Source: Azospirillaceae bacterium (lineage in GTDB: Bacteria > Pseudomonadota > Alphaproteobacteria > Azospirillales > Azospirillaceae). Taken from it: a DNA stretch of 64,000 bases. The stretch is from contig DASQNC010000044.1 of NCBI GenBank assembly GCA_035645145.1, positions 1 to 64,000 of the forward strand. Reading direction: 5' to 3'. A model generated the notes under the pieces. The model saw nothing but the letters and a program-made list of their open reading frames with translations, was not told the origin of the DNA and did not search any database. Positions within the stretch are counted from its first letter, which is position 1. The number at the start of each line of letters is the position of its first letter. The translations under genes and the position numbers were made by a program. Positions 1 to 64,000 of the stretch are shown here, in pieces.

Positions 1-2415
1 CCCGCCAGCTCGTCCCCGATCCAGATCGCCGGCCTGAGGGACGGCGGCTATGCCCTGGCCTGGGAAAGCCCGGACGACAGTGGCGGCGGCATCCGCACCC
101 AGCGCTTCGACGCCAACGGCCAAGCGGCCGGGCCGCCGCAGGACGCCGCCGCCCTCCCCCTCTACACCCAGTCCAGGCCGACGATCACCGGCTTGGCCGA
201 CGGCGGCTACGTCGTGCTGTGGCAGATCAACATTGGCGTGAACAGCCCCACCCCCGGCTGGGACGTCAAGGGTCAGCGCTTCGACGCCAGCGGCGCCAAG
301 GTCGGCAGCGAATTCCAGGTGAACACCGCCGCCGCAGGCGACCAGTTCGAAGCCTCGACCGCGGTGCTGGCCGATGGCGGCTTCGTCGTGGTCTGGCGCA
401 GCCTGAGCGAGGGCAACGGCCGGAGCGACGTCTACGCCCAGCGCTTCGATGCGGCCGGCGCCAAGGTCGGGGGCGAGATTCACGTCAACGGCATCACGAC
501 CGGTTACCAGGGCAAGCCCGACGTCGTCGGCTTGGCCAACGGCGGCTTCGTCGTGGCCTGGGCATCACTCAGCCTGGACGGTTCGGAATCCGGTATCCAG
601 GCCCAGCACTTCGACGCCGCCGGTGCCTCGGTCGGAGGCGAGTTCCGCCTGAACGGGGACACGGCCGGCCGCCAATACGACGTGGTCCTGTCCGCGCGGC
701 CGGACGGCGGCTTCAGCGCCGTCTGGACGTCCGAATTCCAAGACGGCTACGGCGCCGGTCTTGTCACCCGCAGCTTCGTCACGCGTCTCGAAATCCGCGG
801 CACCGCCGGCAACGACACCCTTATGGGCTCGGGCCTCAACGAAATTGTCACGGGCCTCGACGGCAACGACCACCTCTCCGGCGGGGGCGGCAACGACTGG
901 CTGTACGGCGGCCGGGGCGAGGACGTTCTGGAGGGGGGCTCCGGCGCCGACATCATCCATGGCGGCTTCTACGCCATGGATGGTGACGGCGCGCTGGACA
1001 GCGCCTCCTACGCGGGTTCGACCAGCGGCGTCTACATCAACCTGGCCGAGGGACGCGGCTTCAACGCCAGCGCCGACGGCGACCGGCTGTACGGCATCGA
1101 GCGCCTGATCGGCTCCGCCTTCGAGGACTATTTGATCGGCCAGGAAGTCGCCAATGGCTGGGGCACCTACTTCGACGCCGCCCGCTATCTGGCCAGCAAC
1201 CCCGACCTGCGCGCCACCTTCGGCACCGACCTGGCCCGTGCCACCCGGCATTGGGAAAACACTGGCCATCTGGAGGCCCGGCACGGCGCCATGATGGTCA
1301 GCGGCTCGGTCATCGCCTCCGGGGACGGTAACGACACCGTCAAGGGCGGCCGCCGCGACGACTACCTGCTGGGCGGGACCGGAAACGACCGGCTGGAGGG
1401 CCACGCCGGCCATGATTGGCTGTACGGCGAGGCCGGCGGCGACACCCTGAACGGCGGCCAGGGCGACGACCGGCTGTACGGCGGCGAGGGCAGCGACCAA
1501 CTCACCGGCGAACAGGACGAGGACCTGTTGGTCGGAGGTGCCGGCGCCGATATCATCCAGGGCGCCTTCAACACAGCCGGTGGCGACACTGCGATGGACA
1601 CCGCGTCCTACGCGGGCTCGGCCGGCGGCGTCTACGTCAACTTGGCCGAGGGGCGCGGCCTGCGGGCCGATGCCGAGGGCGACCGGCTGTACGGCATCGA
1701 GCGCGTGGTCGGCTCCAAGTACGACGACCACTTGGTCGGCCAGGAGGCGGTGACCCCCTGGGGCACCTACTTCGACGCCGCCCGCTACCTGGCCAGCAAC
1801 CCCGACCTGCGCGCCGCCTTCGGCACCGACCACGCCCGCGCCACCCAGCACTGGGAGACCACCGGCCACCTGGAGGCCCGGCACGGCGCCATGATGGTCG
1901 GCGGCTCGATCCTCGTCGCCGACGCCGGGAACGACACCGTGCACGGCGGCATCCACAACGACTACCTGCTGGGCGGCACCGGCAACGACCAGGTCCACGG
2001 CCAGGGCGGCCACGACTGGCTGTACGGCGAGGCCGGCAGCGACACCCTGAACGGCGGCGACCATGGCGACCGGCTGTACGGCGGCGACGGCAGCGACACC
2101 CTGGACGGCGGGTCGGGGGACGACCGGCTCTACGGCGGCCTGGGCTCGGACACCGTCTACGGCGGGAGCGGCAACGACCTGTTCCTCGGCACGGCCGCGG
2201 AGTTGACCGGGGACCACATCCAGGACTTCGGGCGCGGCGACCGTCTGGTGGTCCTGGGCCGGAACCTCTCGCACCTCAGCGGCACGGCGGCGACGAGCCG
2301 GGTCGGGGTGGGCAGCGAGTGGTGGGAGTACGTGACGCTGTCGGGACCGGAGATGTCCATGGCCCGGTTCCAGGCGTACTGGGACGGCACGAAGACCGAC
2401 ATCTGGCTGGTCTGA
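1..2415 (+). CDS. RTX-type calcium-binding secreted protein, 5' end missing
   Basis: The reading frame is open from base 1, so the gene starts upstream of the window; 804 codons are visible. The first ~250 residues carry repeats of about 45-55 residues containing an L-x-DGGFVVVW motif and a QRFDAAG motif, resembling the repeats found before RTX blocks in large secreted proteins. The rest carries glycine/aspartate nonapeptides of the GGxGxDxLxGG type, which bind calcium after export by type I secretion. Two copies of a module with a YLASNPDLRA motif interrupt the RTX blocks. The C-terminus (after about base 2190) looks like the usual unglycosylated RTX secretion tail. No transporter genes are visible. 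A surface or extracellular role is inferred; the ligand or enzyme activity is unknown. Confidence 0.88.
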   Translation, partial: PASSSPIQIAGLRDGGYALAWESPDDSGGGIRTQRFDANGQAAGPPQDAAALPLYTQSRPTITGLADGGYVVLWQINIGVNSPTPGWDVKGQRFDASGAKVGSEFQVNTAAAGDQFEASTAVLADGGFVVVWRSLSEGNGRSDVYAQRFDAAGAKVGGEIHVNGITTGYQGKPDVVGLANGGFVVAWASLSLDGSESGIQAQHFDAAGASVGGEFRLNGDTAGRQYDVVLSARPDGGFSAVWTSEFQDGYGAGLVTRSFVTRLEIRGTAGNDTLMGSGLNEIVTGLDGNDHLSGGGGNDWLYGGRGEDVLEGGSGADIIHGGFYAMDGDGALDSASYAGSTSGVYINLAEGRGFNASADGDRLYGIERLIGSAFEDYLIGQEVANGWGTYFDAARYLASNPDLRATFGTDLARATRHWENTGHLEARHGAMMVSGSVIASGDGNDTVKGGRRDDYLLGGTGNDRLEGHAGHDWLYGEAGGDTLNGGQGDDRLYGGEGSDQLTGEQDEDLLVGGAGADIIQGAFNTAGGDTAMDTASYAGSAGGVYVNLAEGRGLRADAEGDRLYGIERVVGSKYDDHLVGQEAVTPWGTYFDAARYLASNPDLRAAFGTDHARATQHWETTGHLEARHGAMMVGGSILVADAGNDTVHGGIHNDYLLGGTGNDQVHGQGGHDWLYGEAGSDTLNGGDHGDRLYGGDGSDTLDGGSGDDRLYGGLGSDTVYGGSGNDLFLGTAAELTGDHIQDFGRGDRLVVLGRNLSHLSGTAATSRVGVGSEWWEYVTLSGPEMSMARFQAYWDGTKTDIWLV
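940..2110 (+). repeat. Two in-frame ~570-bp copies at exact 600-bp spacing inside the RTX gene
   Basis: Bases from about 940 to 1510 align with about 1540 to 2110 at a constant offset of exactly 600 bases (200 codons). Each copy encodes a DxASYAGS...VYxNLAEGRG segment, a GDRLYGIER segment, the YLASNPDLRA module and an RTX block. The constant offset with only substitutions indicates a tandem in-frame duplication that kept its frame. Confidence 0.85.
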
Positions 2416-2440
2416 CCCGCCCAGAGGGGGCGGACGATGC

Positions 2441-2467
2441 ACCCCCGGCGGCCGAATCGCCGGGGGT
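2441..2467 (+). terminator. Probable terminator after the RTX gene
   Basis: A 10-bp G+C-rich stem (acccccggcg / cgccgggggt) with a 7-base loop begins 26 bases after the stop codon. It is followed by a short T-containing stretch only, so termination may be imperfect. Confidence 0.55.
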
Positions 2468-2688
2468 TCGTTCAGGCCGGCGGTGACCGCAGCGACAGCC
2501 GAACCGTATGCGGGCCGGCAGGAACAGGGCGAAACCCGGGCGCCGCCATGGGCCGACCGCGCGGCCCCATGGCGAAATAAGCCCGCTGCTCAGCCCGGGC
2601 CATCCTGTCGTTGGCCTTGACGAACAGGCATACGGGCTCATCGTCACCCCAACCTGGATTGGGGCGGCCGAAGATCCGAAGGCGCACC

Positions 2689-4032
2689 CTACTCCGCCGC
2701 CTTCACCGCAGGGGCCGGGGGCCGGGCGGTGAAGGCGGGATGCTCCTTGAGCGCCACCGGCAGCGGCCCGCCGGTGGCCCAATCCAGCAGTTCGACCGTA
2801 TGGACGATCGGAATGCCGGTGCCGGCGGCGATCTGGGTCATGCAGCCGATGTTGCCGGTCGCCACGGCGTCGGGCCGGACCCGTTCGATGTTGGCCACCT
2901 TGCGGTCGCGCAGCCGGCCCGCGATCTCCGGCTGCAGCAGGTTGTAGGTCCCGGCCGAACCGCAGCAGATGTGCCCCTCCGGCACATCGCGCACATCGAA
3001 CCCGGCCGCGGCGAGCAAGCCCTTGGGCTGCGTGCGGATGCGCTGGCCGTGCTGCATCGAGCAGGCGGAATGGTACGCGATGGCCTGTCCCGTCGCCGCA
3101 ACGGGTTCCGACAATCCCAGGTCGGCCATCACCTCGGTCACGTCCTTGGCGAGCGTGCTGATCCGGGCCGCCTTGTCGGCATAGGCCGGATCGTTGCGCA
3201 GCATGAAGCCGTAGTCCTTCACCTGCGTGCCGCAACCGGACGCGTTGATGACGATCGCATCCAACCCGCCCTGTTCGACGAGCCCCCACCAAGCGTCGAT
3301 GTTGGCCTTGGCCGCCCGGTGCGACGGTTCCTCGTGACCCAGATGGTGGACCAGGGCACCGCAGCAGCCGGCCCCCTTCGGCACCACCACCTCGGCCCCG
3401 TGGCGGGTCAGGAGGCGAACGGTCGCCTCGTTGATTTCAGGGGCCAGCACCTGCTGGGCGCAGCCGGCCAACAGCGCCACCCGCATGCGCCTGGGCGCTT
3501 GCGCGGGATGCGCGGCTCCCGGCCGGTCGGCCCAGTTGGGGCCGTGGAACGTCCTGGGCGCCATGGCGAGGAGCGGGCGCAGCTTCCGGGGCAGCAGCCG
3601 GGCGAAGGGCCTGGCGGCCTGGGCACCCAACAGCGACAGGCGGAACAGCGTGGGGCGCGGCAGCACCACGGCCAGCAGCCGCCGCAGCAGCCGTTCGGAC
3701 AGCGGGCGCCTGTAGGTCTTCTCGATGTGCACCCGCGCATGGTCGACCAAGTGCTGGTAATGCACCCCCGACGGGCAGGTGGTCATGCAGGACAGGCAGG
3801 ACAGGCAGCGGTCCACATGCTTGACCTCCCCCGCCGTCGGCGGGCGGTCGTTCTCCAGCATGTCCTTCATCAGGTAGATGCGGCCGCGCGGGCTGTCCAA
3901 CTCGTCGCCCAGCAGCAGATAGGTCGGGCACGTGGCCGTGCAGAACCCGCAGTGCACGCACTTGCGCAGGATCTTTTCGGACTCCGCCGTGTCCGGATTG
4001 CTCAACTGGGCGGGGGTGAAGTTGGTCTGCAT
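2689..4032 (-). CDS. glcF: Glycolate oxidase iron-sulfur subunit GlcF
   Basis: 447 aa. GlcF is the electron-transfer subunit of the glycolate oxidase complex, which oxidises glycolate (and D-lactate) to glyoxylate at the membrane. Two ferredoxin-like clusters lie near the N-terminus (CVHCGFCTATCP at about residue 25 and CLSCLSCMTTCP at about residue 76), and the C-terminal half has two CCG domains (GCCGALVHHLG, CCGSAGTYN). It is the last gene of glcD-glcE-glcF on the minus strand and starts 7 bases after the glcE stop, so the three subunits are co-transcribed. Length and domains are as expected for GlcF. No glcB or regulator lies beside it. Confidence 0.95.
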   Translation of the reverse strand: MQTNFTPAQLSNPDTAESEKILRKCVHCGFCTATCPTYLLLGDELDSPRGRIYLMKDMLENDRPPTAGEVKHVDRCLSCLSCMTTCPSGVHYQHLVDHARVHIEKTYRRPLSERLLRRLLAVVLPRPTLFRLSLLGAQAARPFARLLPRKLRPLLAMAPRTFHGPNWADRPGAAHPAQAPRRMRVALLAGCAQQVLAPEINEATVRLLTRHGAEVVVPKGAGCCGALVHHLGHEEPSHRAAKANIDAWWGLVEQGGLDAIVINASGCGTQVKDYGFMLRNDPAYADKAARISTLAKDVTEVMADLGLSEPVAATGQAIAYHSACSMQHGQRIRTQPKGLLAAAGFDVRDVPEGHICCGSAGTYNLLQPEIAGRLRDRKVANIERVRPDAVATGNIGCMTQIAAGTGIPIVHTVELLDWATGGPLPVALKEHPAFTARPPAPAVKAAE

Positions 4033-4039
4033 GATCCGC

Positions 4040-5251
4040 TCACACGCCCGCGGCCATACGGCCGGGGTTGAGAATACGGCCGGGGTCGAAGCCCGCCTTC
4101 ACCCGCGCCGCCAGGGCGGCCAGCGCCGGCGGTTGCGGATGGAAGACGTCGACCACGGCCCGGACGGGTTCGGGCGCTCGCATCAAGGTGGCATGCCCCC
4201 CGACGGCCGCGACCGCGGCCCGGATCACGGCGGCTCCGCCATCCTCCGGCCCCGACGGTGCGACCCCGATCCAGATGAGGCCGCCGCCCCAATCATGGAA
4301 GGCCTGTGCGTCCACGTCGCGGGCGACCTGGGCGGCGACGGATGCCCCGGCGGCGGGCGGCACCGAGACCCGCCAGACGACGCGGGTCCGGTCCGCCACA
4401 AAGGGTTGGACGTCGCGCACCGCCCGCCAGAACACCTTGGATGCGTCGGTATCCAGGGACGAGATCTCGCCGAATCCCATCAGAAGATCGGCCAGTTGGG
4501 TGGCCCGGGGCCCGACCGACGCCTCCACCCCCTCGATCCGGATCGCGGTGGCCGGTCCGGGCAGGCCGGGGAACGCGTGGGCGACGGCCGCCGGGATATG
4601 GGCGGCGGACGAAACCTCGTGCGGGCTTTTCAGAGCCGCCGCCATGGTGCGGATGGCGGTGGCGTCGTCCAGGCCGTGCACCAGCAGGGTGCGGACGGTC
4701 GCCGGTGCGGGGAGCACCTTCACCGACACTTCGGTCAGCGCGGCCAGCGTTCCATAGGAGCCCGCCACCAGCTTCATCAGGTCGTAGCCGGTGACGTTCT
4801 TCACGACCCTGGCCCCGGCCTTGAACGCCTCGCCCCGGCCGCTGACGGCCGAGAAGCCGAGGAAGTGGTCACGGGCCGCGCCGGCCTGGATGCGCCGCGG
4901 GCCTGCGAGGTTGCACCCCAGGGCGCCACCCAGCGTCCCCTGCCCCGCCTCCCCGCCCAGCAGGGGGCCGAGATCGGCGGGCTCGAACGCGAAGTGTTGC
5001 CCCTCGGCGGCAAGCAGCCCCTCGAGTTCCGCCATCGGCGTTCCGGGCCGGGCGGTCAGCACCAACTCCGCCGGCTCGTAGTCCACGACGCCGGACAGGC
5101 CGGACAGGTCGAGCGTGTGCGCGGCCTGCACCGGCCGGCCGAGCCCCCGCTTGGTGCCGCGCCCCACCAGCTCCAATGCCTGTTCCTCCGATGCCGCCCA
5201 GCGGACGACCTCGGCCACCTCGTCGGGTGTCTTCGGCGTGAATGTGCTCAT
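4040..5251 (-). CDS. glcE: Glycolate oxidase FAD-binding subunit GlcE
   Basis: 403 aa. GlcE is the second flavin-binding subunit of glycolate oxidase. The N-terminal half has the PCMH-type FAD fold (VGRGTKRGLG near residue 30, TLGGALGCNLAGPRR near residue 107), and the C-terminus ends FDPGRILNPGRM, typical of this family. The start ATG at 5251 has a GAAGGA ribosome-binding site. It lies 10 bases after glcD and 7 bases before glcF, which fits tight translational coupling of the complex. Confidence 0.95.
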   Translation of the reverse strand: MSTFTPKTPDEVAEVVRWAASEEQALELVGRGTKRGLGRPVQAAHTLDLSGLSGVVDYEPAELVLTARPGTPMAELEGLLAAEGQHFAFEPADLGPLLGGEAGQGTLGGALGCNLAGPRRIQAGAARDHFLGFSAVSGRGEAFKAGARVVKNVTGYDLMKLVAGSYGTLAALTEVSVKVLPAPATVRTLLVHGLDDATAIRTMAAALKSPHEVSSAAHIPAAVAHAFPGLPGPATAIRIEGVEASVGPRATQLADLLMGFGEISSLDTDASKVFWRAVRDVQPFVADRTRVVWRVSVPPAAGASVAAQVARDVDAQAFHDWGGGLIWIGVAPSGPEDGGAAVIRAAVAAVGGHATLMRAPEPVRAVVDVFHPQPPALAALAARVKAGFDPGRILNPGRMAAGV

Positions 5252-5261
5252 GCCCCGTCCT

Positions 5262-6749
5262 TCAGAACCGCGGCAGGTCCGGGAAGGGCAACTGGCCCTT
5301 GGACACCTTCATCCAGCCCAGGTCCGCGCAACGGTGGAGCTGCGGGAAGACCTTGCCGGGGTTCATCAGCCCGTCCGGATCGAACGCGCACTTGACCCGC
5401 ATCTGCTGGTCCAGGTCGATCCGGTCGAACTGCACCGGCATCAAATCGCGCTTTTCCACGCCGACGCCGTGTTCGCCCGTGAGCACTCCGCCCACCTCCA
5501 CGCACAGGCGCAGGATGTCGGCCCCGAACGCCTCCGCCCGCTCCAGCTCGCCCGGAACATTGGCATCGTACAGGATCAGGGGATGCAGGTTGCCGTCGCC
5601 GGCATGGAACACGTTCGCCACACGCAGCCGGTGCTTTTCGGACAGTTCCTGCATCCGCCTCAGGACCTCGGGCAGGCGCTTGCGGGGGATCGTCCCGTCC
5701 ATGCACAGGTAGTCCGGGCTGATGCGGCCGGCCGCCGGGAATGCCGCCTTGCGCCCTGCCCAGAAGATCGCGCGCTCATCCTCGCTCCTGGACAGCCGGC
5801 ACGAAACCGCACCGTGGGCCGTGGCGATCTCCTGCACGCGCCCGGCCAGGTACTCCACCTCCTCCGGCGGGCCGTCCAGTTCGACGATCAGGATGGCTTC
5901 CACGTCCAGGGGATAGCCGGCGTTGACGAACGCCTCGGCCGCATGGATGGCTGGCTTGTCCATCATTTCCATCCCACCGGGAATGATCCCGGCGGCGATG
6001 ATGGCGGCCACGCAGTCGCCCGCGGCCTCGTTCGAGTGGAAGCCGATCAACGCCGCCTTCGCCGTCTGCGGCCTGCGCAGGATGCGCACGGTCACCTCGG
6101 TCACCACACCGAGGAGCCCTTCCGACCCGACCATCAGGCCCAGAAGGTCGTAGCCTTCGGAGTCCAGGTGCTTGCCGCCCAGCCGAACCACGGTGCCGTC
6201 CATCAGCACCATCTGGATGCCCAGGACATTGTTGGTGGTCAGCCCGTATTTGAGGCAGTGCACGCCGCCCGAATTCTCGGCGACGTTGCCGCCGATGGTG
6301 CAGGCGATCTGCGAGGACGGGTCGGGCGCGTAATAGAACCCCTCGTCCTGGACGGCCCAGGTGATGCCGAGGTTGGTGACGCCCGGCTGCACGACGGCGA
6401 CACGGTTGTCGTAATCGATGTCCAGCACCTTGTTGAACTTGCCCATGCCGAGCACGATGCCGTCGGCCAGCGGCAGGGCTCCGCCGGACAGGGATGTGCC
6501 CGCCCCACGCGGCACGACCTTCACGCCCATGTCCTGGCACAGGCGCAGAACGGCGCTGACCTGCTCGACGGTTTCGGGCAGAACCACGACCATCGGCAGT
6601 TGACGATAGGCTGTCAGCGCATCGGTTTCGTAGGCGCGGAGTTCGCGCTCCTCGGTGATGACGCCCTCGCCGGGGACGATATCGCGCAGGCGTTCGATCA
6701 ACACCGCGCGATTCTGCAACGCGGTGGCGTCCGGTTTGGGCATCCGCAT
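5262..6749 (-). CDS. glcD: Glycolate oxidase catalytic subunit GlcD
   Basis: 495 aa with the start chosen at 6749, where GGGAG lies eight bases upstream of the ATG; a longer in-frame reading to 6827 lacks such a site. GlcD is the FAD-linked subunit that oxidises glycolate. It has the FAD pyrophosphate loop VPRGAGTSLSGGALP at about residue 80, a GGNVAENSGGVHCLKYG segment near 150, and the C-terminal HAGDGNLHP and GEHGVG motifs of the VAO-type FAD-linked oxidase C-terminal domain. First gene of glcDEF. The 237 bases upstream separate it from a divergent gene and should hold both promoters. Confidence 0.95.
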   Translation of the reverse strand: MRMPKPDATALQNRAVLIERLRDIVPGEGVITEERELRAYETDALTAYRQLPMVVVLPETVEQVSAVLRLCQDMGVKVVPRGAGTSLSGGALPLADGIVLGMGKFNKVLDIDYDNRVAVVQPGVTNLGITWAVQDEGFYYAPDPSSQIACTIGGNVAENSGGVHCLKYGLTTNNVLGIQMVLMDGTVVRLGGKHLDSEGYDLLGLMVGSEGLLGVVTEVTVRILRRPQTAKAALIGFHSNEAAGDCVAAIIAAGIIPGGMEMMDKPAIHAAEAFVNAGYPLDVEAILIVELDGPPEEVEYLAGRVQEIATAHGAVSCRLSRSEDERAIFWAGRKAAFPAAGRISPDYLCMDGTIPRKRLPEVLRRMQELSEKHRLRVANVFHAGDGNLHPLILYDANVPGELERAEAFGADILRLCVEVGGVLTGEHGVGVEKRDLMPVQFDRIDLDQQMRVKCAFDPDGLMNPGKVFPQLHRCADLGWMKVSKGQLPFPDLPRF

Positions 6750-6986
6750 GGCCGTGTCTCCCGCCCGGCGTCGATGCGAAACGCGGGCGATTGGCCCCCG
6801 CACGCCGGACGGCCGGAGTGGTAGCACCCCGCGTGCAACAGCGGCAACACCCCCTTTCCCCTTGATATGGGGGCGGCAAGGAAGGTCCGGCGCCGTCCCG
6901 GATGGCGCGTCCGGCCGCCCTTCGGCACTGGACTTTCCACTTGGTTTGTGTGCGCCTTACCGTGAGAGGCAGGGCGAGGGATCGGG

Positions 6987-7670
6987 TTGAGTCCGACCGT
7001 GCATAGCAAGGATTGGCACCGCGATCCCGATGAGGCACAGGGTCCGGCAATCGGCAGGGGCCGGGTGGCATGGGCGAAGGCGCGGGCGACGCTCTGGGCG
7101 GCGCAGGCCCTTCTCGTTGCTGTCCGGTGGCTGCGCCGGTCCTGGGAACGGCTGGACGCCAAACGCGTGCAACGCGAGCAGGCCCGGCGGGCAAAGGTCG
7201 ACCGGCGGCGGATCGCCCGCGCCGCGCTGACCGCGCCGTTCCGCGCACTCTATGAAATCGTGGATCTCGCAGCCGCCCTGGTGGTCGCCGCGGCGGACCT
7301 GTTCCTGGCCATGTGCGCCGGAATCGGCCTGTTCGTCGTGGTCGGCACCCTGGTGTCGGTGTGGGTGCTGTCGGACCCGGCGCGCATGCGGTTCGTGGCT
7401 GGGACCGCCCTGGATTTCGTGGACGCCCACAGGAACGAGATCCTGGCGCGTGAGGCGGATGTGCGGGCGGCGATCGGCCTTGGTCCGGCGGACCGTGGTG
7501 CGCCAGCGCAACAATCCGCGCCGCCGGCGGCGCCCCCCCAGGCCCAGACCGTCGCCCCCTTGGCGCCTCAGCCGCCGCCCCCGGCACCGCCGCCCGGCGC
7601 GGCCGCCCCGCCGGCCAGCCCCCCGGGCGGATGGACCACGGCCCCGGTCACGATCCGCCAATCACGTTAG
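6987..7670 (+). CDS. Membrane protein of unknown function with Pro/Ala-rich tail
   Basis: 227 aa from a TTG start with a GAGGGA ribosome-binding site five bases upstream; a GTG four codons later is the alternative. The N-terminal ~90 residues are basic and helical (RRSWERLDAKRVQREQARR), followed by a long hydrophobic stretch at about residues 90-125 that can cross the membrane once or twice, then a soluble helix. The last ~60 residues are a low-complexity proline/alanine tail. It is transcribed away from glcDEF. I do not recognise a family; a membrane-anchored role is all the sequence supports. Confidence 0.6.
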   Translation: MSPTVHSKDWHRDPDEAQGPAIGRGRVAWAKARATLWAAQALLVAVRWLRRSWERLDAKRVQREQARRAKVDRRRIARAALTAPFRALYEIVDLAAALVVAAADLFLAMCAGIGLFVVVGTLVSVWVLSDPARMRFVAGTALDFVDAHRNEILAREADVRAAIGLGPADRGAPAQQSAPPAAPPQAQTVAPLAPQPPPPAPPPGAAAPPASPPGGWTTAPVTIRQSR

Positions 7671-7757
7671 GGCGTTGAGGCACGACCGTTGGCCCCAATG
7701 GGCCGGGCGCGCGGATTGGGTGCAAACAGGGCCTGGGCGCAAACAGAGGCCCAGCGC

Positions 7758-7790
7758 AAAGCAAAACCGCGCCGGGATGCGGCGCGGTTT
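7758..7790 (-). terminator. rpmJ terminator
   Basis: A 10-bp stem (aaaccgcgcc / ggcgcggttt) with a 7-base loop. Read on the minus strand it is followed by TTTTGCTTT, and it lies about 50 bases beyond the rpmJ stop. It can also stop plus-strand transcripts from the gene ending at 7670. Confidence 0.75.
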
Positions 7791-7837
7791 CATCAACGCT
7801 CGGACAGTGGCGGCCGGAACAAATCCGGCCGACTGGC

Positions 7838-7963
7838 TCAGCCCTGGCGGGCCTTGAAGCGCGGATTCTGCTTGTTGATGACGTACACCCGGCCCTTGCG
7901 GCGCACGATGCGGCAGCCCTTGTGCCGGGTCTTCATCGACTTGAGGGAGTTCACGATCTTCAT
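7838..7963 (-). CDS. rpmJ: 50S ribosomal protein L36
   Basis: 41 aa, beginning [17 protein letters not shown] and ending [12 protein letters not shown]. It is a small basic component of the large ribosomal subunit. Canonical L36 carries a zinc knuckle with three Cys and one His; here only one Cys and one His remain, which is the zinc-independent form usual in alphaproteobacteria. It is a lone gene with its own terminator, as is common for this form. Confidence 0.93.
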
Positions 7964-8060
7964 GACACGCAAATCCTATGGGAAGGGCCCGGCGAGCGCC
8001 TGCCCGAAGTCGCCGGAAATTATGTAGCACGCCCCGGCCTGTCAAGCGTGGCTTGCACCC

Positions 8061-9032
8061 TCAACTGGAGGGTTTCAGCGCATAGAACCGGTAGCACCGC
8101 AGTCCGGCCTCGAACGCGGCGATCCGGGCGGCCCAAAGATTCACCTCCGCGAGGACGGCCTGCTTGGTGTCCCCCATGACCGTGTGCTCCCCCAGGAAAC
8201 CGGAGAGCTTCTGGATGGCGGAAACGACCTGTGCCCGGTGCGCGTCGGTGACGTCCTCGGCAACACGCACGTCGAGGTTCCGACGCTTCAGGTTGCCCTC
8301 GTGCTGGGCCAGCGTCCAAGGGGACGGGGCCAATGGCTCGGTGGCGCGCCAGTTGGTGATCGCCGGCGCGTCGGAGGGTTCGTCGACGAACACGTAGTCC
8401 GTGTAGAGGAGCTGCCCGCGGGGCTTGAGCGCCCGCTCGATCCCATCGAAAAGGCGGTCCTTCTCCTTGATGGCGAAGAACAGCTCCCTGGCGAAGACGC
8501 AGTCGACCCGCTTGTTGTACTTGAACGACTCGGGATCGTAGGGAACGATCGGCGCCTGCTTGGTCATGCCCAGCTTCTTGGAGCGCTCCATCCCCTCCGC
8601 CGCGAGCAGGGGATTCGGCTCCAACCCGGTGATCCAGGTCCCGAACGCATCCACCATGATTCGCGCGGCTCCGCCAAGCCCGGCGTGCAAATCGAGCACG
8701 CTCATGGCCGGGTTCAGCCCCAGCGGCCTGACCATCTCGGAGATGTAGTCCTGACCACCCGGCGAAACGAAACCCTCGCCCCAGATCTTCTCGGCGACCC
8801 CGATCCGGGTGGCGGTCCACAGCGGCTTGCCGTGGCGGTCCAGCCCCTTGTTGGCGAAGGCCGCGTAGTCGACCTCCACCTCATCGAGGTCGGCCCCCTT
8901 CCGGGCACTCATCCAGCGGCGGAATGCGTCGAGATCGTACCCCTCCCACCATGCGATGAAGCGAATCCTCGCCTCTTCCAGCACGGCCTCGGTGTCGGGC
9001 CCCAACCGCAGCTTGAAATGGGACAACTGCAT
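8061..9032 (-). CDS. Class I SAM-dependent methyltransferase, substrate unknown
   Basis: 323 aa from the ATG at 9032; a GTG at 9074 would add 14 residues but has no good ribosome-binding site. The SAM-binding glycine-rich loop reads VLDLHAGLGGAAR at about residue 110, followed by an acidic residue at the end of the next strand (GLEPN). A post-loop LLYTDYVFVDEPSD segment fits a small-molecule methyltransferase fold. The ~95-residue N-terminal extension (IAWWEGYDLDAFRRWM) is not part of the fold. The substrate cannot be told, and the gene stands alone between rpmJ and tRNA-Val. Confidence 0.75.
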   Translation of the reverse strand: MQLSHFKLRLGPDTEAVLEEARIRFIAWWEGYDLDAFRRWMSARKGADLDEVEVDYAAFANKGLDRHGKPLWTATRIGVAEKIWGEGFVSPGGQDYISEMVRPLGLNPAMSVLDLHAGLGGAARIMVDAFGTWITGLEPNPLLAAEGMERSKKLGMTKQAPIVPYDPESFKYNKRVDCVFARELFFAIKEKDRLFDGIERALKPRGQLLYTDYVFVDEPSDAPAITNWRATEPLAPSPWTLAQHEGNLKRRNLDVRVAEDVTDAHRAQVVSAIQKLSGFLGEHTVMGDTKQAVLAEVNLWAARIAAFEAGLRCYRFYALKPSS

Positions 9033-9199
9033 TGGGCGCAGGGCTCCGACGATATCTAAGGGGACCGCTCCCACCCCCGTCCGGAGTTACCACCAGCGGC
9101 GGCAGCATCATACGGACGGCCTGGGCACCCAACCAAAATTCAGGTGGATGGCATTTATGTCAAGGCGGATCTAAAGCCGCGCGCCGTATGGGGCTCGAC

Positions 9200-9224
9200 A
9201 AAAAGGAGCGGCGCGGAAACCGCT
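9200..9224 (-). terminator. Weak terminator downstream of tRNA-Val
   Basis: On the minus strand a five-base stem (AGCGG / CCGCT) is followed by CC and five Ts. It lies about 50 bases beyond the tRNA 3' end and would end the tRNA transcript. Confidence 0.45.
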
Positions 9225-9237
9225 TGACCGGCTAACC

Positions 9238-9278
9238 CACTCCCTCACCGTCCGGATCGACCGGACGGTGAGGGAGTG
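9238..9278 (-). other. Perfect 18-bp hairpin abutting the tRNA-Val 3' end
   Basis: Stem 9238-9255 pairs perfectly with 9261-9278 across a five-base loop (atcga). The right arm overlaps the last two bases of the encoded CCA tail. No U tract follows directly. It may act as a transcription barrier or as a recognition site for 3'-end processing. Confidence 0.7.
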
Positions 9279-9351
9279 GTGGGCGCGACAGGGATTGAAC
9301 CTGTGACCCCCACGATGTCAACGTGGTGCTCTCCCGCTGAGCTACGCGCCC
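9277..9351 (-). tRNA. tRNA-Val(GAC)
   Basis: 75 nt. The acceptor stem GGGCGCG pairs with CGCGCCC, the D stem is GCTC/GAGC, the anticodon stem is CCACG/CGTGG around loop TTGACAT (anticodon GAC), and the T stem is ACAGG/CCTGT around TTCAATC. The CCA end is encoded. Confidence 0.97.
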
Positions 9352-9437
9352 GCCGGTGGGGGACCCAGCATGTAGCATCCGGCCGACCGCCACGCAACCC
9401 TTCTTTTCAATACCCCGTTCTTTCGTGGCGGACCGCA

Positions 9438-9797
9438 TCAGGCCGCCAGGATGCGCTCCACCTCCGACGCAAGCTGGCGCAGGTGCACAGGCCGGGCCAG
9501 GGTGCGGAAATGTCCGGATGGGGTGGCGGACTGCGACATTGCGACGGCGGCGAATCCGGCGATCAGGACCACCGGCAGACCGGGGCGGTTGCGCACGGCA
9601 CGGCGGGCCAGCTCGACCCCGTCCAGGCCCGGCATGACCACATCGGTCACCAGGATGTCGTAGGGTTGGCCGGAGATGGCGGCGAGAGCCGTGTGTCCAT
9701 CGCCCACGGCGTCCACCTCGTGTCCGGCGCTTTGCAGCCGCCCGGCCAATACGCGCCGCAGCCCACCATCGTCCTCGGCCAACAAGATTCGGGCCAT
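9438..9797 (-). CDS. cpdR: CpdR-like single-domain response regulator
   Basis: 119 aa, a stand-alone receiver domain. CpdR controls ClpXP-dependent proteolysis of cell-cycle proteins in Caulobacter and relatives. The start MARILLAEDD, the phosphorylation site D52 (VTDVVMP) and the AGFAAVAM segment match CpdR closely, and the neighbouring N-formylglutamate amidohydrolase gene is a common partner of cpdR. The ATG has a GGGAGG site. Oddly, two conserved switch positions differ: Ala80 sits where receivers have Thr/Ser, and Arg102 replaces the conserved Lys before the usual Pro. Phosphorylation-dependent signalling may therefore be altered. Confidence 0.8.
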   Translation of the reverse strand: MARILLAEDDGGLRRVLAGRLQSAGHEVDAVGDGHTALAAISGQPYDILVTDVVMPGLDGVELARRAVRNRPGLPVVLIAGFAAVAMSQSATPSGHFRTLARPVHLRQLASEVERILAA

Positions 9798-9980
9798 CGA
9801 CGCCTCCCGCGATCCGAAGCGGGATGATTCGGCGCGCCATGCGCGGGCGGAAGCCGGGCAGACGGCGCTCGTCCGCAAGGTGCGACACCGATCGCCACCG
9901 GGAATCGCCACCTGGGCGTCTGGACGTATAAGGCCTAACCTGCCTTTATGCGCGTTCCCTTCGGGGACACACGAAGGAAC

Positions 9981-10898
9981 ATGAGCTCTCGCGCACCCTC
10001 CGCCCGGCCCGACCAGGACAGCTCCGACCCCAATGGGCTTGATGCGCCGTTCGAGGTGCTGGCACCGGGCGAGCAGGTGCTTCCGGTCGTACTTGCCTCG
10101 CCCCACAGCGGATGCCGTTACCCGCAGGCATTCCTGGACAGTGCGCGCCTGTCCGGACTGGCCCTGCGCAAGTCCGAGGACACCTTCGTCGACGAGGTCT
10201 TCGCGCAGGCCCGCACGCTGGGCGTTCCGATGATCCGGGCCCTGTTCCCGCGCGCCTTCCTGGATTTGAACCGCGAGCCCTTCGAACTCGACCCCGAGAT
10301 GTTCGAGGACGCCCTGCCCGCCTACGCCAATACCCGCAGCCCCCGGGTCCAGGCCGGGCTCGGCACCATCGCGCGGGTGGTCGCCACAGGCGAGGAAATC
10401 TACAGCCGCAAGCTGCGCTTCGACGAGGTGCTGGACCGGGTGAATCGCTATTACCACCCCTACCACGCCGCCCTGAAGGATCTGGTCGAGCGGACGCGCC
10501 GGCGATTCGGCTGGTGCGTGCTGCTGGACTGCCACTCCATGCCGTCGGCTGGCGCGATGTCGGAGGGGAACGGGCGACCGCAGATGTTCGATCTGGTGCT
10601 GGGCGACTGCTTTGGCAGCGCTTGCGCACGGGCCGTCACCGATACCGCCGAGGAGGTGGCAGCCGGCTTCGGCTACACTGTCGCCCGCAACAGCCCCTAC
10701 GCCGGTGGCCACACCACCCGCCACTATGGCCGGCCACGCCTGGGCGCCCACGCATTGCAGATCGAAATCAACCGGTCGCTGTACATGGACGAGGCGCGGT
10801 TCACGCGCAAACCCCACCTGTCGACGCTGGCGGACCACATGACGGCACTGGTGGAGGCGATCGGCAGGCTGGAGTTGAAGGGGGCGTGGCGGCCGTGA
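9981..10898 (+). CDS. N-formylglutamate amidohydrolase family protein
   Basis: 305 aa from the ATG at 9981, preceded by GAAGGA; an earlier in-frame start at 9948 lacks such a site. The family hydrolyses N-formyl-L-glutamate, the last step of one histidine-degradation route, but many alphaproteobacterial members stand apart from hut genes as here. Visible family motifs are SPHSGCRYP near the N-terminus, DLNREPFELD, the metal-site segment LLDCHSMPS and the C-terminal ALQIEINRSLYMDE. It is divergent from cpdR and overlaps the next gene (GTGA), so the two are co-translated. The true substrate is uncertain. Confidence 0.85.
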   Translation: MSSRAPSARPDQDSSDPNGLDAPFEVLAPGEQVLPVVLASPHSGCRYPQAFLDSARLSGLALRKSEDTFVDEVFAQARTLGVPMIRALFPRAFLDLNREPFELDPEMFEDALPAYANTRSPRVQAGLGTIARVVATGEEIYSRKLRFDEVLDRVNRYYHPYHAALKDLVERTRRRFGWCVLLDCHSMPSAGAMSEGNGRPQMFDLVLGDCFGSACARAVTDTAEEVAAGFGYTVARNSPYAGGHTTRHYGRPRLGAHALQIEINRSLYMDEARFTRKPHLSTLADHMTALVEAIGRLELKGAWRP

Positions 10899-11497
10899 GC
10901 CCCGGACCTGACAGGCCGGGCAGCCGTATCGTCCTTCGGCCCGCGACCACGGCCGACCTGCCGGACATCCAGGCCATCTACGCCCATCATGTCCGCCACG
11001 GCCTCGCCAGCTTCGAGGAGGTGCCGCCCGATCTTGCGGAGATCACCAGACGCTGGCTGGACCTGGCCGGACGCGGCCTCCCCTATCTGGTCGCGGTCGA
11101 GGCGGGCGAACCGGTCCCGGAACCGATTCTCGGCTATGCGTACGCGAGCCTGTACCGCCCCCGGTCCGCCTACCGGTTCACCTGCGAGGACTCGGTGTAC
11201 ATCCGCCCGGGATCGGAGGGCCGCGGCATCGGCCGCATGCTTCTGGCGGCGCTCGTGGACCACTGCACCGCCCGCGGCTTCCGGCAGATGGTCGCGGTCA
11301 TCGGGGACAGCGCCAACGCCGCATCCATCGGGCTCCACCGCGCGCTCGGCTTCGAGTCGGCCGGCGTGCTCCGGGCGGTCGGCTTCAAGCACGGGCGTTG
11401 GGTGGATACGGTGTTGATGCAGCGCGCACTCGGCCCCGGCACGGAGCATTCGCCCGGTTTCGGCGCCCCGGGCCCGCTGGATACCCCCGGAAGCTGA
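10895..11497 (+). CDS. GNAT acetyltransferase, phosphinothricin-acetyltransferase type
   Basis: 200 aa. The GTG start overlaps the stop of the upstream gene (GTGA), with GAAGGGGG upstream. The GNAT acetyl-CoA site is visible as GSEGRGIGRMLLAAL, followed by IGDSANAASIGLHRALGF, which is characteristic of Pat/Bar-like N-acetyltransferases that acetylate amino-acid analogues such as methionine sulfoximine and phosphinothricin. The N-terminal RPATTADLPDIQAIY and SFEEVPP also fit. The physiological substrate is unknown. Residues after about 185 are a low-complexity tail. Confidence 0.85.
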   Translation: MSPGPDRPGSRIVLRPATTADLPDIQAIYAHHVRHGLASFEEVPPDLAEITRRWLDLAGRGLPYLVAVEAGEPVPEPILGYAYASLYRPRSAYRFTCEDSVYIRPGSEGRGIGRMLLAALVDHCTARGFRQMVAVIGDSANAASIGLHRALGFESAGVLRAVGFKHGRWVDTVLMQRALGPGTEHSPGFGAPGPLDTPGS

Positions 11498-11540
11498 CCG
11501 GCACCGCCGGTCGAGCGTCATCACCGCGGGTTGGCGCACG

Positions 11541-11634
11541 AAAAAAATGGGCCGTGGTGATCCACGGCCCAAGTTTAGGGAGGAAACGCCCAAGAAGTGC
11601 GTTACGGATGGCCGCAACCGCAGCCATACCGCAC
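11541..11634 (-). ncRNA. Probable trans-acting small RNA with exposed anti-Shine-Dalgarno stretch
   Basis: Read on the minus strand, about 94 nt: a 5' stem-loop (arms near 11597-11600 and 11631-11634, with inner arms ATGGC and GCCAT), an unpaired stretch holding TTTCCTCCCT, then a perfect 9-bp terminator stem (GGGCCGTGG / CCACGGCCC, 11549-11570) followed by seven Ts. A well-spaced promoter lies just upstream. The layout resembles alphaproteobacterial sRNAs that expose CCUCC motifs to block ribosome-binding sites, such as the alpha-r14 group; that family assignment is a guess. The reading frame through it runs straight across the terminator, so it is unlikely to be protein-coding. Confidence 0.65.
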
Positions 11635-11639
11635 TGCAC

Positions 11640-11668
11640 AATATGATGCAGGTGCGAACGATTTTCAA
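11640..11668 (-). promoter_or_regulatory. Sigma-70-type promoter for the small RNA
   Basis: On the minus strand the -35 box TTGAAA (11663-11668) and -10 box CATATT (11640-11645) are separated by exactly 17 bases. The predicted start is around 11633, at the base of the first hairpin. Confidence 0.55.
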
Positions 11669-12009
11669 GCCGCTTGACGCGGCCGCGAACGAGTTTCGAA
11701 TTGCCCGCTGGCTCGCCGCCCTTTGAAATCAGCGGCAAAGCGTTGATTCCGCCTACGGAGCCGGCCCCGGGCGTGGCCTGGCAATGCTGCATTGCAGCGC
11801 CCCCCCCCCTTGTCCGCCAGGCCGACCACCTCAGGCTCCGTGCCTGACGCCCCATTGCAGGCTCACGCCGGGGCACCACGCACCTTAAGGCCAAAATCGC
11901 CGGGCCGAGAACGCCAAGCCCGGCCGAGTTGTTACATCGGCCAGAATCAAGACCGGCGCTTCGTCGGCAGGCTGCGGGAATTGGCCCGTTCATCGAGGGA
12001 GGTTGCGGC
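11669..12009. other. Intergenic region upstream of otsA with a C10 tract
   Basis: No gene is visible on either strand. It must carry the otsA promoter. A run of ten Cs occupies 11800-11809. A GGGAGG ribosome-binding site for otsA is at the downstream end. Confidence 0.5.
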
Positions 12010-13404
12010 ATGAGCCGCTTGGTCGTGGTGTCCAACCGTGTGGCACTGGTCGACGAAGGCAAGCAGGCGGCCGGTGGGCTCGCCGTCGCAATGGCCGAGG
12101 CTTTGCGGCAATCCGGCGGCATCTGGTTCGGCTGGAGTGGCCATGTCGTCGCCGAACCCACAACCGAGCCGACACTGTCGCACCAGGGTCGCCTGACCTA
12201 TGCGACCGTGGACCTGAACCAGCGCGACTTCGAGGAATACTACAACGGTTATGCCAACTCGACCCTCTGGCCCTTGTTCCACTACCGGCTGGGCCTGACC
12301 AGCTACAGCCGGCGCAACTACGAAGGCTATCAGCGGGTCAACGCCCACTTCGCCGACTGCCTGACGAAAATGTTGCAGCCCGATGATTGGATCTGGGTGC
12401 AGGACTACCACCTGATCCCGCTGGGCGAGGAGTTGCGCAAGCGCGGGTGCCGGCAGCGCATGGGCTTCTTCCTCCACACTCCATTCCCCGCGCCGGAACT
12501 GCTGGTGGTCCTCCCCAACCACGAGGACCTCGTGCGCAGCCTGTGCGCGTACAACGTGGTGGGATTCCAGACCAACCACGATGTGCGGGCACTGGCCAAC
12601 TACATCCGCTACGAGGCCGGCGGCAGGGTCGAGGAGCTGCCGGACGGAGGTGTGCGGATCTCGGCCTTCGGATGCAGTGTCCTGGCCCGGGCGTTCCCGA
12701 TTTCCACCGACACCGAGACGCTGCGTGTTCTGGCCGAAGCCAATGCCCACACCCGTACGACCGAACGGCTGCGCCAAAGTCTGGTCGGCCGAAGGCTCAT
12801 CATCGGCGTGGACCGGCTGGACTACTCCAAGGGCCTGCCGCAGCGCTTCGAAGCGTTCGGGACGCTGTTGGAGAACCACCCGCAATACCGTGGCCAGGTC
12901 TCGTTCCTGCAGATCGCTCCGCCAAGCCGCTCGGACGTGCCGGAATACCAGGCCATCCGCCGCGACCTCGAGGCGCTGGCAGGACATATCAACGGCCGAT
13001 TCGCCGAGTTCGACTGGGTTCCCATCCGCTACCTCAACTCCGCCTTCGGGCGGAAGACGCTGGCGGGCTTCTTCCGGGCGGCCCATGTGGGCCTGATCAC
13101 GCCGCTGCGCGACGGCATGAACCTTGTGGCCAAGGAGTACGTGGCCTGCCAGGATCCGGGCGATCCGGGTGTGCTGGTGCTCTCCCGGTTCGCCGGGGCG
13201 GCGGAGGAGTTGGACGCGGCCTTGATCGTCAACCCGTTCGATGTGGAAGGCGTGGCCGACGCGCTGGAGCGCGCCCTGTCCATGCCGTTGGAGGAGCGGC
13301 AGAAACGCCACGCCGCCATGATGAGGGTCTTGAGCAGGAACGACATCACCGCTTGGCGCAAAACCTTCATCGAGGTGCTGGCCGACAGCCGCGTGGCAGC
13401 CTGA
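12010..13404 (+). CDS. otsA: Alpha,alpha-trehalose-phosphate synthase (UDP-forming)
   Basis: 464 aa. OtsA transfers glucose from UDP-glucose to glucose-6-phosphate to give trehalose-6-phosphate, an osmo- and stress-protectant precursor. The family (GT20) motifs are all present: SNRVA and AAGGLAVAM at the N-terminus, [47 protein letters not shown], and [14 protein letters not shown] near the C-terminus. The start has GGGAGG nine bases upstream. glk follows three bases after the stop and would supply glucose-6-phosphate. The phosphatase gene otsB is not next to it and was not found in the window. Confidence 0.95.
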
Positions 13405-13407
13405 AAG

Positions 13408-14385
13408 ATGGGACCCGGGACCGATACTCCGCTGGCACTCGCCGCCGACATCGGCGGCACCAACGCCCGCTTCGCCCTGCTCGACGTGGATGGCACCGCG
13501 CATGCCACGCGGATCCTGAAATGCGCCGACCACCCGACCATGGAGGCGGCGGTCGAAGCCTATCTCGATGCCGCCGCACCGCGCCGGCGACCGCGCAGTG
13601 CCGCCATTGCCGTGGCCGGTCCGGTCACCGGCGACCGTTTCAGCATGACCAACCACCGGTGGTCCTTCTCCCGCGCCGAAGCCGAACGGCGGCTGGGACT
13701 GGAACGGCTCGTCCTCGTCAACGACTTCACGGCCGTCGCACTCGGCATGCCCCACCTCAAACCCGGCGACCGGCGGCCGGTGGGAAGCGGCGAACCGGTG
13801 CCGGGCCAGGTGATCGGGGTGATCGGGCCGGGTAGCGGGCTGGGGGTGTCCGGGCTGGTGCCGACGGGGAACGGGTGGGTGGCGCTGGCGACCGAGGGGG
13901 GACATGTCACGGTGCCGCCGGTCACCGAGCGCGAAGCGGCGGTGCTGGCCCACCTGCATGCGCGCTTCCAGCATGTCTCCGCCGAGCGGGTGATCTCGGG
14001 CATGGGCCTGACGAACCTCTACGAGGCCCTGTGCCGGGTCGACGGCAAGGATCCCGCGCAGTTGGAGCCGGCCGAAATCACCGCCGCCGGCATCGCGGGC
14101 AAGGACCCGCACTGCACCGAGGCGGTCGACATGATGTGCGCGCTGCTCGGCACGGTGGCCGGCAACCTGGCCCTGACGCTGGGAGCCCGGGGCGGCATCT
14201 ACATCGCGGGCGGCATCGTCCCCAGGCTTGGGGAATATTTCGACCGCTCGGCCTTCCGGGAGCGGTTCATGGCCAAGGGCCGCATGCGTACGTATCTGGA
14301 GCCGGTGCCGACATATGTGGTCACCCACCCGCTGCCGGCCTTTCTGGGTCTTGCCGCGGTGCTGGCGCAGACACGGGCGGACTGA
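13408..14385 (+). CDS. glk: Glucokinase
   Basis: 325 aa, E. coli Glk type. It phosphorylates glucose to glucose-6-phosphate with ATP. Family motifs in order: [14 protein letters not shown] (ATP phosphate loop), AVAGPVTGD, the catalytic [26 protein letters not shown], and [10 protein letters not shown]. It starts three bases after otsA, so the pair is clearly one operon. This links glucose phosphorylation with trehalose synthesis. Confidence 0.95.
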
Positions 14386-14426
14386 AGGCCATTGGCGAGG
14401 GCGGAAGGCGGCCTTAATGTCCGGGC

Positions 14427-15635
14427 ATGAGCACGCCCGCATCCGCCGCACCGACCCTGTCCGCCATCGACATCGTCAAGGTCCGGAGCGATACGCCCGG
14501 CGTGGACCATGTCGCGCACTTCAACAATGCGGGCGCATCGCTCCCCCCGCGCACGGTCGTCGATGCCGTGACCGGGCACCTGGAACTGGAAAGCCGCATT
14601 GGCGGCTACGAGGCGGCGGAATTGGCCGCCCGCCGGATCGAACACACATACGACGCCGTGGCCGCCCTGGTGAACGGCCACCGGGACGAGATCGCGCTGG
14701 TGGAGAACGCGACCGTCGCGTGGCGTTCGGTCTTCTACGGCCTGCCGTTGGGGCCGGGCGACCGCATCCTGACCTCGGTCGCCGAATACTCGTCCAACTA
14801 CATCGCCTTCCTGCAAATGGCCCGTCGGACGGGTGCGGTGGTCGAAGCCGTGCCCAACGACGCGTATGGCCAATTGGACGTGGCGGCGCTGGAACGGATG
14901 ATCGACGGCCGGGTCAAGCTGGTGGCGGTCACCCACATCCCCACCAACGGCGGATTGGTCAACCCGGCCGCGGCCATCGGCCGGGTCACCCGTGCCGCAG
15001 GCGTGCCCTATCTGCTGGACGCATGCCAGACGGCCGGGCAATTGCCCATCGACGTGGATGCGATCGGCTGCGATGCGCTGTCGGCGACCGGCCGCAAATT
15101 CCTGCGCGGCCCACGGGGCACCGGGTTCCTGTGGATCGCCAAAGCCTTCATGGAGCGGATCGAACCGCCCATGCTGGACAACACGGCGGCCCACCTGACA
15201 GGGCCGGACAACTACGAAATGCGCGCCGACGCACGCCGGTACGAGAACTTCGAGTCCAGCATCGCCGCCCGGATCGGTCTGGGGGTGGCCATCGACTATG
15301 CGCTTGGCCTGGGCATGGGCAGCATCTGGGCCCGCGTCCAATCCCTGGCGGACCATCTGCGTGCCCGCTTGGCCGATGTGCCGGGTGTCGCGGTGCGGGA
15401 CCTCGGCCAGACCAAATGCGGGATCGTGACCTTCACCGTCGACGGCCACGCCCCGGAAGCCGTGCGCAAGCACCTCGGGAAACAGGGCATCAACGTTTCG
15501 GTGACCAGTCGCGCCGGCACGCCCCTGGATATGGATGCCCGCGGCTTGGACGAACTCGTCCGCGCCTCGGTGCACTATTACAACACCGAGGACGAAATCG
15601 AACGGCTGGTGCGGGTGCTCGGCACGTTGGAATAA
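14427..15635 (+). CDS. Class V aminotransferase (cysteine-desulfurase-like fold)
   Basis: 402 aa PLP-dependent enzyme. HFNNAGASLPP near residue 34 is a typical class V start, and the cofactor lysine lies in SATGRKFLRGPRGTGFLW at about residue 225. Further segments include VTHIPTNGGLVNP and YLLDACQTAGQLP, the latter with the PLP-binding Asp. No catalytic Cys loop of a true NifS/IscS desulfurase is evident, so an aminotransferase or lyase acting on a small amino compound is more likely. It starts 41 bases after glk and may be read through from otsA-glk; the substrate is unknown. Confidence 0.8.
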   Translation: MSTPASAAPTLSAIDIVKVRSDTPGVDHVAHFNNAGASLPPRTVVDAVTGHLELESRIGGYEAAELAARRIEHTYDAVAALVNGHRDEIALVENATVAWRSVFYGLPLGPGDRILTSVAEYSSNYIAFLQMARRTGAVVEAVPNDAYGQLDVAALERMIDGRVKLVAVTHIPTNGGLVNPAAAIGRVTRAAGVPYLLDACQTAGQLPIDVDAIGCDALSATGRKFLRGPRGTGFLWIAKAFMERIEPPMLDNTAAHLTGPDNYEMRADARRYENFESSIAARIGLGVAIDYALGLGMGSIWARVQSLADHLRARLADVPGVAVRDLGQTKCGIVTFTVDGHAPEAVRKHLGKQGINVSVTSRAGTPLDMDARGLDELVRASVHYYNTEDEIERLVRVLGTLE

Positions 15636-15699
15636 GCCGGAACCGGGAAAGCCGTCGGGCGCACACGGCCCCGGTCCCAAATGAAATGAGCCGCAAATG

Positions 15700-15726
15700 G
15701 AAAGGCCGCCCAAAGGGCGGCCTTTC
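15700..15726. terminator. Bidirectional terminator between convergent genes
   Basis: A perfect 12-bp stem (gaaaggccgccc / gggcggcctttc) with loop aaa lies between the aminotransferase and flagellin gene ends. The T-rich end of the stem serves either direction. Confidence 0.75.
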
Positions 15727-15752
15727 GCCTTCCCGTGCGTACCCGCCCGGGA

Positions 15753-16589
15753 TCAGCGGTTCAGGAACATACCGATGACGGACTCGCGGCTGCGGTTCGT
15801 GATCCCCAGCGAGATCGCGCTCAATTGCTGCCGGACCTGGTCCTTGGCGAGATTCACGGACTCGCGCGCCAGATCCGCGTCGCGGATTGCGCCGACGCCC
15901 TGCTGGGTGGCGGCCTGCTGAGCCATGTTGAACTTGATCTGGTTCTCAATCCGCCGGGCATCCCCGCCAAACGCGTTCAACGCGCTGCCCATCCGGTCCG
16001 CGAATTGGCTGAAGGCGCTGTTCGACTTCAGGGCCGCCGCCGCATCCTGGGCCGAAACCGTGCCGCCGCTGCCGAAGGCCGCCGAGATGTCCGTGGGCCG
16101 GATGTTCTGGCTCGACAGCGCCACCTGGCCGCCATCGGCATTGGCAACCGCCGACGGGTTGCTGTTGCCGGTGATCAGATTGGTGCCGTTGAAGGTCGCG
16201 TTGTTGGCAAAGTTCGCCACCTCGCCCTGCAAGCGCTGCAGGTCGGCGGAATAGTGCGCGCGCTGCTCGGTCGAGAGGCTCTGATCGGCGAGCTTGGTCA
16301 TCACCTCGCGGGCCTGGATCATGGTGTCCGACATTGCCCCGGCGGCTGCCATGGCGACACCGTTGGCACCTTGCGCCATGCCGAGCTGCTGGTTGACGGC
16401 GCCAAGGGCGGCGATTTGGGAGTCGAGCCCCGCGGCAACCGCGAACGCAGCACCGTCCACCGCCGGGCTGTAAATGCGCGACCCGGTGCTGATCCGGTTC
16501 TGCGTCTCGAACAGCGACCGGTTGGACCTGTTCAGGGACTGGAGGCCCTGCATGGCGCCCGGATCGGTGTGGATGCTATTGATGGCCAC
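15753..16589 (-). CDS. Flagellin
   Basis: 278 aa, small for a flagellin. The start is the GTG at 16589 with GGGAGAGG upstream, giving the usual opening INSIHTDPGAMQGLQSLNRS. The conserved N-terminal D0/D1 helices (NRISTGSRI, VDGAAFAVA, NQQLGMAQ) and C-terminal helices (RIENQIKFNMAQQAATQQGVG, ending with a hydrophobic tail) bracket a very short variable middle (about residues 140-200), so the outer D2/D3 domains are missing. This is the filament subunit exported by the flagellar type III system. No other flagellar genes lie nearby, so it is one of possibly several unlinked flagellin copies. The 5' region is AT-rich compared with the rest. Confidence 0.93.
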   Translation of the reverse strand: MAINSIHTDPGAMQGLQSLNRSNRSLFETQNRISTGSRIYSPAVDGAAFAVAAGLDSQIAALGAVNQQLGMAQGANGVAMAAAGAMSDTMIQAREVMTKLADQSLSTEQRAHYSADLQRLQGEVANFANNATFNGTNLITGNSNPSAVANADGGQVALSSQNIRPTDISAAFGSGGTVSAQDAAAALKSNSAFSQFADRMGSALNAFGGDARRIENQIKFNMAQQAATQQGVGAIRDADLARESVNLAKDQVRQQLSAISLGITNRSRESVIGMFLNR

Positions 16590-16776
16590 GGGGCCTCTCC
16601 CGGTACGGGTGATATTCGAATAGGAACCTACCACCAGTTGGAGGACCAGGGAAGAGCAGTAATTTTTGGACGCCCCCAAATGCGGCACAACCGAAGAGGA
16701 AAACAATCTCATTTATATAAAATTGTGCCAATAGGATTGGACCGCATAGCCCGTACAGGAGCGCAGACAGGCGGAC

Positions 16777-17400
16777 ATGGACTACGGATCAATCGACCTT
16801 CCCTTCGTAGACTACGATACCCCCACCGCCCCGGCCGGACCGCGTCTGGCTTTGGTTGGCGAGGCGCCGGGCGCCGACGAGGCACGGTTGGGCCGGCCGT
16901 TCGTCGGACGGGCCGGGCAATTGCTGGACGAGGCGCTGAAGGCGGCAGGTATCGACCGGACGGCCTGTTTCGTCGGCAATGCGTTCCGGTACCGGCCCCC
17001 GGACAACAAGGTAACCCATTTCTTTGCATCGCGCGGGCGGGCGAAGAAGGAGGGATTGGCCATCGATGAGGACTGGGGGCCTTTCAATTCCCAGTACGTC
17101 CTGGCCGCCTTTGCGCCGGAATTGACCCATCTGCGCGATACCCTGGCCGCCATCCGGCCCGGCGCGGTGGTCGCCCTGGGCGGCACGCCGATGTGGGCGT
17201 TGACGGGCCTTTCGGGAATCATGAAGGAGCGCGGCAGGGTTCAGGAAAACCGGCTGGTGCCCGGTGTACCGGTTGTCTCCACCTACCACCCCAGCTTCGT
17301 CCTGCGCGGGAACCGGGTGGACTTTCCCACCTTGGTGGCCGACCTCCGCCTGGCGGCGGAACTGGCGGCGAAGGCGGACACGGCGTCCCCGCCCGCCTGA
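16777..17400 (+). CDS. Uracil-DNA glycosylase family protein lacking iron-sulfur cysteines
   Basis: 207 aa with the fold motifs of family 4/5 uracil-DNA glycosylases: LVGEAPGADEARLGRPFVGRAG near residue 26 and STYHPSFVLR near the C-terminus. These enzymes excise uracil from DNA. Family 4 members bind a 4Fe-4S cluster with four Cys; here the usual KCRPP is replaced by RYRPP, and the only Cys visible is in TACFVGN. The cluster is therefore probably absent. It does not show the KRRIH loop of UdgX. A 25-residue insertion (about residues 80-105) follows. Divergent from the flagellin gene. Confidence 0.8.
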   Translation: MDYGSIDLPFVDYDTPTAPAGPRLALVGEAPGADEARLGRPFVGRAGQLLDEALKAAGIDRTACFVGNAFRYRPPDNKVTHFFASRGRAKKEGLAIDEDWGPFNSQYVLAAFAPELTHLRDTLAAIRPGAVVALGGTPMWALTGLSGIMKERGRVQENRLVPGVPVVSTYHPSFVLRGNRVDFPTLVADLRLAAELAAKADTASPPA

Positions 17401-17507
17401 TCGGCGCCCCTCCGTCGTCCGTCGCGTTGCCGCCGCCGGTTCGACCGTCTAGGCTTCCCCCAAAGGCCGGCCACAAGGCCGCATCCAATGAGAAGGGGGA
17501 GGACAAC

Positions 17508-18485
17508 GTGCTTGGGAAGCTGTTCCGCAGGCTGGTCATCGCGGCTGCATTGGTCCTGACGACCACGGCCGAGACCCCGGCGCAAACCTATCCGGCCAAG
17601 CCCATCAAGGCCATCGTTCCATTCGCGGCCGGCAGCGCGACCGACACGGTGGCCCGCGTGTTCGCCCAGAAGATGGGCGAGACGCTGGGACAGCAGATCG
17701 TGGTCGAGAACCGCGCGGGCGCCAACGGCTTGATCGGCGCGGACGCGGTCGCGAAGTCCCCGCCCGACGGCTACACGGTGCTGTTCGGCACCAACAGCAC
17801 CAATGCGGCCGCCCCCGCCCTGTTCAAAAGCGTGCCCTACAATCTGGAGACGGCGTTCGCTCCTGTCTCGTTCCTGGCGTCGGTGCCGCTGATCGTGGCG
17901 GTGAACAACGACCTGCCGGCCAAGACCCTGGCGGAGCTGATCGCACTGGCGAAGAAGGATCCGGGTGCCATCAACTTCGCCGCCGCCTCGTCCTCCCAGA
18001 GGGTCTCCACCGAAATGCTGGCGAGCATGGCGGGCATCAAAATGACCTACGTCCCCTACCGGAGTTCGCCCCAGGCGGTGACCGACCTGATGACCGGCCA
18101 AGTGCAACTGTTCACGGCCGATCTGGCGGTCACCCTGGCCCAGGTCCGCGAGGGCAAGATCCGTGGACTGGCGGTGACCTCGCGGACGCGGTCCCCCCGG
18201 ATTCCCGAACTGCCGACCGTGGAAGAGGCCGCCGGCCTGCAAGGATACGAGCTGATCGCCTGGTTCGGCCTGTTCGCCCCGGCCGGCACTCCGGCTCCGG
18301 TCATCGCCCGTCTGAACGAGGCGGCCCACAAGGCGGCCGCCGATCCCGAACTGCGCGAGCGCATCGGGACCGGCCTGGGAATGGAGATCGCCCCCTCGAC
18401 GCCCGAGGAACTGGCGCAGCGGGTAAGGGCCGAGACGGCCAAATGGACCAAGGCCGTGGCCGACGCCGGCATCGAGAAGGAATAG
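17508..18485 (+). CDS. Bug/TctC-type periplasmic substrate-binding protein
   Basis: 325 aa. The GTG at 17508 has a strong AGGGGGAGG site. A signal peptide (LFRRLVIAAALVLTTTAETPAQT) is followed by the family opening YPAKPIKAIVPFAAGS, then ENRAGANGLIGADAVAKSPPDGYT and TYVPYRSSPQAVTDLMTGQV, all diagnostic of the tripartite tricarboxylate transporter receptor family, which binds organic acids and related anions. No TctA/TctB membrane genes are present, so it is an orphan receptor. The AtuA-like genes 32 bases downstream suggest that it brings in their substrate. Confidence 0.92.
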   Translation: MLGKLFRRLVIAAALVLTTTAETPAQTYPAKPIKAIVPFAAGSATDTVARVFAQKMGETLGQQIVVENRAGANGLIGADAVAKSPPDGYTVLFGTNSTNAAAPALFKSVPYNLETAFAPVSFLASVPLIVAVNNDLPAKTLAELIALAKKDPGAINFAAASSSQRVSTEMLASMAGIKMTYVPYRSSPQAVTDLMTGQVQLFTADLAVTLAQVREGKIRGLAVTSRTRSPRIPELPTVEEAAGLQGYELIAWFGLFAPAGTPAPVIARLNEAAHKAAADPELRERIGTGLGMEIAPSTPEELAQRVRAETAKWTKAVADAGIEKE

Positions 18486-18517
18486 CCCGAACCCTCAAGT
18501 GCGGACCGGAGAGGGCC

Positions 18518-19846
18518 ATGATCCGGATCGGATCCGGTGCAGGCTACGCCGGCGACCGGTGGGAGCCCGCACAGGAACTCGTCGAGAAGGGCGGGCTGGA
18601 CTATCTCGTCTTCGAATGCCTGGCCGAGCGGACGATCGCGTTGGGCCAACTCGAACGGCTGCGCGACCCGGCCCGGGGATACAACCCGTTCCTGGAGGAG
18701 CGTTTCCGTGCCGTGCTGGGGCCGGCCCTGGATCGTGGGGTGAAAATCGTCACCAACATGGGCGCGGCGAACCCGCCCGCGGCCGGCGAGGCAACGCTCG
18801 CACTCGCCCGTGAACGGGGGTTGGATCTTACGGTCGCGGTCGTCCAGGGCGATGATGTGACCGATGCCGTGGCGACCGGCGATGCCACCTTCATCGAGGG
18901 CGAAGGCTCCGTGGCCGATGTCCGGGACCGTATCGTTTCGGCGAACGCCTATCTGGGCGCCGATGTCGTGCGCGACGCGCTGGCGACCGGGGCGGACGTG
19001 GTGATCACGGGTCGGGTGGCGGATCCGTCCCTGTTCCTGGGCTGCATGCTGCACGGTCACGGCTGGTCCTACGACGACTGGGGACGCATCGGCCAAGGCA
19101 CGGTGGTCGGTCATCTGCTGGAGTGCGCGGGCCAGGTGACCGGCGGCTATTTCGCCGACCCGGGGATCAAGGAGGTGCCGGACCTGGATCGGCTGGGTTT
19201 CCCCCTGGCGGAAGTCAGCGGCGACGGCAGCGCCTTCATCACCAAGGTCGCCGGTTCGGGCGGACTGGTCACGGTCGCGACCTGCCGTGAGCAGCTTCTT
19301 TACGAGCTGCATGATCCGCAGGCCTACGTCACCCCCGATTGCGTGGCGGATTTCGCAGGCGTGCGCCTCGTCCAGGAGGGGCCGGACCGGGTGCGCGTGG
19401 ATGGCGGGACGGCGCGCCCGCGCACGGACACATTCAAGGTGTCGCTATGCACCCGCGATGGATGGATCGGGGAAGGCCATGTCGCCTATGCGGGACCGAA
19501 CGCCCTGGCCCGGGCCGAGTTGGCGGGCCGGATCGTGCGATCGCGCATCGCGCAGCGCCGCCTGCCAGTGGACGAGATGCGGGTGGATCTGATCGGCGTC
19601 GACGCCCTGCATGGGCCGGCGTCAACACGCGGGCCAGAGCCCTACGAGGTCCGCCTGCGCGTGGCGGGGCGCACGCCGGACCGCAGGACGGCGGAGCTGC
19701 TGGGACAGGAGGTGCAATCCCTGCTCACCAACGGCCCCTACGGCGGGGCCGGGGATTTCCTGCAGGTGCGCGAGGTGATCGGCGTTCGATCGCTGTTGTG
19801 GCCGCGCCATGCCGTGCGGCCCGAAATCCGGGTGCTGCGCCAATGA
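18518..19846 (+). CDS. Acyclic terpene utilisation AtuA-like protein (DUF1446)
   Basis: 442 aa. The family is named after AtuA of the Pseudomonas citronellol/geraniol pathway, but most members lack a proven function. Family features are the N-terminal IRIGSGAGYAGDRWEPA, VTNMGAANPPAAG, ITGRVADPSLFLG and GHLLECAGQVTGGYFADPG. It ends with a four-base overlap (ATGA) into a small gene encoding what in longer family members is the C-terminal domain. It follows the Bug-type receptor by 32 bases and is probably in its operon. A catabolic role on a small carboxylic acid is inferred from context, not proven. Confidence 0.85.
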   Translation: MIRIGSGAGYAGDRWEPAQELVEKGGLDYLVFECLAERTIALGQLERLRDPARGYNPFLEERFRAVLGPALDRGVKIVTNMGAANPPAAGEATLALARERGLDLTVAVVQGDDVTDAVATGDATFIEGEGSVADVRDRIVSANAYLGADVVRDALATGADVVITGRVADPSLFLGCMLHGHGWSYDDWGRIGQGTVVGHLLECAGQVTGGYFADPGIKEVPDLDRLGFPLAEVSGDGSAFITKVAGSGGLVTVATCREQLLYELHDPQAYVTPDCVADFAGVRLVQEGPDRVRVDGGTARPRTDTFKVSLCTRDGWIGEGHVAYAGPNALARAELAGRIVRSRIAQRRLPVDEMRVDLIGVDALHGPASTRGPEPYEVRLRVAGRTPDRRTAELLGQEVQSLLTNGPYGGAGDFLQVREVIGVRSLLWPRHAVRPEIRVLRQ

Positions 19847-20154
19847 TGGTCCGCGACATCGCCCATACCCGTGCCGGAGACAAGGGCGATACCCTCAACG
19901 TCGCGGTGATCTGCTACCGGGCGGAAGACTATCCGTTGCTGCGGGAACGGCTGACCGTCGCGCGGGTGCGCAAGGCCTTCGCCGGGATCGCCAAGGGCAC
20001 GGTCCGGCGCTACGAACTACCGGGGCATGCGGCCCTGAACTTCGTGATCGAAGGCGCGCTGGGCGGTGGGGTATCCCGCACCTTGTCCACCGACCCGCAT
20101 GGCAAGAGCTTTTCCGCCCTGGTGGCCGGCATCGACCTGGGCCAGCCGGCGTAG
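19843..20154 (+). CDS. Small AtuA C-terminal-domain-like protein
   Basis: 103 aa, starting at the ATG that overlaps the AtuA-like stop codon. The opening VRDIAHTRAGDKGDTLNVAVI and the later segments YELPGHAALNFVIEGALGGG and RTLSTDPHGKSFSALV match the small domain fused to or encoded beside AtuA-like proteins. Overlap and content imply that both chains form one enzyme. Function is unknown beyond that association. Confidence 0.8.
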   Translation: MMVRDIAHTRAGDKGDTLNVAVICYRAEDYPLLRERLTVARVRKAFAGIAKGTVRRYELPGHAALNFVIEGALGGGVSRTLSTDPHGKSFSALVAGIDLGQPA

Positions 20155-20162
20155 AGGCGGGC

Positions 20163-20190
20163 GGCGCGGGTTTGGAGGCAAACCCGCGCC
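20163..20190. terminator. Hairpin between convergent genes (AtuA unit and chemoreceptor)
   Basis: A perfect 11-bp stem (ggcgcgggttt / aaacccgcgcc) with a six-base loop lies in the 45-base gap between two gene ends. No U tract follows; it is likely a bidirectional barrier. Confidence 0.6.
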
Positions 20191-20199
20191 GGTACGGCA

Positions 20200-22200
20200 T
20201 CAGGCCGCGCGGATTCCTTCGAGGAACGCATGCACCTCCAGCTTCAACCCGTCCGCCTGCTGGTTCAGCTCCGCCGCAGCCCCCAGCACCTCGGTCGCGG
20301 CCACCCCGGCCTGGGAGGCGGCTTCGGTCACCTGAACGATGTTCGAGGACACTTCCTGGGTTCCCACGGCGGCCTGGGCGACGTTCCGGGCGATCTCCGC
20401 AGTGGTCGCGCTCTGCTCCTCAACGGCCGACGAAATCGCGGTCGTGATTTCGCTGATGGTGCCGATGGTCGAGCCGATGCCGCGGATGGCGCCGACCGCA
20501 TTCCCGGTGGCACCCTGCATGGCGGCGATCTGGGAGGAGATCTCCTCGGTGGCCTTTGCGGTCTGGCTGGCCAGGGTCTTCACCTCGTTCGCCACCACGG
20601 CGAAACCCTTGCCGGCCTCGCCGGCCCGGGCCGCCTCGATCGTCGCGTTCAGCGCCAGAAGGTTGGTCTGGCTTGCGATGTTCTGAATCAACTGGACCAC
20701 ATTGCCGATCCGTTCCGCCGCCTCCGCCAGGCCGCGGACGGTCGTGTCGGTCCGCTCCGCCTCGTCGACCGCCTGTGCCGCCACGGCGCTCGCCCGGGTG
20801 ACCTGCCGGGCGATCTCCTCGACCGAACTGTTCATCTGCTCGGCCGCGGCCGCCACCGTCTGCACGTTGGCCGAGGTTTCCTCGGCCGCCACCGCGGTCG
20901 CCGCCGCTTGCCGGCTGGCCTCCTCGGCGACGGCGGACATGCCCTCGGCGGTCTTGTCGAGCTGCCCCGCGGCATTTCCGACGGAGCGCAGGACATCCCC
21001 GACGGCACCTTCGAAACGCGCGATGAGTTCCTCGACGGCGCGCGCCCGCGCCTCCTTCGCCTCCCGCTCGCGCTCCTGCTCGGCGGCCAGCCGTTCGGCC
21101 TCGATCGCATTCTGTTTGAACACCTCGACCGCACGGGCCATGTCACCGACCTCGTCCTTGGCCGTCCGGCTCGGCACCTCGACAGCCCGGTCCCCACCGG
21201 CCAGCCGCCGCATCACCTCGGTGATCGCAAGGATGGGAAGGCGGATGGACCGGCCGATCAGCCACGACGACACGGCCGCGAGCAGCGTGGCCACGATGCC
21301 GAAGACGAGCACGAACCACTGTGTCCAGGCGATGGCCGCATCGGCTTTGGACCCAAGATCCTCCTGGTCGCGCCGCAACGCCTCGCCAATGGCGTCCGCC
21401 GCCTCGTCGACCGTTGCGCCGGCCGGGTTCAGGCGCTTCTGGACCAGCGTTTCGGCCTCGATGACGGCGGCCCGCTTTGCGGCGAACCCCTCGCGGTAGC
21501 GCTGGAAGGCCTCGGTGGCCTCGGTGACCATTGCCTGTTGCTCGGGGTCCTTGATTTCATCCGCCAGGAACGCCATCCGTTCCGCGAACCGGGCGAACTC
21601 CCGTTCCACCAGCCCGGCGGTCGGCAGGTTCCGCAGGATGGCGAAACGCAGGCTGTACTCGCGGGCGAGCAGGAGCGAGCGGAGCGCCTGCGCAATGTGG
21701 TAGGAGACCGACGCCTGCTTCTGCTCGAAGGCCAGCGCCATGAGTTCGTTCAGCGCGCGGTCGATCCGCGGGCCATGCATGTCGAGCGTGTCCCGGGTGA
21801 CCCGCTCGGCGCTGAGCATGAGTTCGGAGGCGCGGGCGAAGGCCTCCTCGTAGTCCGCAAGGGCGGACTGGGCCCGTTCCAGGTGTTGGCGCCGCTCGGG
21901 ATCGTCAAACGCCTGGTCGGCCTCGACCAGCGCTTGGCGCACCTGGGCGGCGGATTTGCCCACGCGGTCCCGGTTCTCAAGCGAGGGGTCCAGCAGGAAG
22001 TCCTTGATACCAAGCCGCGCGTCCATGACGTCGGTCTTGACCTGAGCGGCAAGATTGCTGTCGCGCGTCATGCCGCGATAGCCCTGGAAGCTGTCGGCCG
22101 CCCCACCCAGGCCGAAATGGCCCGTAGCAACCACCGCAACCATCATGGCGACCGCGAGCCCGGACCCGGCATGGATCCTGTGGCCAATCTTCAGATTCAT
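20200..22200 (-). CDS. Methyl-accepting chemotaxis protein with large helical sensor
   Basis: 666 aa chemoreceptor. There is one membrane segment at about residues 13-33, a ~250-residue all-helical periplasmic region (about 36-285) of the size of a helical bimodular (HBM) sensor, and a second membrane segment near 290-315. A HAMP domain follows ([20 protein letters not shown]...[17 protein letters not shown]), then the cytoplasmic signalling coiled coil with the hairpin tip ([38 protein letters not shown]). HBM sensors in other bacteria bind organic acids or polyamines; the ligand here is unknown. Monocistronic and convergent with the AtuA-like unit. Confidence 0.93.
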
Positions 22201-22395
22201 GGCTCGTCCCTGTTCGTCACCGACGAAAGCGCTGATTCTCTTTTGGAGCTAACCAAACAGGTAAGGGGATTCCGAATCCCGCACAAGTCTGGTTGCAACC
22301 ACCAATGGCTATATATCTTTAGGCGGGAATTTATATGACCGATCGGCGCATGCGGTTGCGGCGCAACGACGGCGAGAAAGGGGTGGAGGAGCGGG

Positions 22396-24099
22396 TCACG
22401 CCACCAATTCGAACCGGTCCACATCCACCAGGCCCCTGTCGGTGATCTTCAGGTGCGGGATCACCGGCAGGGGCAGGAACGCGAGTTGCAGGAACGGCTC
22501 TGGAAGATGGCAGCCCATCGACCGCACCGCCCGGCGCAGGTCGGCCAGGCGGCGGGCCACCACCTCGTACGGCCGGTCGCTCATCAGGCCGGCGATGGGC
22601 AGAGGCAGGTCCGCCAGCACCCGCCCACCCCGCGCGGCAACGAATCCGCCCTGCATCTCGATCAGCCGGTTCACGGCCACCGCCATGTCCGTGTCATCCG
22701 CCCCCACGACGATCACGTTGTGGCTGTCGTGCCCGACCGAGGATGCCAGCGCCCCGCCATGCAGGCCAAATCCGCGGACGAACGCGCGGCCGACATTGCG
22801 GTTGACGCCGTGCCGGGCCAGCACCGCCACCTTCAGAAGGTCCCGCGATGGATCCGCAACCCGTTCGCCGGCGGCGACCGGGACCTCGGCCGAGAGGCGA
22901 TCGGTCAGGATCCTGCCGGGAATCACGCCGATGACGGGCACAGTGCCCGTGCCACCCGGCATCCGGAACACCGCAGGATCGACGGGATCCAGCCGGATGG
23001 AGCCGCGGCCGACGGGCGCAACCAAGGGCCGTCCGGCAAACGTGTCCGGCCCCACCGGCCGGCCATCCTTGAACACCCGCTCGACTCCGCATGCGGCGAG
23101 ATCGCCCAGCATGACGATATCGGCCCTCTGGCCCGGCGCAATCAAACCGCGGTCGCGCAGTCCGAAGGCATTCGCGGCCGACCAGGTCGCGGCACGGTAC
23201 ACGGCGGCGACCAGCGCACCCCGGGCGATGGCGTTGCGGATCGTATGGTCCAGGTGCCCTTCCTCGACCACGTCGAGCGGGCTGCGGTCGTCCGTGCAGA
23301 ACGCAAGATGCGGCGATGTCGTCATATCGACCAGCGGGGCCAGCGCATCGACGTCGCGGGCGGTGCTGCCGCCGCGGATCAGCACCTGCATCCCTTTGCG
23401 CAGCTTTTCCCGCGCCTCGTCCAGCCCCGTGCTCTCGTGGCAGGTCCGGATTCCGCAGGCGAGATAAGCATTGAGGTCGCGCCCGGTGACCAGCGGCGCA
23501 TGCCCGTCGATAGGCCGGTCGGAAAAAGCCGCCAGCTTGGCGAGCGCTCCCGGATCACCGGCCAGGACGCCGGGGAAGTTCATGAATTCGGCCAAGCCGA
23601 TGACCTTGGGGTGCTCGCGGTAGGGGATCAGGTCACCGACCTCCAGCCGCGCACCGGATGTCTCCAAAGTCGTCGCAGGCACGCAGGACGACAATTGCAC
23701 CCGTAGGTCCATGGCGAGGCCGAGCGCGCTGTCCAGGAAATACTCCAGCCCGGCCCGGCCCAACACGTTCGCGATTTCGTGCGGGTCGCAGATCGCGGTG
23801 GTGGTGCCGCGGGGCAATACGCAGCGGTCGAATTCCGCCGGGGTGACCAGACTGCTTTCCACGTGCAGATGGGTGTCCACGAAGCCGGGCACGCAGACCA
23901 TCCCCCGCCCGTCGATCTCGACCGTGCCGTCGTAACGGTCGTAGGTGCCGACGATGGTGTCGCCGCAGACCGCAATGTCGCTTTCCACCAATTCGCCGGT
24001 GGCCACGTTCAGGAAGCGCGTGTTCTTGATGACCAAGTCGGCGGGCGTGTGCCCGCGTGCCTGGACGATCCGCCGCGCGAGTTCCGCCGCATCCGCCAT
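22396..24099 (-). CDS. ade: Adenine deaminase
   Basis: 567 aa. It converts adenine to hypoxanthine and ammonia in purine salvage and catabolism. It has the amidohydrolase metal site VPGFVDTHLHVESSLVTP near residue 75, CDPHEIANVLG, a GHAPLVTG segment, and the C-terminal adenine deaminase domain (GLHGGALASSVGHDSHNVIVVG). Length and motifs fit the bacterial Ade family. It stands alone, 195 bases upstream (in genome order) of the chemoreceptor. Confidence 0.93.
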   Translation of the reverse strand: MADAAELARRIVQARGHTPADLVIKNTRFLNVATGELVESDIAVCGDTIVGTYDRYDGTVEIDGRGMVCVPGFVDTHLHVESSLVTPAEFDRCVLPRGTTTAICDPHEIANVLGRAGLEYFLDSALGLAMDLRVQLSSCVPATTLETSGARLEVGDLIPYREHPKVIGLAEFMNFPGVLAGDPGALAKLAAFSDRPIDGHAPLVTGRDLNAYLACGIRTCHESTGLDEAREKLRKGMQVLIRGGSTARDVDALAPLVDMTTSPHLAFCTDDRSPLDVVEEGHLDHTIRNAIARGALVAAVYRAATWSAANAFGLRDRGLIAPGQRADIVMLGDLAACGVERVFKDGRPVGPDTFAGRPLVAPVGRGSIRLDPVDPAVFRMPGGTGTVPVIGVIPGRILTDRLSAEVPVAAGERVADPSRDLLKVAVLARHGVNRNVGRAFVRGFGLHGGALASSVGHDSHNVIVVGADDTDMAVAVNRLIEMQGGFVAARGGRVLADLPLPIAGLMSDRPYEVVARRLADLRRAVRSMGCHLPEPFLQLAFLPLPVIPHLKITDRGLVDVDRFELVA

Positions 24100-24231
24100 G
24101 CCGCCCTCCCTGCCATGGGAAAGGCTAGCAGCCGGCCGCTACGGGATCGACAGCCCGGATGGGTCGGCTTGCGGGCGGCGGTACTCCACGGTTACCAATG
24201 GCCCCGAATGGATTTCCCTGGGGCAGCAACG

Positions 24232-24543
24232 ATGATCGGCCGGATTTGGCGAACGCAAGTGACGTTGGCGCGGGCGGATGAGTACGAGGCGTTCGCACGG
24301 AACGTGTCGCTGCCGATGTTCCGCCGTCAGCAGGGGTTCGCGGGCGTCGTGATGATGCGCCGGGACGAGGAATGCCTCGTCATCACCTTCTGGCGCAGCG
24401 CGGACGACATCGCCGCGCTGGACCATTCGCCCAGCTACAAGGAAACGGTGCAGAAGATCACCGCACAGGGCTTCCTGTTCGGCGAGCAGACGGTGGACAG
24501 CTACGACGCCCATCTGGTTGCCGTGGACGGGCTGGCCGTCTGA
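24232..24543 (+). CDS. Antibiotic-biosynthesis-monooxygenase-fold (ABM/DUF4188-like) small protein
   Basis: 103 aa starting MIGRIWRTQVTLARADEY; an in-frame ATG at 24208 is an alternative. The pattern of a leading beta strand (GRIWRTQV), a helix (EYEAFARNVSLPMFRRQQGF), then VVMMRRDEECLVITFWRS and a helix matches the dimeric alpha-beta-barrel (ABM) fold. Members are often small oxygenases or stress proteins of unknown role, and no catalytic residue can be named. Single gene between ade and dgcA. Confidence 0.65.
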   Translation: MIGRIWRTQVTLARADEYEAFARNVSLPMFRRQQGFAGVVMMRRDEECLVITFWRSADDIAALDHSPSYKETVQKITAQGFLFGEQTVDSYDAHLVAVDGLAV

Positions 24544-24566
24544 CGGCACGCGCACCCGACCGTTGC

Positions 24567-24601
24567 CCCCGTCCTGCCGGACGCGATCCGGCAGGACGGG
24601 G
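24567..24601. terminator. Perfect 15-bp hairpin between convergent genes
   Basis: The stem ccccgtcctgccgga pairs with tccggcaggacgggg across loop cgcga, in the gap between the ABM-fold gene and dgcA. No U tract follows on either strand. Confidence 0.6.
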
Positions 24602-24624
24602 TGCGGGTGCCGGGCCCCATGCCC

Positions 24625-25605
24625 TCACCCCCAGAGCGCCGCTTCCGGCGGGTGAACGAGGCTGCCTTCGTAGCGCAGGCCGGGTTCGCGATCCCGGGCC
24701 ATCCACAGCGGGCCGTCCACGTCCACGAAGTCGACGCCCTGGGCGACCAGCAGGGCCGGAGCCATGGAAAGGGACGTGGCCACCATGCAGCCGACCATGA
24801 TGCGCATGCCGGCCGCCTCGGCCGCGGCCTTCAGCTTCAACGCCTCGGTCAAGCCGCCGGTCTTGTCCAACTTGATGTTCGCCACCTGGTAGAGGCGCTT
24901 CAGGCGGGGGACGTCGGCACTGGTGTGGCAGGATTCGTCGGCACCGATGGGCAGCGGGCTGCGGAACGTGCCGACCGCCTCGTCCCGGTCGGCGTGGAGC
25001 GGCTGTTCGATCATCTCCACCCCCAGGTCGGCGAAGGCCTGGGCGTAGCGCTCCAGGTGTTCCACCGACCAGCCCTCGTTGGCGTCCACCACGATGCGGC
25101 TGTCCGGCGCGTTCCGGCGCACCGCCTGCACGCGTTCCAAGTCGCCGTCGCCGGTCAGCTTGAGCTTGAGAAGCGGCCGATGTGCGTTCTCCCGCGCCTG
25201 GGCGCCCATCTTGTCCGTGTCGTCCAGGCTGATGGTGAACACGGTGGTGACCGGCTTGGGCGCCGGCAGCCCGGCCAGCTCCCACACCCGCTTGCCCGCC
25301 CGCTTGGCCTCCAGATCCCACAAGGCGCAGTCGACCGCATTGCGGGCGGCCCCCGCCTTCATGGCGGTCTGGAGCTCCTGGCGGGTCATGCCCTCGCCCA
25401 ACGCGCCGGCCATGGCCTGGATGTCGGCGATCACGCCGTCGCGGGTTTCGCCGTAGCGCTTGTACGGCGTGCATTCCCCGCGGCCGACAACGTCACCGTC
25501 CCGGATCTCCACGTACACGACCTCGGCCGTGGTGCGGGCCCCGCGGGAAATGCGGAAGGTGCCCTTGAGGGGGAAGTCTTCCCCGCGGACGGTCAGGATG
25601 GGCAT
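24625..25605 (-). CDS. dgcA: N-acetyl-D-glutamate racemase (enolase superfamily), DgcA
   Basis: 326 aa, start ATG 25605 with AAGGAA upstream. It belongs to the dipeptide-epimerase/muconate-lactonising branch of the enolase superfamily. The catalytic KLKLTG lysines are near residue 150, with metal ligands in VDANEGW, EQPLHAD and GADESCHT, and the second lysine in NIKLDKTGG. Next to dgcN it matches the D-glutamate catabolic pair in which DgcN acetylates D-glutamate and DgcA epimerises the product. On sequence alone it could also be an L-Ala-D/L-Glu epimerase; the dgcN neighbour favours DgcA. Confidence 0.85.
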   Translation of the reverse strand: MPILTVRGEDFPLKGTFRISRGARTTAEVVYVEIRDGDVVGRGECTPYKRYGETRDGVIADIQAMAGALGEGMTRQELQTAMKAGAARNAVDCALWDLEAKRAGKRVWELAGLPAPKPVTTVFTISLDDTDKMGAQARENAHRPLLKLKLTGDGDLERVQAVRRNAPDSRIVVDANEGWSVEHLERYAQAFADLGVEMIEQPLHADRDEAVGTFRSPLPIGADESCHTSADVPRLKRLYQVANIKLDKTGGLTEALKLKAAAEAAGMRIMVGCMVATSLSMAPALLVAQGVDFVDVDGPLWMARDREPGLRYEGSLVHPPEAALWG

Positions 25606-25616
25606 CGGGGCGTTCC

Positions 25617-26627
25617 TTAAAACAGCGTGTTCAAACGGTCGATGATGTTGGCGCAACCGGTGCGCAGCGGATCGCAGGCCGGCAGCCCGTGTTCGTCCTC
25701 CATCCGCCGGATGTAGGCCAGCGCCTCGGCTTCCGGCATTGCATGGGTGTTGATGGCGAGGCCGATCACCCCCTTGGTGTCCGGATTGGTGACCCGCGCC
25801 GCGGCCTCGTGCGCCGCGATGGTGTCCCGGATGCCGGGCACCGGCCGGCCCGGCAGGCCGCGCATGTGCGGACGGGTCGGCTCGTGGACGCAGACCATGG
25901 CGTCCGGTTGGCTGCCGTGGCACAGGGCCAGCGTCACGCCGCCGTAGCTGGGATGCAGCACCGACGCCTGTCCCTCGACAATGTCCCAATGATCCGGCGT
26001 GTTGGCCGGGCACAGCCACTCCACCGCCCCGGCGACGAAGTCCGAGACGACCGCATCGACCGACACGCCCGAACCGGCGATCAGGATGCCGGTCTGGCCG
26101 GTGGCGCGGAAATCCGCGTTCATGCCGCGCCCACGCATCTCCTTTTCCAGGGCGAGGGCGGTGAACATCTTGCCAACCGAGCAGTCCGTGCCGACGGTCA
26201 GCAGACGCCGCCCCGGCCGGCGCACGCCGTTGGCGATCTCGAACGCCTGCGTGGGATGCCGGACGTCGTGGATCTGGCGCCCCAACTGCCGGGCCTTTTC
26301 GGCCACCTCCGGGATGTCCTGCACCTTGTTGTGCAGGCCCGAGGCGATGTCCATGCCGAGTTCCAGCGCCTTGACCAGGGTCTCGACCCAGTTCGGCGAA
26401 AACTTGCCGCCGCGGTTGGCGACGCCGATGATCAGCGTCTTCACCCCTTCGGCCGCCGCCTGTTCCAGCGTCTTGTCCGGCAGACCCAGATCGGCCTTGC
26501 AACCCGGCAGGCGCAGCTGGCCCGCGCACCAGTCGCGCCGCCACTGGGCGACACCGTCGGCGGTCTTCGCCGCCAACTGGTCGGACGCGTCGCCGATGAA
26601 CAGGAGGTAGGGGTTGCGGATCTGCAC
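25617..26627 (-). CDS. dgcN: D-glutamate N-acetyltransferase DgcN (DUF1611 family)
   Basis: 336 aa, GTG start with GGAGACGG upstream. The protein has a P-loop-like GTDCSVGKMFTALAL segment near residue 150 and the DUF1611 opening NPYLLFIGDASDQLAAKTA. It lies 11 bases upstream of dgcA on the minus strand. In the described D-glutamate pathway DgcN makes N-acetyl-D-glutamate for DgcA. The family and its pairing are established knowledge; the substrate here is inferred from that pairing. Confidence 0.85.
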   Translation of the reverse strand: MQIRNPYLLFIGDASDQLAAKTADGVAQWRRDWCAGQLRLPGCKADLGLPDKTLEQAAAEGVKTLIIGVANRGGKFSPNWVETLVKALELGMDIASGLHNKVQDIPEVAEKARQLGRQIHDVRHPTQAFEIANGVRRPGRRLLTVGTDCSVGKMFTALALEKEMRGRGMNADFRATGQTGILIAGSGVSVDAVVSDFVAGAVEWLCPANTPDHWDIVEGQASVLHPSYGGVTLALCHGSQPDAMVCVHEPTRPHMRGLPGRPVPGIRDTIAAHEAAARVTNPDTKGVIGLAINTHAMPEAEALAYIRRMEDEHGLPACDPLRTGCANIIDRLNTLF

Positions 26628-26751
26628 GGTGACCGTCTCCGGACGCTTAGGCTTTAAATGAAGGCGGGAGTTTAGCCGAATGCCTGCCGTGTGGAAGGGG
26701 TGATCGGGACAATCGGCGCCCCCGTCGGACCATGGTCCCGGGCCGCCGACC

Positions 26752-28137
26752 TCAGGCCGGCGGATGCGGGACCGTCAGCAGCCGTCCGACCGGCGGGTTT
26801 CGCACCACCGCGCAGGCCCCCGTGGGCCAGCGGATCTCCACCTCGTCCACGCCGGTCGTCCGGCCCAGGCCGAAATGGGCCACCGGCTCCATCTGGCACA
26901 GGTAGCCCGAGCCCGCGCACACGGCGCGGCGTTGCACCCGCCCACCGGCCCGGCACAGAACCACCGCCCCCCGCGCCGGCGCACCGGCGGGCGTCAGCGG
27001 CTGCACCCGGATCCAGGCATTCGCATTGGGCACGGGCCGGTAGAGCGTCACCGGCTGCTGCACATTCTCGCCGTGGGCGACCACCAGTTCCAGCCGTCCG
27101 TCACCGTCGATATCGGCCACCGCCGCGCCGGTGCCGAAGCCGCCCGGCTCCTCGGCATCGCCGATATCGATGCGGGTCCAGCGTTCGTCGCGCCAGGCGA
27201 ACAGGCGGTTGCGCTCGCCGATGTTGTTGAAGAACACCTCTTCGAACCCGTCGTTGTCGAAGTCCGCCGCGATCACGGTGCGCACACGCGACGGCAGCGA
27301 CAGCTCGGCGTCGGCCATCTCCAGGAAGCTGCCGTCCGGGCGCTGCCGGAACAGCCTGTGCGGCCCTTCCCAATTTGCGCACAGGATGTCGAAGCGCCCG
27401 TCGCCCTCGGTGTTCCCGTCGATCCCGCCATCCAGTGCAACCACCCCGCGGGCGTTGTGCCGCGGATCGGCGATGCCCCGGCCGAGCCCGACCTCCTCGT
27501 ACGTGCCGTCGCCCATGTTGACGAGCAGGAAGTTCGGCCCGCCCTCGTTGCCCACGAAGATGTCCATGCGGCCGGACGAGATCGGCAGCGACAGCAGGCT
27601 CCGGCCGCCCGCCGGCAGGTCGAGGCCGGCATCCTCGGCCACATCCTCGATCCGCCCGCCGGGGCCCAGTTCGTAGAGGCGCAGCGGCCCGCCGTAGTTC
27701 GCCACCACGAAACCGTAGGCGCCACGTCCGAACCGGTCCACCACCGCCACCGAACGGCCGGCCGTACGGTTCACGACTCCGCGGTTGAGGCCCTGGGCGA
27801 ACAGGTCCAGCCAATGCTCGCCGAAACGCGCGAACAGCCGGTCGCCCTGCCCCTTCGGTCCGGCGAAGCGGTCCGAATTGAGGACGTAGAGCTCCTCCTG
27901 CCCGTCGCCATCCATGTCGCCGGCCGCCACCCCGATGGCGCGCCCCTCGGCGTCGACCAGGACCGGGGACGCGGCATCCCGCAGGGCGCGACCATCCCAT
28001 TTGAGCATCAGGTTGGGCTGCCCGAAGCCTGCCACGAACAATTCCGAACGCCCGTCGCCGTCCAGGTCCGCGACACCCACGCCATAACGCAAGCCCGGGG
28101 TGTTGCCGACGATCAGATCGGTCGCGTCGATGAACAT
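26752..28137 (-). CDS. CRTAC1-like FG-GAP/VCBS repeat protein with ASPIC/UnbV end
   Basis: 461 aa, start ATG 28137 with GGAGGGGG upstream. It contains several calcium-binding FG-GAP motifs (ADLDGDGRSELFVAGFG, AGDMDGDGQEELYVLN, ADFDNDGFEEVFFNN, ADIDGDGRLELVVAHG), predicting a seven-bladed propeller, followed by an ASPIC/UnbV-like end (GLGRTTGVDEVEIRWPTG). No signal peptide is evident at the chosen start, although such proteins are usually extracytoplasmic, so a missed upstream leader is possible. It is divergent from the cyclase-BKACE pair. Function unknown. Confidence 0.82.
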   Translation of the reverse strand: MFIDATDLIVGNTPGLRYGVGVADLDGDGRSELFVAGFGQPNLMLKWDGRALRDAASPVLVDAEGRAIGVAAGDMDGDGQEELYVLNSDRFAGPKGQGDRLFARFGEHWLDLFAQGLNRGVVNRTAGRSVAVVDRFGRGAYGFVVANYGGPLRLYELGPGGRIEDVAEDAGLDLPAGGRSLLSLPISSGRMDIFVGNEGGPNFLLVNMGDGTYEEVGLGRGIADPRHNARGVVALDGGIDGNTEGDGRFDILCANWEGPHRLFRQRPDGSFLEMADAELSLPSRVRTVIAADFDNDGFEEVFFNNIGERNRLFAWRDERWTRIDIGDAEEPGGFGTGAAVADIDGDGRLELVVAHGENVQQPVTLYRPVPNANAWIRVQPLTPAGAPARGAVVLCRAGGRVQRRAVCAGSGYLCQMEPVAHFGLGRTTGVDEVEIRWPTGACAVVRNPPVGRLLTVPHPPA

Positions 28138-28424
28138 GCCCCCTCCGGTTCCACCCGCCGCGCGGGACGCGCGCACCCCCGTGGAGATGGCCCATGACCC
28201 CGGGCCCGGCAACCCGGCGGGCCGGAAAGCCGGGAGCATGCGGACACCGGCACCGACCCCGGAAACCCGACGACCGGCGGTCCCTCCCTGAACGTTTTAT
28301 TTCGCATCCGGGGCTTTCGACGGCGCATCGTTGCGTGCAGTCTAGGAACCGTCGGCGCGCGACGACAAGCCGGCCCGGTGGCGAACGCCACCCGGGACAA
28401 GGAACGAAATGGGGAGGGACGCGC

Positions 28425-29201
28425 ATGCCGCGCCGCATCGTCGACATCTCCGTGCCGTTGGAGGCCGGCATCGCCTCGGACCCGCCGGGGCATACGCCGA
28501 AGATCGCCTACATCGACCACCACCAGTCCGCACCCGAAGTGGTGCGGTTCTTTCCCGGCCTGGGCGTCCAGGACCTGCCGGATGGCGAGGGATGGGCGAT
28601 CGAACGGGTGGAAATCACCACCCACAATGGCACGCACCTGGACGCGCCCTATCACTTCGCCTCGACCATGGACGGTGGAAAGCGCGCCATCGCCATCGAC
28701 GAAGTGCCGCTGGACTGGTGCTTCCAGCCCGGCGTGAAGCTGGACTTCCGCCATTTCCCCGATGGTCATGTGGCGACCGCGGCCGACGTCGAGGCCGAGT
28801 TGGCGCGCATCGGGCATACGCTGCGACCGCTGGAAATCGTGCTCGTGAACACCCGCGCCGGCAGCCGCTACGGTCAGCCGGACTACGTGGACAGCGGCTG
28901 CGGCATGGGGCGCGAGGCCACCCTTCACCTGCTGGAGCGCGGCATCCGCATCACCGGAACCGATGGCTGGAGCTGGGACGCACCCTTCTCCGCCACCCGC
29001 CGGCGCTTCGCCGAGACCGGGGATCCCGCCCTGATCTGGGAGGGCCACAAGGCCGGACGGGAGATCGGCTACTGCCACATCGAGAAGCTGTCCAACCTGG
29101 AACGGCTGCCCCCCACCGGCTTCATGGTGAGCTGCTTCCCGGTCAAGGTGAAGGCCGGATCGGCCGGCTGGTGCCGGGCGGTGGCGATCTTCGACGCGTG
29201 A
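28425..29201 (+). CDS. Cyclase family metal-dependent hydrolase (kynurenine-formamidase-like)
   Basis: 258 aa with a GGGGAGGG site before the ATG. It carries the zinc/manganese-site motif HNGTHLDAPYHF near residue 65 and the opening RRIVDISVPLEAG of the cyclase family (PF04199), whose members hydrolyse formyl-kynurenine, isatin or lactone-like substrates. The next gene, 32 bases downstream, is a BKACE, and such pairs are found in degradation operons. The natural substrate is unknown. Upstream 287 bases are shared with the divergent CRTAC1-like gene and hold no other gene. Confidence 0.85.
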   Translation: MPRRIVDISVPLEAGIASDPPGHTPKIAYIDHHQSAPEVVRFFPGLGVQDLPDGEGWAIERVEITTHNGTHLDAPYHFASTMDGGKRAIAIDEVPLDWCFQPGVKLDFRHFPDGHVATAADVEAELARIGHTLRPLEIVLVNTRAGSRYGQPDYVDSGCGMGREATLHLLERGIRITGTDGWSWDAPFSATRRRFAETGDPALIWEGHKAGREIGYCHIEKLSNLERLPPTGFMVSCFPVKVKAGSAGWCRAVAIFDA

Positions 29202-29233
29202 ACAAGGAACAACGAACAGGGAAGGACACGGCC

Positions 29234-30163
29234 ATGGCCCGGAAGGTCATCATCACCTGCGCCGTCACCGGCGGCATCCACACGCCCACCATGTCGCCGC
29301 ACCTACCGGTCACGCCGGACGAGATCGCGCAGGGCGCCATCGGCGCGGCCGAAGCCGGCGCCGCCATCATCCACCTGCACGCCCGCGACCCGAACGACGG
29401 GCGGCCGACGCCCGACCCGGCCGTGTTCCTGCAATTCCTGCCACGCATCAAGCAGGCCACCGACGCGGTGCTCAACATCACCACCGGCGGCGGCCTGAAC
29501 ATGCGGCTGGAGGAGCGGTTGGCCGCCCCCATGCAGGTCAAGCCCGAGATGTGCTCGCTGAACATGGGCTCGATGAATTTCGGCCTCTTCCCGCTCGCCA
29601 ACCGCTACACCGACTGGAAGCACCCCTGGGAACAGCCATACCTTGCGGGCACGGACGATTTCATCTTCCGCAACACGTTCCGGGACATCGAGCACATCCT
29701 GCGGGACCTGGGCGAAGCCCACGGCACCCGGTTCGAATTCGAGTGCTACGACGTGGGCCACCTTTACAACCTGGCCCATTTCCTGGACCGCGGGCTGGTC
29801 AAGCCGCCGCTGTTCGTCCAGACGATCTTCGGGATCCTCGGCGGGATCGGACCGGACATCGACAATGTGCTGCACATGCGGCGCACGGCCGACCGGCTGT
29901 TCGGCGACCAGTATCAATGGTCCGTCCTGGCGGCGGGCCGGCACCAGATGCCGCTCTGCACCATGGCAGCCATCATGGGCGGCAACGTGCGCGTCGGGCT
30001 GGAGGACAGCCTGTTCATCGGCAAGGGCAAGCTGGCGGCCACCAACGCCGAACAGGTCGCCAAAATCCGCCGCATCCTGGAGGAGCTGGGACACGAGATC
30101 GCCACCCCCGCGGAGGCACGTCGGATTCTTGCCCTCAAGGGGGCCGACCGGGTGGGTTTCTAG
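29234..30163 (+). CDS. Beta-keto acid cleavage enzyme (BKACE, DUF849)
   Basis: 309 aa, GAAGGA site before the ATG. BKACEs condense a beta-keto acid with acetyl-CoA to yield acetoacetate and a CoA thioester. Family signatures are the N-terminal KVIITCAVTGGIHTP, the metal-site IHLHARDPNDGRPTPD, NITTGGG, and ECYDVGHLYNLA. It follows the cyclase gene closely, so the unit may degrade a ring or lactone compound via a beta-keto acid; that is inference. The specific substrate class cannot be assigned here. Confidence 0.88.
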   Translation: MARKVIITCAVTGGIHTPTMSPHLPVTPDEIAQGAIGAAEAGAAIIHLHARDPNDGRPTPDPAVFLQFLPRIKQATDAVLNITTGGGLNMRLEERLAAPMQVKPEMCSLNMGSMNFGLFPLANRYTDWKHPWEQPYLAGTDDFIFRNTFRDIEHILRDLGEAHGTRFEFECYDVGHLYNLAHFLDRGLVKPPLFVQTIFGILGGIGPDIDNVLHMRRTADRLFGDQYQWSVLAAGRHQMPLCTMAAIMGGNVRVGLEDSLFIGKGKLAATNAEQVAKIRRILEELGHEIATPAEARRILALKGADRVGF

Positions 30164-30277
30164 GAACCCGTTCGGGAATGGGCCGGGTGGGTAATTCGGG
30201 CCGGAACGCGGAACCCGGCGGCAGCCGCCTTGTTCTAGGATTTGTCACGGCAACCCGATGCCTCCCCAAGACTCCGC

Positions 30278-30312
30278 GACCCGGACGAACCGTCCGGGTC
30301 GCCTTTCTTTGA
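30278..30312 (+). terminator. Terminator after the cyclase-BKACE unit
   Basis: A 10-bp stem (gacccggacg / cgtccgggtc) with loop aac is followed by gcctttcttt. It lies 115 bases beyond the BKACE stop codon and just before the convergent mepA end. Confidence 0.7.
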
Positions 30313-30325
30313 GGGCTGTCCCGGC

Positions 30326-31183
30326 TCAGCGTGCCGCGAGCACGGCGGCGCACGCTGGCGGCAGGGCGGGTTTGGCAGGCGGTGGCGCGCCTGCCCGGCC
30401 CGGCTCCCTTGGTCGGAACCACGACATCAGCTCGTCCCCGCAGCCGTCGCCCGGGGGCGGCGGGGCCTGGGGCCGGCACTCCGGACTGCCGGCCGGGCAA
30501 CGCAGGCGCACATGGAAATGGGCGTCGTGCCCGACCCAGGGACGCAGGCGGCCCAACCAGCCACGGTCCCCCTGCACCTGCCGGCACACTGCCAATTTGA
30601 TCGGCGGATTGACGAAGATACGGTCCACCCGCGGATCGGCGGCGGCCAGGCGCAGCAATTCGACCTGCGCCCGGCCGAAGCGGGCGGGGTCCACCTCGGA
30701 ACCGACACCGGGGTTCGGGCCGGGACGGACCATGGTGGGCAGGTCCAGCTCCTCACGCCGGTCGCGGGGCAGCGGCACCGGATCCAGGCGGAACCACACA
30801 TCCACGTCCAGGCCGGTCTGGTGGCTGGCATGTCCGAAATCCATCGGCCCGCCGCGGGGCTGCGACATGTCCCCGATCAAGACCGTGCCGATCCCGGCGG
30901 CGGACGCCCGCGCGCCCAACCCACGCACATAGTCCACCAGTTCGGGATGCCCGTGGTTGCGGCGGCGGGACAGGCGGATGGCCTGGTAGCCCTCGCCCTC
31001 GGGCGGAAGCGTCGCGGCACCGGCGAGGCAGCCCGCGGACGCATCGCCGATCACCCGGGCCGGTCCGGGCGACGGGCCGGCAACCCGGTGCCAGGCAGCG
31101 GCCGGAGCGGAGGGCCGGGCGGGCTCGGCCTTTGCCGGCTCCACCGCCACGACCAGCGCCGCCGCCAGGATCAGCGTCCACAT
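30326..31183 (-). CDS. mepA: Penicillin-insensitive murein endopeptidase MepA
   Basis: 285 aa. MepA cuts D-Ala-meso-DAP crosslinks in peptidoglycan in the periplasm. A signal peptide is visible (WTLILAAALVVAVEPAKAEP). The LAS-type zinc site motifs are present: RRRNHGHPELVDYV, FGHASHQTGLDVDVWF and DAHFHVRLRCP. The start at 31183 gives a compact signal peptide; an in-frame ATG at 31228 is the alternative. Single gene, convergent with the BKACE unit. The tail has extra Pro residues. Confidence 0.9.
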   Translation of the reverse strand: MWTLILAAALVVAVEPAKAEPARPSAPAAAWHRVAGPSPGPARVIGDASAGCLAGAATLPPEGEGYQAIRLSRRRNHGHPELVDYVRGLGARASAAGIGTVLIGDMSQPRGGPMDFGHASHQTGLDVDVWFRLDPVPLPRDRREELDLPTMVRPGPNPGVGSEVDPARFGRAQVELLRLAAADPRVDRIFVNPPIKLAVCRQVQGDRGWLGRLRPWVGHDAHFHVRLRCPAGSPECRPQAPPPPGDGCGDELMSWFRPREPGRAGAPPPAKPALPPACAAVLAAR

Positions 31184-31358
31184 TGCACGATCCGCATGGA
31201 ACCCTTCATGAGGGTGGAGGGTAGCCATCCCGGAGGGCCGGTTCCAAGTGGTCCGGTGCGGGGTCGCGGCTTGAAGGCCGGCCGCCCCTGTTCCATGGTT
31301 CGGCGCGACGCCCCGGCTTGCGGCACGGGCGAAGCGCGCATCGCAGCGGAGCCAGAGG

Positions 31359-32759
31359 GTGCCGACAGGCTTCATCACAGACATGGCCGAAACCGTGGCC
31401 GCCCAGGCCGGGCGGCTGGGGGAAGGTCTTCTGGGCAACACCATCCGCCTGGGCGTGACGGGGCTGCGGCGCTCGGGCAAAACGGTGTTCGTCACCTCGT
31501 TGGTGAACAACCTGCTCCATCCGCAGCGCCTGCCCTTCCTGGAGGCGGTGCGGGCGGGCCGGCTGGTCGCGGCGCGGTTGGAACCGCAGCCGGACCTTGC
31601 CGTGCCCCGGTTCGGCTACGAGGATCGTCTGGCAGACCTGCGGGCCGAACCGCCCCGCTGGCCCGAACCGACGAAGGCGGTCAGCCGGGTGCGGCTTGCG
31701 CTGCGCTACCGGCCGTCGGGCCTGCTGCGCCGTCGCCTCGCCGAGATGTCCACCCTGACCCTCGACATCGTCGATTATCCGGGCGAGTGGCTTTTGGATC
31801 TGCCACTCCTTGGCCAGGACTATGCGACGTGGTCGGCCGCGACGCTGGAGCTTGCGGCGCAGCCGGCCCGGGCGGGCCTCGCCGCCGAATGGCGCAACCA
31901 TCTGGGCCTGTTCGATGCCGCCGGGCCGGCCGACGAGGCGACGGCGCGCACGTTGGCGCGGCTCTACACCGCCTATCTGGTCGCCTGCCGGGACAGCCGG
32001 GCGCCACTCAGCCTGCTGCAACCCGGCCGCTTCCTGGAGCCGGGCGAGATGGCCGGAGCCCCGGCACTGGCGTTCTGTCCGATGCCGGTGTCCGGCCGCA
32101 CCGCACGGGGCACCCTCGGCCGGCTGATGGAGGACCGGTTCGAAGCCTACAAGCATGCGGTGGTCCGCCGCTTCTTCCGCGAGCATTTCGCCAAGCTGGA
32201 CCGGCAGGTGGTGCTGGTGGATCTCCTGGGGGCGCTGAATGCGGGGGCAGCGGGCGCGCACGATCTACGGGCCGCCCTGACCGCCAGCCTGGAGGCGTTC
32301 CGGCATGGCCGGCCGTCACGGCTGGAACGCCTGTTCCGCAGCCGCATCGACAAGGTGCTGTTCGCCGCCACCAAGGCCGACCATGTCGCCGCCGACCAGC
32401 ACAAGGCGCTGCGAGGTCTCCTGGGCCAATTGGTGGACGAGGCCCGGCGGTCGATCCGTTTCGACGGCGCGGAGGTCGAGACCATGGCCATCGCGGCGGT
32501 GAAATGCACCGACACCGTAACGGCCCGTCACGAAGGGCGGGACCTGGCCTGCGTGCGCGGCATCCCCCTGGGACGGACCGAGCCGACGGTGCTGTTCCCG
32601 GGCGAGCTGCCGGACGATCTGGTCAAGCTGGACGGCCCGAACCCGCCCCCGCACCGGTTCCTGGCGTTCAATCCGCCCCATGGCCTGGACGGACGGGGCC
32701 TGCCCAACATCCGCATGGACCAGGCCATCGAATTCCTGCTGGGGGACCGGCTGGCATGA
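31359..32759 (+). CDS. YcjX-family P-loop GTPase-like protein (DUF463)
   Basis: 466 aa from a GTG at 31359 with GGAG seven bases upstream; the ATG at 31383 is an alternative. The Walker A motif GVTGLRRSGKTVFVTSLVNN is near residue 32, and TLDIVDYPGEWLLDLPLL supplies the Walker B/G3 region. LLGALNAGA and FAATKADHV (G4-like) follow. YcjX proteins are stress-induced P-loop proteins of unproven role, usually encoded with the membrane partner YcjF, as here with a four-base overlap. Confidence 0.88.
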   Translation: MPTGFITDMAETVAAQAGRLGEGLLGNTIRLGVTGLRRSGKTVFVTSLVNNLLHPQRLPFLEAVRAGRLVAARLEPQPDLAVPRFGYEDRLADLRAEPPRWPEPTKAVSRVRLALRYRPSGLLRRRLAEMSTLTLDIVDYPGEWLLDLPLLGQDYATWSAATLELAAQPARAGLAAEWRNHLGLFDAAGPADEATARTLARLYTAYLVACRDSRAPLSLLQPGRFLEPGEMAGAPALAFCPMPVSGRTARGTLGRLMEDRFEAYKHAVVRRFFREHFAKLDRQVVLVDLLGALNAGAAGAHDLRAALTASLEAFRHGRPSRLERLFRSRIDKVLFAATKADHVAADQHKALRGLLGQLVDEARRSIRFDGAEVETMAIAAVKCTDTVTARHEGRDLACVRGIPLGRTEPTVLFPGELPDDLVKLDGPNPPPHRFLAFNPPHGLDGRGLPNIRMDQAIEFLLGDRLA

Positions 32760-33781
32760 CGGAACCACCCTCCGGCCCGGACGGCCGCACCACGGCCACC
32801 CCGCGATGGATCGCGCCGGTGGAACTCGCGCCGGATCTGGCACACCCGGTGCCGGACGCGGCACCGGAGGGCGGGATCCCGCCGGACGAGGACGGCGAGC
32901 CGCTGGACACCCGCCCCGCACCACGGCGGCGGTGGCGGCCGGGCACCTGGGCGGCGGCCGGTATCGGCGGCCTGATCGTTGCGGCGGTCGGCTTCGACAC
33001 CGCCGACCTGATCCACCGCGCCTTCGCGGTCAGCGTGGCGCTCGGTGCCGCGGTGTCGGCACTCCTGGCCCTGGCGGGGGCCGCCCTGACCGGTCTGCTG
33101 GTCCGCGAGGTCCGCGCCATCGGCCGCCTGCGCGCCATCGACCGTATGCGGGGCGAGGCGGAACGCCTGGCCGCGGCCGGCGGACACGGCGGAGCGTCGG
33201 GCTGGCTGGCGGGGCTGCGGGGCCTTTACCGCGGGCGCCCCGACATGGCGGGCCCGCTGGACCGGTTGGACCGCCACCTGTCCGATGCGCTGGACGATGT
33301 CGAAGCGATGCGGCTGGCCGAGGACAGCCTGCTCCGGCCGTTGGACCGGCGGGCCTATGCGCTGGTGCTGAAGGCCGCCCGCGACACGGCCATGGGGACG
33401 GCGGTCAGCCCGTCCGCCCTCCTCGACACGCTGATCGTGCTTTGGCGCAATCTGGCGCTGGTGCGCGAGGTGGCGGCGCTCTACGGCGCGCGGCCGGGCT
33501 ACCTGGGGTCCCTCCGGCTCCTGCGCCGGATGCTGGCGAACCTTGCGGTGGCGGGCGCGGCCGAAGCCGGCCAAGGGTTGGCGGTGGAGGCGGTGGGGGG
33601 TGGACTGGCGGCCGCCCTGTCGTCGCGGATCGGCCAGGGGCTCCTGAACGGCCTTCTGACGGCGCGCGTCGGATTGGCCGCCATGCACCTGTGCCGCCCC
33701 CTGGCGTTCCGCCCCGAGGAACGGCCCAGTCTGCGCGGCATACGCAGGGCGCTGCTGGCGGTGCCCAAGGACCTGCTCTGA
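32756..33781 (+). CDS. YcjF/DUF697-family inner membrane protein
   Basis: 341 aa, starting within the ycjX stop (ATGA overlap). A disordered, proline-rich N-terminus (~60 residues) is followed by two membrane segments (about residues 68-110), a basic helical region, and a C-terminal hydrophobic DUF697-like domain (LDTLIVLWRNLALVREVAALYG). This is the usual membrane partner of YcjX; the pair is upregulated by envelope or heat stress in enterobacteria. The molecular activity is unknown. Confidence 0.85.
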   Translation: MTEPPSGPDGRTTATPRWIAPVELAPDLAHPVPDAAPEGGIPPDEDGEPLDTRPAPRRRWRPGTWAAAGIGGLIVAAVGFDTADLIHRAFAVSVALGAAVSALLALAGAALTGLLVREVRAIGRLRAIDRMRGEAERLAAAGGHGGASGWLAGLRGLYRGRPDMAGPLDRLDRHLSDALDDVEAMRLAEDSLLRPLDRRAYALVLKAARDTAMGTAVSPSALLDTLIVLWRNLALVREVAALYGARPGYLGSLRLLRRMLANLAVAGAAEAGQGLAVEAVGGGLAAALSSRIGQGLLNGLLTARVGLAAMHLCRPLAFRPEERPSLRGIRRALLAVPKDLL

Positions 33782-33957
33782 TCCCCGGATCGGCGGACGG
33801 GCGGCGGATCCACAAGCGGGGAAAGAAGGGGCGTCGGGAACGCCTTTCACGCGTATTGGGTATGAACTAGCCCGCTTTACGAATCGTATAAGCCGGAGGG
33901 ACCAAGGAGCGACGGACACAAGCGTGCTAAAGGTTGTGGGGATTGCTGGGACCCGCC

Positions 33958-34755
33958 ATGACCACAGCCACAATGGACTTTTCGGCCGAGGACATTCTTC
34001 CTCACGTGCCATACCTGCGGCGCCTCGCCCGTGCCCTCACCGGCTCGTCGGAGGCTGGCGACGGGCTTGTGGCCACGGTCATCGAGAACGCGATGTCCGG
34101 CGCCCTGCCCTGGCACGGTCGCGGCGGTCGCGTGCCGCTCTACCGGGCCCTGGTCCGCACCTTCGGTCCCCGGGGTCCGCTGACGCGGCAGTCCGACGGG
34201 CCCCTGCACCCGCTGGAACGGGCGCTGGACTCGCTCGACGAGAACGCGCGGCGGGCGTTCCTGCTGGTGACTTTGGAAAGCCTGGATTTCCACGACGCGG
34301 CGTTCGTGCTGGACAAGCCGGAGGCGGCTGTGCGCGAGGATCTGGTGCGCGCCCGCGATGCGCTGGACAACCGCATCGGGGCCAGCATCCTGATCGTCGA
34401 GGACGATGCCGTCATCGCCCGCGATCTGGCCGAAACGGTCGCCGGCATGGGCCACAAGGTGTGCGGGGTGGCTGCCACTCCGGACGAGGCGATGCAGGCC
34501 GTTCGCGACGATGCGCCGACCCTGGCCCTGGTGGACCTGCACCTGGCGCACGGCACCACCGGCAAGCAGACGGTGATCCGCTTGCGCGAAGTCTACAAGG
34601 GCCTGCCGGTGATCTTCGTCACGGCCTTTGCCGAGGAGTTGCTGCGGGACCGCGGCTTTGCGATGGAACCCATCATCCGCAAGCCTTTCACCCGCGAGCA
34701 GATCGAAACCGCCATCACCCAGGCGGTCTTCACCCCCGACGACCAGGCCGCCTGA
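33958..34755 (+). CDS. phyR: General stress response anti-anti-sigma regulator PhyR
   Basis: 265 aa. The N-terminal ~135 residues form a sigma-factor-like domain (DILPHVPYLRRLARALTGS, LDENARRAFLLVTLE), and residues ~140-262 form a receiver with its Asp (LVDLHLAHG), Thr (FVTAF) and Lys (IIRKPFTREQ) intact. Phosphorylated PhyR binds the anti-sigma factor NepR and frees the sigma factor EcfG, turning on the alphaproteobacterial general stress response. nepR and ecfG usually sit beside phyR but are not in this window. The gene is single and convergent with a small-protein operon. Confidence 0.93.
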   Translation: MTTATMDFSAEDILPHVPYLRRLARALTGSSEAGDGLVATVIENAMSGALPWHGRGGRVPLYRALVRTFGPRGPLTRQSDGPLHPLERALDSLDENARRAFLLVTLESLDFHDAAFVLDKPEAAVREDLVRARDALDNRIGASILIVEDDAVIARDLAETVAGMGHKVCGVAATPDEAMQAVRDDAPTLALVDLHLAHGTTGKQTVIRLREVYKGLPVIFVTAFAEELLRDRGFAMEPIIRKPFTREQIETAITQAVFTPDDQAA

Positions 34756-34835
34756 GAAAGGCCGGCCTCCCCGCCCCGCCGTTTCGTTTGGCGGCTGTCG
34801 GAACGAGGGATGGGAGCAGGAGGGCGGACAGCCGC

Positions 34836-35171
34836 CTACCGGCGGCGCACCAGCCCGCGGATGTCGCGTTGAATGGCTCGCCACAGGGCGACCATCGCCA
34901 TCACATGGCAGATGACAACGACATTGACCACCAGCACCAGGGCAAGGGCGGTCCCGGGTCCGAGTTCGGTTAACACCATTCGGGTAAGATCGGCGTTGTG
35001 CGCCGCATAGACCGCCGCCGGCAATCCCAGAACCAGGAAAACCAACGCCAATCCGCGCCATGCGGTCTGAGCGAGCGGGAGGAAGAGTCCGCCCCCGCGG
35101 CGCTCCGCTCCCCCGGTCATTGGGATCGCGCCTCGTCCGTCCCCGGTATCGAAATCCGCCGGCAAAGCCAT
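34836..35171 (-). CDS. Small two-helix membrane protein, unknown function
   Basis: 111 aa. A polar N-terminus of about 30 residues (MALPADFDTG...) precedes two hydrophobic helices, one near residues 40-58 (GLALVFLVLGLPAAVYAA) and one near 72-96 (ALALVLVVNVVVICHVMAM), and a basic end (IQRDIRGLVRRR) that should face the cytoplasm. It begins four bases after the stop of the 54-aa gene, so the two are translationally coupled. I recognise no family. Convergent with phyR. Confidence 0.6.
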   Translation of the reverse strand: MALPADFDTGDGRGAIPMTGGAERRGGGLFLPLAQTAWRGLALVFLVLGLPAAVYAAHNADLTRMVLTELGPGTALALVLVVNVVVICHVMAMVALWRAIQRDIRGLVRRR

Positions 35172-35175
35172 GCGG

Positions 35176-35340
35176 TCAGCGGTCCGCCAGACGTTCGAGT
35201 TGCCGATCGAGGCTTTCGGCCTCACGCCGCAGGCATTCCAACCGTTCCGGATCCGGTGACGGCGCCTGCTCCTCGCGCGAGATGCGCCGGACCAGGTCCT
35301 CGCGCTCTTGCCGCATGATATTGATCAAGGTCTGGATCAT
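35176..35340 (-). CDS. 54-aa coiled-coil protein, unknown function
   Basis: 54 aa, mostly charged helix: MIQTLINIMRQEREDLVR at the start and heptad-like ESLDRQLERLADR at the end. The codon pattern has strong third-position G/C as in its neighbours, and its stop lies four bases before the next start, both of which support a real gene. A TATACT box 83 bases upstream on the minus strand could be its promoter. It is not NepR. Role unknown. Confidence 0.5.
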   Translation of the reverse strand: MIQTLINIMRQEREDLVRRISREEQAPSPDPERLECLRREAESLDRQLERLADR

Positions 35341-35655
35341 GATCGACGTCTACAGTCCGAAGATCCATCCTGGGTTTCGGCCAAGCCCGTCCGATTCGGC
35401 CGGCCAGCCCCGATGAAGCCACAGTATACAATGGCTGCCTGCGGGATGTGCGAACGATGCCGATGCCGGCAAACGCGATTACGGGGTAGGCCTAGCCGAT
35501 GGCCAGGCCAAGCCCTCCGCCGGGACGCCGCGGGATTGGGTCCATGATACCGGGGCCGCACCGATTGGGGATCGGGACTGGACAGGTACTCCATCCGATG
35601 GGTACCGATGCGACTGTCAGGGGACCACGGGGCGGGAACCGGGGAAAGGGCACCG
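35341..35655. other. Intergenic region between divergent units
   Basis: No gene is seen on either strand. It should hold promoters for the 54-aa/membrane-protein pair (minus) and for the amidase (plus). A TATACT -10-like box on the minus strand occupies 35423-35428, without a convincing -35 box. Confidence 0.35.
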
Positions 35656-36468
35656 ATGCGCCGCAGGGAGTTGCTGGGCTTGGGCGTTGGCGGCGTGCTC
35701 GTCGCGCCGGCGTTCCGGCCGTGGGCGGCCTTGGCGGACCCGCGCCCGCGGACCAAGCCCGGGGGCACCCCCGGCGGCAAAGGCGCACCGAAACGGCTGG
35801 TGGTGATCGACCCCGGCCACGGCGGCCGCGATCCCGGTGCCGTCGGTATCCGTGGGACCCGTGAAAAGGATGTGGTCCTGGACATTGCCCGCGCGATCGC
35901 CACGGCGCTGGAGGGGCATCCGGGCGTGGCGGTGCGGCTGACCCGGACCGGCGATGAATTCCTGGCGCTCGACGAGCGCCGGGAGATCGCGAGCGAACTC
36001 GGCGCCACCCTTTTCGTCTCGATCCACGCCGACAGCGCCCCATCCAAGGAGGCGCGCGGCCTGTCCGCCTACACCCTGTCCGACACCGCGTCGGACGAGT
36101 TGGCAAAGGCCGTTGCCGAGCAGGAGAACCGGTCCGACCGGTTCGCGACCGGCCCGCGGGTGCCGGCCCGTGTGGCGGCCATCCTGCGCGACTTCGCCCT
36201 GCACGAAACGCTGAACCGGTCGATTCGGGCGAAGAGCCGGATCGTCGACGGCGCGGCGCGGGACCTGCGTCTGCTGGATAATCCCAAGCGCGCAGCCGAT
36301 TTCGCCGTCCTGCGCGCCCCGGATGTTCCGTCCGTGCTGGTGGAAACGGGTTTCCTGTCCAACCGCGACGACGAGACCCGCCTGGCCGACCCGCGCGAAC
36401 GCAAACGCATCGCCGCCGTGCTGGCGAGGGAGATTGGCGGATTCGTGGCCGGGCTGGACGGGGCATGA
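35656..36468 (+). CDS. N-acetylmuramoyl-L-alanine amidase (Amidase_3, AmiA/C type)
   Basis: 270 aa, start ATG 35656 with GAAAGGG upstream. The N-terminus MRRRELLGLGVGG is a twin-arginine signal followed by a hydrophobic stretch and an ALAD cleavage region, as in AmiA/AmiC. The zinc-amidase domain has VVIDPGHGGRDPG (His ligand), REIASELGATLFVSIHAD (His ligand) and VLVETGFLSNRDDE (catalytic Glu). It cleaves the amide between MurNAc and the peptide stem, for example in daughter-cell separation. No AMIN targeting domain is present. It is shorter than AmiC. Confidence 0.9.
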   Translation: MRRRELLGLGVGGVLVAPAFRPWAALADPRPRTKPGGTPGGKGAPKRLVVIDPGHGGRDPGAVGIRGTREKDVVLDIARAIATALEGHPGVAVRLTRTGDEFLALDERREIASELGATLFVSIHADSAPSKEARGLSAYTLSDTASDELAKAVAEQENRSDRFATGPRVPARVAAILRDFALHETLNRSIRAKSRIVDGAARDLRLLDNPKRAADFAVLRAPDVPSVLVETGFLSNRDDETRLADPRERKRIAAVLAREIGGFVAGLDGA

Positions 36469-36580
36469 GGGCGGGAGACCCAGGGCGGTGGCCAGGTGGC
36501 CACCGGAATTTGGACATAAACCGATGCCAGGAGCGTCAAATGTCCATGACGGGTTGCATCGGAAAGCCGAAGGAGGCGAG

Positions 36581-37159
36581 GTGAAGATCGGGAAGTCGCA
36601 TCTGGTGGCCGTCGCGGCCCTGCTCGGCCTTGGGACCGGCGGCTGCGTCCCGCTCGTCGTGGGCGGCGGCGCAATGGCGGTGAACGCGGCCACCCAGGAG
36701 CGCGGCATCGGCGGCGCCGCGAACGACGCCAGGATCCAGGCCGAAATCAACCATCTCTGGCTCCAGCACGATATTGAACTGGAAACCCGCCTGGACATGA
36801 CGGTGGACGAGGGGCGCGTGCTGCTGACCGGCCTCGCGAAGAGCGAGGAGATGCGCGCCGACGCGGTCCGGCTCGCCCATCAGGTCGAGGGCGTCAAGGA
36901 GGTCATCAACGAGATCGAGGTCGATCCGTCGGACGCCAGCCTCCAGGGACGCGTGAACGACAAGTGGATCACCACGCGCATGCGGACGGCCCTGGTCACG
37001 GACGGCCGCATCCGCCAGAACAACTACAGCATCGTCACGGTCAAGGGCGTGATGTACCTGATCGGCGTCGCCCAGAACCAGACGGAACTGGACAGGGTCC
37101 TTGCCCACGCACGGGGTATTCCGAACGTCCGTCGGGTCGTGAGCTACGTCCGTGTTTGA
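36581..37159 (+). CDS. BON-domain lipoprotein
   Basis: 192 aa from a GTG start with GGAGGCGAG upstream. A short hydrophobic leader ends in a near-lipobox with Cys22 (GLGTGGC), so it is probably an outer-membrane or periplasmic lipoprotein. Two BON (OsmY-like) domains follow at about residues 45-110 and 125-190 (LLTGLAKSEEMRADAVRLAH, YLIGVAQNQTELDRVLAHAR). BON domains bind membranes, and relatives such as DolP guard envelope integrity. It overlaps the next gene by eight bases. Confidence 0.87.
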   Translation: MKIGKSHLVAVAALLGLGTGGCVPLVVGGGAMAVNAATQERGIGGAANDARIQAEINHLWLQHDIELETRLDMTVDEGRVLLTGLAKSEEMRADAVRLAHQVEGVKEVINEIEVDPSDASLQGRVNDKWITTRMRTALVTDGRIRQNNYSIVTVKGVMYLIGVAQNQTELDRVLAHARGIPNVRRVVSYVRV

Positions 37160-38516
37160 GACGGTCCGCGCCGCTGCCGGCGCCGGGCTCCGTGCCACGG
37201 CCCTGCTGGCCGGCCTTGCGGCAGGGCTCGTGGCGGGGGCGGCGCCGGCGGACGCACAGGACCGCGGCGGCCAGGCGAACCGCATGTTCGTCCAGGCGGT
37301 CCAACTGGTCCGCCAAGCGGACGCGCTCTACGACCTGGAGGAACAGACGCGGCTGCTGCGCGAAGCGGACCGCATGCTGAACGAAATCGTCGAACGGTTG
37401 CCCGACAGCCCGCTGGCGGTGCAGATCGTCACCAACCAGTTCGTGGGCGATTTCGACATCGGCGACTTCCGCACCCGCGTCCGCAATCTCGCCTGCAACG
37501 ATCCCACCGGCACGCCCTGCTTCCTGAACCGGATCGAGCAGCTTCTGCAACCCGTCGAGGCGCCGGTCACGGTCGCCCGTTGGGACTGGCTGTCCCTCGC
37601 GGTCGCCTACCATCACCTGGGCGAACCGCAACGTGCCCCCGGTCTGATCGCCCCGTTCTTCGCCGCACAGCGGCGCAGCACGGCCGCCGACGCCATGGAT
37701 GACGATCTGTTCGTCGCACGGGCCCTGGCGCTCACGGGCCGGCCGGATCTGGCGGTCCAGATCACCCGGCAAATCGGCCAATGTGCCGGCCGCGTCTACA
37801 ACCTGGTCGATATCGCCAAAGCCGTTCTCCATCGTGGCGAGCGCGACCGCGCCGCCCAACTCGTGCGGGAAGCCCAGGATTATGCCGGGGCGCACAACTG
37901 CAAGCAGGAGCTTGGGTTGGTGGCGCAGGGGCTGCTGCGGACCGGGCAGGAATCCGACGCCCGTACATTGTTCCTGAACACGGTCGAGCAGCAGTTCTCG
38001 CGCTTCCGGGACAACCGGCAGGACTGCTGCCCGCCGGAATTGGCGGTGGCCGCGGCCGAGATGGGCGACATGAACGTCGCCCTGCGCATCCTGCGGCTGG
38101 TGCAGGAGGACAGCCCCTGGGCAATCCCAGCGGTCCTCGGCCGGCTGGCGGCGCGCGGCGAGACCGGCCTGGCCACCAGCTACGGCGAGCAGGTGTCCGA
38201 TCCCGACGTGCGGGCGGAAGCGTTCGCCGAGATCCTGGCATCCGCCCAGCAGCGGGGCGACCAACGCACTGTGGACGACCTGTACGGCCGCCTCCGGCAG
38301 TTGACCCGTCCCGAAGGCCCGGGTGGCCGCCGTCCCACGGCGCTGGCGCAGCGGGCCAAGGCGGAGCGGTTGGTCCACAACGACACCCGTTGGCGCGCCA
38401 CCTTCCTGTCCGCCATCAACACGGCGGAACGGGCGAACGGACAGCGGCGCGACGTGGCAGTGCCGTTGCTGGCGGCGCTGGTCCGCATCGAAACCGGAAC
38501 CCCCTTGCTCGACTGA
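37152..38516 (+). CDS. Secreted helical-repeat protein, unknown function
   Basis: 454 aa. The GTG start overlaps the end of the BON-lipoprotein gene by eight bases. A signal peptide (ALLAGLAAGLVAGAAPADAQD) is followed by an almost entirely helical body with TPR-like or Sel1-like repeats (for instance RADALYDLEEQTRLL-type and GERDRAAQLVREAQDYAG). Several Cys residues (LACND, TPCF, DCCPPE) could form disulfides in the periplasm. It is likely to work with the BON protein at the envelope. No family is recognised. Confidence 0.7.
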   Translation: MFETVRAAAGAGLRATALLAGLAAGLVAGAAPADAQDRGGQANRMFVQAVQLVRQADALYDLEEQTRLLREADRMLNEIVERLPDSPLAVQIVTNQFVGDFDIGDFRTRVRNLACNDPTGTPCFLNRIEQLLQPVEAPVTVARWDWLSLAVAYHHLGEPQRAPGLIAPFFAAQRRSTAADAMDDDLFVARALALTGRPDLAVQITRQIGQCAGRVYNLVDIAKAVLHRGERDRAAQLVREAQDYAGAHNCKQELGLVAQGLLRTGQESDARTLFLNTVEQQFSRFRDNRQDCCPPELAVAAAEMGDMNVALRILRLVQEDSPWAIPAVLGRLAARGETGLATSYGEQVSDPDVRAEAFAEILASAQQRGDQRTVDDLYGRLRQLTRPEGPGGRRPTALAQRAKAERLVHNDTRWRATFLSAINTAERANGQRRDVAVPLLAALVRIETGTPLLD

Positions 38517-38530
38517 CCCGGACGGGGCCC

Positions 38531-39325
38531 ATGGCCGTCGATCCCGCTCCAATGGACGCCGCGGCCGCGGTGTTCGACTTCCGGATGAGCGTCGTCGTCC
38601 TGGCCGGCACCCCGGAATTCCGGTCATGTGCGGTCGTGGCCGCACTGGCGGGAGTTGTCCGGGGGTTCTCCGGTTTCGGCGCCGCCCTTGTGCTGACACC
38701 GCTCCTCAGCTTGGTGCTCGGCACACGCGATGCCGTGGCGACCACGATCCTGCTGACCGGCCTCACGGCCCTGCAGCAGGTCCCCGCCGCCTGGCCCGAG
38801 GGCGATTGGCGCCGTGTATCCCTGCTGGCGGCGGCGGCGATCGTGGCGATGCCGTTGGGCACATGGGCGCTGCTGGCACTCGATGCCGAGACCATGCGCC
38901 GCGCGGTGGCCGTCGTGGTGATCGGCTTCACGTGCCTGTTGGCGTCGGGTTGGCGCTACCGCGGCCCGACACCCCTGCCCGCCACCCTGGCCGTGGGCGC
39001 GGCCAGCGGCGTGCTCACCGGGGCGGCGGGTATCGGCGGTCCGCCCGTTGTGGTCTGGCTTCTGGCCGGGCAAACCGATGCGCGGCGGGCGCGGGCCAAC
39101 TTCATCCTGTTCTTCGGGGCGACCCTCGGGGTGGCCCCCATCGCCCTGCTGTCGGCCGGCCTGGTGGACTGGACCACGGCCGGACGCGCCCTGTGTCTGG
39201 CACCGGTGTTCATGGCCGGCACCTGGGTCGGCGGGCGGCTGTCCGGACGGGCGTCCGACCGGGCCTTCCGGTGGGCAGCGCTCGCCATCCTGTTCGCAGG
39301 GGGCATCGCCGCCCTGGCCGCCTGA
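38531..39325 (+). CDS. TauE/SafE-family permease
   Basis: 264 aa with about eight hydrophobic segments and the family's repeated glycine-rich motifs GVVRGFSGFGAALVLTP near residue 40 and GVLTGAAGIGGPPVVVWLLAG near residue 165. Members export or import sulfite, sulfoacetate or other organosulfur anions, and many are uncharacterised. It starts 14 bases after the secreted helical protein gene and probably shares its transcript. The cargo is unknown. Confidence 0.88.
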   Translation: MAVDPAPMDAAAAVFDFRMSVVVLAGTPEFRSCAVVAALAGVVRGFSGFGAALVLTPLLSLVLGTRDAVATTILLTGLTALQQVPAAWPEGDWRRVSLLAAAAIVAMPLGTWALLALDAETMRRAVAVVVIGFTCLLASGWRYRGPTPLPATLAVGAASGVLTGAAGIGGPPVVVWLLAGQTDARRARANFILFFGATLGVAPIALLSAGLVDWTTAGRALCLAPVFMAGTWVGGRLSGRASDRAFRWAALAILFAGGIAALAA

Positions 39326-39399
39326 CGGCTGCGCCGCCCGGACGGGGGCGGCGGCAGCAAGGTCTTCATCCGGGAAGCGGGCGGCTTGACCGCCGTGCG

Positions 39400-40293
39400 T
39401 CAGTCGAAAATCGACATCACCGGCGACGGGGCCTTCTGCGGCGTGGCGGCCACGCGCTCGCGCTCCAAAAGGAAGGCCAGTTCGCGTTTGAGATAGAAGT
39501 TCTCGTGCATGTCCGGGAGCGCGTTGACGGTCGTGTAGACCTGGTACCGCACCTTGGTCGGCATCCGCTCCACGTTCTCCAGCAGGATCAACTTCACCAT
39601 CGGCCGGATCTTGGGGCTGTTGATGAGGTTGATGAGCATCTGGGTGTAGATTTCGGGCCGGATGGTGCACTTCTCGCTGAGTTCGAAGAAGTGCAGCACG
39701 AATTCCCGCGGATCGAGGCTGCCGTCCATCACCAGGCGCAGGATCTGCTTCAGCCCTTCGAAGCCCGTCGCCCGGATGTCGCGGATCTGCTCGCGGATGA
39801 TGTTGCGCGTTTCGGCAATGGCCTGCTGGCCCAGCTTGCCGTCGCACAGGTAGGTGACGGTATCGCGCACCTCCTTGTGGGCCGATCGGTCGGCAATGCC
39901 GGCGACGATCTCCTCGACCAGGTCCTGGGTGGAGGCCCGCGGAGCAAGCCGCGCCAAGGCCGCCAGCGACATCACCGGCGAAGGATCCTTGATGCTCATG
40001 GTGGCCAGCACCATGCTGTCCTCGAACGTGCCCAACTGGCACTCGTCGCCGAGGAAATGCTCGGGGTTGACGAGCCAGCCGTTCACATCGGGCAGGCAGA
40101 GGTGCAGGCCCTTCTTGTACTTGTCCGACAGGTTCAGCGCGAAGGCGAACCCCTTGTCGGTCATACCGTCGGCCGGCTGCACCGAGCGCCGCAGGTACTC
40201 GCGCACGAAGTCACTGCGCGCATTGCGCGTGTCCTCGTAGAGGTTGGTCTTGACGACCTTGATCCACTCGCTTCGTGCCGTCGCCTGCTGCAT
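39400..40293 (-). CDS. Conserved-looking helical protein, unknown function
   Basis: 297 aa with no signal peptide or membrane segment. The sequence is well-behaved and largely helical, with segments such as EWIKVVKTNLYEDTRNARS, DPREFVLHFFELSEKC and IYTQMLINLINSPKIRP suggesting a HEAT-like helical array in the last two thirds. It ends in a disordered ATPQKAPSPVMSIFD tail. An AT-rich patch on its upstream side (about 40370-40395) probably holds its promoter. I do not recognise a family; cytoplasmic scaffold or regulatory roles are possible but unsupported. Confidence 0.75.
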   Translation of the reverse strand: MQQATARSEWIKVVKTNLYEDTRNARSDFVREYLRRSVQPADGMTDKGFAFALNLSDKYKKGLHLCLPDVNGWLVNPEHFLGDECQLGTFEDSMVLATMSIKDPSPVMSLAALARLAPRASTQDLVEEIVAGIADRSAHKEVRDTVTYLCDGKLGQQAIAETRNIIREQIRDIRATGFEGLKQILRLVMDGSLDPREFVLHFFELSEKCTIRPEIYTQMLINLINSPKIRPMVKLILLENVERMPTKVRYQVYTTVNALPDMHENFYLKRELAFLLERERVAATPQKAPSPVMSIFD

Positions 40294-40407
40294 ACAACCC
40301 GCCCCGGCCCAATTCCCACACCTGCACGCATCGGCCCAAGCCGCTGCATGCGCTTTGATGTACGCCTTTGGTATAAATATACAATTAATGGGGCAGGTGC
40401 CACCGGT

Positions 40408-42240
40408 TCAATCGCAATCGAAGGTGCTGCGACCGGATGGCCGGCACACGGAGGCGTCCACCGCCACCGGCGTCCAGCAACGGATCCGGTGGCCCGGCGC
40501 GGGCTCCGCCCACGGCGGCGCCACCGTCCGGCACGTTGCGGTTGCGGCCGGGCAGCGGGGGGCGAAGACACAGGCGGCTGCGCCCGCCGCGTAGCCCATC
40601 GGGGCATCGTCGCCGGTCACCCTGCCAGAGTCGGAGGCGGGCGGCCCCCCCATGCGGGGAACGGCCTCGATCAAGGCCTTGGTGTAGGGGTGCCAGGGCG
40701 GAGCGAAGACCGCAGCCGCCGGCCCCTCCTCCACGATCCATCCGCGGTAGAGGACGAAAACGTGGTCGGCCACGCGCCGGACCACCGCCAGATCGTGGGT
40801 CACCAGCAGCAATGCCGCGCCGGTCTCCGCGCGCAAGGCGTCGATCAAATCCAGGACCCTGGCCTGTGCGATGGTGTCGAGTGCGGATGTCGGCTCGTCC
40901 AGCACCAGAAGGCGGGGCTGCCCGGCCAAGGCACGCGCCACCGCCACCCGCTGGGCCTGTCCGCCGGACAGGCGCCCGGGCCGCACCGCCGCCAGCGCGG
41001 GCGGCAGGCCGACGCGGGCCAGGAGGTCCCTTGCGCTTGCGCGGGCCTCGGCGCGCCCCGCCCCGGTCAACAGGCGTGCGGCGCGGGCCACTGCGCGCCC
41101 GATCGTCCAGACCGGGTTCAGGGACAAGGCCGCGGCTTGGAACACCATCTGCACCGCCCGGCGTTGGTCCGTGGTCCGCCGTTCGACGCGCCCGGCCAGG
41201 GCCTCGCCCTCGAAACTCAGCCGGCCGGCGCTCGGGGCCGCAAGACCGACGACCACGCGCGCCAGGGTCGACTTGCCGCTGCCCGACTCGCCGACCACCG
41301 CAACCGCCTCGCCCCGCCCGATGGACAAGTCGACGGCGTGAAGGATCTCCACCCCGCCCAGCCGGCAGGACACGCCCTCCAGCGACAGCAGCACGGGCGG
41401 CGTCCCGTCCCGCGGGTCCGGGATCGGTGCCGGAGCGGGCGCCGCGTCCGGGTCCAGTGCGGCGGCCCGGAGGGCACGGCCCGTGGCCGAGCGGGGCTGC
41501 GACAGCACCGCCTGCGGCGCGCCCGTCTCCACCACCGCACCGGCCTCCATGACCGCGATGCGTTCGCACAGCGATGCGACCACGGGAAGGGCATGGGAGA
41601 TGAACAGGAGCGACAGCCGCCGCGACGCACGAAGATCGCGCAACAGCGCCAGGATCCCCGCCTGGGCCAGCATGTCGAGCGCCACCGTCGGCTCGTCCAG
41701 CACCAGAAGATCCGGGTCGTTGGCCAGCGCCATGGCGATGGCCGCGCGCTGCTGCATCCCGCCCGACAGCTCATGCGGATGGCGGGTCGCGACGCGGGCC
41801 GGCTCGGGCAGGCCGACCTGCTCCAGCAGGTGGACGGCGCGGGCCCGCCGCGCGGCCCGGCCGCCGGTGCGCACGGCCTCGGCGACCTGATGCCCGATGG
41901 ACTGGACGGGATTAAGGGCCGCGGCCGGGTTCTGGGCGACCAGCGCGATCCGACCGCCGCGGAGCCCCCGCAGTGTTGCCTCGGGCAGCGCCAGGATGTC
42001 CACGCCTTCGAACAGGATCCGGCCGCCATCCACCCGGCTGCCCGGTGCGCGCCAGCCCATGACCGCCAGGGCCAATGTGGATTTCCCGCAGCCCGACGGC
42101 CCCACCAGGCCCACCGCCTCGCCCCGCCCGACGTCCAGGTGAACCCCGTCCAACGCGCGTGTCCATCCGGCTCCTGACCGGTGGGACAGGGCCAGCCCCT
42201 GCACGGACAGGAGCCGCCCCGCGGCCGGTGCCGCCCTCAC
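40408..42240 (-). CDS. Fused dipeptide/oligopeptide-type ABC ATPase (DppD-DppF fusion)
   Basis: 610 aa carrying two ABC ATPase domains in one chain. The first Walker A is GPSGCGKSTLALAV with signature LSGGMQQRAAIAMAL; the second is GESGSGKSTLARVV with signature LSGGQAQRVAVARAL. The C-terminal CVFAPRCPAATATCRT is the oligopeptide-ABC ATPase tail (oligo_HPY), usual in Dpp/Opp systems. It is the last gene of a four-gene minus-strand operon (binding protein, two permeases, ATPase) with four-base overlaps. Fused ATPases of this sort occur in YejF and GsiA. It powers uptake of a peptide-like or nickel-like substrate. Confidence 0.95.
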   Translation of the reverse strand: MRAAPAAGRLLSVQGLALSHRSGAGWTRALDGVHLDVGRGEAVGLVGPSGCGKSTLALAVMGWRAPGSRVDGGRILFEGVDILALPEATLRGLRGGRIALVAQNPAAALNPVQSIGHQVAEAVRTGGRAARRARAVHLLEQVGLPEPARVATRHPHELSGGMQQRAAIAMALANDPDLLVLDEPTVALDMLAQAGILALLRDLRASRRLSLLFISHALPVVASLCERIAVMEAGAVVETGAPQAVLSQPRSATGRALRAAALDPDAAPAPAPIPDPRDGTPPVLLSLEGVSCRLGGVEILHAVDLSIGRGEAVAVVGESGSGKSTLARVVVGLAAPSAGRLSFEGEALAGRVERRTTDQRRAVQMVFQAAALSLNPVWTIGRAVARAARLLTGAGRAEARASARDLLARVGLPPALAAVRPGRLSGGQAQRVAVARALAGQPRLLVLDEPTSALDTIAQARVLDLIDALRAETGAALLLVTHDLAVVRRVADHVFVLYRGWIVEEGPAAAVFAPPWHPYTKALIEAVPRMGGPPASDSGRVTGDDAPMGYAAGAAACVFAPRCPAATATCRTVAPPWAEPAPGHRIRCWTPVAVDASVCRPSGRSTFDCD

Positions 42241-43073
42241 CGTTCCTCCCCGGCCGACAGGCCGTCGGCGACGAGGCTGAAGCCGACCACCACCAGGGCC
42301 ACGGCCAGGGCCGGGACCAGCACGGTCCAGGGGGCCGTCGTCAGGAAGGCCCGGTTTTCCGCGACCATCAGCCCCCAGTCCGGGGATGGCGGTTGCGCGC
42401 CGAGACCGAGGAATCCCAAGGTGGCGGCCGTGAACACCGCGTAACCGACGCGCAGCGTCCCCTCCACCAGCACGACCCGCGCGATGTTCGGCAGGATCTC
42501 GGCCGCCAGGATGACCGCCGCCCCCTCGCCCCGCAGCCGCGCCGCCTCCACGTACCCGGCCTGGACCAGCGGCAGCGCCGCGGCGCGCACGGTGCGGGCC
42601 ACCAAGGGCGCGAATACGAACCCGACCACCAGCACGACGTTTCCCCTACCCGGGCCGAGCAGGCTGAGAACCAGCATGGCCAGCACCACAAGCGGGGCCG
42701 CCATGACGGCGTCGAGCACGCGCATGATCGCCTCGTCCACCCACCGGCCGCCCCAGACCGCCGCAAGCCCCAGCGCCGCCCCGGACACGGTCCCGACGAG
42801 GCTGGCCGCCGGCGCCACAAGGAGCACGTCCCGTCCACCGTGGAGCACGCGGGACAGCACGTCGCGGCCGAGCTGGTCGGTGCCAAGCCAGTGCGCGGGG
42901 GACGGCGCCGCCAGGGGAGCCATGAAATCGAGGGCCGCCGGATCGTAGGGGGCGATCCAGGGTGCCGCCAACGACGCGACGACCCAGACCGCAAGCAGCG
43001 CGGAACCCACCGCCAGCTCGGCCCGCACGCGGCCTCGGGTTCCGACGGGCCTTTCAGCCACCGTGTCCGGCAT
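42237..43073 (-). CDS. ABC transporter permease, DppC type
   Basis: 278 aa with an N-terminal transmembrane segment (AVGSALLAVWVVASLAAPW), a DppC-type WLGTDQLGRDVLSRVLHGG motif, and the permease EAA loop region (EAARLRGEGAAVILAAEILPN). It overlaps the ATPase start by four bases and the upstream permease end by 20 bases; a GTG at 43061 is an alternative start. Inner-membrane half of the importer. Confidence 0.93.
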   Translation of the reverse strand: MPDTVAERPVGTRGRVRAELAVGSALLAVWVVASLAAPWIAPYDPAALDFMAPLAAPSPAHWLGTDQLGRDVLSRVLHGGRDVLLVAPAASLVGTVSGAALGLAAVWGGRWVDEAIMRVLDAVMAAPLVVLAMLVLSLLGPGRGNVVLVVGFVFAPLVARTVRAAALPLVQAGYVEAARLRGEGAAVILAAEILPNIARVVLVEGTLRVGYAVFTAATLGFLGLGAQPPSPDWGLMVAENRAFLTTAPWTVLVPALAVALVVVGFSLVADGLSAGEER

Positions 43074-43986
43074 GGCGCAACCGCGGATCAAGGGACGTGT
43101 GGGCGAGGTCGGCCAGGAAATTGCCAACCGCGAAGGCGAGGGTGACCGCCACGGTGCCTCCGACCAGCAGCGGCAGGTCCTTGTGGGTCGCCGCAGCCAG
43201 CAGCAGCGCACCGAGCCCCGGCACCTGGAACAGGGTTTCGACGACCACCAGACCGCCGACCAGCCAACCGATCTGCGCCCCCAGCACGGCCAATGCCGGC
43301 GGTGCCGCGTTCGGCAACGCGTGCCGCAATAGGACCGCGGCCGGCGACAGCCCCTTGAATGCGGCCGTCCGCGCATACTCCGATGCCGCCGCCTCCACCA
43401 ACCCCGCCCGCAGCACCCGGAACAGGTAGCCGAACAGCAGCAGGACCAGGGTGGCGACCGGCAGCACCAGACCGGCCGGCCCGGCACCGCCCTGCACCGG
43501 CAGCAGGCCGAGCCACAGGCCGAACACGGCCGCCAGCAGGACGCCGGTGACGAACTCGGGCAGCGCGCCGATGGCGAGCGCCGCCAGACCGACCGCGCGG
43601 TCGAACACACCGCCCGGCCGTGATGCGGCCAGCAGGGACGCCCCCACCGTGACTGGAACCAGGACGGCGACCGCCGTCCCGGCCAGGCTGGCGGACGTGC
43701 GCAGGCGCTCCAGCACCAAGGCCAGGACGGGCTGCTCGAACGTGTAGGAGCGCCCCCAATCCCCGCGCAGCATGTCGCCCAGCCACACCACGTAGCGTAC
43801 GGCCAGCGGCCGGTCGGCCCCCAGCCGGACGTTCATCCGGTCCACGGCATCCTGGGGTGCGAACGGTCCCAGGAGCAGGCGCCCGGGATCCCCCGGCAGG
43901 GATGCCGACAGCGTGAAGATCAGGAGGGTCGCCGCGACGACCGTGACGACCAGCAGCAGCAGCCGGCGGCCCGCGAATGCGATCAC
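43054..43986 (-). CDS. ABC transporter permease, DppB type
   Basis: 310 aa with six membrane segments. It opens with the DppB hallmark (a first membrane helix, then FTLSASLPGDPGRLLLG) and has the EAA-type loop (SEYARTAAFKGLSPAAVLLRHALPN). It overlaps the binding-protein stop by four bases, forming the channel together with the DppC-type permease. Confidence 0.93.
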   Translation of the reverse strand: MIAFAGRRLLLLVVTVVAATLLIFTLSASLPGDPGRLLLGPFAPQDAVDRMNVRLGADRPLAVRYVVWLGDMLRGDWGRSYTFEQPVLALVLERLRTSASLAGTAVAVLVPVTVGASLLAASRPGGVFDRAVGLAALAIGALPEFVTGVLLAAVFGLWLGLLPVQGGAGPAGLVLPVATLVLLLFGYLFRVLRAGLVEAAASEYARTAAFKGLSPAAVLLRHALPNAAPPALAVLGAQIGWLVGGLVVVETLFQVPGLGALLLAAATHKDLPLLVGGTVAVTLAFAVGNFLADLAHTSLDPRLRHAGHGG

Positions 43987-45533
43987 GTGGCGACCCAGGC
44001 GCGGGAAAGATCCAGGAAGTTCGACATGTTCGCCTCGACGCCGCGCACCGGGGCACGGATCGCCCGCAGGGTTTTGACGAAGTATGGGATCACGGCCGGG
44101 ACCTCCTGGTTCAGGATGGCGGCCATCTCATCGGCCAGACGGCTGCGTTCGGCCGGATCCGCCGCCCCTTCGAACGCGTCGAGCGCGCGCTCGAACCCTT
44201 CGTTCCGCCACTTGGCGACGTTCCAGGGCGCGTCGCCACGCAAGGATTGGGCGAGGATCTGGGACGGGCTGGCCCGCGTGGTCCATTCGGTGATGCAGAA
44301 CGGAATGTCCGGCCAGCGGGCATAGAACAGGTTGCTGGGTTCCACGCGCAGCCTCACCCGGATGCCGGCAGGCGCCAGCATCTGCTGGACCGCGGCGGCA
44401 AGCTGCGGCAGCTCCAGGAGCTGGTGGGTGGACAGCTCGACCTCGAACCCGCTGCTGTGACCGGCGGCGGCCAGCAGGCGCCTCGCCTCGGCCACGTCGG
44501 GCATCCGCTGGGGCACGGACAGGCGCAGCGGATAGATGGGGGCGATCGGGTGGTCGTTGCCCACCCGGCCCCGACCACCCAGCATGCCCTGCACCAGCGC
44601 CTGCCGGTCCAGGCACAGCGCCACCGCCCGGCGCACCCGCGAATCGTCGAAGGGCGCCTGGTCTGTCCGCATGGTGATCTGGCGGTGGTCGCCGGCCTCG
44701 GCTTCGAGAAGGCGGATGGCGGGATCGCCCGCCACCACCCGCGCATCCAGGGTGGAGAGCTGCTGCACCACGTCCGTCTCACCCGCACGCAGGGCCAGCA
44801 GCATGGGCGACGCGCTGTCGTGGACGCGGATTTCCACCCCGTCCAGGTGCGGGCGCGGAGCGTCCCAGTAGTCGGCGAACCGTTCGAACCGGGCGCCCAC
44901 CTGCGGCTGCCAGCCCACCAGGCGGAACGGCCCGGTCCCGATGGGCCGTTCGGCGAAGTTGCCCGCATAGTCCGCCGGCAGGACGACCGCCTGGTAGGTC
45001 TGGGTGAAATAGGGGAAATCGCCGACCGGCCGATCCAGCCGGAAGACCACCGTATGGGAACCGGCCTCGGCCACACCCTCGGGATCAAGAAACGGCAGCG
45101 CGCTGCGGGCCGGGGACTCCGACGAGGGCGCCACCAGCCGGCGGAAGGTCGCGACAACGTCGGCCGCGGTCATTTCGCGCCCGTCGTGGAAGCGCACGCC
45201 GCGGCGAAGCTGGAATGTCCAGGTCCTGTTGCCGTCCGACGCCTCCCAGGCGGTGGCCAGCACCGGGCGCAGCGTCAGGTCCGGCTCGACCCAGACCAGG
45301 TATTCGGCCACCTGCTGCACGATGGCGATGGCGCCGGGAGTGTTCAGCTTCAGCGGATCGATGCCCGTGGCGGCCGGTGCGGCCACCCGAAGCGTGCCCC
45401 CGCGCCGCGGCGGGTCCTGCGCCGATGCCGGTAGCGGATGAAGGACCGAGGCAACTCCCGCGGCGACCGCGCCGGCGACGAAGGATCGGCGCGGGATGAT
45501 GAACCCGGCCGACGGGAAATCCTTGCTGCGCAT
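43983..45533 (-). CDS. ABC transporter substrate-binding protein, family 5 (SBP_bac_5)
   Basis: 516 aa, start ATG 45533 with GGAGGAACGC upstream. The N-terminus IIPRRSFVAGAVAAG is a Tat-type signal ending near ASAQD. The family-5 opening RRGGTLRVAAPAATGIDPLK and the segments WTFQLRRGVRFHDGREMTAADVV and RRAVALCLDRQALVQ are diagnostic of peptide/nickel/glutathione-binding proteins. It is the first gene of the operon. The 221-base gap upstream, shared with the divergent PRC gene, should carry both promoters. The ligand cannot be named from sequence. Confidence 0.93.
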   Translation of the reverse strand: MRSKDFPSAGFIIPRRSFVAGAVAAGVASVLHPLPASAQDPPRRGGTLRVAAPAATGIDPLKLNTPGAIAIVQQVAEYLVWVEPDLTLRPVLATAWEASDGNRTWTFQLRRGVRFHDGREMTAADVVATFRRLVAPSSESPARSALPFLDPEGVAEAGSHTVVFRLDRPVGDFPYFTQTYQAVVLPADYAGNFAERPIGTGPFRLVGWQPQVGARFERFADYWDAPRPHLDGVEIRVHDSASPMLLALRAGETDVVQQLSTLDARVVAGDPAIRLLEAEAGDHRQITMRTDQAPFDDSRVRRAVALCLDRQALVQGMLGGRGRVGNDHPIAPIYPLRLSVPQRMPDVAEARRLLAAAGHSSGFEVELSTHQLLELPQLAAAVQQMLAPAGIRVRLRVEPSNLFYARWPDIPFCITEWTTRASPSQILAQSLRGDAPWNVAKWRNEGFERALDAFEGAADPAERSRLADEMAAILNQEVPAVIPYFVKTLRAIRAPVRGVEANMSNFLDLSRAWVAT

Positions 45534-45754
45534 GCGTTCCTCCCCCCGTGTGCCCATGCCCTGCGTCCGTGGCCGCACGGCCGTTCCGGAACGGCCGCGT
45601 CGGTCGGGCGCATGCTGCCAGGGCAACTCGCAATGCCGCGAGCGCCCCATGCGCAGGAACGCCATGTGGACCGCCGTGTTCACCGAACGTGGAAGACCAA
45701 CCCCCTATGAACTGACGGCGCCTGCCGCCGGGGGCCGGAACCGACGGAGGACGA

Positions 45755-46492
45755 ATGCTCTGCACGCTGGACAGCCTGCGCCGCCTGCAGTTGGGCGCGA
45801 CGGATGGCGACATCGGCCTGGTGCGCGATGTGCTGTTCGACGACAAGGATTGGGCCGTGCGCTACTTGGCCGCCATTGCCGGGCAATGGATGTTCGGCAA
45901 GCGCGTGCTGATCGGGGTGGAGGCGCTGGGACGGCCGGCCCTGCACACCCTGACCTTGCCGGTGGCAATGCGGATCCAGGATGTCCGCGAACAGCCCGAG
46001 GTCGACGAGGTCCCGGTGACCCGGCTGCGCGAAGTGGCCTTGCGCCAGCACCACGGCTGGCCGGCCTATTGGGGCAAGGCCCTGGCGGAAGAGGGCATCC
46101 CCGCCATCCCCGAAGGCGACGGGCGCACGCTGACCACCGGCCCGGAGGCGCAGGCGGTCCTCGGAATGGACCCCACGGCCCAGGCCGCGGTCCTGTTCAG
46201 CGTTCGTGAGTTGGAGGGGTTCGCGGTGGCGGACCGCGACGGCGCGTTCGGCACCCTGGCCGATGCCGCCATCGACGTGGACGGCTGGACCATTGCGTAT
46301 TGGATCATCGACACCCCGGCCGCCGGTCGCCGGACCCTGGTCTCGCCGCAATGGACGGCGGGCGTCGATCGCGTGGGCAGGATGGTGCGCCTGAACCTGG
46401 ACCGTGCCCGCACGACCCAGGCCCCGGCCGCCGACGTGGGCCAGGACGGGCTGCTGCGCGCCGCGCCACAGGGAATCCAACCCCCGGCCTGA
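45755..46492 (+). CDS. PRC-barrel domain protein
   Basis: 245 aa with GGAGGACGA before the ATG. Two PRC-barrel-like domains are visible, at about residues 5-75 (DGDIGLVRDVLFDDKDWAVRYL) and 150-220 (FAVADRDGAFGTLADAAIDV...WIIDT), separated by a linker. PRC domains occur in rRNA-processing, photosynthetic and general stress proteins, so the role here is open. It is cytoplasmic and divergent from the ABC transporter operon. Confidence 0.82.
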   Translation: MLCTLDSLRRLQLGATDGDIGLVRDVLFDDKDWAVRYLAAIAGQWMFGKRVLIGVEALGRPALHTLTLPVAMRIQDVREQPEVDEVPVTRLREVALRQHHGWPAYWGKALAEEGIPAIPEGDGRTLTTGPEAQAVLGMDPTAQAAVLFSVRELEGFAVADRDGAFGTLADAAIDVDGWTIAYWIIDTPAAGRRTLVSPQWTAGVDRVGRMVRLNLDRARTTQAPAADVGQDGLLRAAPQGIQPPA

Positions 46493-46518
46493 CCCGGCGC
46501 ACGGGTGTGGACCGGGAA

Positions 46519-46551
46519 AACGGGGCGGGGGCGAAGGCCACCCGCCCCGTT
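46519..46551. terminator. Perfect 11-bp hairpin between convergent genes
   Basis: aacggggcggg pairs with cccgccccgtt across an 11-base loop, between the ends of the PRC and CBS genes. The arms end in short A/T runs; no long U tract follows. Confidence 0.6.
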
Positions 46552-46598
46552 CGCGTCGGGGCCGCTCGATGCCGGGCCCGGACACCGTCAGGACACCG

Positions 46599-47030
46599 TC
46601 AGGTCTGCGGCGTGTCGGGATTGGAAACCTCGTCCAGCGTCTTGCCGACCAGTTCCGGCTCGTCCAGCTTGCTGGCGAGGTCGCCGAGGGACACGACGCC
46701 CACCAACCGGTTGTCGCGGTTCACCACCGGCAGGCGGCGGATCTGCATCTCCGCCATCAGGGTGGCGGCCTCGGCCTCCTCCTGGTCCTCGTAGCAATAG
46801 ATTGGCGCGTCGGACATCGCTTCGCGCACGCGGGTGTTGGCGGGATCCAGACCCTCCGCCACCGCGCGGATGGTGATGTCGCGGTCGGTGATGGCGCCGA
46901 CCAGGCGGTCGCCATCGGCCACGGGCAGGAAGCCGGTGTCCACATCGCGCATCTTCCGCGCGGCGCTCTGAAGCGTGTCGTCGGGGCCGACCAGCTCGAC
47001 GTCCTGGGTCATGATCTCGCGCAACTTCAT
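46599..47030 (-). CDS. CBS-domain pair protein
   Basis: 143 aa with two CBS motifs: residues ~1-58 (KLREIMTQDVELVGPDDTL, GDRLVGAITDRDITIRAV) and ~72-130 (VREAMSDAPIYCYEDQEEAE, NRLVGVVSLGDLASKL). CBS pairs bind adenosine nucleotides and sense energy charge. GGAGGGACCCGGA precedes the ATG. Small stand-alone proteins of this type accompany stress or dormancy functions. The partner is unknown. Confidence 0.9.
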   Translation of the reverse strand: MKLREIMTQDVELVGPDDTLQSAARKMRDVDTGFLPVADGDRLVGAITDRDITIRAVAEGLDPANTRVREAMSDAPIYCYEDQEEAEAATLMAEMQIRRLPVVNRDNRLVGVVSLGDLASKLDEPELVGKTLDEVSNPDTPQT

Positions 47031-47202
47031 TCCGGGTCCCTCCATGCGGGCGCAGGACCGCCCCGCGCTGTGCGATGAACCAGGACGCGCGCACAGGCGT
47101 TCCGGGCCGGCACACCGCCGTGCCGCCCCGGGGTTCGAGCCGCGGGCTCCACCCCGAGCGTGGAGGATTCGACCGGCCGCCGTGCCGGATCGGGTCACCC
47201 GA

Positions 47203-49458
47203 TCAAACCTCGACCATCTCGGTAATGGCTTGCTTCAGGCCCTGGGTGTTGAAGGGCTTGTAGGCGACGCCGATCCTCGCCGCGGCAAGGCGGGCGTGCA
47301 GATCGGCGTCGGCGTCCCCGGTCAGCACGAGGCCCGGAATGTCCCGGCCGGCCACGGTGCGGACGGCCTGGACCACCGCATCGCCCAGCATTCCGCCGGA
47401 CAGCCGGTAGTCGGACAGGATGAAGTCGGGGATATCACCGCTTGCCCGCAGGGCCGCGACGATGGCGTCCCCGTCGGACGCCGACAGCACCCGGCATCCC
47501 CATCCGGTCAGCGTCTCGCGCAACGCCATCAACTGCAGCGCGTCGTCCTCGACCACGGCCACGATCTTGCCCGCCAGACCATTGCCGGGAACCTTCGCGG
47601 CCACGGCCGGGGTCCGCGTGTCCATGGCCGGTCGCCGGACCGGCGTTCCGGCGATCGGCATCTCGATTTCGAAGACGGAGCCGCGGCCCGCCACCGACCG
47701 CACGTCGAGGCGGTGGCTGAGCAGCCGGGCGGTCCGTCGGACGACCGCGAGGCCGAGGCCCAGGCCCTTGTTCCGCTCGTTCCGGTTCCTGTCCTGCCCG
47801 GACGCCCCGGTCCCGGCAGGCGGGACGACGCGGTGGAAGTCGTCGAAGACGGCCGACAGTTGATCCTCGGGGATACCGACACCCGTGTCCCACACCTGCA
47901 CCACCGCCATGCCGCCGCGGCGCCGGACGCCGATCAGCACACGCCCGGCGGGGGTGAAGGCCAGGGCGTTCCGCACAAGGTTCCGGACCATCCTTTCCAG
48001 CAGAACCGGATCACTGCGCACGTGCAGCGATGTCGGGCGGCAGCGCAGGCCGAGCCCCCGCTCCTCGGCCATGGCCCGGTGCTCGGCATGGATCCGGTTG
48101 AGCAGGTCGCCCAGCGGAAAGGCGTCGATGTTCGGCTTGACCGTCCCCGCGTCGAGCGCGGCCGCATCCAGCACCGTGTGCAGGAACCGCTCGCCGGTCT
48201 CCAGGCAGTCGCCGACCCGGGCGAGAAGCTGCTTTTGGCTGTCGCTGTCCAACTGCATTTCCAGCAGGTGCAGGAACAGGTGCATGGAATGGAAGGGCTG
48301 GCGCAGGTCGTGGCCGGCCGCGGCCAGGAGTTTCGCCCTCGCCTGGGCGGTCCGCTCCGCCTCCTCCAGGATCTGGACCGCTTCGGCCTGCGCCTTTTCG
48401 GCGGCGCGCCGGCTCTCGATCTGCTCGGTGATGTTCACCGCCGCGCAAATGATGCCCTCGACCGTGCCATCGTCGCCCCGCAACGGATCGATGGACAGGT
48501 CATAGGCGTAGCGTTCCCATGGCGGGCCGATCTCGACCTGCGTGCGGATCCGCTCCCCGGTGTCGATCACCTGGCGCTTGAGCGGCACCAGCCGCTCCGC
48601 GTCCTCGCGCGGCATGACGTCGAAATCGGTGCGACCGACCACCTGCTCGACGGTGAGGCTGCGCCGCGGATTGCGGATCCATGTGAAATGCAGGTCCCGG
48701 TCCTGGGTGTAGAGCACGATGCCCGTATTGGCGAGCACCGTGGACAGCCGGGTGTCGGCGAGCCTCAGGGCTTCCTCGGCCCGGCGGCGTTCGGTCACGT
48801 CCACCACGATGCCGACGAGGCCCTGCACCCGGCGCGGACCGTTGCCGACGGGGGACAGCAAGACATCGTACCAGCGCCGCCCGTCCGGTCCGCCCGCCGC
48901 CACATCCGCCCGCACGGCCCGACCGCTCTCCAGGACCTGCCGCTTCAACTCCGCCAGACGCTGCGCATCCCCCAGGCCGGGAAGGTCCCCGTCGGTGCGG
49001 CGCGCCAATCCGGTGCCGCTGCCGGCAACCCCGCTCCAGACATAGCGCAGCCGACGGTCCTGGGCGAAGACGGCCACGGCAGCGCCCGGATCCGTGGGCA
49101 GTGCGAGCTGGGCCGGAAAACCCAAGTGCCGGCCCGGAAAGCCGCCACGCCAGCCGATGATCGCGGCGGTGCCCAGGCACGCAGCCGCCAAACCCGCGAT
49201 CCACGAAGCGGATCCGGCGAACGCGGACACGCCCGCCACGACCGCAATGCCCGCAGCGACCAGACCGGCGGCCAAGCCGCCCAGTCGCGCAGCCGCAGCC
49301 ACCGCGACGAGCAGCACCAGTGCCGGATCGATCGGCAGGCCGGCCCAACGGGAGGCCAAGCCCACCACCACGCCCGCCAGCGGGAGCAGCGCCCACGGCA
49401 GGCCGGGCGTGACAAAGGACTGTGGCGCCCTGGCCGTTTCAACCGCCCCTTCGCTCAT
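47203..49458 (-). CDS. Membrane hybrid sensor histidine kinase with PAS domains and C-terminal receiver
   Basis: 751 aa. N-terminal membrane helices (about residues 10-105) are followed by about three PAS-like segments (130-390, including GLVGIVVDVTERRRAEEAL and ICAAVNITEQIESRRAAEKA), and a HisKA domain with phospho-His in AGHDLRQPFHSMHLFLHLL. The HATPase follows (NLVRNALAFTPAG N box, DTGVGIPEDQ G1 box, GLGLGLAVVRR G2 box), then a receiver (residues ~630-750) with DFILSDYRLSGG as the phospho-Asp site. The signal and cognate regulator are unknown; the gene is single. Confidence 0.92.
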   Translation of the reverse strand: MSEGAVETARAPQSFVTPGLPWALLPLAGVVVGLASRWAGLPIDPALVLLVAVAAAARLGGLAAGLVAAGIAVVAGVSAFAGSASWIAGLAAACLGTAAIIGWRGGFPGRHLGFPAQLALPTDPGAAVAVFAQDRRLRYVWSGVAGSGTGLARRTDGDLPGLGDAQRLAELKRQVLESGRAVRADVAAGGPDGRRWYDVLLSPVGNGPRRVQGLVGIVVDVTERRRAEEALRLADTRLSTVLANTGIVLYTQDRDLHFTWIRNPRRSLTVEQVVGRTDFDVMPREDAERLVPLKRQVIDTGERIRTQVEIGPPWERYAYDLSIDPLRGDDGTVEGIICAAVNITEQIESRRAAEKAQAEAVQILEEAERTAQARAKLLAAAGHDLRQPFHSMHLFLHLLEMQLDSDSQKQLLARVGDCLETGERFLHTVLDAAALDAGTVKPNIDAFPLGDLLNRIHAEHRAMAEERGLGLRCRPTSLHVRSDPVLLERMVRNLVRNALAFTPAGRVLIGVRRRGGMAVVQVWDTGVGIPEDQLSAVFDDFHRVVPPAGTGASGQDRNRNERNKGLGLGLAVVRRTARLLSHRLDVRSVAGRGSVFEIEMPIAGTPVRRPAMDTRTPAVAAKVPGNGLAGKIVAVVEDDALQLMALRETLTGWGCRVLSASDGDAIVAALRASGDIPDFILSDYRLSGGMLGDAVVQAVRTVAGRDIPGLVLTGDADADLHARLAAARIGVAYKPFNTQGLKQAITEMVEV

Positions 49459-49579
49459 GTCGCCTGCAACTCGGGATTTTGGGTTACCACGAGTGCGGAG
49501 GATACCCCGACCCGCGTTGCGCGCCATGCCGCACGAGTGACATAGGACAAACGGCTTACGAGTCCAGGCCGTGATGAGG

Positions 49580-50335
49580 TCAGGTGGTGAGGAAACGCCG
49601 CGTGTCGGCTTCCAGGACCAGTGCGGTCAGTCGGCCCGTGGCGAAGGCACCCGTGTCGATGCCGATGCGGTTCGGCCGCACCTCGGGCTCGCGGACCACG
49701 GTGTGCCCATGCACCACCACCTTGCCATGGTCGGCACGGGACCCGAGGAATTCGTCGCGGATCCACAACAGGTGCTCGCGCTTCTGCTCGGCCAGGGGGA
49801 CACCCGGCTTGATGCCGGCATGGACGAACAGGTAGTCGCCGACCACCAGACTGAGGCGCAGATCGCGCAGGAAGGCGCGATGGCGGGCGGGCAACCTCGC
49901 GGACAGGTCGCGCCGGGCGGCGGCCAGCTTCTCGTGCATCGGCAGCGCGTCGGTGGGGCGGACACCGTAGCTGTCCAGCGTCGCCAGGCCGCCGAAGCGG
50001 AGCCAGTCGAATCCGACCTCCGGATCCTCGAGGAAGCGGAGCATGACGTCGTCGTGGTTGCCGCGCAGGCACACCATGCCGAGCCCCGGTGGCGGCCCGG
50101 CGGACAGCCGGTCCAGGACCGCCGCGGATGCCGGCCCGCGGTCCACATAGTCGCCGAGCATGACGATGGTGCACAGCGTACCCTCGGGCGCGGAGGCGGC
50201 GTCCGCGGCGATTGCGGCGAACAGGTCCCTCAACAGGGCGTCGCAGCCATGGACATCGCCCACGGCATAGATCCGCTGGCCCGCGGGAATGCGGGCAGCG
50301 GCGGGCATCGCACGTTTGAGCAGGCTCGACAGCAC
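49580..50335 (-). CDS. Metallophosphoesterase (PP1/PP2A-like serine/threonine phosphatase)
   Basis: 251 aa from a GTG at 50335 (homologue-like N-terminus LSSLLKRA); an ATG at 50308 is the alternative and neither has a clear ribosome-binding site. The di-metal phosphatase motifs are all present: YAVGDVHGC, LGDYVDRGPASA, CLRGNHDDVML and VVHGHTVV. Members are calcineurin-like phosphatases of the ApaH/PrpA kind, acting on phospho-serine/threonine proteins or nucleotides. No kinase or partner gene is adjacent. Single gene, minus strand. Confidence 0.87.
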   Translation of the reverse strand: MLSSLLKRAMPAAARIPAGQRIYAVGDVHGCDALLRDLFAAIAADAASAPEGTLCTIVMLGDYVDRGPASAAVLDRLSAGPPPGLGMVCLRGNHDDVMLRFLEDPEVGFDWLRFGGLATLDSYGVRPTDALPMHEKLAAARRDLSARLPARHRAFLRDLRLSLVVGDYLFVHAGIKPGVPLAEQKREHLLWIRDEFLGSRADHGKVVVHGHTVVREPEVRPNRIGIDTGAFATGRLTALVLEADTRRFLTT

Positions 50336-50543
50336 CTTCTGACACGCAACCGCAACCGGCGCAGGGAGCGCCCAGGTAGGTGCAATATCTAAGGGACAGC
50401 CCCCGGACTTGCGAGAGAGCCGTTGGCGGCACAACCAAGGGCGTGGGGGCCGGCACCGGGACGGGCATCACCACGGGCCGCCGGCCGGCGGCCCGGCAGC
50501 GCGTCCTTTGCCCGGCCAAATGACCGTTTCGACGGGTGAACCG

Positions 50544-51260
50544 TCAGCGGACCGGGGTCTTTTGCTCACCGGCCGCGGCCACGGGGGCGGCGGGGGCGCC
50601 CAGCAGCGCCGACCGCAACCCGGGCAGGGAAACCCGGACCGTGCGGCGGTCCAGCGCCGGCCAATGATAGATCTCGCCGGTGCTCCGCGGTTCGGCGGCG
50701 AAGCTCAGGACCATTTCGTTCCCCGCCTTCAGCTCGGCCAGAAGCCGCTCGGCCGCGGCGCAGGCGGCCCCCAGCCGGCGCTCCTCCTTCACCAGGGCGA
50801 AGCGCGCCACCAGCTCGGGAATGGCGGCATCGCTGGCGATCTCACCCGACTCCACCTGGGCGGCATAGGCCTGGAACGCCGGCGGCGCCCAGGTGACGGG
50901 CTGGCCGTCGTCGAGATCCTTTGCGAAGCGGGCCAGTTCGCCGCCGGTGTAGAACAGATGCTGCGCACCACCGTCCACGGAAAGCGAAACCGGGCGCATC
51001 ACGTCGATGTCGCTGTCGAATGTGATGTGCAGCGACGTGCACTCCGGCGCCTGCCGGACCGCGATGAGCATGCGGTTGAGGCTTCCGCGGTTGTTGGGAT
51101 AGGCCTGCTGGACCGTGTGGTCGCACATGCGCCCCGCCCCTTCGCCCTTGCAGGCCGAAGCCCAGACGCCCTCGCGCGGCGGCTGCGCGGCTCCGGGTGT
51201 CGGAAGGGAGGCCAGGAAACCGAAAGCGGAGCAGAAGCCGAGAATGGCGAGGCGGCGCAT
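50544..51260 (-). CDS. Secreted protein of unknown function
   Basis: 238 aa with a clear signal peptide (MRRLAILGFCSAFGFLASLP, cleavage near GAAQ). The mature part has Cys pairs (SACKGEGAGRMC, ECTS, GAACAAAE) that could be disulfides, a beta-rich half (LHITFDSDIDVMRPVSLSVD) reminiscent of IalB-like invasion-associated proteins, and a helical half. The resemblance is weak and I do not assign a family. Single gene. Confidence 0.65.
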   Translation of the reverse strand: MRRLAILGFCSAFGFLASLPTPGAAQPPREGVWASACKGEGAGRMCDHTVQQAYPNNRGSLNRMLIAVRQAPECTSLHITFDSDIDVMRPVSLSVDGGAQHLFYTGGELARFAKDLDDGQPVTWAPPAFQAYAAQVESGEIASDAAIPELVARFALVKEERRLGAACAAAERLLAELKAGNEMVLSFAAEPRSTGEIYHWPALDRRTVRVSLPGLRSALLGAPAAPVAAAGEQKTPVR

Positions 51261-51372
51261 GGCGGGATCCGGGCTGGGGGCGACCCCGGAAGGATGCGGC
51301 CGGCACGCTTGCGGAATGGTTAACGAATGTTGGTGAAACCGGGACGGCGCCCGGACGGAAACGGAGCTGGAA

Positions 51373-51810
51373 ATGCCGCATGCACTGCCTGACCAATTGC
51401 AGGCCGCCTACCGGGGAACCCGCTACACCGCGGGCGATGATGCAACCCATGTCCGGCTGGGCGAGCGCTCGGCCGCGATCGATGCGGTTCTGGACGCGCA
51501 CAACGCACGGTCCGGCGTCTTCATCACGGCGTGGAACCCGCTCAGCCGGCCGACCGGCGAGGCGGACAACAAGGCGGCCACCGAACGGCTGCGTGCGGCG
51601 CTCGTGGGTTGGCCCCATTTGCCGCACAGGGGCATCGGCCTCGACCCGTCCTGGACGCCGGAGGAGGGATTCTTCGTTCTGGACATGCCCGAGGACGAAG
51701 CGGTGGCCTTGGCCGGACGGTTCGGCCAAGTGGCCATTGTCGCCATCCGCAAGGGCGAGCCGGCACGCCTGCTCCTGACGGGGCTCGTGCCGACGCCGCG
51801 CAAAACCTAG
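51373..51810 (+). CDS. DUF3293 family protein
   Basis: 145 aa with GGAGCTGGAA before the ATG. The family signatures FITAWNPLSRPTGEADNK and TPEEGFFVLDMPEDEA, and the later RFGQVAIVAI, match DUF3293, a small cytosolic protein group with no known function. Single gene, between a divergent secreted-protein gene and the Min operon, and followed by a long palindrome. Confidence 0.85.
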   Translation: MPHALPDQLQAAYRGTRYTAGDDATHVRLGERSAAIDAVLDAHNARSGVFITAWNPLSRPTGEADNKAATERLRAALVGWPHLPHRGIGLDPSWTPEEGFFVLDMPEDEAVALAGRFGQVAIVAIRKGEPARLLLTGLVPTPRKT

Positions 51811-51865
51811 GGCACGGCTCGATCCCATGGATCGGGCGGTCGTGCCCTATCGGCTTGTTCGATGC

Positions 51866-51909
51866 GGCGAATTCCCCGTCGGGCGGTTCCGCCCGACGGG
51901 GAATTCGCC
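51866..51909. terminator. 44-base perfect palindrome between convergent DUF3293 and minE
   Basis: 21 bases (ggcgaattccccgtcgggcgg) pair perfectly with their complement across a two-base centre. It sits between two gene ends and can form a long hairpin in either transcript. No U tract follows. Likely a bidirectional terminator or RNA 3'-end stabiliser. Confidence 0.65.
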
Positions 51910-51957
51910 CTGGCCGGCGCGGGGTGGCGGCCCGGTTCCAACCGGGTCGCCGCCGCT

Positions 51958-52251
51958 TCAGCCTGCCATGCGGGTCCGGGCACCGCCCGTGGTGGGCGGG
52001 ACCGGCAGCTCGATGTCCACTTCCAGGATCGAGGTGTCCGTGCCCCGGTCGAGTTGGACGCGGACCTTGTCCTCGTCGATCTCGACGTATTTTGCGATCA
52101 CCGCCAGCAGCTCCCGCTGGAGCATCGGCAGGTAATCCGGCCCGCTGCGCCCACCGGCACGCTCGTGCGCGAGCACGATCTGAAGGCGCTCCTTGGCGGT
52201 GTCGGCGGCCGACTTCTTCGGTTGGGACCGGAAAAGCTCAAGCAACCTCAT
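51958..52251 (-). CDS. minE: Cell division topological specificity factor MinE
   Basis: 97 aa. MinE drives the pole-to-pole oscillation of MinD and so keeps the division site at mid-cell. The N-terminal [17 protein letters not shown] membrane helix, the MinD-interacting [13 protein letters not shown] segment, and the dimerising beta region ([17 protein letters not shown]) are all recognisable. Its start overlaps the minD stop by four bases. Last gene of minCDE. Confidence 0.96.
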
Positions 52252-53063
52252 GCGGTTCTCCTGAGGATACGGTCGAAGAAGCCCTTCTTCTCCGGCCTCA
52301 TGAAGCGGTGCTCGACGTTCTCGCCCAGGAAACGGGCAACCGCGTCGCGGTAGGCCTGGCCGGCCGGGGCCTTGTCATCCAACGACACCGGCGTGCCAAG
52401 GTTCGACGCCTTGAGCACCGAGGGGCTTTCCGGGATCACGCCGAGCAGCGGGACGGAGAGGATCTCCAGCACGTCCTCGACCTTCAGCATGTCGCCCTTC
52501 TCGACCCGCTCCGGATCGTAGCGGGTGAGCAGCAGATGCTCCTTCACCGGCTCCAACCCCTGCTCGGCGCGGCGCGACTTCGCCTGGAGCACGCCAAGGA
52601 TGCGGTCGCTGTCGCGCACCGACGAGACCTCGGGGTTGGTCACGACGATGGCGTGGTCGGCATAGTAGAGCGCCATCAGGGCGCCCTTTTCGATGCCGGC
52701 CGGGCTGTCGCAGACGATGTAGTCGAAGTCGCCCTTCAACTCGTCGATGACCTTGCCCACGCCCTCGGTCGTCAGCGCATCCTTGTCGCGCGTCTGCGAG
52801 GTCGGGAGGATATAGAGGTTTTCCAGGCGCTTGTCCTTGATCAGCGCCTGGTTCAGCTTCGCCTCACCCTGGATCACGTTGATGAAGTCAAAAACGACGC
52901 GGCGCTCGCAGCCCATGATCAGGTCAAGGTTGCGCAGTCCCACGTCGAAGTCGATCACCACGGTCTTGAACCCGCGCAACGCGAGTCCCGTCGCGAAGGC
53001 GGCCGACGATGTGGTCTTGCCGACGCCCCCCTTGCCGGACGTCATGGTGATGATCTTGGCCAA
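52248..53063 (-). CDS. minD: Septum site-determining ATPase MinD
   Basis: 271 aa. MinD is a membrane-cycling ATPase that recruits MinC to block FtsZ ring assembly near the poles. It has the deviant Walker [14 protein letters not shown], an [15 protein letters not shown] stretch, [12 protein letters not shown], and the C-terminal membrane-targeting amphipathic helix [14 protein letters not shown]. It follows minC by 36 bases and overlaps minE. Confidence 0.97.
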
Positions 53064-53099
53064 CGAGCCTCTCCCTCGGTCGGTATGGGTGGTGGCCGC

Positions 53100-53843
53100 T
53101 CAGGCGAGCGGGTCCATGCGGATGATGTTGCCGTCCAGCCAGATCTGGACCGGTTTCCTGCGGAGCTTCGCGTCGATGTCGTCGCTGACCCGGTAGAAGC
53201 CGGCGACCGACACCACCTCGGCGTCGAGCGACTGCACGAAGATCCGTGCCTGGGCATCACCGCCGACGCCCGCCAGCGCCCGTCCGCGCAGCGTGTTGTA
53301 GACGTGGATGTTGCCGTCGGCGACGAGTTCGGCCCCGGGGCTGACCGGCCCGAGCACGATCAGATCGCCGCCGGACGCGTAGATCTGCCGGCCCGACCGC
53401 ACCGGTTCGGTCACGATCAACGTCGTCCGCTGCACGGCCTCGGGCGCGGGGGCCGGCGCCGCGGCGGGCTGCGGGGCCGCTTGCGGCTGGCTGCGCGCGA
53501 CCGTCATCGGCTGCGGCGTGCGGGCGGCCGGGATCACGGTCAGGCCGTACTTCAATGCGGCAAGCTGCATCTCGGGCGTGCCGCCCTGGATGCCCACCGC
53601 CACGAGCGACAGATCGAACAGTTGGCGCTGAAAGGCCGGGAAGTCGAAATCCGGATCGTTGAACTCCTCCAGATCGAGCACGACCGGCGCGTAACGGAAG
53701 AAGTTGGGCGCCTGCTGGATCTTGGTCTGGAGGTGCTGGAAGAACCCGGGATCGTAGGGGTCGACCAGCTTCAGCACCATCATGGTGTAGGTGTTGCCAC
53801 GCAACTGGAACGGCATGGCCCGGGGATTGGTCGCGCCGGTCAT
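53100..53843 (-). CDS. minC: Septum site-determining protein MinC
   Basis: 247 aa, start ATG 53843 with GGTGGCGGC upstream. The N-terminal FtsZ-interacting domain (RGNTYTMMVLKLVDPYDPGF, DLEEFNDPDFDFPAFQ) is joined by a proline/alanine/glutamine-rich linker (about residues 115-150) to the C-terminal beta-helix (VRSGRQIYASGGDLIVLG, HVYNTLRGRALAGVGGD) that binds MinD. First gene of the operon. Confidence 0.95.
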   Translation of the reverse strand: MTGATNPRAMPFQLRGNTYTMMVLKLVDPYDPGFFQHLQTKIQQAPNFFRYAPVVLDLEEFNDPDFDFPAFQRQLFDLSLVAVGIQGGTPEMQLAALKYGLTVIPAARTPQPMTVARSQPQAAPQPAAAPAPAPEAVQRTTLIVTEPVRSGRQIYASGGDLIVLGPVSPGAELVADGNIHVYNTLRGRALAGVGGDAQARIFVQSLDAEVVSVAGFYRVSDDIDAKLRRKPVQIWLDGNIIRMDPLA

Positions 53844-54110
53844 GCCGCCACCCCGACTCGGGCCGGGTTGAACGATGCGCGCGGCAGCCGCCGCCGAACG
53901 GACGCCCAAAACACCGGAACCGCGTTTTTCGCCTTTTGCGGCATATCCACCCACCCGAAATACGCGCAAAACGCGCAAGGCGGAGCCCCCTCGTTCCCTT
54001 CACGAGCGGTAAACAAGGATTTGCGCCCCACCGGATAACCCCCACCAACTATGGTACGTGCCCAAATGGGCAACCGCCAGCCCTTCGTGCCCCGCCGACC
54101 GGGGCGAAAG

Positions 54111-54350
54111 TCAAGCCGTTTTACCCCTCTCGACGCTGCCCAGGATCTCCCGGCGGCGCGTCTCGAATTCCGCGTCCGAAAGCAGGCCGCGGTCCCGCAT
54201 CACCTTCAGCGCCCGCAGGGACCGTGCGGCCTCGTCGGCCGCGTCGCCCTCGTTGCCGCTTTCATGGTCGGTGGCGGCCGGCGCCACCCCTCCCGGCGTG
54301 CCCCGGGACGGCAAGGGTGATGGGCGGGACGTTGGATATCTGCCCCTCAT
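54111..54350 (-). CDS. Small SHOCT-domain-like protein
   Basis: 79 aa, GAGGTGCGCG before the ATG. The N-terminal ~40 residues are low-complexity. The last 35 (LRALKVMRDRGLLSDAEFET...EILGSV) match the SHOCT pattern, a short helical oligomerisation motif often found at protein C-termini. Small free-standing SHOCT proteins exist but have no known function. Codon use is consistent with coding, but the length warrants caution. Confidence 0.5.
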   Translation of the reverse strand: MRGRYPTSRPSPLPSRGTPGGVAPAATDHESGNEGDAADEAARSLRALKVMRDRGLLSDAEFETRRREILGSVERGKTA

Positions 54351-54535
54351 CGCGCACCTCGATCGACAGAAGGCCGTGCCTGCACACCACGGCCCGGCGG
54401 TGATGAAGCGCAGACGCGCGCGGAACGCAAGCGCTCAAGCACGGCGTCGGTTCCGGCGGCGATCCGCCGCGCGCTCCGATTCGAATGTTCCACGCAACAT
54501 CCGAGGTGGGCCTTTCGTTGTTCTCGCAAATCCCG

Positions 54536-54564
54536 CTGACAGTCCAGCCGGCGGAAAGTATTCT
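54536..54564 (+). promoter_or_regulatory. Sigma-70-type promoter upstream of phoH leader
   Basis: -35 box CTGACA (54536-54541) and -10 box TATTCT (54559-54564) are separated by exactly 17 bases. The expected start is near 54571, about 185 bases before the phoH start codon. Confidence 0.6.
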
Positions 54565-54570
54565 GGGAGT

Positions 54571-54709
54571 GTTGGACGCTTGTCTCTCGGCTTGGAGTTG
54601 AAGTGGTCCGCGTACCCATCGACATCCCACTCCCGCCGAAACGCCGCATGGACGGCCGGGCATCCGCATCGCCGCAGTTTTCCACGCCTCCCGTTTGGGA
54701 GGCGTTTTT
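54571..54709 (+). ncRNA. Untranslated transcript ending in a strong terminator, phoH leader or sRNA
   Basis: About 139 nt from the predicted start to the T run. It ends in a perfect 9-bp stem (acgcctccc / gggaggcgt, loop gttt, 54684-54705) followed by TTTTTGTTT. phoH starts 46 bases after it. No convincing reading frame fits inside, since the open frames run through the terminator. It could be an independent small RNA or a phoH attenuator in which the terminator decides read-through. No known family is recognised. Confidence 0.6.
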
Positions 54710-54754
54710 GTTTGCGCGGCGACCTTCTTCCCACAGCCTCAAGGAGAACTCCTG

Positions 54755-55519
54755 ATGGCAAAGCGCTCGTCCAAGAACTCCGCCGCCCAGAGCCCCGCCG
54801 CCCTGGCCGCCGCCGCCGAGCGGCGCGAGGCCAAGGTGCAGGCGCTGTTTCCGGAGCGCGGATGGGACCCTCTGGGCGACGAACGGCGCGATCAAAGCTA
54901 TCTGCGCCGGATCAAGCCGCAGAACGAAGGACAGCGGGCGCTGTGGGAGGCCATTCATAGCCACAACCTGACGGTGGCGGTCGGGCCCGCCGGCACCGGC
55001 AAGACCTATCTCGCCATCTCCGCCGCGGTCGAAGCGCTGGAGGCCGGACGGATCGACCGTATCATCCTGTCCCGGCCGGCGATCGAGGCCGGCGAAAGCC
55101 TCGGCTACCTGCCGGGCGATCTGCAGGAGAAAATGGCCCCCTATCTGCGGCCCCTGTACGACGCATTGAGCGACCGGCTGGGCGGCAAACGGCTGAAGCA
55201 ACTCCTCAACGAGGGCGCGGTCGAGATCGCGCCCATCGGCTTCATGCGCGGCCGTACGCTGAACAACGCCTTCGTGGTGATCGACGAGGCGCAGAACTGC
55301 ACCTATTCCCAGATCAAGATGCTGCTGACCCGCCTGGGCTGGCATTCCACCATGGTGCTGACCGGCGACCCGGACCAGAGCGACCTGCTCGACGGCCTGT
55401 CGGGGTTGGCCGAAATCGCCCGGCGCCTGGAAGCCGTGGACGACATCGCCGTCGTCCGCCTGTCGGAATGCGACATCGTCCGCCACCCGCTGGTGGCCAG
55501 CATGCTGTCGGTCCTGTAG
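54755..55519 (+). CDS. PhoH-family ATPase
   Basis: 254 aa, start ATG 54755 with AAGGAG upstream. The PhoH motifs are present: Walker A AVGPAGTGKTYLAISAAVEAL, RPAIEAGESLGYLPGDLQEK, Walker B FVVIDEAQNCTYSQIKMLLTRLG, and LTGDPDQSDL. PhoH ATPases are RNA-helicase-like and are regulated by phosphate limitation in some species. Unlike PhoH/YbeZ fused to YbeY neighbours, this one is not next to ybeY. It is preceded by a promoter, a 139-nt leader and a terminator, suggesting regulated expression. Confidence 0.92.
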   Translation: MAKRSSKNSAAQSPAALAAAAERREAKVQALFPERGWDPLGDERRDQSYLRRIKPQNEGQRALWEAIHSHNLTVAVGPAGTGKTYLAISAAVEALEAGRIDRIILSRPAIEAGESLGYLPGDLQEKMAPYLRPLYDALSDRLGGKRLKQLLNEGAVEIAPIGFMRGRTLNNAFVVIDEAQNCTYSQIKMLLTRLGWHSTMVLTGDPDQSDLLDGLSGLAEIARRLEAVDDIAVVRLSECDIVRHPLVASMLSVL

Positions 55520-55672
55520 GTCGGCGCTCCCCCCCTCCGGCGGCCAGGGCTGGACGCGGAATGTCCGGCCCTGCACGCCAGGGATGCGGCGAAAGGTGCC
55601 TTTTTCCCGCCGCACCCGCCCCCCAGCTTAAATCCACGTACAAGGCCAAGGGCCGGTTCGGCGGGAGGGGTC

Positions 55673-56299
55673 ATGAAACGGCGTTTGCTCCAGGTGGCGT
55701 TCGGATCGCTGCTCGGCCTAGCCATCGCCTTCGGCGTGTCGTGGTGGATGTGGGGCGGACGCGGCATCCCGAGTGCCGGACAGGCCTCCCGTCCGGCGAC
55801 GGTCGGCACGGCACAGGTCGGCGGTCCGTTCGAGCTGGTCGACCACACCGGCCGGACGGTCACCGACCGCGATTACGCGGGCCGCATCCTGCTGGTGTTC
55901 TTCGGCTACACCTTCTGCCCGGACATCTGCCCGACCGAACTCCAGACCTTTGCCGAGGTCATGGACCGCCTGGGCCCGCAGGCCGACCGCGTGCAGCCGC
56001 TGTTCGTGACCATCGACCCCGCGCGCGACACGCCCGCCCATCTGGCCCAGTACGTCGAACTGTTCCATCCCCGCATCGTCGGGTTGACCGGCACCGAGGC
56101 GCAGATCGCCAAGGTCGCCCGCGCCTACCGGGTCTACTACGCCAAGGGCAAGGGGGCGGACACCACCGACTACCTGATGGACCACTCCACGGCGGCCTAC
56201 CTGATGGGCCCCGACGGCGCGTTCGTCACCGTGTTCCGCAACGGCACGACCGCGGACGCCATGCTGGCCGAAGTGCGCAAGCTGATCCCGGCGTCCTGA
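55673..56299 (+). CDS. SCO1/SenC-family copper chaperone-like protein
   Basis: 208 aa. An N-terminal membrane anchor (GSLLGLAIAFGVSWWMW) is followed by a thioredoxin-like periplasmic domain. The copper/thiol site is FFGYTFCPDICPTELQ (two Cys in CxxxC), and the conserved His is in YLMDHSTAAYL. Sco proteins deliver copper to the CuA site of cytochrome oxidase subunit II or act as thiol reductants. No cytochrome oxidase genes are nearby. Single gene. Confidence 0.93.
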   Translation: MKRRLLQVAFGSLLGLAIAFGVSWWMWGGRGIPSAGQASRPATVGTAQVGGPFELVDHTGRTVTDRDYAGRILLVFFGYTFCPDICPTELQTFAEVMDRLGPQADRVQPLFVTIDPARDTPAHLAQYVELFHPRIVGLTGTEAQIAKVARAYRVYYAKGKGADTTDYLMDHSTAAYLMGPDGAFVTVFRNGTTADAMLAEVRKLIPAS

Positions 56300-56353
56300 G
56301 GGCGTCCGCGCCGCGGCCGCCCGGACCGCGCGGACAACGACACAGGACGAACC

Positions 56354-57186
56354 ATGACCGTTCAGGCCTTCAACCCAACCGACCTGTCCCAAGGCGCCGC
56401 CAACTGGGCGGTGGCCCAGCGCATCGTGGGCGCCTTCGCCCCCCCGCGCCCAGACCATTCCCGACATGACGCTGGCGGTGGATCCCGGTCACCAGCTCAA
56501 CGGCACCGATCTGGTGCAGCGGCCGGTCCAGTCGGTCGGCCTTTTCCTTCCGACGCCCAGCCAGCGCGTCGGCCGGGTGGTGGTGAACCGACAGACGGGC
56601 GCTGCCCGCATCGTCAAGGGCATCGACGGTTCGGTTCAGCCCCCGGCGATCCGGCCGGCACGCTTCCGGTGGCCCGCGTCCACCTGCTCAGCACCACGAC
56701 CGAGGTCACCAACGACACCATAGTGGACGAGCGCGTGCTGTCCGACACCGGCGCGCATCCCCGGTTGTCGCGTTCAAGGCCATCATGACGGCTCCGCAGT
56801 CGCTCGCGCCTAATACGCAGGAGACGCTCAAGTTCAACGCGGCCGCCATCGACATCGGGAGTTCTTTCAATGCGGCAAACAACAGCTTCAAGCCGAAGCA
56901 GCCGGGCCTTTACCAGATCACGGCCTCGTTTGCGCAGCTGTTCACCGGCGAACATTCGGAAAACTTGATGGGCATTGGCATCCGGCTCAACGGCACCGTT
57001 GTTGCCGCGTGGCAGACCCACCCGCGCGGTGACAGCGGCGGCGATCAAATGAGCGCCACCGTCACCGATCTCGTGCAGATGAATGGCACGAGCGACCAAG
57101 TCACCGTCTACGGCGCCACGAACACCGGAGGCAGCGTGAGCACCTCGAGTGAGGGGACGCGGCTCACGGCGGTCCGGGCGGGTTAG
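56354..57186 (+). pseudogene. Frameshifted C1q-like domain protein gene
   Basis: One continuous protein can be read only by changing frame three times. The frame from 56354 (MTVQAFNPTDLSQG, with AGGACGAA upstream) is lost at a C7 run near 56439-56445 (one C too many). The frame then runs through VDPGHQLNGTDLVQRP, is lost at a C5 run near 56639 (one C too few), continues through VARVHLLSTTTEVTND, and is lost at a C4 run near 56759 (one C too few). The final frame, VVAFKAIMTAPQSL to 57186, is a C1q-like beta-sandwich. The last ORF alone (56785-57186, 133 aa) could be mistaken for a gene. Confidence 0.75.
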
Positions 57187-57201
57187 GCCCGGATGGTGAA
57201 G

Positions 57202-57232
57202 GGCACGGGCGGCCCCAGGCGCCGCCCGTGCC
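57202..57232. terminator. Hairpin after the C1q-like pseudogene
   Basis: A perfect 12-bp stem (ggcacgggcggc / gccgcccgtgcc) with a seven-base loop begins 15 bases after the last stop codon. There is no U tract. Confidence 0.55.
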
Positions 57233-57401
57233 ACGCGTGCATTGCCGACCTCGGCCCAATTCGGACCCGGGAAGAAAGAGGCTCAGGCCGTGCGGGTTGG
57301 CACGCCAACCGCACCTTGGCGGACGCCCTGTTGACGGGTTTCATCCGGAGTTGCTTCAATGATCCCGTCCATCCCCGGTGGGATGGCGACATATCGCTTG
57401 T

Positions 57402-57546
57402 TCTCAGGGCAGGGTGAAATTCCCGACCGGCGGTATCCCCTCGTCCGCGAGGGGGAGCCCGCGAGCGTCCCGCGACCCAAGGTTGCGGGGTTAGCAGACC
57501 CGGTGCGAGGCCGGGGCCGACGGTACAGTCCGGATGGAAGAGAATG
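57402..57546 (+). promoter_or_regulatory. FMN riboswitch (RFN element)
   Basis: The conserved RFN elements appear in order: ttctcagggcagggtgaaat, cccgaccggcggta, gagcccgcgagcg, ttagcagacccggtgcgag, ccggggccgacggtac, agtccggatg and aagagaa. FMN binding represses riboflavin genes. It lies upstream of ribB, with 137 bases between the element and the start codon, in which translation control or attenuation could act. Confidence 0.97.
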
Positions 57547-57683
57547 AGCCGGTCACGAGGGGCGCCCGCGTTCATGCGGCGGCCGTCGACGACCTGCGCC
57601 GGCGTCCCGGAAATCCGTCTCCGTGCCGCCGTCCAGTCTCTTTGCGCCCTGATTCAGGCTCGCCCATGACAGGAGTGAGATCC

Positions 57684-58346
57684 GTGAATCAGACCCAACA
57701 GCAAGACAACCTTCTCGCCCGCTTCGGCGCCCCGGCCGAGCGCGTCGCGCGCGCGGTGGACGCCATTCGCCAGGGCAACGGCGTCATCGTGGTCGACGAC
57801 GAGGACCGGGAGAACGAGGGCGACATCATCTATCCGGCGGAGAGCATCACCGTCGAACAGATGAACCTCCTCATCCGCACCTGCAGCGGGATCGTGTGCC
57901 TGATCCTGACCGACGAGCGCCTGCGGCGACTGGAACTGCCCCCGATGGTGGAGGCCAACAGCTCCCGCTTCGGCACCGCCTTTTCGGTGTCGATCGAGGC
58001 CCGCGAGGGTGTGACCACGGGGGTGTCGGCCGCCGACCGGGTGGCCACGATCCGCACGGCCGTCGCCGACGATTGCCGCCCGGAGGACTTGGCACGCCCG
58101 GGCCACGTCTTCCCGATCCGGGCGCATCCGGGCGGCTTGGCGGCCCGCAGGGGCCACACCGAGGCGACGGTCGAGCTGATGGAGCGGGCGGGCCGCAGAC
58201 CGGCGGGTGTTCTGTGCGAGGTCATGAACCCGGACGGCACCATGGCGCGCCTGCCGGAATTGACCGCCTTCGCCGAGACCCACGGGATGCCCATCGTCAG
58301 CATCGCCGATCTCGTGGCTTGCGGCCGTCTGCGGTCCGCGGCGTGA
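57684..58346 (+). CDS. ribB: 3,4-dihydroxy-2-butanone-4-phosphate synthase
   Basis: 220 aa. RibB converts ribulose-5-phosphate to the four-carbon precursor of riboflavin. The GTG at 57684 is chosen because AGGAG lies eight bases upstream; an ATG at 57666 is in frame but has no such site. Family motifs include [20 protein letters not shown] (acidic active-site loop), [32 protein letters not shown] and [21 protein letters not shown]. It is a single-function RibB with no GTP cyclohydrolase II fusion, controlled by the FMN riboswitch upstream, and is separate from other riboflavin genes. Confidence 0.97.
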
Positions 58347-58353
58347 GCGGAAG

Positions 58354-58379
58354 CGGCCCCGCCCTTCCCGGCGGGGCCG
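58354..58379. terminator. Hairpin between convergent ribB and membrane protein
   Basis: A perfect 10-bp stem (cggccccgcc / ggcggggccg) with loop cttccc sits between the two gene ends. No U tract. Confidence 0.6.
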
Positions 58380-58395
58380 TCCGCGTTGGGGCGCC

Positions 58396-58911
58396 TTACC
58401 GCGCCGGGGCGGTCAGGACCTCCTGGACCTGCAGCTCGTTGCGTCCCTGCGGGCTGAGGACGTAGATCGTCTGACCGCCGCCCGCCAACTCCACCAGGAC
58501 GGCCAGACGGGAGCCGATCGCCGTCTGCTCGAGGATGCGCGAGCCCGCCGGCAGCCGGAAGCCGCCGGTCGATGCGGTCACGGTCGCGGTCTCGATCACC
58601 GGCACCGCCGCGGCGGAGGCCACGGCCCCCGTGGCCGCACCGGCCGCGGGCCGGGCCGCGGGTGCGGGTTCCGCCGCACGGTTCTTGAAGATCCCGCCCG
58701 CCTGGGAGCGGTACTCCGGGTCGGTCGCGCGGCGGTAGACCTCCACGCCGATGAAGACGAAACCGGCGATGATGGCCAACCCCATCACCACCATGGCGAC
58801 CTTCACCCAGCGCATCATGGGCGATTGGGCGAACGCTTCCGGTGACATCTCGGGCGCGAGGAGGTTCGGTCCGTCTACGCGGGTATCGGCGGTGCGGGTC
58901 TGGGCGTCCAT
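58396..58911 (-). CDS. Single-pass membrane protein of unknown function
   Basis: 171 aa, AAGGGATCG before the ATG. A polar N-terminus (~35 residues, possibly cytoplasmic) leads into one hydrophobic segment (VAMVVMGLAIIAGFVFIGV, about 37-55), then an alanine-rich low-complexity linker (about 80-110) and a C-terminal beta-rich part (LEQTAIGSRLAVLVELAGG) that should be periplasmic. I recognise no secure family. Single gene. Confidence 0.65.
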   Translation of the reverse strand: MDAQTRTADTRVDGPNLLAPEMSPEAFAQSPMMRWVKVAMVVMGLAIIAGFVFIGVEVYRRATDPEYRSQAGGIFKNRAAEPAPAARPAAGAATGAVASAAAVPVIETATVTASTGGFRLPAGSRILEQTAIGSRLAVLVELAGGGQTIYVLSPQGRNELQVQEVLTAPAR

Positions 58912-59139
58912 AGCGATCCCTTATGTCGTCGACGCATAAGGACCCCGCGCGAATGGGGGTCCACTTTGGTCGGCACCGGCCCGGGCCAAGGCCGGCACGG
59001 CCTGGGAGCGCTCCGGAGGAGGCCCGCGCCGCACGACCGAGACCGTTTGCCGCAGCGCAAAACGCACTATCCCCGCTTAGCACTGCGGCGCGGCGCGAAC
59101 GATGCCGACCCCACATTCTTGCCAGGGAATGGACACCAG

Positions 59140-59361
59140 ATGGAAGACAGCAACACTCAGGACAGCTACGAGAAGACGGTGAACATCATCGTGTTCGCCA
59201 TTCCGATTGCCGTCTTCTTCATCGTTGTCGCGCTGATCCTGGGCTCGGCCGCGGGATCGGGCATGCTGATCGTGTGGCTGCAGATCGCGGCCGGCGCGGG
59301 CGCCGCGATCGGCGGCATCCTGGGGCTCACCTTCTTCCTGAACAAGGTGAAGTTCTTCTGA
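59140..59361 (+). CDS. Small two-helix membrane protein
   Basis: 73 aa. Two hydrophobic helices are visible (IIVFAIPIAVFFIVVALILG, about residues 17-36, and IAAGAGAAIGGILGLTFFL, about 50-68) with a basic end (NKVKFF). It begins at ATG 59140 with a purine-rich upstream stretch. It lies directly ahead of the ATP synthase F0 operon but no role in the complex is implied. Function unknown. Confidence 0.55.
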   Translation: MEDSNTQDSYEKTVNIIVFAIPIAVFFIVVALILGSAAGSGMLIVWLQIAAGAGAAIGGILGLTFFLNKVKFF

Positions 59362-59552
59362 TGTGCGCAGGCCCGCGCGGCGGCGCATGCCGGGCCGCGC
59401 GGGCCGCTTCGGTGCCGGGGGCGATTCGCTAAAACCCCCTGCAATTCCAAGGACTTTCCTCACGAATTCTCGCGGCTTGACAGGGGTATGCCCCCCACTT
59501 AAGGTGCGCGCGCTTTCGCGAGGCCGCCGGCCAGCCGCGGGAGACCTGAGGC

Positions 59553-59900
59553 GTGAGCGAAGACCCGAACCGTCCACCGCCGAACGACTTCGACGCACGG
59601 CTGCGCCAGGCGCAACAGCGCCATGGCATCGACAGCCAGCGCCCGGAGGAGGACGCGACCCAGAAGAACGCGATTGGACTCGCGTTCCGCATGGGGATGG
59701 AACTGGTCTCGGCGCTCCTTGTCGGATTGGGCATCGGTTGGCTGATCGACCGGTGGCTGGACACGGCACCCTGGGCCCTCGTCGTCATGTTCTTCGTCGG
59801 CGCGGGCGCGGGCATCATGAACGTCTACCGGGCCGTTTCCGGCCTGGGCTATGCGCCGGGATACAAACGGCCGTCCAATCCGGGCGACCGTAACGAATGA
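59553..59900 (+). CDS. atpI: ATP synthase assembly protein AtpI
   Basis: 115 aa, GTG start. AtpI assists c-ring assembly and magnesium uptake in F0. A disordered charged N-terminus (~40 residues) is followed by two membrane helices (MELVSALLVGLGIGWLIDRW and WALVVMFFVGAGAGIMN), ending NVYRAVSG, typical of the AtpI/DUF4 family. It heads the F0 operon. Confidence 0.92.
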   Translation: MSEDPNRPPPNDFDARLRQAQQRHGIDSQRPEEDATQKNAIGLAFRMGMELVSALLVGLGIGWLIDRWLDTAPWALVVMFFVGAGAGIMNVYRAVSGLGYAPGYKRPSNPGDRNE

Positions 59901-59922
59901 TGGGCTAAGTCGGGGACCAACC

Positions 59923-60696
59923 GTGGCGGATCCATCTCAAGGCTTTGCGATCGACCCGTTGCACCAGTTCGAGATTCTTCCGATCCTGCCGATCACGGTG
60001 GGCGGAATGGACGTCTCGTTCACCAATGCAGCGTTTTACATGGCGGTCGCCGTTGCGCTGATCGGCTCACTGCTGATCTATGGCATGCGGGGTCGCGCCC
60101 TGGTGCCCGGACGCATGCAGTCCGTGGCGGAAATGTTCTACGAATTCGTCGCGAACATGGTGAGGGAACACGCGGGCAACGACGCCCGGCCGTATTTCCC
60201 GTTCGTGTTCTCGATCTTCATGTTCATCCTGTTCGGCAACATGATCGGGATGGTGCCCGGCGCCTTCACGTTCACCAGCCACATCATCGTGACGTTCGCG
60301 CTGGCACTGACGGTGTTCGTGTTCGTCACCGTGCTGGGCATCGTCAAGCACGGGATGCACTTCTTCGCGTTCTTCCTGCCGACCGGCGCGCCGATCGTAC
60401 TGGCGCCGCTGATCGTGCCGATCGAAATCGTTTCCTACCTGTCCCGTCCGCTCAGCCTCTCGATCCGACTGTTCGCCAACATGATGGCGGGCCATACCAT
60501 GCTGAAGGTGTTCGCATACTTCAGCATCGGCCTGGTCACCGTGATGGGCGGCGCCGGCGGCTGGGGTCTGGGCATTCTTCCGATCGCGTTGAACGTGGCC
60601 CTGATCGGCTTCGAGATCCTGGTGGCGTTCCTCCAGGCCTACGTCTTCACGATCCTGACCTGCCTCTACATCCGCGACGCGATCGAGCTGCACTGA
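59923..60696 (+). CDS. atpB: ATP synthase subunit a
   Basis: 257 aa, GTG start at 59923 with GGGGACC upstream. Subunit a carries the proton half-channels. The essential arginine is in the LSLSIRLFANMMAGH segment (R near residue 185), and the C-terminal helix with AFLQAYVFTILTCLYIRDAIELH is intact. Six membrane segments are visible. The start follows atpI by 22 bases. Confidence 0.95.
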   Translation: MADPSQGFAIDPLHQFEILPILPITVGGMDVSFTNAAFYMAVAVALIGSLLIYGMRGRALVPGRMQSVAEMFYEFVANMVREHAGNDARPYFPFVFSIFMFILFGNMIGMVPGAFTFTSHIIVTFALALTVFVFVTVLGIVKHGMHFFAFFLPTGAPIVLAPLIVPIEIVSYLSRPLSLSIRLFANMMAGHTMLKVFAYFSIGLVTVMGGAGGWGLGILPIALNVALIGFEILVAFLQAYVFTILTCLYIRDAIELH

Positions 60697-60762
60697 CGGC
60701 GGCGTCGCGGACTTTCCCTCACCCCCTCCACCAATCAGCGTCACTCGAAAGGACCTAAGACC

Positions 60763-60987
60763 ATGGAAGCTGAAGCGGCCAAGTACATCGGGGCCGGCCT
60801 GGCGGTTTTCGCCCTGTTCGGCGTCGGCCTGGGCATCGGCAACATCTTCTCGACCCTGATCAGCTCGGTGTCGCGGAACCCGGCCTCGCGCGCCGCGGTG
60901 TTCCCGATCGGCATTCTCGGCTTCGCCCTGACGGAAGCCGTGGCGCTGTTCGCGCTGCTGATCGCCTTCCTCATCCTCTTCACCTGA
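60763..60987 (+). CDS. atpE: ATP synthase subunit c
   Basis: 74 aa, two helices with a polar loop ([12 protein letters not shown]) and the proton-carrying Glu in the second helix ([16 protein letters not shown]). This is the c-ring subunit. It follows atpB by 66 bases and is separated from atpF' by a hairpin, which may let it be made in excess. Confidence 0.97.
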
Positions 60988-60996
60988 TGGCCTCGC

Positions 60997-61028
60997 CGCG
61001 GCCGCGCGCGTCCGGCGCTGCGGCCGCG
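60997..61028 (+). other. Hairpin between atpE and atpF'
   Basis: Arms cgcggccgc (60997-61005) and gcggccgcg (61020-61028) pair perfectly, and inner gcgc arms extend the stem with one bulged base. It lies ten bases after the atpE stop and can protect the atpE 3' end. Confidence 0.6.
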
Positions 61029-61053
61029 TCCGGTCAACGGTAGGGGGACACGG

Positions 61054-61650
61054 ATGTCCATGCGGCTCGCAGCTCTATTCGCATCGGCGGCGGTCATCGC
61101 CCTTCCGACGGCGGCGTTCGCTGCCGAAGGGGGGGGTGGCGGCCTGCCCCAGCTCAACCCGGCCACGTTCCCGCCCCAGCTTGTCTGGCTCGCGATCATC
61201 TTCGCGACGCTTTACTGGCTGATGGCCCGCAAGGCCCTGCCGCGCGTCGGCGAGGTTCTTCAGGAACGCCAGGACCGGATCACCGACGACCTCGAGAAGG
61301 CCCAGGCGCTGCGGGACGAATCGAACGCGGTCATGCAGGCGTACGAGCGTGCGGTGGCCGAGGCGAGGACGAACGCGCAACGGGTGGTGAACGAGGCCGC
61401 GGCCGAGGTCGCCAAGCTCACGGCCGACCGTCAGGCCGCGCTCCAGGCCGATCTGGCCACCCGGACCCGGGCGGCCGAGGAGCGGATCCTGGCGGCCAAG
61501 AACCAGGCCCTGGCCAATATCCGCAATGTGGCCGCCGAGGTCGCGTCCGATATCGCCCGCCGTGTCGCAGGCGTGGAGGCGGACCCGGCCCAGGCCGAGA
61601 CCGCCGTCGCCAATGTGATCGGCGCCGGCGCAACCGGGGGGCGTGGCTGA
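61054..61650 (+). CDS. atpG: ATP synthase subunit b'
   Basis: 198 aa. This is the b' form used by organisms with a heterodimeric peripheral stalk. An N-terminal signal-like leader (ALFASAAVIALPTAAFAAEG) precedes the membrane helix (LVWLAIIFATLYWLMA) and a long charged coiled coil (about 75-190). It overlaps no other gene and is followed by atpF two bases later. Confidence 0.93.
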   Translation: MSMRLAALFASAAVIALPTAAFAAEGGGGGLPQLNPATFPPQLVWLAIIFATLYWLMARKALPRVGEVLQERQDRITDDLEKAQALRDESNAVMQAYERAVAEARTNAQRVVNEAAAEVAKLTADRQAALQADLATRTRAAEERILAAKNQALANIRNVAAEVASDIARRVAGVEADPAQAETAVANVIGAGATGGRG

Positions 61651-61651
61651 G

Positions 61652-62134
61652 ATGCTGTCCAACAGCAATTTCTGGGTTGCCATCGCGTTCGTGATCTTCA
61701 TCGTGCTGGCCTTCCGGCCGGCCGCCAAGACGATCACGACCGCGCTCGACGACCGCGCCGCGCGGATCCGGCGGGAACTCGAGGAGGCCCAACGCCTGCG
61801 CGAGGAGGCCCAGCGGACCCTGGCCGAGTACCAGCGCAAGCAGCGGGACGCGATGAAGGAAGCGGAGGCGATCGTCGCCCATGCTCGCGACGAGGCCGCC
61901 CGGCTGCGCGCCAACGCCAGTGCGGAAATCGATGCCGCGCTGAAGCGGCGCGAACAGCAGGCGATGGACAAGATCGCCCAGGCCGAGGCATCGGCCCTGG
62001 CCGAGGTCCGTGACCTGGCCGTCGATATCGCCGTCCAGGCCAGCCGCGAAATCCTCGAGGCGAACCTCAAGGGCACAGCGGCCACCCAGTTGGTTGACGA
62101 CGCCATCGCGAACCTGCCGGGCAAACTGCACTAG
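61652..62134 (+). CDS. atpF: ATP synthase subunit b
   Basis: 160 aa from ATG 61652, one base after the b' stop codon, with GGGGGG in range; a GTG at 61643 overlapping the b' gene is an alternative. A short membrane helix (FWVAIAFVIFIVLAF) is followed by a coiled coil (residues ~25-130), giving the second half of the heterodimeric stalk. Last gene of the operon, followed by a terminator. F1 genes are not in this window. Confidence 0.95.
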   Translation: MLSNSNFWVAIAFVIFIVLAFRPAAKTITTALDDRAARIRRELEEAQRLREEAQRTLAEYQRKQRDAMKEAEAIVAHARDEAARLRANASAEIDAALKRREQQAMDKIAQAEASALAEVRDLAVDIAVQASREILEANLKGTAATQLVDDAIANLPGKLH

Positions 62135-62170
62135 CCGGACGGTTCCGCATCCCGCCGCGTGAAGATCACG

Positions 62171-62203
62171 GCGCCGGTCCCCAGGGACCGGCGCCGTTTT
62201 CCA
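62171..62203 (+). terminator. Terminator of the F0 operon
   Basis: A perfect 12-bp stem (cggcgccggtcc / ggaccggcgccg) with a four-base loop is followed by TTTTCC, 36 bases beyond the atpF stop. Confidence 0.85.
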
Positions 62204-62242
62204 TTGGAGAAGCCCCATTCCCCGGCCGGAGGCCGCACACCG

Positions 62243-63022
62243 TCAATCCGCCGCCCCCGAGCGCCCCTCCCCGGAACGCAACGCCTCGGAACGAGCCACC
62301 GTCCGGCTCCTTTCCGCTCCGTTGTCGGCGATCTCGCGGACCAGTTTCGCCATCAACGCCCCCAGAAACTCCCGCCGGCTCTCGGCGGCCACGACGAAGG
62401 CGCCGGCACCGCCGATCACGTCCTGCTCGAAATGGGTGCGCAGCGGCACGCCCTGCACCGCCAGCCGCCCCTCCGGCGGCTGCACGACAAGACCGTTGAT
62501 GGTGACCCCGTGCGCCACCGCGTCGTCACGCGCCGCACGCACCGGACGCCCCCCGAAGTGCGCCCCGTCCGCGGAGACGTCGATGACCCTGCGCTCGCCT
62601 TCGTAGGCATTGGCGGTCATCAGGCGCAGGCCGTAGTCGATCGCCCCGGAGATGGAATTCCAGCCCCGGGCCGCACGGGGGGCGGCCGTCAGGCGTACGC
62701 CGAACGCCCGTGCATCCTCCTCGCCGCGGATCAAGGTCCAATCGGCGATCACATGCTGACTGTCCGCCCCGCCCCACTCCAGGTACACGACCGCGATGCG
62801 AGCGTGCCGGCCGGACCGGACGGCATCGATGACCGGCCCGCTTGCCAGGGCCTGGGCATAGCCTTCGCGCTGGAAGCGCAACTCCTCGTCGTCGATGGAC
62901 CCCGACCCGTCGGCGGCGAGGACCAGTTCGAGGTCCACCGGTTCCGCGGCGCGGGCCGGAACGTGGACACCTGGATGTTGGGAGGCGAGGAGCAGGACCG
63001 CGGCGACGGACGGCAGGCGCAT
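62243..63022 (-). CDS. DUF1194 family secreted protein (vWA-like)
   Basis: 259 aa. A signal peptide (LPSVAAVLLLASQHPGVHVP) is followed by a von Willebrand A-type fold with the metal-ion site LVLAADGSGSIDDEE, RIAVVYLEWGG and VIDVSADGAHFGGRP. DUF1194 proteins are periplasmic or secreted and of unknown function. It is convergent with the ATP synthase operon. Confidence 0.88.
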   Translation of the reverse strand: MRLPSVAAVLLLASQHPGVHVPARAAEPVDLELVLAADGSGSIDDEELRFQREGYAQALASGPVIDAVRSGRHARIAVVYLEWGGADSQHVIADWTLIRGEEDARAFGVRLTAAPRAARGWNSISGAIDYGLRLMTANAYEGERRVIDVSADGAHFGGRPVRAARDDAVAHGVTINGLVVQPPEGRLAVQGVPLRTHFEQDVIGGAGAFVVAAESRREFLGALMAKLVREIADNGAERSRTVARSEALRSGEGRSGAAD

Positions 63023-63247
63023 GGCTTGCTCCTTCCTGACGGGTGCGTCGAGCCTAACGGCAAGGGGAAACCCCGGCTATTCCCCGCAAGGCCAAGGGAC
63101 GACGCAAGTGCGCGGATGGAACACCGGCCTCTCGCCAACCACCTTGCGTATCGGCTATGGTCACGCCGCCACTTCCTTGCTGGCGTGCCACGATGGACGG
63201 AGACCGTGGGTAGCCACCCTCCCGGTCCGGACTATCCGGAACCGACG

Positions 63248-63904
63248 ATGCATGGGGCCAATGCAGCCCACGACCATACTGTTGGCGGCCAACGCGCCTC
63301 GGACATCCTCGTCCACTTCGTCACGACGTTCCCGGGCGAGGAAATCAGCATGGCGGATTTCGTGGCGGCCCTGGGGCACCGGGCATTCGGCCTGCTCCTG
63401 CTCCTGGTCAGCCTGCCCACCGCGCTGCCGATTCCGGGCATCTCGTCGGTTCTCGGCCTGCCGTTGATCCTGTTCGGCGCGCAGATGCTGCTGGGCTTTC
63501 CCCGGCCGCACATTCCGGCCCGGCTCGCCCGGGTACGGATCGAGCGGCGCAAGCTGGTCGAGGCCATGGGCCGCGCCGTCCCGTACCTGCGCCGTGCCGA
63601 GCGCCTGCTCCGCCCCCGGGCCAAGGGCCTGACCGGCACCACCGCCGAACGGGCGGTCGGGGCGATGACGCTCCTGCTCGGCTTAATCCTCATCCTGCCC
63701 ATCTGGGGCGGCAACCTGCTGCCCGCCGTCTCCATCGCCGCCATGGCATTGGGCATGGTCGAGCGCGATGGCATGTTCGTTCTGGGAGGCCTCGGCCTCG
63801 GCCTCGTCTCCACACTGCTGGTCGGCACGGTCGTCGCCTTCGGCGCGGCGGCCTTGGCCTACGGGGCCGACCTCGTTTCCCGTCTCGCCGGTCTGTTCGG
63901 CTAA
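63248..63904 (+). CDS. exoD: Exopolysaccharide synthesis ExoD-like membrane protein
   Basis: 218 aa. The ExoD opening ASDILVHFVTTFPGEEISMAD and the later LLLLVSLPTALPIPGISSVLGLPLILFGAQML are characteristic, followed by several membrane segments. ExoD proteins are needed for exopolysaccharide production and alkaline tolerance in Sinorhizobium; the exact activity is unknown. It is followed 16 bases later by the start of a CorC/HlyC-family gene. Confidence 0.9.
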   Translation: MHGANAAHDHTVGGQRASDILVHFVTTFPGEEISMADFVAALGHRAFGLLLLLVSLPTALPIPGISSVLGLPLILFGAQMLLGFPRPHIPARLARVRIERRKLVEAMGRAVPYLRRAERLLRPRAKGLTGTTAERAVGAMTLLLGLILILPIWGGNLLPAVSIAAMALGMVERDGMFVLGGLGLGLVSTLLVGTVVAFGAAALAYGADLVSRLAGLFG

Positions 63905-63920
63905 GGAAGTGCACCGTCCG

Positions 63921-64000
63921 ATGGTCTGGGAACTGGTCATCATCGTCCTGCTGGTGCTGGTCAACGGCTTCTTCTCCATGTCGGAGATGGCCGTCGTCTC
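63921..64000 (+). CDS. CNNM/DUF21 (CorC/HlyC-like) membrane protein, 3' end beyond window
   Basis: Only the first 26 codons are inside the window. The start MVWELVIIVLLVLVNGFFSM followed by SEMAVV is the first membrane helix and conserved polar stretch of the DUF21 family, whose members usually carry CBS and CorC domains further on and are linked to magnesium or cobalt handling. AAGGAAG lies 10 bases upstream of the ATG. Confidence 0.7.
   Translation, partial: MVWELVIIVLLVLVNGFFSMSEMAVV

Follow-up and report, generated by a model that had tools for sequence, protein, structure and literature searches.

A gene-free stretch lies upstream of an otsA-type gene in this Azospirillaceae DNA, and the question is whether it holds a small RNA gene and, if so, of what kind. 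An initial annotation proposed a minus-strand transcription unit there, with an exposed anti-Shine-Dalgarno stretch that could repress many mRNAs. The window (the whole stretch analysed, 64,000 nt) answers in favor of a real, well-formed gene; it belongs to a known family at a known locus, and is not new in kind.

The locus and its predicted transcript

The sRNA unit is on the minus strand, inside the intergenic gap between the GNAT and otsA genes. The surroundings are as follows.

9948..10898, plus strand: N-formylglutamate amidohydrolase (FGase; PF05013, E 5.5e-74)
10895..11497, plus strand: GNAT acetyltransferase (PF00583, E 1.4e-13), convergent with the sRNA gene
12010..13404, plus strand: otsA-type glycosyltransferase family 20 (trehalose-6-phosphate synthase; PF00982, E 1.2e-127), divergent from the sRNA gene

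No Pfam-supported gene lies between the end of GNAT at 11497 and the start of otsA at 12010. Far from this gap, the window also carries an FMN riboswitch at 57396-57549 (RF00050, 109.7 bits). The elements of the unit itself are these.

11663..11668, minus strand: -35 element TTGAAA (sigma-70-like promoter scan)
11640..11645, minus strand: -10 element CATATT, with a 17-nt spacer to the -35 element (same scan)
11541..11633, minus strand: predicted sRNA transcript, ~93 nt (start placed, +/- 2 nt, from promoter spacing; fold)
11603..11633, minus strand: 5'-terminal hairpin UGCGG...CCGUA, upstream of the Rfam model (fold; compensatory changes in relatives)
11586..11602, minus strand: weak hairpin ACGC-A-CU-UCUU-GG-GCGU, within the RF00519 model (Rfam match; fold; orthologues)
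11577..11586, minus strand: alpha-r8 core 10-mer UUUCCUCCCU, anti-Shine-Dalgarno, the presumed seed (Rfam match; orthologue alignment; identity with SisA-D)
11541..11571, minus strand: Rho-independent terminator with a 10-bp stem, GAUC loop and seven Ts (pattern scan; compensatory changes)

The 17-bp-spaced promoter of the initial annotation was recovered: TTGAAA-17-CATATT is the sole sigma-70-like site in 11400-12050, with 0.1 expected from shuffles. Many syntenic orthologues have TTGAAA, TTGAAG or TTGATC at the -35 position, and CATATTGTGCAGTGCG at the -10 region is common to many Azospirillaceae orthologues; in L102, from the same genus, the RNA is kept, yet the promoter was missed by the consensus scan. 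The distance between the predicted start near 11633 and the last T at 11541 is 93 nt, close to the ~94 nt first claimed. An RNA of this length has a minimum free energy (MFE) of -47.1 kcal/mol vs -28.8 +/- 3.1 in dinucleotide shuffles (z -5.9; 0/200 equally good), and the 67-nt core folded alone still gives z -4.8. Its transcription would be expected from the homologues described below; a survey of sRNAs in Azospirillum brasilense provides no expression evidence, because the Rfam matches among its listed sRNAs are of the tRNA family only (PMC7685610).

The 5' hairpin, the unpaired TTTCCTCCCT and the terminator with its seven Ts, which make up the rest of the unit, are likewise in place. The surrounding 10-mer, UUUCCUCCCU, has a single copy in the window (0.04 expected) and is single-stranded in the MFE fold save for its first U, which closes the preceding weak hairpin; in the shorter fold the first two Us are paired. 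The terminator stem spans 11571-11548 and the T run 11547-11541. Each shuffle is expected to yield 0.8 such patterns, so the bare terminator pattern lacks significance; the terminator is conserved in relatives with compensatory changes.

Family assignment

A covariance search against Rfam had been suggested as a check, and it identified the RNA. The window scan gave the following match.

11534..11607, minus strand: RF00519 (suhB/mmgR), full model 1-77 (58.4 bits, gathering score 41, E 1.9e-9)

Rfam describes RF00519 as 'Makes More Granules Regulator RNA', mmgR; it corresponds to the alpha-r8 family, so that the RNA belongs to a family already known, a point that the initial annotation missed. 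Work in Caulobacter lists the hallmarks of alpha-r8 RNAs as a weak hairpin, an internal single-stranded UUUCCUCCCU and a Rho-independent terminator; FGase is the gene to which these RNAs are usually linked, with one copy adjoining a putative FGase gene in most species (PMC12559287). The window locus has all four: the weak hairpin, the core, the terminator and the FGase linkage, with one GNAT gene separating FGase from the sRNA gene. We therefore read the RNA, with a probability of about 0.9, as the FGase-linked copy of the alpha-r8 sRNA (RF00519; MmgR/SisA), which would act through pairing with Shine-Dalgarno sites.

The closest experimental counterparts are SisA-D of Caulobacter crescentus, in which the identical core UUUCCUCCCU likewise follows a weak hairpin (PMC12559287). 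The two sets also share the Rho-independent terminator, the FGase linkage and the number of siblings per genome, four. The window RNA differs from SisA in its lineage, in the GNAT gene between FGase and sRNA, in its longer 5' hairpin and in its otsA neighbor. MmgR of Sinorhizobium meliloti resembles it in a full-length RF00519 match, an anti-Shine-Dalgarno core and the presence of Hfq in the genome; however, MmgR is 77 nt long and the sole copy in its genome (PMC12559287, PMC7143759), whereas the window RNA is predicted at ~93 nt, has a 5' hairpin that the model does not include, and is one of four copies. MmgR limits the accumulation of PHB granules in S. meliloti, and its direct target is not known (PMC7143759). 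Control of PHB storage through phasins, and regulation by NtrC/AniA, are features of MmgR only. The genome studied here has three phasin genes; their start regions lack an obvious AGGGAGGAAA-like site, and the link between MmgR and phasins is therefore not visible here as direct pairing.

Conservation and synteny

Conservation across related genomes had been named as a further check. The alpha-r8 family is found in 45 of the 59 related genomes searched, including every one from the same taxonomic family. When named genomes were scanned with the ortholog-set core, 70 stretches were recovered, and almost all of them belong to Azospirillum, Nitrospirillum, Niveispirillum, Skermanella, Inquilinus and relatives; this puts the window within or beside Azospirillaceae. 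Three of the loci recovered (L161, L163 and L180) are titled Mycobacterium sp. KBS0706 and carry Inquilinus-like copies of the RNA; the title is probably a misidentification. Copy number is usually one to four; five relatives of genus g7 (G007, G016, G025, G030 and G034) have 10-14 RF00519 copies each.

Gene order is conserved along with the RNA: no fewer than 10 related genomes have FGase-(GNAT)-sRNA(-)-otsA, and so do named Azospirillum, Skermanella and relatives. By tblastn, FGase, GNAT and OtsA were all detected in L102 (same genus), L060, L063, L030 and L082, and FGase with OtsA in L052, L069, L074, L080 and L055. In the larger set, FGase and OtsA both lie near the sRNA in at least 33 of 79 distinct copies, a lower bound since many stretches are short.

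Within the RNA, different parts vary in different ways. The core UUUCCUCCCU is invariant in 14 aligned orthologues, as is GTAACGCAC..CTTGGGCGTTTCCTCCCT, bar one base in the same-genus relative; the core with its flanking GUAACGCAC...GGGCG is invariant or nearly so. The terminator and the 5' hairpin vary with compensation, both sides being changed in 7 of 24 predicted pairs in the same 14 orthologues. The initial annotation had named a lack of such changes in homologous loci as a refutation; their presence speaks for the RNA. A 5'-terminal hairpin precedes the weak hairpin in 57/57 distinct Azospirillaceae sequences, with the base TGCG..CGTA; its pair 5 is G-C in 20 of these and A-U in 18. Pairs 5-10 are standard in 79% of cases vs 63% when the right arms are re-dealt among sequences (maximum 70% in 500 shuffles); this control leaves relatedness in, and the comparison is therefore not a probability. 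Over pairs 1-10, pairing is 87% in register and drops to 26% and 46% when the arms are shifted by one or two positions. Because this compensated hairpin sits upstream of the model, the transcript in Azospirillaceae probably extends beyond the 77-nt RF00519 model.

Alternative explanations

One could suppose that the hairpin and T run are merely a bidirectional or convergent terminator for GNAT, and the promoter a chance match. The stem does lie 51 nt past the GNAT stop, and the region is not short of terminator-like patterns, as the shuffles above indicate; in the plus direction no T run follows the stem. This account is nevertheless barely credible: the Rfam match, the invariant core and a hairpin lie outside the terminator; and the RNA is conserved where the GNAT gene is absent from the locus (L052, L069, L074 and L080, for example). 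It was rejected on the conservation of the 10-mer and of both upstream hairpins outside the terminator. Very unlikely, in turn, is the idea that the window copy is degenerate or silent and that its role is filled by the other three alpha-r8 copies in the genome. Those copies exist, and expression of the window copy is a prediction; but it is the best of the four against RF00519 (58.4 vs 33-40 bits), its promoter, core and terminator are intact, and across the family compensatory changes preserve its stems.

A different family of anti-Shine-Dalgarno RNAs, merely alpha-r8-like, might also be envisaged, such as AbcR (alpha-r15) or CcsR ('cuckoo'). AbcR1/2 and the window RNA would be alike as anti-Shine-Dalgarno trans-acting sRNAs, on the window side by homology; a partial homology of AbcR RNAs to RF00519 is reported, and they too have CU-rich anti-Shine-Dalgarno motifs (PMC7143759). 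AbcR1/2, however, are 114-120 nt long with two such motifs, and are encoded by tandem genes beside lsrB; the window RNA has one CU-rich motif in ~93 nt, a full-length RF00519 match and the FGase linkage. The CcsR, or cuckoo, RNAs are marked by a CCUCCUCCC loop nonamer. This nonamer is absent from the window RNA, which reads UUUCCUCCCUAAACUU there. Synteny and the exact alpha-r8 core led to rejection of membership in either family, an assignment that we regard as very improbable.

Mechanism and candidate targets

As an alpha-r8 RNA, the window sRNA would be an Hfq-assisted trans-acting repressor at Shine-Dalgarno sites, by homology with members studied elsewhere. The sigma-70-type promoter would give the ~93-nt RNA; the 5' hairpin and the weak second hairpin would keep the core UUUCCUCCCU single-stranded; the terminator would end the RNA with a U tail, a structure to which Hfq usually binds; the core could then pair with G/A-rich Shine-Dalgarno sites (AGGGAGGAAA), and the pairing would block translation of a set of mRNAs or destabilise them. 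SisA acts in this manner in Caulobacter: experiments there show a broad set of mRNAs repressed, with the help of Hfq, through the same 10-mer, and a sponge, CrfA, titrates SisA (PMC12559287). The broad repression proposed in the initial annotation thus draws support from a homologue with an identical seed. An Hfq gene is found in the genome, and dependence of the window RNA on its product would be expected by the same analogy, as would its physiological role.

Candidate targets were listed by a single pattern, GGGAGGAA-N(1-9)-ATG. There are 24 such sites genome-wide, with GGGAGGAA 1-9 nt before ATG, vs 3 for the reversed pattern; this excess mostly reflects ordinary Shine-Dalgarno sites, and because these give the same excess it is not counted as evidence of regulation and the list is one of candidates only. 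Twenty of the 24 open a frame of at least 90 aa with a Pfam match, among them the following.

L196, L197, L207, L208: solute-binding proteins of ABC transporters (the L208 site falls inside the window, at 45531-45544 on the minus strand)
L198: thiolase
L203: 2-oxoacid dehydrogenase E2
L195: acyl-CoA dehydrogenase
L206: catalase
L199: ferritin-like protein

By analogy with the family, the likeliest targets are probably mRNAs for carbon metabolism and for transport and solute uptake.

Sibling copies and a CtrA-like box

The genome contains exactly four GCGTTTCCTCCCT sites, each one a copy of the RNA. The window copy scores highest against RF00519; the three others fall below the gathering score (39.9, 39.6 and 33 bits).

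L002, G000:C68:137593-137682: sibling alpha-r8 RNA
L003, G000:C74:39909-39988: sibling alpha-r8 RNA
L004, G000:C16:107164-107248: sibling alpha-r8 RNA

L002 also has a weak, sub-threshold match on the minus strand (L002:1508-1570) to RF02837, anti-hemB of Burkholderia (32.5 bits, gathering 49.5), perhaps due only to the shared anti-Shine-Dalgarno core.

All three siblings have TTAACCAT upstream; the FGase-linked window copy is without this box. In Caulobacter, by contrast, the sibling promoters have no common motif (PMC12559287). TTAACCAT is reported to be a form of the CtrA site without a gap, alongside TTAA-N7-TTAA (PMC6180460). Either TTAACCAT or TTAA-N7-TTAG stands 45-60 nt before the sibling UUUCCUCCCU core. 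Across the 59 genomes, TTAACCAT-N(25-55)-TTTCCTCCCT has 9 matches, in seven genomes of three genera, and the reversed pattern 0; relatives' copies with the box include L114 and L116-L120, and the TTAA-N7-TTAG variant is found in two further copies, L031 and L112.

From their sequence, these boxes suggest that some of the siblings are under cell-cycle or motility control. The siblings may accordingly be split by control in this genome and in some other Azospirillaceae, the FGase-linked copy having a plain sigma-70-type promoter and the others a CtrA-type box; this is a tentative proposal, to which we would give rather less than an even chance. The observation on sibling promoters is the only part of the analysis that might be new.

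The window sRNA, then, adds another well-supported member to a family already known throughout Alphaproteobacteria. Its value is modest: a clean Azospirillaceae orthologue, a 5' hairpin backed by compensatory changes, and siblings with CtrA-looking promoters. These siblings point to an explanation, open to experiment, for the retention of several same-seed copies in some lineages; if it is true, a single anti-Shine-Dalgarno seed would be delivered both constitutively and under cell-cycle or motility control.
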